Positions 1 to 20,299 of a DNA stretch of 20,299 nucleotides are shown one piece after another. How positions within the stretch are numbered: position 1 is the stretch's first letter; the number at the start of each line of letters is the position of its first letter. Made by a program: the position numbers and the translations under genes. Origin of the DNA: an uncultured Cloacibacillus sp. (lineage in GTDB: Bacteria; Synergistota; Synergistia; Synergistales; Synergistaceae); NCBI GenBank assembly GCA_900544635.1, contig UQVV01000007.1, forward strand, positions 1-20,299. Reading direction: 5' to 3'. The notes below the pieces were generated by a model. It was given only the letters and a program-made list of their open reading frames with translations, made no database searches and was not told where the DNA came from.

Positions 1-1698
1 AAACATTTCGTTGTAGCCTTCAAGGTTGCGCACGCGGATTTTCGCGAAGGTCGTGTAGCGGTTCTCCATCTCGCGTATGAGCCACGCGAGCGCCTGCACC
101 GCCTTCTTCGGGTCGGTGACGGGCGGCGTCAGCAGATGCGGCAGCTTGTCGTAGACCGCCATCTCGACGCGCTTCGGGTCGACCAGTATCATGCGCAGCT
201 CCTCGGGCGTGCGCTTCGAGCAGAGGCCGACTATGCAGGAGTTGACGAAGACGCTCTTTCCCGAGCCTGTCGTCCCCGCGACGAGCAGATGCGGAAGCTC
301 CTCGAGGCCGACTATTATCGAATCGCCGTTGACGGCGACGCCGAAGGGCAGCGGCAGCGCGAGCTTCGTGTGCTGGAAGCCGTCATCCTCGATGACGGTG
401 CGCAGCGGTATGCCGCGGCGCTTCGGGTTCGGTATCTCGATGCCGACGTAGGGCTTGCCGGGAATCGGCGCTTCAATGCGCAGGCTCGGCACGGCCATCG
501 CGAGCGCGATGTCGTTGGCGAGCGCCGCGACCTTGCTGACCTTGATGCCCGGCGCAAGCTGTATGCGGAACTGTATGACCGTCGGGCCGACGAGAATTTC
601 CGCGAGATGCGACTCTATCCCGAACTGTTCGAGCGCGCGCACGATTTTCTCTCCGAGCGGCGCGGCCTTCTCCTCGTCCATCTCGCCGTCGCGCGATTCG
701 CTCGGGCCGAAAATTTCAATCGGCGGCGGGAAGATTCCCTGCTTCACGCGGCGCGAGCCGCCCTCTTCAAAATTGAAGTTCGGATCCTGTATCGTAGGAT
801 GCAGCGCCGGCTCTCCGGCCTTTTTCAGAGATTCGGGGTCGTTGTAGTCTATTCCCTCCTCGTCCTCCTCCGCTTCGGCGGCGGCGCCCGCCGCGCGTCC
901 GCGCCGCAGGACGGGCGGCGCGTCGTATTTATCGCGCTCCGGCCTTTCTTCGTCGTAATCGAAATAATCCTTGTCGCCGTCGAACTCGGAGATGTTCGGC
1001 GCGTCGTTTTCATCCGGTTCGCCGTCGTATACCTCGTCGTACTCGACGTCCGCCTCTTCTTCATATTCTTCCGGTTCGCCGCCCTCTTTTGCGCGGCGGC
1101 CGAATTTCGGCAGGCTGAAGCTCGGGAGCGAAATGCTGGGCAGTTTTATAAAAGACAGCAGATGAATGTTGAAGGCCATAAGCGTCAGATATATCGTCAG
1201 AAGCCCCGCGAGGACGGTGCCGAGTATCCCCGTGGATTTGTATATCGCGGAGCTCATTCCGTAGCCGAACTTCCCCGCCGCAGCGAACGGCAGCGCAAGC
1301 TCGCGCTCCCCTCCCGTCAGCCTGTTGAGGCCGAGCGTCATGGAGAGGAAGATGAATATGAAGAACATTCCGCAGAGATGGCGCAGCCAGCCGTTCATCG
1401 GCGACGCGAGTATCAGCTTGACCTCCGTGTAAAGCAGGAAGAGCAGCGGGATTATCACGGCGCCGCCGATGTTTGATAGCAGCCAGTCCGCCGTCGCCGC
1501 GCCTGCGTCTCCGGTCCACGGCGTGTAGAGCGAGGCTATTACGTATAGCGTGACGAGCGCGGCGACGATGTTGAAGATTTTGAAGGCAGTGCGCAGCTCT
1601 CCGAAAATCTCCTTTATGTCGAATTTTCTCGCCTTCGCCTTTTCCTTGGGCGGGCTCTTTCTTCTGCGGCGCGATGGAGCCGCTTCTTGTTCTCTCAT
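1..1698 (-). CDS. ftsK: DNA translocase FtsK, C-terminus cut by window edge
   Basis: FtsK/SpoIIIE DNA pump, which moves chromosome ends through the closing septum as a hexamer anchored in the membrane. The window holds 566 codons; the reading frame is open to base 1 with no stop. An Arg/Lys-rich N-terminus is followed by four hydrophobic segments at about residues 41-58, 74-94, 107-124 and 157-181, then an acidic Glu/Asp/Tyr-rich linker (about 195-265), then the motor. The Walker A motif GTTGSGKS is at about 475-482 (Lys481), and a Walker B-like stretch LVDPKRVE follows about 30 residues later. The rest of the motor and the DNA-reading gamma domain lie outside the window. The ATG start (1698-1696) overlaps the tldD stop as ATGA, so translation is probably coupled. 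It is the last gene of the mltG operon that can be seen here. Confidence 0.96.
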   Translation of the reverse strand, partial: MREQEAAPSRRRRKSPPKEKAKARKFDIKEIFGELRTAFKIFNIVAALVTLYVIASLYTPWTGDAGAATADWLLSNIGGAVIIPLLFLLYTEVKLILASPMNGWLRHLCGMFFIFIFLSMTLGLNRLTGGERELALPFAAAGKFGYGMSSAIYKSTGILGTVLAGLLTIYLTLMAFNIHLLSFIKLPSISLPSFSLPKFGRRAKEGGEPEEYEEEADVEYDEVYDGEPDENDAPNISEFDGDKDYFDYDEERPERDKYDAPPVLRRGRAAGAAAEAEEDEEGIDYNDPESLKKAGEPALHPTIQDPNFNFEEGGSRRVKQGIFPPPIEIFGPSESRDGEMDEEKAAPLGEKIVRALEQFGIESHLAEILVGPTVIQFRIQLAPGIKVSKVAALANDIALAMAVPSLRIEAPIPGKPYVGIEIPNPKRRGIPLRTVIEDDGFQHTKLALPLPFGVAVNGDSIIVGLEELPHLLVAGTTGSGKSVFVNSCIVGLCSKRTPEELRMILVDPKRVEMAVYDKLPHLLTPPVTDPKKAVQALAWLIREMENRYTTFAKIRVRNLEGYNEMF

Positions 1699-3062
1699 GC
1701 TTCGCTGCCTCCGACAGTGAGACCTTCTATGAGCATCGATGGCTGTCCGTCAGTGACGGGGACGCTCTGCCCCGATTTTCCGCACATTCCGGGGTCCATG
1801 ACCAGGTTGTTCCCGAGCGCGGAGATGTTGCGCAGCGCCTCCGGGCCGTTGCCCGTCAGTATCGCGCCGCGCACCGGCGCGCCGAGCTTTCCTTTTTCGA
1901 TGAGATATGCCTCGCTGACGTAGAAGACGAAATCTCCCGAGGTCGGGTCTACTTCCCCGCCGCCCATCTTCTTGACGAAGAGGCCGCGCTCCGTGCGCGC
2001 GAGCATGGTGTCGAGGTCGTCGCGTCCCGGCAGCAGGTATGTGTTGCTCATGCGCGGGACGGGGACGCAGCGGTAGGACTCGCGCCGCCCGTTGCCGGTG
2101 AGCGGAAGGCCGTAGAGCTGCGAAGAGAGCACGTCCGTGAGGTAATTTTTGAGCACGCCGTTCTCTATCAGCACCGTGCGCTGCGCGGGCGTGCCCTCGT
2201 CGTCGAAGCGGTAGTCGCCGTAGAGCCCTTCCGTAAGAGGGCCGTCTATCATCGTGACAGTCTCGTGGGCGACTTTCTCCCCTATTTTGCCGCGGTAGGT
2301 CGAGTAATCCTTCTCGACTATGTCGGCCTCGAGGCCGTGTCCGCAGGCCTCGTGGACTATCGTGCCGCCGGCCTCGCCCGCCATGAGCACGCGCATCTTC
2401 CCTGCGGGGCAGGGACGGGCCTCGAGCATCAGCAGAGCGCGGCGCAGCGCCGTGCGCGCGAGCTCGAGCGGCGACGCGCCGTTCCAGAAAAGCTCCTGCG
2501 GCAGCGTCATGCAGCGGCGCTCGGAGCCTGTCTGTACGACGCCGTCGCGCTCCGCTATCACCTGCGCCGCGAACGACGTGTAGTATCTTTCGTCCTCCGC
2601 GACTTCGCCGCCTGGCTTGACGACGAGTATCCTGCGCCGCGAGACCGTGTAGCGGTAGGACGACTGGCGGATATAGGGAGATTCCTTTTTTATCGTTTCG
2701 TCAATTTCGCGCAGGAACGACGCGTCGGGCTGCTTTGCGGGATTTTCGGCGCGCTCGACTGCGAAGCCGTCCGGCGCCGCGCCCGCGGGCGCTCCTACGC
2801 CCGCCATCTCGGCGCAGCGTCCGAAGGCAGAGGCTATCGCCGCCGCTCCGCCTCCGGGCGTGTGCGAGTAGAAGGTCTTGCCGTTCACGATGATGCGGCT
2901 GCCGGAGCCGTCCGCGGTCGACGAAGAAATCTCGTCGATCTTCCCGTCCTCGAAGTGGACGGAATGCCCCTCGCCGCTCTGTATGTAGACGTCGGCGTAC
3001 TGCGCGCCGTTCTTCATCGCCTTCGCTATGTTCTCATGGAAAAAATCAAGGCTGCAATTCAT
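1695..3062 (-). CDS. tldD: TldD-family metalloprotease
   Basis: TldD/PmbA (U62) family protease. In E. coli the TldD/TldE pair is a cytosolic protease that degrades unfolded peptides and matures microcin B17. At 455 residues it is close to the usual length. The metal site HEACGH is at residues 237-242, within GGTIVHEACGHGLEAD. The conserved C-terminal CGKSGQSVPV, whose Cys427 matches the third zinc ligand of E. coli TldD, is also intact, so this is the catalytic TldD subunit rather than the inactive TldE/PmbA type. No TldE partner lies in the window. The ATG start overlaps the stop of the upstream DUF4911-like gene (ATGA), and the stop overlaps the ftsK start (ATGA). It sits in an envelope/division operon; its physiological substrate is unknown. 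Confidence 0.95.
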   Translation of the reverse strand: MNCSLDFFHENIAKAMKNGAQYADVYIQSGEGHSVHFEDGKIDEISSSTADGSGSRIIVNGKTFYSHTPGGGAAAIASAFGRCAEMAGVGAPAGAAPDGFAVERAENPAKQPDASFLREIDETIKKESPYIRQSSYRYTVSRRRILVVKPGGEVAEDERYYTSFAAQVIAERDGVVQTGSERRCMTLPQELFWNGASPLELARTALRRALLMLEARPCPAGKMRVLMAGEAGGTIVHEACGHGLEADIVEKDYSTYRGKIGEKVAHETVTMIDGPLTEGLYGDYRFDDEGTPAQRTVLIENGVLKNYLTDVLSSQLYGLPLTGNGRRESYRCVPVPRMSNTYLLPGRDDLDTMLARTERGLFVKKMGGGEVDPTSGDFVFYVSEAYLIEKGKLGAPVRGAILTGNGPEALRNISALGNNLVMDPGMCGKSGQSVPVTDGQPSMLIEGLTVGGSEA

Positions 3063-3310
3063 TCTTCTAATTCTCCCGTCTCTTCGTCCTCAGTGTTTTC
3101 AGTTATCGGAATGCCCTCCGCCCTCAGCGACTCCATAAGGCTCAGCAGGTATTGCTCCTGTCCCGAGGGCGTGAAGACGGTTATCTTCCCCGCCTTCGCG
3201 TCGTCGGTCTGGAGGAAGCCGATGCCCTCGGCCGCGTCGATTATCCAGCTTATATAATATATGTCCTCGTGCGGGACGGTAAACTTCAGCGCTTTTATCT
3301 CGGGTTTCAC
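3059..3310 (-). CDS. Small DUF4911-like protein
   Basis: An 83-residue acidic protein starting at GTG (3310-3308). The frame is open further upstream, but this start is preferred for two reasons: it makes a GTGA overlap with the mltG stop, and GGGGGA lies about 8 nt upstream. The sequence has an alternating strand/helix pattern (KALKFTVPHEDIYYISWIID, then a hydrophobic turn, then KAGKITVFTPSG and a final helix). This resembles the short DUF4911 family, a compact alpha/beta domain of unknown function. The tail is a run of Glu and Asp (about residues 70-83). No catalytic residues are recognisable. Tight coupling to mltG and tldD suggests an accessory role in that operon, which is inference. Confidence 0.8.
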   Translation of the reverse strand: MKPEIKALKFTVPHEDIYYISWIIDAAEGIGFLQTDDAKAGKITVFTPSGQEQYLLSLMESLRAEGIPITENTEDEETGELEE

Positions 3311-4317
3311 CGCGTCATCCCCCGCTGCTTCGCAATGTGCTCGCCGTAGGTCCTGCTGAATATGTGCCTTCCCCTTCCGTCCGCGAAGAAGAAGAGATAT
3401 TCCGTCTCCTGCGGCGCGAGCGCGCTCTTCCACGAGCTTTCGGAGGGCACGCATATCGGTCCCGGCGGCAGGCCGTCGTTCCGGTATGTGTTGTACGGCG
3501 AGTCGATTTCAAGGTCTTTGTATGTGAGCGCCGTCTTCTTTTCGCCGCGCTCGGCCCAGCAGTATATGACCGTCGCGCAGGACTGTAGGCGCATCTTTTT
3601 TTCTATCCTTTTGAGGAATATCCCGGCAAGTATCGGGCGCTCCTCCGCGACGCGGGCTTCGCCCTCGACCACGGAGGCGAGCACGCCGCGCATGAGCACG
3701 TCGTTCGCGGGCGTGTCTTCGGGGATCTCTTTACCGACTCTCTCGAACCAGAGCCGCGAGGCCGACGCTATAAAGCCGTCAGCGACGGCGGGGCCGGGCG
3801 CTACGAAATATGTCTCGGGCAGAAGGAACACCATCCGCGCGCGCACGTCCTCCGGCAGCCATTTGCGCACCGGCTCGCAGAAATTTTCGGCCTTCGCCAT
3901 AGCGGAATAGAAATCCGCCGCGGTCACGCCCTCCGCCGCGAAGAGCGCCGCGAGCCTGTCGAAGCGCGAGCCTGGGATCAGCGCCGCGCGCTCGACGACG
4001 GGCTTCGCCTTTTCGAGCTGCTTCACGGCCCCGCGCGGCGTGGAGCGGCGCAGCGTATAAAGGCCGGGCTTTATCTTCCTGTCGAGCCCGGAGCGGGCCA
4101 TCTCGCGCACTAGCGCGCCCGCGTCGTCCACGACGCCCGCCTCTTCGAGCAGGCGCGCCGCCGCTCCAGCCGAGGCTCCCGACGGTATGACGACCTCGAA
4201 GCTCCGGAAATATCCGTCCGGCAGCTCCGGATAGGCATACGGCATATAGAGGCAGACGAAGCAGTACGCCGAAACCGCGATTATGTAAACGATGATATCA
4301 GTAATCCTGTCCTTCAA
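3307..4317 (-). CDS. mltG: Endolytic murein transglycosylase MltG (YceG-like)
   Basis: MltG cleaves nascent peptidoglycan strands at the inner membrane and so helps set glycan length. I start it at TTG 4317-4315, because GGAGGG (4325-4330) sits 7 nt upstream; an in-frame TTG at 4344 would put the ribosome site inside the gene. The protein is 336 residues: one N-terminal membrane anchor (about residues 5-27), a LysM-like region (about 35-95), then the YceG catalytic domain. The catalytic glutamate is Glu218 in ASVVEGEARVAEER, equivalent to Glu218 of E. coli MltG. The downstream family motifs MRLQSCATVIY, SPYNTYRNDGLPPGPI and FFADGRGRHIFSRTYGEH are all present. It is the first gene of the operon and overlaps the next by GTGA. 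Confidence 0.95.
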   Translation of the reverse strand: MKDRITDIIVYIIAVSAYCFVCLYMPYAYPELPDGYFRSFEVVIPSGASAGAAARLLEEAGVVDDAGALVREMARSGLDRKIKPGLYTLRRSTPRGAVKQLEKAKPVVERAALIPGSRFDRLAALFAAEGVTAADFYSAMAKAENFCEPVRKWLPEDVRARMVFLLPETYFVAPGPAVADGFIASASRLWFERVGKEIPEDTPANDVLMRGVLASVVEGEARVAEERPILAGIFLKRIEKKMRLQSCATVIYCWAERGEKKTALTYKDLEIDSPYNTYRNDGLPPGPICVPSESSWKSALAPQETEYLFFFADGRGRHIFSRTYGEHIAKQRGMTR

Positions 4318-4354
4318 TGCACAGCCCTCCCGCGCGCCGTTCAAAGCGTTACTT

Positions 4355-4383
4355 ATTATATATGATAATTGACAGTCTGTAAG
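4355..4383 (-). promoter_or_regulatory. Probable sigma70 promoter of the mltG operon
   Basis: On the minus strand there is a perfect -10 TATAAT (4360-4355) with CTTACA (4383-4378) 17 nt upstream, a four-of-six match to the -35 consensus. Transcription would start near 4348, about 30 nt before the TTG start of mltG. It is divergent from the serine-operon promoter at 4431. Confidence 0.6.
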
Positions 4384-4430
4384 CTAAAGCGCAGCGAACG
4401 CTTTGTAAACTTTGATTGTGCTTCCCTGTA

Positions 4431-4459
4431 TTGACATTGACGGAGCTTTGGCGTATAAA
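4431..4459 (+). promoter_or_regulatory. Promoter of the serine biosynthesis operon
   Basis: A perfect -35 box TTGACA (4431-4436), a 17-nt spacer and a -10 box TATAAA (4454-4459, one mismatch). The predicted start of transcription is about 4466, leaving a leader of about 224 nt before the aminotransferase. A strong constitutive promoter in front of a long leader fits control by attenuation rather than by a repressor. Confidence 0.85.
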
Positions 4460-4498
4460 AGTTAGCTAGTTAAGTCTTTGAGTACGGGAGGGCCGCCG

Positions 4499-4600
4499 GT
4501 GTCATACTTCGCATATTCTTCGTCGTCATGCAGTTCGTCGCGCCTCTCCTCGTGGAGCGGCATTTGTTCCGCGCGCCCGTCTCAAAGCGAACAGCATTGA
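4499..4600 (+). CDS. Serine-rich leader peptide (putative ser attenuator)
   Basis: A 33-codon reading frame starting at GTG 4499, preceded by GGGAGGG (4486-4492) with a 6-nt gap, and ending at TGA 4598. Fourteen of 33 residues are serine, at positions 2, 7-10, 12-14, 17, 18, 20, 24, 28 and 30. The core reads YSSSSCSSSRLSSWSG. All six serine codons occur (TCG five times; TCA, TCT, TCC and AGC twice each; AGT once). There are also two Cys codons (11 and 23). It lies between a strong promoter and an intrinsic terminator, directly in front of serine biosynthesis genes. By analogy with the trp, his and thr leaders, its role would be to stall the ribosome when charged seryl-tRNA is scarce. Translation and function are inferred. 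It is too short for ordinary gene callers. Confidence 0.85.
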   Translation: MSYFAYSSSSCSSSRLSSWSGICSARPSQSEQH

Positions 4601-4636
4601 CGCGCCGTACACCGGCGCATGAAGCAGAAACGTTTT

Positions 4637-4667
4637 GAGACCGGAGGATTCTTTCGGTCTCTTTTTT
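4637..4667 (+). terminator. Intrinsic terminator of the serine leader (attenuator)
   Basis: GAGACCGGAGG pairs with CTTTCGGTCTC (11 bp, two G-U) around a three-base loop, and is followed by six T residues (4662-4667). It ends only 22 nt before the aminotransferase start, so it can only serve as a conditional terminator for that operon. Confidence 0.9.
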
Positions 4668-4689
4668 ATTTTATGAGGGAGGTTTTATC

Positions 4690-5781
4690 TTGAGAAAATA
4701 TCTATTGACTCCCGGGCCCGTCGAGGTTCCGCCGCCGGTCCTCGCCGCGCAGGGCGCGCAGATGGAGAGCCACAGGTGCGCCGCTTTTTCGTCGCTCTTC
4801 ATGGGAATATCGGAGAAGCTCGGGAAGCTGCTCGAAAGCTCCCAGCCCGTCGTCATACTCCCTTCTTCGGGGACGGGGGCGCTCGAGTGCGCCGCGGTCA
4901 ACTTTCTCGGCGCGGGAGATAAATTCATCTCGCTCTCCTGCGGCGCATTCGGCAAAAGATTCCGCGAGATAGCGCTGCGCACCGGCGCGCAGGGAGTCTT
5001 CGGCGATTACGAGGAAGGGCGCGCCCCTACGCCAGAGGACGCGGCGGCGCTGCTGCGCGCGCACCCCGACGCCAAGGCGCTGCTCGTCACGCACAACGAG
5101 ACCTCGACCGGCGTGACGGTCCCGGTGCGCGAAATCATCTCGGCTCTGCCGGAGGAGAACCGCCCGCTGATTTTAGTCGACGGAGTCAGTTCAGTCGGCG
5201 CGATGGAGTGCTTTCCCGAGAAATGGGGAGTAGACGTTCTATGCACCGCTTCGCAGAAGGGGCTGATGACGCCGCCTGGCCTCGGATTCGTATGGCTCTC
5301 GAAGCGCGCGCTCGCCGCGCTCGAAAAGCGCGATTGCCCGAGCTACTACTTCGACCTCAAGCTTCATCTAAAATATATGAAAAAAGATTCCTACGAAAAC
5401 CCCTACACGCCGCCGGTGTCGCTCTACTACGCGCTCGACGCGGCGCTCGGCGTCATATTGAAGGACGGCGCGCGCGAATGGTTCGCGAAGCGCCGCCGCT
5501 GGGCGGACGGCTTCGCATCAGGCCTCGAGGCTATGGGCTTCGAGCTTCTCGTAAAGGACCCGGCGATTCGTTCCGCCGGCGTCACGGCTTTCTCCGCACC
5601 TGACGGCAAAAGCGAAGCCGTGCGCAAAATACTTTCGCGCATGGGGCTGACGACGGCGGGCGGACAGGGCGCGCTCAAAGGGAAGATAATACGCTCCGCG
5701 CACTACAGCGACTGGGGCGAGGCTGAGCTTGCGGAAATACTCGGCGCTTTCGGCGAAGCGCTGAAAGAGGCTGCGGAATAA
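4690..5781 (+). CDS. Class V aminotransferase, probable phosphoserine aminotransferase
   Basis: A PLP-dependent fold type I, class V aminotransferase of the serine-pyruvate/alanine-glyoxylate aminotransferase type, 363 residues. The PLP-binding lysine is Lys190 in TASQKGLMTPPG. Asp164 in LILVDGVSS would contact the pyridine nitrogen, and SSGTGALE (59-66) forms the phosphate cup. It starts with the family signature LLTPGPVEVP. The TTG start (4690) has GAGGGAGG (4675-4682) 7 nt upstream. It is not a classical SerC sequence. Because serA follows 52 nt later and a phosphatase follows serA, the likely reaction is 3-phosphohydroxypyruvate plus glutamate to phosphoserine. Related serA-adjacent aminotransferases are thought to replace SerC in other bacteria. 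Serine-glyoxylate or alanine-glyoxylate activity remains possible. It is the first gene behind the attenuator. Confidence 0.9.
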   Translation: MRKYLLTPGPVEVPPPVLAAQGAQMESHRCAAFSSLFMGISEKLGKLLESSQPVVILPSSGTGALECAAVNFLGAGDKFISLSCGAFGKRFREIALRTGAQGVFGDYEEGRAPTPEDAAALLRAHPDAKALLVTHNETSTGVTVPVREIISALPEENRPLILVDGVSSVGAMECFPEKWGVDVLCTASQKGLMTPPGLGFVWLSKRALAALEKRDCPSYYFDLKLHLKYMKKDSYENPYTPPVSLYYALDAALGVILKDGAREWFAKRRRWADGFASGLEAMGFELLVKDPAIRSAGVTAFSAPDGKSEAVRKILSRMGLTTAGGQGALKGKIIRSAHYSDWGEAELAEILGAFGEALKEAAE

Positions 5782-5833
5782 CGCCGCGGCGAATACAGGC
5801 GAAATCAACGAAGGATTGGACGGCTGAAACAAG

Positions 5834-7480
5834 ATGGATAATAAATGGAAAGTCCTTGTAACGGAGAAGGTCGGAGAGGCCGGCCTCGACATATTCAGAA
5901 ACGCGCCCGAGGTGGAGCTTGAAGTCGCCCTCGGCCTCACGGACGAGCAGATAATCGAAAAGCTCGCCGGCATCGACGCGATACTGACGCGCAGCGGCAC
6001 GACGATGGACGAGAAAAAAATCGAGGCCGGAGACAGGCTCAAGGTCATAGGCCGCGCGGGAGTCGGCGTTGACAACATCGACCTCCCCGCCGCGAGCCGA
6101 CGCGGGATAATAGTCATCAACGCGCCGAGCGGAAACACGCTCGCGGCGACGGAGCTGACGATGGCGAACATGCTCGCCGTCGTCCGCATGGTCCCGCAGG
6201 CCTGCGCCTCGCTCCACGCCGGAAAATGGAACAGGAACAAATTCACGGGCCGCCAGCTCAGCGGCAAAAAGCTGCTCGTCATCGGCCTCGGCAGGATAGG
6301 CAGCGAAGTTGCGAAGCGCGCGCGCGCATTCGGCATGGAGGTCGTCGCCTACGACCCGTACATCCCGCACACGAAGGCCGATTCGCTCCACGTCGAGCTG
6401 ATGAGCGACCTCGAAGGGGCCGTCTCGCTCGCCGACATGGTGACGATACATACGCCGCTCACCGAAGAGACGGCGAACATGATAGACGAAAGCATGCTGC
6501 GCGTCTTCAAGCACGGAGCGTACCTCGTGAACTGCGCGCGCGGCGGCATCGTCGACGAGGCGGCGGTCGCGCAGGCGGTGCGTGACGGGCGGCTCGGCGG
6601 ATTCGCGACAGACGTCTACAGCGCGGAGCCTCTCACGCCTGGGCACCCGTTCCTCGCCGAGGACATAGCGGACAGGATAGTGATAACGCCGCACATCGGC
6701 GCGAACACCGTCGAGGCGCAGTCCGAGGTCTCGCGCATAGCGGCGCAGAACATGCTCAGCGTGCTGCGCGGCGAGCCCTACAACCACGCGGTGAACCTGC
6801 CCTTCCTCGAGCAGGCGCTCAACAACGACCAGCGCATGTACCTCAGCCTCTCGCGCAAGATAGGCCTGCTCGCTGCGAAGCTCGCGCAGGTGCGCGGCTC
6901 CGCTCCGCACAAATGCCACGTTACGCTGCGCGGCCCGCTCTTCGACGACGAGGAAAAGCGCCTTGCGAACAAGCTGCGCCCCTACACCATCGCGGTGCTC
7001 AAGGGTATGCTCGAAATCAGCATCGGCACGCCTGTCAGCTACATGCTCGCGCCGCTGCTCGCGAAGGACAGGGACATCTCCATCGACGAGAGCTACGGAG
7101 AGCCGCGCACCTACAAGAACACGATAGAGGTCGAGCTCGAGACCGCGAAGGGCTCCGTCTCGCTGCTCGCGACGATAACGGAAGAGGGCCGCCAGAGGAT
7201 AGTCCGCGTCAACGACTACTGGGTCGACTTCGTGCCGACCGGCAAGCTGCTCATCTTCCAGAACCACGACCGCCCCGGCGTCATAGGCAAGATAGGAAGC
7301 ATCCTCGGCGAAGCTGGCGTCAACATTGCGAACTTCGCGCTCGGACGCAAGGAAGGCAGCGGCCTCGCGCTCGGCGCGCTCGAAATAGACGGCGAGACGG
7401 ACGACAGCCTCAACGGCGAGCTCATCAAGAGCGGCGACATGGTCTGGGTCGCGACTGTAGACTTCACGAAGGCGGGATAA
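5834..7480 (+). CDS. serA: D-3-phosphoglycerate dehydrogenase
   Basis: Catalyses the first step of serine synthesis, oxidising 3-phosphoglycerate to 3-phosphohydroxypyruvate with NAD. At 548 residues it is the long (type 1) form: a substrate and nucleotide-binding core (1-315), an allosteric substrate-binding domain (about 325-460) and a C-terminal ACT domain (about 472-545, beginning LLIFQNHDRPGVIGKIG). The NAD motif GLGRIG is at 151-156. The catalytic residues are Arg236 (NCARGG), Glu265 (SAEP) and His287 (TPHIGA). The ACT domain suggests feedback control by serine, as known for type 1 enzymes, on top of the leader control upstream. The ATG start has no strong ribosome site; AAGGA lies 18 nt upstream, which is far. 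The phosphatase gene starts 4 nt after the stop. Confidence 0.97.
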   Translation: MDNKWKVLVTEKVGEAGLDIFRNAPEVELEVALGLTDEQIIEKLAGIDAILTRSGTTMDEKKIEAGDRLKVIGRAGVGVDNIDLPAASRRGIIVINAPSGNTLAATELTMANMLAVVRMVPQACASLHAGKWNRNKFTGRQLSGKKLLVIGLGRIGSEVAKRARAFGMEVVAYDPYIPHTKADSLHVELMSDLEGAVSLADMVTIHTPLTEETANMIDESMLRVFKHGAYLVNCARGGIVDEAAVAQAVRDGRLGGFATDVYSAEPLTPGHPFLAEDIADRIVITPHIGANTVEAQSEVSRIAAQNMLSVLRGEPYNHAVNLPFLEQALNNDQRMYLSLSRKIGLLAAKLAQVRGSAPHKCHVTLRGPLFDDEEKRLANKLRPYTIAVLKGMLEISIGTPVSYMLAPLLAKDRDISIDESYGEPRTYKNTIEVELETAKGSVSLLATITEEGRQRIVRVNDYWVDFVPTGKLLIFQNHDRPGVIGKIGSILGEAGVNIANFALGRKEGSGLALGALEIDGETDDSLNGELIKSGDMVWVATVDFTKAG

Positions 7481-7484
7481 AAGA

Positions 7485-8129
7485 ATGAGATTTTTCGTAA
7501 TACGCCACGGCGAGACGGCGTGGAACGTCGAGGGACGCTTTCAGGGACAGAAGGACACGGCGCTGAACGAAAAGGGGCTCGCGCAGGCCGCGACGCTCGG
7601 AGAGCGGCTCGCCGGACACAGCTTCGAAGCGGTGCTCACAAGCCCGCTCGACCGCGCGAAGAAAACCGCCGAGCTCGCCGCCTCGAAGTGCGAGTTCGGA
7701 GAATTTACGGAAATTCCGGCCTTCACGGAAATCAACCACGGAGACTGGGAGGGCCGCCTCTCGACCGAAGTCGCGGAAGAATGGCCCGAGCTTCTCCGCC
7801 GCTGGCACACCGCGCCCGAGACGGTGAAGATGCCCGGCGAAGGCGGCGAGAGCCTCGAGGACATAGCGCGCAGGGCGGTTCCCGCGGTTGAAGCGGCGGC
7901 GAAAAAATACAAGGGCGACGTGCTCCTCGCCTCGCACGACGCGGTCATCAAGGTTCTGCTCTGCTACTGGCTCGACGCCCCGCTTTCGAGCTTTTTCAGA
8001 TTCCAGGTGCCGAACTGCAGCATCACGATAGTCGAGATGAAGGAAGGCCGCGCGCCGAGAATGAGCCTCATGGGCGACGCCGCGCATCTCGGCGGAAACT
8101 TCGAAAGCCCCGAGCAAAAGGGCTTGTAG
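7485..8129 (+). CDS. Histidine phosphatase, probable metal-independent phosphoserine phosphatase
   Basis: Histidine phosphatase (phosphoglycerate mutase-like) superfamily, 214 residues. The RHGE motif is at 7-10, with His8 the residue expected to be phosphorylated. Arg57 (TSPLDRAKKT), Glu82 (FTEINHGDWEGR) and His151 (LLASHDAVIK) complete the usual active site. By itself the family could be a cobalamin-pathway phosphatase (CobC) or a general phosphatase. The 4-nt gap after serA in an operon that already has the dehydrogenase and an aminotransferase makes the metal-independent phosphoserine phosphatase role, known from Hydrogenobacter PspA, the best reading. It would convert phosphoserine to serine and complete the pathway. 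No HAD-type SerB is present in the window. Confidence 0.88.
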   Translation: MRFFVIRHGETAWNVEGRFQGQKDTALNEKGLAQAATLGERLAGHSFEAVLTSPLDRAKKTAELAASKCEFGEFTEIPAFTEINHGDWEGRLSTEVAEEWPELLRRWHTAPETVKMPGEGGESLEDIARRAVPAVEAAAKKYKGDVLLASHDAVIKVLLCYWLDAPLSSFFRFQVPNCSITIVEMKEGRAPRMSLMGDAAHLGGNFESPEQKGL

Positions 8130-8172
8130 TATAATTGTTGAAAAATCTACGGCAATAGGCGAGTGATACGAA

Positions 8173-9342
8173 ATGCTTGGAGCTCTCGTAGGCGATATAG
8201 TGGGCTCGGTCTTTGAGCGCGCCCCGCATAAAAGCAAAGAGTTCGACTTTATCTCCGAAAAAAGCCGCTTCACGGACGACTCCGTCCTGACGCTTGCGAC
8301 GGCGGACGCGATACTGCACGGCTACGGCTACATGGAGGTTTTCAAATACTGGGGACGCTGCTATCCGAACGCCGGATACGGCGACAAATTCTTCAGATGG
8401 TGCCTCTCCGACGAGAAGGAACAGGGCGAAAGCTTCGGCAACGGCTCCGCGATGCGCGTCTCCCCCGTCGCGTGGGCCTTCGACACGCTCGACGAAGTCC
8501 TCGCCGAGGCTAAGAAAAGCGCCGAACCGAGTCACAACCACCCCGAGGGCATAAAGGGCGCGTCGGCCGTCGCCGCGGCGATATTCCTCGCGCGCACGGG
8601 AAAGTCCAAGGACGAGATAAAGGAATACGTCGAAAAGGAATTCGGCTACGACCTGAGCCGCACCGTAGGCAAGATAAGACGCGGCTATAAATTCGACGCC
8701 ACATGCCCGGGCAGCGTGCCCGAGGCGCTCATAGCGTTCCTCGACTCCGACTCTTTTGAGGACGCGCTGCGCAACGCCGTCTCCCTCGGCGGAGACTCCG
8801 ACACCCAGGCCTGCATCGCGGGCGCGGTGGCGGAAGCCTTCTACGGCCCGATATCCGAAAAATGGGTCTCTCTGCTCAACGTCCTGCTGCCGCAGGAGGC
8901 GATCAAGGTCGCCGAAGAATTCAACAAAAAATACCTCGGCTCGCGCTACAACTTCTTCTCCTGCGCCGTCGAGGGCAGCTCCGGAGAGCCGTGCAAAAAC
9001 GGCGCGCCGCACAATCTGCTCAGGCTCGACCCGTCGGACTGCCGCTGGTGGGTGCGCTCTCCCGAGACGGACGAAGAGGTCTGGGCCTTCGCAGCCGGCT
9101 CCGGCAAAAAATCCGGCCCCGTCGTCTGCTTCTGCACAGGCACGTCCGTCATCTTCGACTACCTCTCCTTCAAAACCTTCGAGGACGCGTTCATCGCGCT
9201 GAACCGCAACGGCTTCGACCTCTACTTTGAAAACTACTCCGAGGGAGACATCAACGTCTACGACTACGGCCTCCGCCCGCCGCGCCGCCGCTTTGAGATA
9301 GAAGAGCATCCGCTCTTCTCGCAGGGCGACCAGTGGAGCTGA
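8173..9342 (+). CDS. ADP-ribosylglycohydrolase family protein with C-terminal extension
   Basis: The N-terminal 260 residues are an ADP-ribosylglycohydrolase (DraG/ARH3-like) domain, an all-helical dinuclear-metal enzyme that removes ADP-ribose from targets. Metal-ligand motifs are visible: FTDDSVLT with Asp35 and Asp36, and GGDSDTQA at 206-213. GNGSAMRVSP (89-98) is also typical. Residues about 261-389 form an unrecognised extension rich in Cys, Trp, Tyr and Phe, with a charged, Arg-rich end. The start is ATG 8173 with only a weak ribosome site. It follows the phosphatase by 43 nt with no terminator between, so it probably shares the serine-operon transcript; a TATAAT at 8130-8135 might add a weak internal promoter, though no -35 is apparent. 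The substrate is unknown. Confidence 0.88.
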   Translation: MLGALVGDIVGSVFERAPHKSKEFDFISEKSRFTDDSVLTLATADAILHGYGYMEVFKYWGRCYPNAGYGDKFFRWCLSDEKEQGESFGNGSAMRVSPVAWAFDTLDEVLAEAKKSAEPSHNHPEGIKGASAVAAAIFLARTGKSKDEIKEYVEKEFGYDLSRTVGKIRRGYKFDATCPGSVPEALIAFLDSDSFEDALRNAVSLGGDSDTQACIAGAVAEAFYGPISEKWVSLLNVLLPQEAIKVAEEFNKKYLGSRYNFFSCAVEGSSGEPCKNGAPHNLLRLDPSDCRWWVRSPETDEEVWAFAAGSGKKSGPVVCFCTGTSVIFDYLSFKTFEDAFIALNRNGFDLYFENYSEGDINVYDYGLRPPRRRFEIEEHPLFSQGDQWS

Positions 9343-9375
9343 GGAAGCAATCTCTGCAAAATGATTAACAACGGC

Positions 9376-9417
9376 AAAAACTGGAGCGGCCCGCGGCGTC
9401 GGCGCCCTCCCGTTTTT
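9376..9417 (+). terminator. Terminator of the serine operon
   Basis: An interrupted GC-rich stem: GGAG, GGC and CCG pair in turn with CTCC, GCC and CGG around a CGGCGT loop. It is flanked by AAAAAC on the left and GTTTTT on the right, which can extend the stem and provide the U tract. It lies 34 nt after the ADP-ribosylglycohydrolase stop. Confidence 0.7.
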
Positions 9418-9442
9418 ACATTCGCGCGCGGAATATTCTTTC

Positions 9443-9474
9443 TTGATTATTTTTCCGATAGTTATACAATATAA
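9443..9474 (+). promoter_or_regulatory. Rubrerythrin promoter with overlapping palindrome
   Basis: TTGATT (9443-9448), a 16-nt spacer and TACAAT (9465-9470) form a plausible sigma70 promoter 43 nt ahead of the rubrerythrin start codon. The -10 box sits inside TTATACAATATAA (9462-9474), a perfect 5-3-5 inverted repeat that continues imperfectly as TAG on the left and GCTA on the right. This resembles a Fur/PerR-family site, as would suit an oxidative-stress gene, but the regulator is a guess. Confidence 0.6.
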
Positions 9475-9512
9475 GCTAGTGTGGCAACTCTAACTCTTAG
9501 GAGGAATTTGCG

Positions 9513-10046
9513 ATGGAATTAAAGGGAAGCAAGACTGAGAAGAACCTGTGGGAAGCTTTTGCCGGCGAGTCTATGGCCCGCAACAAGTACACCTATTTCG
9601 CGTCGGCTGCGAAGAAGGCCGGATATGAGCAGATCGCGGCCATCTTCCAGGAGACCGCCGACAACGAGAAAGAGCATGCGAAGCTTCACTTCAAGGCCCT
9701 TTCCGGCATAGGCGACACGCTCGCCAACCTCCTCGCGGCCGCCGCCGGCGAGCATGAGGAGTGGACGGAGATGTATCCGCGCATGGCGAAGGAGGCCCGC
9801 GAAGAGGGCTTCAACGACCTCGCCGTTATGTTCGAGGGCATCGCGAAGGTAGAGGCCGAGCACGAGAAGCGCTATCGCGAGCTCGCGAAGAACGTAGAGG
9901 ACGGCACCGTATTCGCAAAGGGCGGCAAGCTCTTCTGGAAGTGCCGCAACTGCGGCGCGGTCTTCGAGCTCGACAAGGCCCCCGAGAAGTGCCCCGTCTG
10001 CCAGCACCCGCAGGCCTACTTCGAGATCCAGGCGAAGAACTGGTAA
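9513..10046 (+). CDS. rbr: Rubrerythrin
   Basis: A cytoplasmic non-haem iron peroxidase that reduces hydrogen peroxide in anaerobes, taking electrons from rubredoxin-type donors. Its 177 residues are slightly shorter than the usual 190 or so. The N-terminal four-helix bundle carries the diiron motifs: Glu19 in FAGESMARNKY, E-x-x-H at 52-55 (ETADNEKEH) and E-x-x-H at 114-117 (KVEAEHEKRY). The C-terminal rubredoxin domain has CxxC pairs at Cys144/Cys147 and Cys160/Cys163, which hold a single iron. The ribosome site AGGAGG is strong and 8-9 nt from the ATG. It has its own promoter and terminator and is a single-gene unit. Confidence 0.97.
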   Translation: MELKGSKTEKNLWEAFAGESMARNKYTYFASAAKKAGYEQIAAIFQETADNEKEHAKLHFKALSGIGDTLANLLAAAAGEHEEWTEMYPRMAKEAREEGFNDLAVMFEGIAKVEAEHEKRYRELAKNVEDGTVFAKGGKLFWKCRNCGAVFELDKAPEKCPVCQHPQAYFEIQAKNW

Positions 10047-10080
10047 ACCGACGGTTTTACGTTACTTCAGCTGAAAACGC

Positions 10081-10111
10081 AGACGCCGCCTCCCTTGCGG
10101 AAGCGGCGTCT
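10081..10111 (+). terminator. Terminator after rubrerythrin, possibly bidirectional
   Basis: AGACGCCGC pairs perfectly with GCGGCGTCT (9 bp), with an inner TCC/GGA pairing, and is followed by TTCGTCT. In the other orientation the stem is followed by GCGTTTTC, so it may also serve the convergent MFS gene, which ends at 10136. Confidence 0.75.
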
Positions 10112-10135
10112 TTCGTCTATAAATCTCCGAGATTT

Positions 10136-11401
10136 CTAAAATTTCCTCAGCTTTTCTATTTTAGGAAGATAAACGCAGAGGTGCAGCGCCGCGGCGGCGT
10201 TCACCGCGAAGACGGCGAGGAGCGCCGCCCTGTATCCGTCCGGCGAAAAATGGCCGCCCGCGACTGGATAGAAATTCAGTATGACGCCGACGAGCCACTG
10301 CATCAGGAACGACGCCGCGAAGATTATGAAATTGAGCAGAGAGAAGACGCGTCCGGTCTCCTCCACGGCGAATAGGCGTCCTATTATCGGAAACGAGATC
10401 ATCGACATCGTGGAAAGGAACATAACGGGACACCAAAGCGGCGCGGCCTTTCCGCCGAAAAGCACAAGCCCCCCCATGAGCGCGGAGAACAGCACGCCGG
10501 TGCAGGCGTAGAGCCGTTCCCACGTCATCCATTTCCAGCGCAAGCAGAAATCCGCGGTTACGCCGTTGAGCAGATAGCCCGCCGCTATTCCCGCGGAGCT
10601 GAGCAGCATCATGAGCCCCGCGCTGCGCTCGTCGAGCGCCGCCGCGTCGCGCATCCACGGCCCAATCCAGAGATAAGCGAAGGAATATAAGACCGCCTCG
10701 GTCGCCGTGACGACTGGCGCGACGTACCAGAGCCTTTTGTCCCACGCGAAGCGCAGCATCCCGCAGGCGGAGCTCAGCAGCGTCTCTCCGCACTTGTCAG
10801 CCCCGCAGTCCTCGCGCGGCGCGCAGAACAGCAGCATAGCTATAGATAGCGCCACTGCTCCTCCGCTTGCGAACATTATCTGCCGCCACGTAAAATATTC
10901 GAGCGCCAGCGTCACGGGATGCGTCGCCGCCATAAAGCCGACGCCGCCGACGAAGCTCTGGATGCTGAAGGCAAGCGGCAGTCGCCTCTTGGGCAGCCAG
11001 TGGGTGAACGATTTGAAGGACGAAAGCAGTGCTCCAGCAAAGCCGGCTCCGATGAGCGCGCGCGCCGCGAGCAGCGCAGCGTAGCTCTCCGCCGCGGCGA
11101 AGAGCAGCGTTCCTGCGCAGGCCAGCAGAAGCATGGCGACGAGCGTGTTTCTCCCGCCGTACCTGTCGAGCATGACGCCGAGCGGGAACTGCGCGAGGCC
11201 GAAGGCCGCGAGGTTCACCGAGATGAATCCGCCGAGCTGCGCCGGTGAGAGGCCGAAGTCTGCCGTGATATGCGGCGCTATCATCGACGTGATGCTGCCG
11301 ATGAAGGTGCTGGCGAAAAAGGCGAACCCGAACGGAATCAGCAGCCGCAGAAAGAGCGGCGAAAATAGAGTGCTTTCGTTTGCTTCTATGCTCTTCTCCA
11401 T
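10136..11401 (-). CDS. Major facilitator superfamily transporter
   Basis: A 421-residue inner-membrane secondary transporter with about 12 hydrophobic segments in two halves. MFS motif A is visible between the second and third helices as GVMLDRYGGRNT (about residues 75-86). A central loop of charged and Cys-containing sequence (about 194-210, APREDCGADKCGE) separates the halves. The substrate cannot be read from the sequence; efflux of a small molecule or uptake of an organic acid are both possible. The ATG start has AGGAA about 10 nt upstream. The metallo-beta-lactamase-fold gene lies upstream on the same strand, 213 nt away. A -10-like TATAAT on the minus strand at 11465-11460 suggests a separate promoter. 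Confidence 0.92.
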   Translation of the reverse strand: MEKSIEANESTLFSPLFLRLLIPFGFAFFASTFIGSITSMIAPHITADFGLSPAQLGGFISVNLAAFGLAQFPLGVMLDRYGGRNTLVAMLLLACAGTLLFAAAESYAALLAARALIGAGFAGALLSSFKSFTHWLPKRRLPLAFSIQSFVGGVGFMAATHPVTLALEYFTWRQIMFASGGAVALSIAMLLFCAPREDCGADKCGETLLSSACGMLRFAWDKRLWYVAPVVTATEAVLYSFAYLWIGPWMRDAAALDERSAGLMMLLSSAGIAAGYLLNGVTADFCLRWKWMTWERLYACTGVLFSALMGGLVLFGGKAAPLWCPVMFLSTMSMISFPIIGRLFAVEETGRVFSLLNFIIFAASFLMQWLVGVILNFYPVAGGHFSPDGYRAALLAVFAVNAAAALHLCVYLPKIEKLRKF

Positions 11402-11459
11402 AAAATCGCGTTCCTGTCAGAAAATAATAGCGGCGCTCATGCTCCGCGCTGGCGCGGAA

Positions 11460-11465
11460 ATTATA
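11460..11465 (-). promoter_or_regulatory. Possible -10 box of the MFS gene
   Basis: A minus-strand TATAAT about 59 nt ahead of the MFS start codon. No convincing -35 box is found at 16-18 nt (the hexamer is TTTCCC), so this is weak. Confidence 0.35.
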
Positions 11466-11562
11466 GCATTTTTCACAGCGCCGGGAAAAATTCCGCAATT
11501 TCAGCGCGCCGCGCCGAAATCACGGGAAAATCACAGAACCGGGGAAATCTCCATTGTGTCTC

Positions 11563-11581
11563 ATAATATTGATAATATTAT
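11563..11581. repeat. AT-rich palindrome between the MFS and hydrolase genes
   Basis: ATAATATT-GAT-AATATTAT is a perfect 8-3-8 inverted repeat in the 213-nt gap, about 160 nt upstream of the MFS start and 34 nt after the hydrolase stop. It could be an operator or the remains of a weak terminator; there is no GC stem. Confidence 0.5.
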
Positions 11582-11614
11582 GCCAACACCGCGGCTTTTG
11601 CGTTTGCCCGCTTG

Positions 11615-12415
11615 CTAGAGCTCTATGGCCTCAAGGTCGTCCGGGACGTAAAGATTGCCGTGATAGTACAGGCGTCCCTCCGCGGTGTAGAGCTCTTTGC
11701 GGTTTTTGATGTTTTTGTCCTCGGTGTGGTAAAGCAGGAGGTTTTTCACGCCGAGCCGCTCCGCGAGCTCGCAGGCGTCCTTTACCGTCGAGTGGTGTTT
11801 TTCGTATGGCTTGAACGTTCCGGCCTGCGAATGGAGGCAGAATGCTTCGTGCAGCAGCCACTTGCTTCCCTCGGCGTACCGGCGCTCGCATTCGTTGTAG
11901 GGCTCGTCGCCGCAGCAGGTAAGCTTTTCGCCGCCGCCCAAGTCCATGCAGAAGCCGTACTGCTTCGCCTTCGTCGAAAGTATGTCGAAGAAGGCGAACT
12001 TCCTGCCTATTATCTCGCGCTCTTCTCCGTCGCCTACCGTTATCAGGTGCAGCCGCTTTCCTATGAAGGCGGACTCCTTCGCGCCGAGCAGCTTGCGCGC
12101 CATGTCGTCTATAAGGGCTATGACCTCGTCGTGCGCGTAGATGCGCGCCTCGCCGTCGTATGTGCCGCGGCTCATGTTCTGGCATATCATGCGCGCCATC
12201 CAGATTATTCCGAGCAGGTGGTCGATGTGCTTGTGCGTCACGAATATGTCGCGTATATCCTTCCAGTCTGTTCCGGCCTGCTTCAGCCGGCGCAACACCG
12301 TGTTTCCGCCGCCGCCGTCGACGAGCAGATGTCTCCCCTCTTCGCTCAGCACGAAGCAGGTGTTGTAGCATTCGGTCACTGTCGCGTTGCCGGTTCCGAG
12401 CATCGTTATTTTCAT
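11615..12415 (-). CDS. Metallo-beta-lactamase-fold hydrolase, RNase Z-like
   Basis: A 266-residue MBL-fold protein. I use ATG 12415 because the family N-terminus MKITMLGTGNATVTECYNTC begins there; the longer open frame adds 31 Arg-rich residues that do not look like protein. The metal motif HKHIDH is at 61-66, with LLVDGGGGN (31-39) ahead of it. Later metal-ligand candidates are HEAF, EKHHSTVKDA and LLLYHTED, the layout seen in RNase Z/arylsulfatase-like members. A stretch rich in Cys and Glu in the middle (CCGDEPYNECERR) is unusual. Substrates in this family range from tRNA 3' ends to cyclic nucleotides and small esters, and the sequence does not decide. Its promoter is not obvious; a GGGCGC/GCGCCC hairpin lies in the upstream leader (about 12453-12467). 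Confidence 0.88.
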   Translation of the reverse strand: MKITMLGTGNATVTECYNTCFVLSEEGRHLLVDGGGGNTVLRRLKQAGTDWKDIRDIFVTHKHIDHLLGIIWMARMICQNMSRGTYDGEARIYAHDEVIALIDDMARKLLGAKESAFIGKRLHLITVGDGEEREIIGRKFAFFDILSTKAKQYGFCMDLGGGEKLTCCGDEPYNECERRYAEGSKWLLHEAFCLHSQAGTFKPYEKHHSTVKDACELAERLGVKNLLLYHTEDKNIKNRKELYTAEGRLYYHGNLYVPDDLEAIEL

Positions 12416-12507
12416 TTCTGTATCTTGCCGCCTTTTCGTTGATTTCACGCCTCGGGCGCGGCGCGCCCTCCGACGGGACAATGATATCACCGCGGGCGCA
12501 GGACGCA

Positions 12508-12544
12508 AGAAAGCCGCGGCTTCTTTGCGATGCCGCGGCTTTCT
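12508..12544 (-). terminator. Terminator of hutU
   Basis: AGAAAGCCGCGG and CCGCGGCTTTCT form a perfect 12-bp stem with a 13-nt loop, 25 nt after the hutU stop. On the minus strand the descending arm ends in CTTTCTT, a short U-rich tail. Confidence 0.8.
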
Positions 12545-12569
12545 GTTGTGTCATATAATTTTTGTAACG

Positions 12570-14588
12570 TTATTTGCTTTTCGCGACGAGGTCGGTGAGG
12601 TAGGCGTCGTCCGCGATGTACGGGAGCGTGATGTGTCCGTCGCTGCGCTTCGCGTTGAAGGTCTCGACCGTCTCGATGGCGTGCTCGTTGCGGGCCCAGG
12701 CGCGTCTCGCGACTCCGCTGATGACGTCCCAGCTCATGGACTCGAGGATTATTCTGTCCACTCTTTCGCTTCCGTCGAGGACGAGTCCGAAGCCGCCGTT
12801 GATGGATTTGCCGGTGCCAACGCCGCCGCCGTTGTGGAGCGCGACGAGGCTCATGCCGCGGGCGCAGTTTCCGGCGAAGGTGTGGATCGCCATTTCGGCC
12901 ATGACGTTGCTGCCGTCGTAGATGTTCGAGGTCTCGCGGTAGGGCGAGTCGGTGCCGGATACGTCGTGGTGGTCGCGTCCGAGCATGACGGGTCCGATTT
13001 CTCCGTTGCGGACCATTTCGTTGAAGCGGAGGGCTATCTTCATGCGGCCCTCTTCATCCTGATAGAGGATGCGGCACTGCGTACCGACGACGAGCTTGTT
13101 CTTCTCCGCGTCGCGGATCCAGACCCAGTTGTCGTGGTCCTGGAAGCGGCGGTTTTCGTCGATGCACTCCATCGCGGCGTGGTCGGTCTTGATGAGGTCC
13201 TCGGGGTTGCGCGAGAGGCAGCACCAGCGGAACGGTCCGTAGCCGTAGTCGAAGAGGAGCGGTCCCATGATGTCTTCGACGTAGGAGGGGAAGATGAAGC
13301 CTTCGAAGGTGTTTTCGCCGTTCTTGGCGATTTCCTTCACGCCGGAATCAAATACCGCGCGCATGAAGGCGTTGCCGTAGTCGAAGAAGTAGGCTCCCTT
13401 CGCGACGAGGGCCTTGATGAGCTCGAAGTGCTTCTTGAGGGTCTTGTCGACGAGGCGGACGAATTCGTCGTGGTCCTCGGCGAGGAGGCGCGTTCTCTCT
13501 TCGAAGCTGATTCCCTGCGGGCAGTAGCCTCCGTCGTAGACGGCGTGGCAGGAGGTCTGGTCGGAGAGGAGCTCGACGTTCTTATCGTTGTCGAGCGCGT
13601 ACTGGAGAAGGTCGACGATGTTGCCTTCGTAGGCTATCGAGAGCGGCTTGCCCTCGGCCATCGCTTCCTCGGCCCACGCGAAAGCTTCGGCGAGGTCCTT
13701 CGTCCTCTTGCTGACCCAGCCCTGGTTGTAGCGCGTGTCGATGCGCGACGGGTCGACTTCGGCGATTATCGCGGCGGCGCCGGCTATCTCGGCGGCCTTC
13801 GGCTGAGCTCCGCTCATTCCGCCGAGTCCTGACGAAATGAAGAGGTGTCCCGCAAGCCCCTTGCCCTCGGCGAGGTGGAACTTCTTGCGGCCCGCGTTGA
13901 GCAGCGTGTTGTAGGTTCCGTGTACGATTCCCTGCGGCCCGATGTACATCCAGCCGCCGGCGGTCATCTGTCCGTAGTTCGCTACGCCGAGCGCGGTCGC
14001 GCGGCGGAAGTTCTCGGGGTCGTCGAAGAGCCCGACCATGAGGCCGTTCGTGAGGATGACGCGCGGCGCGGAGGGATGCGAGCGGAAGAGTCCGAGCGGA
14101 TGGCCCGACTGCACTACGAGCGTCTGGTCCTGCGTGACGATTTCAAGATATTTTTTGATGAGGAGGTACTGCATCCAGTTCTGGCAGACCTGCCCGGTCT
14201 CTCCGTAGGTGACGAGCTCGTAAGGATAGAGCGCCACGTCGAAGTCAAGGTTGTTGTCGATCATTACCTGGAGGGCTTTGCCTTCGATGCACTTGCCCTT
14301 ATATTCGTCGATGGGTTTGCCGTAGAGCTTTCCTTTCGGACGGAAGCGGTAGCCGTAGATGCGTCCATGCTCCTGGTATTCCTTGAGGAACTCGGGGGCG
14401 AGCTCTTTGTGGTACTTCTCGGGGATGTAGCGCAGCGCGTTCTTGAGCGCGAGGACGACTTCTTTGTCGTTGAGGACCTGTCCCCTGTTGGGAGCCCTTC
14501 TTATTCCGGGCTCAAATTCCGGCATCTCCGGAAGTCCGTCCGGAAATTCCAGCCTGAGTTCAAGCGCTTTTCCTGCCGCGTCATGCAT
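12570..14588 (-). CDS. hutU: Urocanate hydratase, long form
   Basis: Second enzyme of histidine degradation: urocanate plus water to imidazolonepropionate, using a tightly bound NAD. At 672 residues it is about 115 longer than the classical 550-560 residue enzymes. Family landmarks are SSGLGGMSGAQPKAA (252-266, NAD region), DPSRIDTRY (279-287), SDQTS and GGYCPQG (342-359), GPFRW (451-455), GRDHHDVSG (537-545) and DSPYRETSNIYDGSN (547-561). The classical ARICW segment with its active-site cysteine appears here as QCRILY (504-509), so the cysteine is shifted (Cys505). GGGAGGAG lies about 10 nt before the ATG. It diverges from hutH across a 323-nt regulatory region and has its own terminator. 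Confidence 0.95.
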   Translation of the reverse strand: MHDAAGKALELRLEFPDGLPEMPEFEPGIRRAPNRGQVLNDKEVVLALKNALRYIPEKYHKELAPEFLKEYQEHGRIYGYRFRPKGKLYGKPIDEYKGKCIEGKALQVMIDNNLDFDVALYPYELVTYGETGQVCQNWMQYLLIKKYLEIVTQDQTLVVQSGHPLGLFRSHPSAPRVILTNGLMVGLFDDPENFRRATALGVANYGQMTAGGWMYIGPQGIVHGTYNTLLNAGRKKFHLAEGKGLAGHLFISSGLGGMSGAQPKAAEIAGAAAIIAEVDPSRIDTRYNQGWVSKRTKDLAEAFAWAEEAMAEGKPLSIAYEGNIVDLLQYALDNDKNVELLSDQTSCHAVYDGGYCPQGISFEERTRLLAEDHDEFVRLVDKTLKKHFELIKALVAKGAYFFDYGNAFMRAVFDSGVKEIAKNGENTFEGFIFPSYVEDIMGPLLFDYGYGPFRWCCLSRNPEDLIKTDHAAMECIDENRRFQDHDNWVWIRDAEKNKLVVGTQCRILYQDEEGRMKIALRFNEMVRNGEIGPVMLGRDHHDVSGTDSPYRETSNIYDGSNVMAEMAIHTFAGNCARGMSLVALHNGGGVGTGKSINGGFGLVLDGSERVDRIILESMSWDVISGVARRAWARNEHAIETVETFNAKRSDGHITLPYIADDAYLTDLVAKSK

Positions 14589-14657
14589 AGTTCATTACTC
14601 CTCCCATAGATATATCAAAATATATGAGGCTTGCCGCCTTTATCATAATCTTCGCAT

Positions 14658-14715
14658 ATAATATAGCGCGCTTTTATAAAATAAACGTAAAAAGACCTAT
14701 CCGGCGCTTTTTACG
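14658..14715. promoter_or_regulatory. hutU/hutH divergent regulatory element, copy A
   Basis: On the plus strand CGTAAAAAG (14686-14694) and CTTTTTACG (14707-14715) form a perfect inverted repeat with a 12-nt spacer. Next to it, read toward hutU on the minus strand, is TTTATTTTATAAAA (14685-14672) and then a -10-like TATATT (14665-14660). The same arrangement stands in front of ftcD. It lies about 28 nt upstream of the hutH -35 box, so one bound protein could affect both directions. The -35 box of hutU is not clear. Confidence 0.6.
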
Positions 14716-14742
14716 CCCCGCGCCGCTTTTATATTTTCCTTC

Positions 14743-14770
14743 TTGACTTAGCGGAGTTTCATACTATACT
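14743..14770 (+). promoter_or_regulatory. hutH: Promoter of hutH
   Basis: TTGACT (14743-14748), a 16-nt spacer and TATACT (14765-14770). Transcription would begin near 14777, giving a leader of about 135 nt. The leader contains an AGTGC/GCACT pairing (14808-14812 with 14833-14837), which may be a small stem, but no recognised riboswitch and no histidine-rich short frame. Confidence 0.75.
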
Positions 14771-14780
14771 AATTGTAGCG

Positions 14781-14805
14781 CAAAATTTTAGGATCTAAAA
14801 GTTTT
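14781..14805. repeat. Inverted repeat just downstream of the hutH start of transcription
   Basis: CAAAATTTTAG-GAT-CTAAAAGTTTT: ten of eleven potential pairs, with the inner six (TTTTAG/CTAAAA) perfect. It covers about +5 to +29 of the predicted hutH transcript, the classic place for a repressor that blocks clearance. It differs in sequence from the GTAAAAAG element farther upstream. Confidence 0.55.
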
Positions 14806-14911
14806 AAAGTGCGAAAGAGGTATTTTCCGGCTGCACTCTAAGATAAGACTGAAATATATTATAGCATAACAGGGCGACATGTCATAAAAATCAATCTAAG
14901 GAGGAAATTTT

Positions 14912-16438
14912 ATGTCGACACTCTATTTGGACGGTAAGTCACTCACTCTTCAGGACGTCGTGAACGTCGCGCGCAAGGGCTGGAAGGTTGAAATCTCCCC
15001 CGAAGCGAAGGAACAGATAAAGGAATGCGCCAAGGCGGTCCTCGCGTGGGCCGACGAAGGCCGCGTCGTCTACGGCGTAACGACGGGCTTCGGCGACCTC
15101 GCCTCCGTCGTCATCCCGCGCGACAAATGCCGCCAGCTTCAGGAGAACCTTCTTCTGAGCCACTCCTGCGGCTTCGGCGAGCCCTATCCCGAGGACGTAG
15201 TCCGCGCGATAATGCTGCTCCGCATCAACACGCTCTCCCGCGGCTACTCCGGCATCAGCCTCGAGACGCTCCAGCAGATGGTCGACTACCTCAACCTCGG
15301 CATCCATCCCGTCGTCCCGACCCAGGGCTCCGTCGGCGCGAGCGGCGACCTCTGCCCGCTTTCGCACGTCGCGATATCGCTCATCGGCCACGGCAACGTC
15401 GTCTATCAGGGCAAGGTGATGCCGACCTCCGAAGCGCTCGTCAAGGCCGGAATGAAGCCCGTCGAGCTCCAGCCGAAGGAAGGGCTCGCGCTTAACAACG
15501 GAACGACCGTTATGAACGCAGTTGCTGCCCTCTGCATCGTCGACGCGCTCACAATGCAGAAGAATGCCGATATCGCCGCTTCGATGTCCGCCGAGGCGCT
15601 CCACGCCGTTCCCTACGCCTTCGACAAAAGAACCCACGACCTCCGTCCGCAGGTCGGCCAGGGAATCGTAGCCGAAAATATGCGCCGCCTGCTCGAAGGC
15701 AGCGAAATCGTCGAGGCCTACAAGAAAGACCGCGTCCAGGACGCCTACTCGCTGCGCTGCCTGCCGCAGGTCCACGGCGCGAGCCGCGACGCCATCGCCT
15801 ACGTCAAGGAAAAGATAGAAATTGAAATCAACTCCGTCACCGACAACCCGATCATCTTCCACAAAGACGGCGACGCGGTCAGCGGCGGAAACTTCCACGG
15901 CCAGCCGATGGCTATGGCGATGGACTTCTTCGGCATCGCCGCGGCGGAGTTCGCGAACATCGCCGAGCGCCGCATCGCGCGCATGGTCGACCACAAGCTC
16001 TCCGACCTGCCTCCGTTCCTCGTTTCCGACAGCGGCGTCAACAGCGGCTTCATGATTCCGCAGTACACCGCGGCGGCGCTCGTCTCCGAGAACAAGGTCC
16101 TCGCGCATCCCTCTGTCGTCGACTCGATACCGACCTCCGCGAACCAGGAAGACCACGTCTCGATGGGCGGATACAGCGCGCGCAAGGCCCGCCAGATACT
16201 CAACAACACGAACCGCGTCATCGCGATAGAGATGGTCAACGCGGCGCAGGGCATGGACTTCCGCGCTCCTCTGAAGCCAGGCAAAGGCTCCGGCGCGGCC
16301 TACGCGGAATTCCGCAAGCACATCCCCTTCTATGAGAAGGACCAGTTCATGCAGCCGCTCCTTCTGAAGTCGCTCGAGCTCGTCGAGAACGGCACGATGG
16401 TCGAAGCGGTCGAAAAGGAGATAGGCGAACTCAAGTAA
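14912..16438 (+). CDS. hutH: Histidine ammonia-lyase
   Basis: First step of histidine degradation: histidine to urocanate and ammonia. At 508 residues it is the usual length. The Ala-Ser-Gly triplet that cyclises into the MIO cofactor is at 143-145 in GSVGASGDLCPLSH, the same numbering as Pseudomonas HutH. Tyr54 (VVYGVTTGFG), the NNGT segment (195-198) and QDAYSLRCLPQVHGA are also conserved, as are SVTDNP and the NQEDHVSMG loop. The ribosome site AGGAGG is strong and 7-8 nt from the ATG. It is transcribed away from hutU from its own promoter. A large inverted repeat 31 nt after the stop may weakly terminate this transcript while serving as the ftcD operator. Confidence 0.98.
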   Translation: MSTLYLDGKSLTLQDVVNVARKGWKVEISPEAKEQIKECAKAVLAWADEGRVVYGVTTGFGDLASVVIPRDKCRQLQENLLLSHSCGFGEPYPEDVVRAIMLLRINTLSRGYSGISLETLQQMVDYLNLGIHPVVPTQGSVGASGDLCPLSHVAISLIGHGNVVYQGKVMPTSEALVKAGMKPVELQPKEGLALNNGTTVMNAVAALCIVDALTMQKNADIAASMSAEALHAVPYAFDKRTHDLRPQVGQGIVAENMRRLLEGSEIVEAYKKDRVQDAYSLRCLPQVHGASRDAIAYVKEKIEIEINSVTDNPIIFHKDGDAVSGGNFHGQPMAMAMDFFGIAAAEFANIAERRIARMVDHKLSDLPPFLVSDSGVNSGFMIPQYTAAALVSENKVLAHPSVVDSIPTSANQEDHVSMGGYSARKARQILNNTNRVIAIEMVNAAQGMDFRAPLKPGKGSGAAYAEFRKHIPFYEKDQFMQPLLLKSLELVENGTMVEAVEKEIGELK

Positions 16439-16469
16439 GGGCGCGCCCTAAAACGAAATAAGACGCACG

Positions 16470-16550
16470 ATAAATGTAAAAAGCGGCACCATCGCTTTTT
16501 ACATTTATTTTATAAAAAGACTATACTATAGGGACGATATTTTATAAAAA
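16470..16550. promoter_or_regulatory. ftcD-hutI promoter with inverted repeat, copy B
   Basis: ATAAATGTAAAAAGCG (16470-16485) and CGCTTTTTACATTTAT (16493-16508) form a perfect 16-bp inverted repeat with a 7-nt spacer. Its right arm carries a -35-like TTTACA (16498-16503), followed after 18 nt by TATACT (16522-16527). TATTTTATAAAAA occurs at 16506-16518 and again at 16538-16550, 32 bp apart, on either side of the -10 and the predicted start (about 16534). The repeat plus TTTATTTTATAAAA matches copy A in front of hutU. As RNA the 16-bp stem could also act as a terminator for hutH, but its GC part is only GCG/CGC. Confidence 0.65.
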
Positions 16551-16573
16551 CCGCGAAAGGCGTGATCGCAAAA

Positions 16574-17497
16574 ATGGCAGTGCAGCTGATCGAATGCGTA
16601 CCTAATTTCAGCGAAGGGCGCAGACAGGACGTCATAGACGAAATTGTGAACTGCTTCAAAGGCAAACGCGGCGTGTATCTCCTCGACCACCGCGCCGACG
16701 AAGACCACAACCGCTTGGTCATAAGCCTCGTCGGAGCGCCGGCTCCAATTCAGGAGGCCCTTCTCGAAGCCGCAAAGGTCGCGCTCAAGCACATAGACAT
16801 GAACGCGCACCAGGGCGGCCACCCGCGCATCGGCGCCGTCGACGTCGTTCCGTTCACGCCGATAAAGGGCATCACGATGGAAGAGTGCATAGAGCTCGCG
16901 CACAGCTTCGGCGAGCGCTATTACAAAGAGACGGGCATCCCCGTCTACTTCTACGAGGACGCGGCGCTGCGTCCAGAGCGGAAGCGCCTCGAGGTCATCC
17001 GCAAGGGGCAGTACGAGGTGCTCAAGGACGAGGCGAAGACGAACCCCGACCGCAGGCCGGACATCGGCGAGGCCTGCCTCCACCCCACCGCAGGAGCCAC
17101 CGTCATCGGCGCGCGCAAGTTCCTCGTCGCCTTCAACGTGAACCTCGACACGCCCGACGTAAATATAGCGAAGAAGATAGCGGCGGCGGTCCGCGCGTCG
17201 TCCGGCGGCTTCTGCCACGTCAAGGGCATCGGCCTCGCGCTCGAGGAGCGCGGCATCACGCAGGTCAGCATGAACCTCGTCGACTACGAGAAGAACTCGC
17301 TCTACCGCGTGCTCGAAACGATACGCATGGAGGCGAAGCGCTGGGGCGTCGGCGTCGTCGAGACCGAGGTCTACGGCATGATACCGGTCAACGCGATTCT
17401 TGAAAGCGCCGCGTACTATCTCCAGATAGCGGGCTTCGACCCCGAGCAGGTGCTCGAGCTCCGTCTGCTTGAACTTATGGGAAAGGATGCTGAATAA
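16574..17497 (+). CDS. ftcD: Glutamate formiminotransferase (single domain)
   Basis: Transfers the formimino group of N-formiminoglutamate to tetrahydrofolate, giving glutamate and 5-formimino-THF. It has 307 residues from ATG 16574, matching the N- and C-subdomains of the transferase half only; the cyclodeaminase half of animal FTCD is absent. It begins with the family signature QLIECVPNFSEGR. The catalytic histidine is His83 in NAHQGGHPRIGAVDVVPF, matching His82 of the pig enzyme. A GTG at 16562 is also in frame, but it lies 1 nt from the AAAGG ribosome site, so the ATG is preferred despite a 13-nt gap. Its TAA stop shares one base with the hutI ATG (TAATG), so the two are coupled. The choice of FtcD over HutF/HutG shows the THF-dependent route. 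Confidence 0.96.
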   Translation: MAVQLIECVPNFSEGRRQDVIDEIVNCFKGKRGVYLLDHRADEDHNRLVISLVGAPAPIQEALLEAAKVALKHIDMNAHQGGHPRIGAVDVVPFTPIKGITMEECIELAHSFGERYYKETGIPVYFYEDAALRPERKRLEVIRKGQYEVLKDEAKTNPDRRPDIGEACLHPTAGATVIGARKFLVAFNVNLDTPDVNIAKKIAAAVRASSGGFCHVKGIGLALEERGITQVSMNLVDYEKNSLYRVLETIRMEAKRWGVGVVETEVYGMIPVNAILESAAYYLQIAGFDPEQVLELRLLELMGKDAE

Positions 17498-18747
17498 TGG
17501 GTACTAAAAAACTTTACCGCAACATGCGCCTCTTCACCCCCGTCGACGGCGGACATCCGCTCGCGGGCAAAGAGCAGGCCAACGTCAAGGAAATCAAAAA
17601 AGCCGCGATGCTCGTCAGCGGCGGAATCATCGAGAAAATAGGCGAAGAGGAAGAAATCCTCAAAAACGTCTGCCCCTGCGAGATAGCGATAGAAAAGGAC
17701 TTCGGCGGGGCCTGCGTCATCCCCGGCTTCGTCGACCCGCACACGCACATGTGCTTCGCGAAGCGCCGCGAGGACGAGTTCGGGATGCGCCTTGCGGGAC
17801 TTCCCTACCTTGAGATACTCGCGCGCGGCGGCGGCATACTCTCCTCGGTCAACGCCGTAAAGGCCGCGACGGAGGAGCAGCTTTTCGAGACGACGAAAAA
17901 GCTCGCGCTCGCCGCTCTCGCGAAGGGAACGACCACCGTCGAGATAAAGAGCGGCTACGGCCTCGAGCTCGGCCTCGAGCTGAAAATGCTCGAGGTTATA
18001 GGCCGCGTCGGACGCGAAACGCCGCTCGACGTAGTGCCGACCTTCATGGGCGCGCACGCCGTGCCGCAGGAATACAAGGGCCGCGCCGACGAGTTCGTCG
18101 ACGAAGTGCTCGTCAAGCAGATGCTGCCGAAGGTCAAGGAACAGGGCATAGCGGAGTTCTGCGACGTATTCTGCGAGGAGGGCGTGTTCTCCGTAGACCA
18201 GAGCCGCAGGCTGCTCAAGGCCGCGAAGGAGATGGGCTTCGACACGAAGATACACGCCGACGAAGTCAACGACCTCGGCGGCGCGGGGCTCGCTGCAGAG
18301 CTCGCGACGCGCTCCGCGGAGCACCTTCTCGCCGCGTCGGAGGAAAACCTCCGCGCGATGGGGCGCGCCGGCTCGATAGCTGTTCTGCTCCCCGCGACGG
18401 CCTACAGCCTTAAGAAGCCCTACGCGCCCGGCCGCGCAATGGTCGACTGGGGCGTGCCGGTCGCGATGGCGACGGACTGCAACCCCGGCTCCTGCTTCTG
18501 CGAGTCGATGCCGTTCATCTTCGGCCTCGGCGTAATGTGCATGGATCTCTCCGTCGAAGAGGCGCTCACAGCATCGACGCTGAACGCCGCATACGCCGTG
18601 AACCGCGCGAAGAGGCTCGGCAGCCTCGAAGAGGGCAAGCAGGCGGACTTCCTCGTCCTCGACGGCGAAAGCCCGACGACGCTCGCCTACCACGCCGGCG
18701 CGACCTCGATCGAAGAGGTCTACAAGCTCGGCGAACACGTGGCGTAA
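17497..18747 (+). CDS. hutI: Imidazolonepropionase
   Basis: Third histidine-degradation enzyme: hydrolyses 4-imidazolone-5-propionate to N-formiminoglutamate, the substrate of FtcD encoded just upstream. A 416-residue amidohydrolase. Metal ligands are His82 and His84 (DPHTHMCF), His253 (KIHADE) and Asp327 (ATDCNPGS). His187 (MGAHAVP) and His276 (AEHLL) complete the active site, and Glu256 in HADE is the likely general base. It begins MGTKKLYRNMRLFTP, typical of the composite beta-sandwich domain. It overlaps ftcD by one base and is followed by a strong terminator, so ftcD-hutI is a two-gene unit. Confidence 0.97.
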   Translation: MGTKKLYRNMRLFTPVDGGHPLAGKEQANVKEIKKAAMLVSGGIIEKIGEEEEILKNVCPCEIAIEKDFGGACVIPGFVDPHTHMCFAKRREDEFGMRLAGLPYLEILARGGGILSSVNAVKAATEEQLFETTKKLALAALAKGTTTVEIKSGYGLELGLELKMLEVIGRVGRETPLDVVPTFMGAHAVPQEYKGRADEFVDEVLVKQMLPKVKEQGIAEFCDVFCEEGVFSVDQSRRLLKAAKEMGFDTKIHADEVNDLGGAGLAAELATRSAEHLLAASEENLRAMGRAGSIAVLLPATAYSLKKPYAPGRAMVDWGVPVAMATDCNPGSCFCESMPFIFGLGVMCMDLSVEEALTASTLNAAYAVNRAKRLGSLEEGKQADFLVLDGESPTTLAYHAGATSIEEVYKLGEHVA

Positions 18748-18781
18748 AATTCGGACAAAAAATAAAAAGCACGAAACAGCG

Positions 18782-18810
18782 AAGGCGGCCCGCGAAAGGC
18801 CGCCTTTTTC
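18782..18810 (+). terminator. Terminator of ftcD-hutI
   Basis: AAGGCGGCC and GGCCGCCTT form a perfect 9-bp stem with the loop CGCGAAA, followed by TTTC. It lies between the convergent hutI and MATE genes and can serve both, because the other strand continues with T-rich sequence. Confidence 0.9.
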
Positions 18811-18836
18811 GTATCCTTATGCCGGATTCGCCGCTG

Positions 18837-20204
18837 TCATAAACTTTTCAGTGAGGCGCGCTCGTATTGCCTGTAGACGTAGAACGACAGCGCGACGGTC
18901 AGGATGTCTGCGGCCGTCTGAGACCAGACGATGCCGTACATTCCGAAGATGCCGTTCAGTATGAAGAGCATCGGGATATTGAGCACAAGCCAGCGCGAAA
19001 CGCCGAGGAAGAACGACTTGTCTCCTCTGCCGAAGGCCTGGAAGAGAAAGACTGTGAAGAAGCTCATGAACATGAGCGGCGTCGCGAGCACCCTTATGCG
19101 CAGGAAGTCCGTGCCGAGCTCGACCGTCCCCGCCTCCGTTATAAAGGCCCTCATGATGTACGGAGCCGACAGCTCGTACATCGCGATGCTGAGCGCCGAG
19201 GTTATGAGGCCGACCTTCAGCGCGCAGAGCATGACGGCCTTCATGCGCTTGTGGTCGCCGGAGGAATAGTTGTAGGCGACGAGCGGCATCATGCCCTGGC
19301 AGAGTCCGACGCCGAAGTTGAGCGGCAGGCGTTCGGCCTTCAGCACTATGCCGACAGCTGCGAGCGCGATGTTGCCGTACTCCACCATGAGCCTGTCGAT
19401 GACGACGTAGTCAAGGTCGAAAAGAAAGGTAGTCAGCGCCGCGGGAACGCCCACGCCGAAGGTCGAGCGTATGCTGCGCGGCGACGGCATTCCGCCCCTG
19501 AGGCTGAAGGTGACGACTGAATCCTTCCCCATTCTGAATATAACGAAGGCGAAGTAGAAGCAGGCGATGAAGTTCGATATGCAGGTCGCGATGCCTGCGC
19601 CGAGGACCTCGCAGCCGCGCGGCATCAGGACGAACATAAAAAGCGGGTCGAGCGCGATGTTTATCAGCCCGCCGAAGGTTATGCCGAAGCCCGCCTCTTT
19701 CGACGCCCCGGCGCTGCGCAGAAGGTTGGAGAGCACGTTCGACAAGACGGTCGGGACGCCGCCGAAGACGATAACGCAGTAGGAATACTGCTTCGCGTAG
19801 AGCATCGTATGCTCGTCCGCGCCGAGCAGGTAAAGTATCGGCTCCATGAAGGCGGCCATGACGAGCGAGAAAAGCGCAGCCGCGATTATCGCGGCGTAGA
19901 CGCTGAACGCGCCCACCCGCCGCGCCTCGTCCTCCCGCTTCTCCCCGAGCAGGCGCGATATGAGCGTGCCGCTGCCGACGCTCGTCAGGTTCGCGAGCGA
20001 GAGCGATATGTTGAATACCGGCAGGATGAGCGAAAGCGCCGCCACCATGTGCGGGTCGTTCGTCTTGCCGACGTAGAAGGTGTCCGCGAAGTTGTAAATG
20101 AGGACGATAAGCTGGCTGATTATCGTCGGGAGGGCCATTATTTTCAGAGCCTGCAGGACAGGCAGCGATTCAAAAACGGCCGTAGTTTCGGCGCTGCGCT
20201 TCAT
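18837..20204 (-). CDS. MATE family efflux transporter
   Basis: A multidrug and toxic compound extrusion protein: an inner-membrane antiporter that expels organic cations with sodium or proton uptake. At 455 residues with about 12 hydrophobic segments in two related halves it has the normal length. Family features include PTIISQLIVLIYNFADTFYV near the N-terminus (about 26-45), SVGSGTLISRLLGEKR (75-90) and LRSAGASKEAGFG in the first half, and the matching FGVGLCQGMMPLVAYNYSSG in the second half. The ATG start has AAGG about 11 nt upstream. It faces hutI across a shared terminator. Nothing ties it to histidine use; the substrate is unknown. The remaining 95 nt to the right edge hold no gene I can support. 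Confidence 0.95.
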   Translation of the reverse strand: MKRSAETTAVFESLPVLQALKIMALPTIISQLIVLIYNFADTFYVGKTNDPHMVAALSLILPVFNISLSLANLTSVGSGTLISRLLGEKREDEARRVGAFSVYAAIIAAALFSLVMAAFMEPILYLLGADEHTMLYAKQYSYCVIVFGGVPTVLSNVLSNLLRSAGASKEAGFGITFGGLINIALDPLFMFVLMPRGCEVLGAGIATCISNFIACFYFAFVIFRMGKDSVVTFSLRGGMPSPRSIRSTFGVGVPAALTTFLFDLDYVVIDRLMVEYGNIALAAVGIVLKAERLPLNFGVGLCQGMMPLVAYNYSSGDHKRMKAVMLCALKVGLITSALSIAMYELSAPYIMRAFITEAGTVELGTDFLRIRVLATPLMFMSFFTVFLFQAFGRGDKSFFLGVSRWLVLNIPMLFILNGIFGMYGIVWSQTAADILTVALSFYVYRQYERASLKSL

Positions 20205-20299
20205 AAGATCAAGACCTTTTCTTGTTTCATAGCCGCGGCTCGCGCGTCGAACCGCAGCCGAAATATTTTAGCTCGCGCCGCCGCGCATAGCAACGGATA

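Follow-up and report, generated by a model that had tools for sequence, protein, structure and literature searches.

The window, i.e. the entire 20,299-nucleotide stretch of DNA analyzed here, carries a predicted serine-biosynthesis operon with the genes for a class V aminotransferase, the phosphoglycerate dehydrogenase SerA and a histidine phosphatase (Table 1). A gene of the ADP-ribosylglycohydrolase family (8173-9342) lies after the operon on the same strand. Upstream, the interval from the minus-strand mltG-family gene to the aminotransferase gene holds, in this order, a promoter, a GGGAGGG motif, a GTG-initiated reading frame and a terminator hairpin with a T tract. Direct reading of the frame yields the peptide MSYFAYSSSSCSSSRLSSWSGICSARPSQSEQH and confirms the 33 codons, the 14 serines, the GTG start and the GGGAGGG ribosome site that the original prediction had described. 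The near-consensus promoter and the intrinsic terminator that it had placed on either side of the frame were likewise recovered, the latter as a predicted hairpin. The promoter is missing from our automated scan because the scan rule requires a T as the final base of the second hexamer; in a pattern search, a comparable -35/spacer/-10 arrangement was found ahead of 43 of the 61 leaders described below.

Table 1. Genes and predicted regulatory features in and around the leader region (window coordinates).
Feature	Position	Strand	Details
mltG-family gene	3307-4344	-	upstream neighbor of the leader region
Predicted sigma-70 promoter, TTGACA-17-TATAAA	4431-4459	+	from sequence; TTGACA 4431-4436, 17-nt spacer, TATAAA 4454-4459
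Shine-Dalgarno-like GGGAGGG of the leader frame	4486-4492	+	from sequence
Serine-rich leader peptide frame	4499-4600	+	GTG 4499-4501, TGA 4598-4600; 33 codons, 14 Ser
Serine-rich control region, codons 7-20	4517-4558	+	predicted ribosome stall zone; from sequence and aligned Ser columns
Strand 2, predicted antiterminator 5' arm	4579-4589	+	GTCTCAAAGCG; inside the 3'-terminal codons of the frame
Strand 3, predicted antiterminator 3' arm	4631-4641	+	CGTTTTGAGAC; final 5 bases common to the terminator stem
Predicted intrinsic terminator	4637-4667	+	11-bp stem and T tract; GAGACCGGAGGATTCTTTCGGTCTC at 4637-4661 with a 3-nt loop, then six T
Class V aminotransferase	4690-5781	+	TTG start; Shine-Dalgarno-like GAGGGAGG at 4675-4682; predicted phosphoserine aminotransferase
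serA, phosphoglycerate dehydrogenase	5834-7480	+	TIGR01327, 565.8 bits (cut-off 454)
Histidine phosphatase	7485-8129	+	predicted phosphoserine phosphatase, from operon context

The phosphoserine aminotransferase and phosphoserine phosphatase roles are predicted from the operon. The aminotransferase reaches the cut-off of neither SerC nor any other NCBIfam equivalog; its best-scoring solved relative, 2dr1, is deposited as a hypothetical serine aminotransferase, and it is 91% identical to the copy in Ca. Caccocola faecipullorum (L001; Synergistota, Synergistales). In Caldicellulosiruptor, according to an excerpt of PMC6391272, a class V aminotransferase also adjoins phosphoglycerate dehydrogenase. 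For the histidine phosphatase, the top two NCBIfam models, alpha-ribazole phosphatase (141.1, cut-off 162.9) and the phosphoserine phosphatase PspA (140.3, cut-off 350), score level and below their respective cut-offs. Of the downstream genes named in the original prediction, the aminotransferase and serA are thus borne out, whereas the phosphoserine phosphatase is PspA-like below the cut-off only.

Two further parts of the window deserve mention. Frames inspected by eye at 12570-18747 resemble urocanate hydratase (on the minus strand), histidine ammonia-lyase, formimidoyltransferase and imidazolonepropionase, which we take to be a histidine-use cluster. At 352-449, ARAGORN reports a tRNA-Glu(ctc) of 98 nt; it overlaps a long open frame, is of unusual length and is possibly false.

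Conservation across Synergistales

Our survey covered the phylum Synergistota. A search with the aminotransferase at the level of the family found matches in 49 of 52 genomes at a threshold of 0.001 (paralogues included), and a search at the level of the phylum found matches in 71 of 185 genomes at 1e-60. Upstream DNA from these 71 genomes gave 72 loci, with two from genome G033; a second copy in G001 begins at a contig end. Adding the window and removing two loci with less than 200 nt upstream (L061, L068) as well as five outgroup loci of families f2 and f3, which were tallied separately (L070-L074, of which L074 has 42 nt upstream), 66 of 73 loci remained. They represent 59 genomes plus the window, in seven families, with the names of order and family taken from the classification of G001. 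L001, a copy of L003, was omitted, and L002 begins within the gene. A separate scan of contigs returned two loci, both from Ca. Caccocola faecipullorum.

A frame with at least five serines is found upstream of the orthologous aminotransferase genes at 61 of the 66 loci of the order: in the window itself, at 40 of 43 loci in family f1, 3/3 in f6, 3/3 in f7, 3/5 in f8, 2/2 in f10, 2/2 in f11 and 7/7 in f12. The five aminotransferase loci without such a leader are L009, L019, L020, L046 and L047. This tally includes some decisions by hand: L047, with 5 serines in 27 codons, passes the bare cut and was removed (best hairpin -7.1 kcal/mol); L027 and L069, with five serines each, were retained, as were L042, L044, L062 and L065, which have no terminator in the strict scan. 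Among the outgroup loci of family f2, where the aminotransferases are just 38-41% identical, the frame is present in none of four. Among the leaders, the serines are preserved and their flanks have diverged, e.g. in the runs SSSSLSSGLSSC, SSSSSSSSGWSG and SSSSSSSASSC. The check that had been proposed for the frame, namely whether it is retained in relatives while the nucleotides vary, was therefore passed at most loci of the order.

Serine-rich frames also precede serA in genomes that have no match to this aminotransferase. Judged by eye from the serine run and its place, they occur at 11 of 15 such loci, in families f1, f4, f5 and f8; 8 of the 15 reach a Ser score of 1.5, and 10 of the 11 leaders are accompanied by a terminator hairpin. 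L075-L078 are the loci without a serine-rich leader; L077 (6 serines in 25 codons, no terminator) was scored as such, and a sixteenth piece, L090, was too short.

Several individual loci are peculiar. In L020 (G017), the terminator is retained within very AT-rich DNA from which the serine-rich frame is absent; it is perhaps a decayed leader. Genome G033 carries two diverged aminotransferase-serA pairs, on contigs C26 (L022) and C95 (L045), each with a serine-rich leader of its own; these may be paralogues or reflect mixed strains. Finally, two serA genes of one genus contain one in-frame TGA each (G077:C34:3630-5273 and G081:C59:105944-107587; L087 and L088). Both are preceded by a serine-rich leader, and their genomes contain no aminotransferase match at 1e-60.

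Serine enrichment and codon choice

To what extent could such frames arise from base composition? For the window leader, none of 300 dinucleotide-shuffled versions of the 330 nt upstream reaches the Ser score of 5.94. Among 1332 overlapping 330-nt stretches of the window (both strands), however, 13 reach a score of 5.9: seven hold the leader and six another frame, near positions 840-1320 of the plus strand, in a stretch with further long open frames. Since the score is not unique within the window, the case had to be settled by comparison with the relatives. No more than 14 of 300 shuffles attain the score in 44 of the 61 leaders; in the other 17, at least 15 do, up to 117 in L027 and 128 in L069.

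Because the highest-scoring frame for serine was taken as the leader, its serine content is inflated, but control regions were handled alike. A score of at least 1.5 is reached at 49 of the 66 aminotransferase loci, compared to none of 30 regions upstream of serS and none of 26 upstream of leuA, some of which contain coding sequence (leuA region L139 failed the open-frame check, and L148-L150 are not included). Leader and control scores differ with a Mann-Whitney p of 1.2e-16, for loci that are not independent of each other. With 0/30, we rejected the idea of a regulon that includes serS. The leuA regions hold an observation of their own: in L142-L146 (family f8), leuA is preceded by short leucine-rich frames such as MRDVIFTLALLALALNLREC, with Leu scores of 1.09-1.75 that carry no shuffle control. 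Leucine leaders may therefore exist in Synergistales.

Serine has the highest z of all residues at 38 of 65 loci, whereas any other residue ranks first at four loci at most; the median z per locus is 3.35 for serine and 0.8 for glycine, the next residue, and it is 0.5 for cysteine. Serine accounts for 25.0% of the 2269 codons of the 61 leaders, while the two alternative frames contain 7.3% and 7.2%. In the aminotransferase genes themselves, it accounts for 7.5%.

All six serine codons are used in the leaders (TCC 185, TCT 140, TCA 84, TCG 81, AGC 44, AGT 34). UCN and AGY codons, whose boxes differ at two positions, are mixed in five of the six conserved serine columns, and in all six the third codon position is the most variable one, narrowly so in one. 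Of the serine codons, 86% are UCN in the leaders, versus 78% in the aminotransferase genes; locus by locus, the leader has the higher UCN share in 44 cases and the gene in 17. For Bacillus subtilis, the pertinent part of PMC3862929 reports that the starvation-sensitive serine codons are UCN, not AGY.

Predicted terminator and antiterminator

Between leader and gene, 57 of the 61 loci feature a T tract together with a hairpin whose ΔG is below -10 kcal/mol. In the window, the 5' strand of the predicted terminator (strand 3) could alternatively pair with strand 2 at the end of the frame. We counted pairs for this antiterminator in 15 core loci of family f1 over 12 positions, leaving out L013, whose leader is identical to that of L012. 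Strands 2 and 3 are paired in 172 of 180 cells, and strands 3 and 4, which form the terminator, in 105 of 105; a script tallied strands that had been selected with patterns modeled on the very sequences being counted. The counts were not taken from a single MAFFT alignment, since in the core set MAFFT shifted the arm that contains a bulged base by one column. Within the core, strand 2 reads GTCCCGAAACG in genus g4, and strand 3 is either CGTTTTGAGAC or CGTTTC-A-GGGAC, the latter with one bulged base. At two antiterminator pairs, both sides have changed (T-A to C-G and A-T to G-C), each maybe in a single event on the tree.

Outside the f1 core, pairing was observed clade by clade, and the arms of other genera appear to differ but to follow a shared plan. 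An example from genus g10 is CCTCGCCTCG with CGAAGCGAGG, where the duplexes fall short of a p of 0.05. Over all clades, the antiterminator duplex is better than that of shuffles at p<0.05 in 19 of 57 loci, with a median p of 0.10 and a p of 0.124 for the window.

The antiterminator is the predicted fold of the window segment 4571-4649 on its own, at -32.1 kcal/mol and a z of -3.74, and none of 200 shuffles is as good. With the second arm of the terminator added, the terminator forms instead, matching the expectation for a transcript without a stalled ribosome. An additional pairing noticed by eye, 4491-4501 with 4608-4619, was dropped, as its 3' portion is altered in L003.

The position of these arms relative to the frame is given here in window coordinates only: strand 2 ends 8 nt ahead of the stop codon, and the serine region ends at 4558. 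Based on the general size of a ribosome footprint, a ribosome at the stop codon would therefore cover at least part of strand 2, whereas stalling in codons 7-20 would leave this strand exposed.

A candidate serine attenuator and its alternatives

Taken together, these features make it highly probable, as judged from sequence, that the region is a ribosome-mediated transcription attenuator of the predicted serine-biosynthesis operon, one that likely senses the charging of seryl-tRNA. It comprises a short frame with a putative ribosome site between promoter and first gene, a run of serine codons, a predicted intrinsic terminator and a predicted, mutually exclusive antiterminator that shares a terminator strand and is weaker over all clades. 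In window coordinates, a ribosome at the stop codon would mask strand 2 and one at the regulatory codons would leave it free. RNA polymerase would start at the promoter, and a ribosome would trail it on the leader frame. If charged tRNA-Ser is scarce, this ribosome would stall in codons 7-20, with its A site at or before 4558. For the steps from stalling to read-through, we infer that strand 2 would then pair with strand 3 and block the terminator, such that the aminotransferase, serA and phosphatase genes are transcribed. By this deduced route, a lack of serine would turn on the operon. The original prediction had likened the design to the trp, his, leu and thr attenuators in a version for serine; the relatives, the negative control genes and the antiterminator with its compensating changes lend support to this proposal.

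The leader may possibly read more than serine. Glycine and cysteine are direct products of serine, and both are enriched in the frame when the 61 leaders are pooled (glycine 12.8% vs 8.2% in shuffles, z 11.4; cysteine 5.6% vs 3.1%, z 7.2), in comparison to shuffles in which stop codons may interrupt the frame and with a part that the RNA arms may account for. Proline, leucine, arginine and phenylalanine are depleted. Furthermore, six loci of genus g9 (L029, L030, L031, L032, L036 and L040) have 8-9 nt between the end of the -10 box and the start of the leader and show no ribosome site on visual inspection, which points to possibly leaderless transcripts at these loci. It is a speculative idea, to which we give a modest chance, that the leader reads serine, glycine and cysteine jointly and is tuned to one-carbon and sulfur supply as well, and that g9 leaders are translated on leaderless mRNA from the leader start codon.

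Other explanations compete with the seryl-tRNA attenuator. The leader could be translated and conserved for control at the level of translation or by Rho, with the position of the ribosome opening the start site or allowing reinitiation. There is a precedent in the cysteine leaders of actinobacteria, for which Rho has been proposed in the absence of conserved terminators (as given in parts of PMC1262725), but a strong hairpin with T tract after 57 of 61 leaders and the alternative pairing of the first terminator strand with the end of the frame make this explanation unlikely. It appears still less likely that a structured, pyrimidine-rich RNA is conserved for pairing or protein binding, with the serine reading of UCC and UCU as a by-product. 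The UCC/UCU runs of families f8 and f12 could indeed pair with a downstream purine-rich stretch, as noticed by eye, and glycine is enriched as well; yet the use of all six serine codons, the restriction of serine to one frame and the variability of third positions speak against it.

The simplest objection, a chance frame or an artefact of composition at the window locus alone, can draw on the second frame in the window with an equal Ser score, but is very hard to reconcile with conservation over the order and with the negative control genes. Likewise, a small serine-rich peptide might act in trans as a protein, as does the leader peptide peTrpL in Sinorhizobium (described in a section of PMC7298713); given that sequences and lengths diverge strongly outside the serine runs, we see almost no likelihood in this idea. 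As for known RNA elements, a T-box or riboswitch was rejected, as no Rfam family reached its gathering score anywhere in the window. The sole sub-threshold Rfam match within 4400-4720 is anti-hemB (18.9 of 49.5 bits, E 0.035), which we regard as chance, and the covariance model of the serC motif, RF00517, has no match in the window.

Relation to known systems and implications

The seryl-tRNA attenuator predicted here would extend an established type of regulator to a new specificity, serine, and to a new phylum, Synergistota. With the trp, his, leu and thr attenuators of Proteobacteria, as outlined in portions of PMC1183508, it shares the short frame with a run of codons for the product, an antiterminator arm in the last part of this frame and the terminator before the first gene. 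It differs in that it is predicted to sense serine, whose six codons fall into two boxes, in its occurrence in Synergistota and in having no Rfam match at gathering score. The actinobacterial cys operons resemble it in that their leader frames likewise abound in a serine-family amino acid, but conserved terminators are not reported for them in the available text of PMC1262725, whereas a terminator and an antiterminator are predicted here. The serC RNA motif RF00517 of alpha-proteobacteria is also a 5' element of a serC-serA operon; according to passages of PMC1273637, its two hairpins are thought to hide the ribosome site, L-serine is without effect on the structure, and those passages name no leader peptide. 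Serine starvation is also sensed in B. subtilis sinR, via slow decoding of UCN codons, but there within the regulator gene, which the authors contrast with attenuation leaders in the relevant extract of PMC3862929.

The original prediction knew of no well-established serine leader-peptide attenuator, and we recognized none among the matches listed in the open-access literature. A survey of premature terminators does not contain the word serine (PMC2965389), and another study uses it once, for another motif (PMC2864571). The group of amino-acid leaders is given as Trp, His, Leu and Thr in a segment of PMC3766115, and a portion of PMC9413887 deals with HisR sites in Synergistetes and describes His leaders in Firmicutes.

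With its six codons in two unlinked boxes, serine is a hard case for theories of attenuator codon usage that build on selective tRNA charging (as set out in part in PMC1183508). Around 60 divergent natural serine leaders would allow the choice between UCN and AGY, the number of serine codons and their spacing to be compared. If the prediction is confirmed, serine would join the amino acids under leader-peptide attenuation, and Synergistota would gain this form of control.
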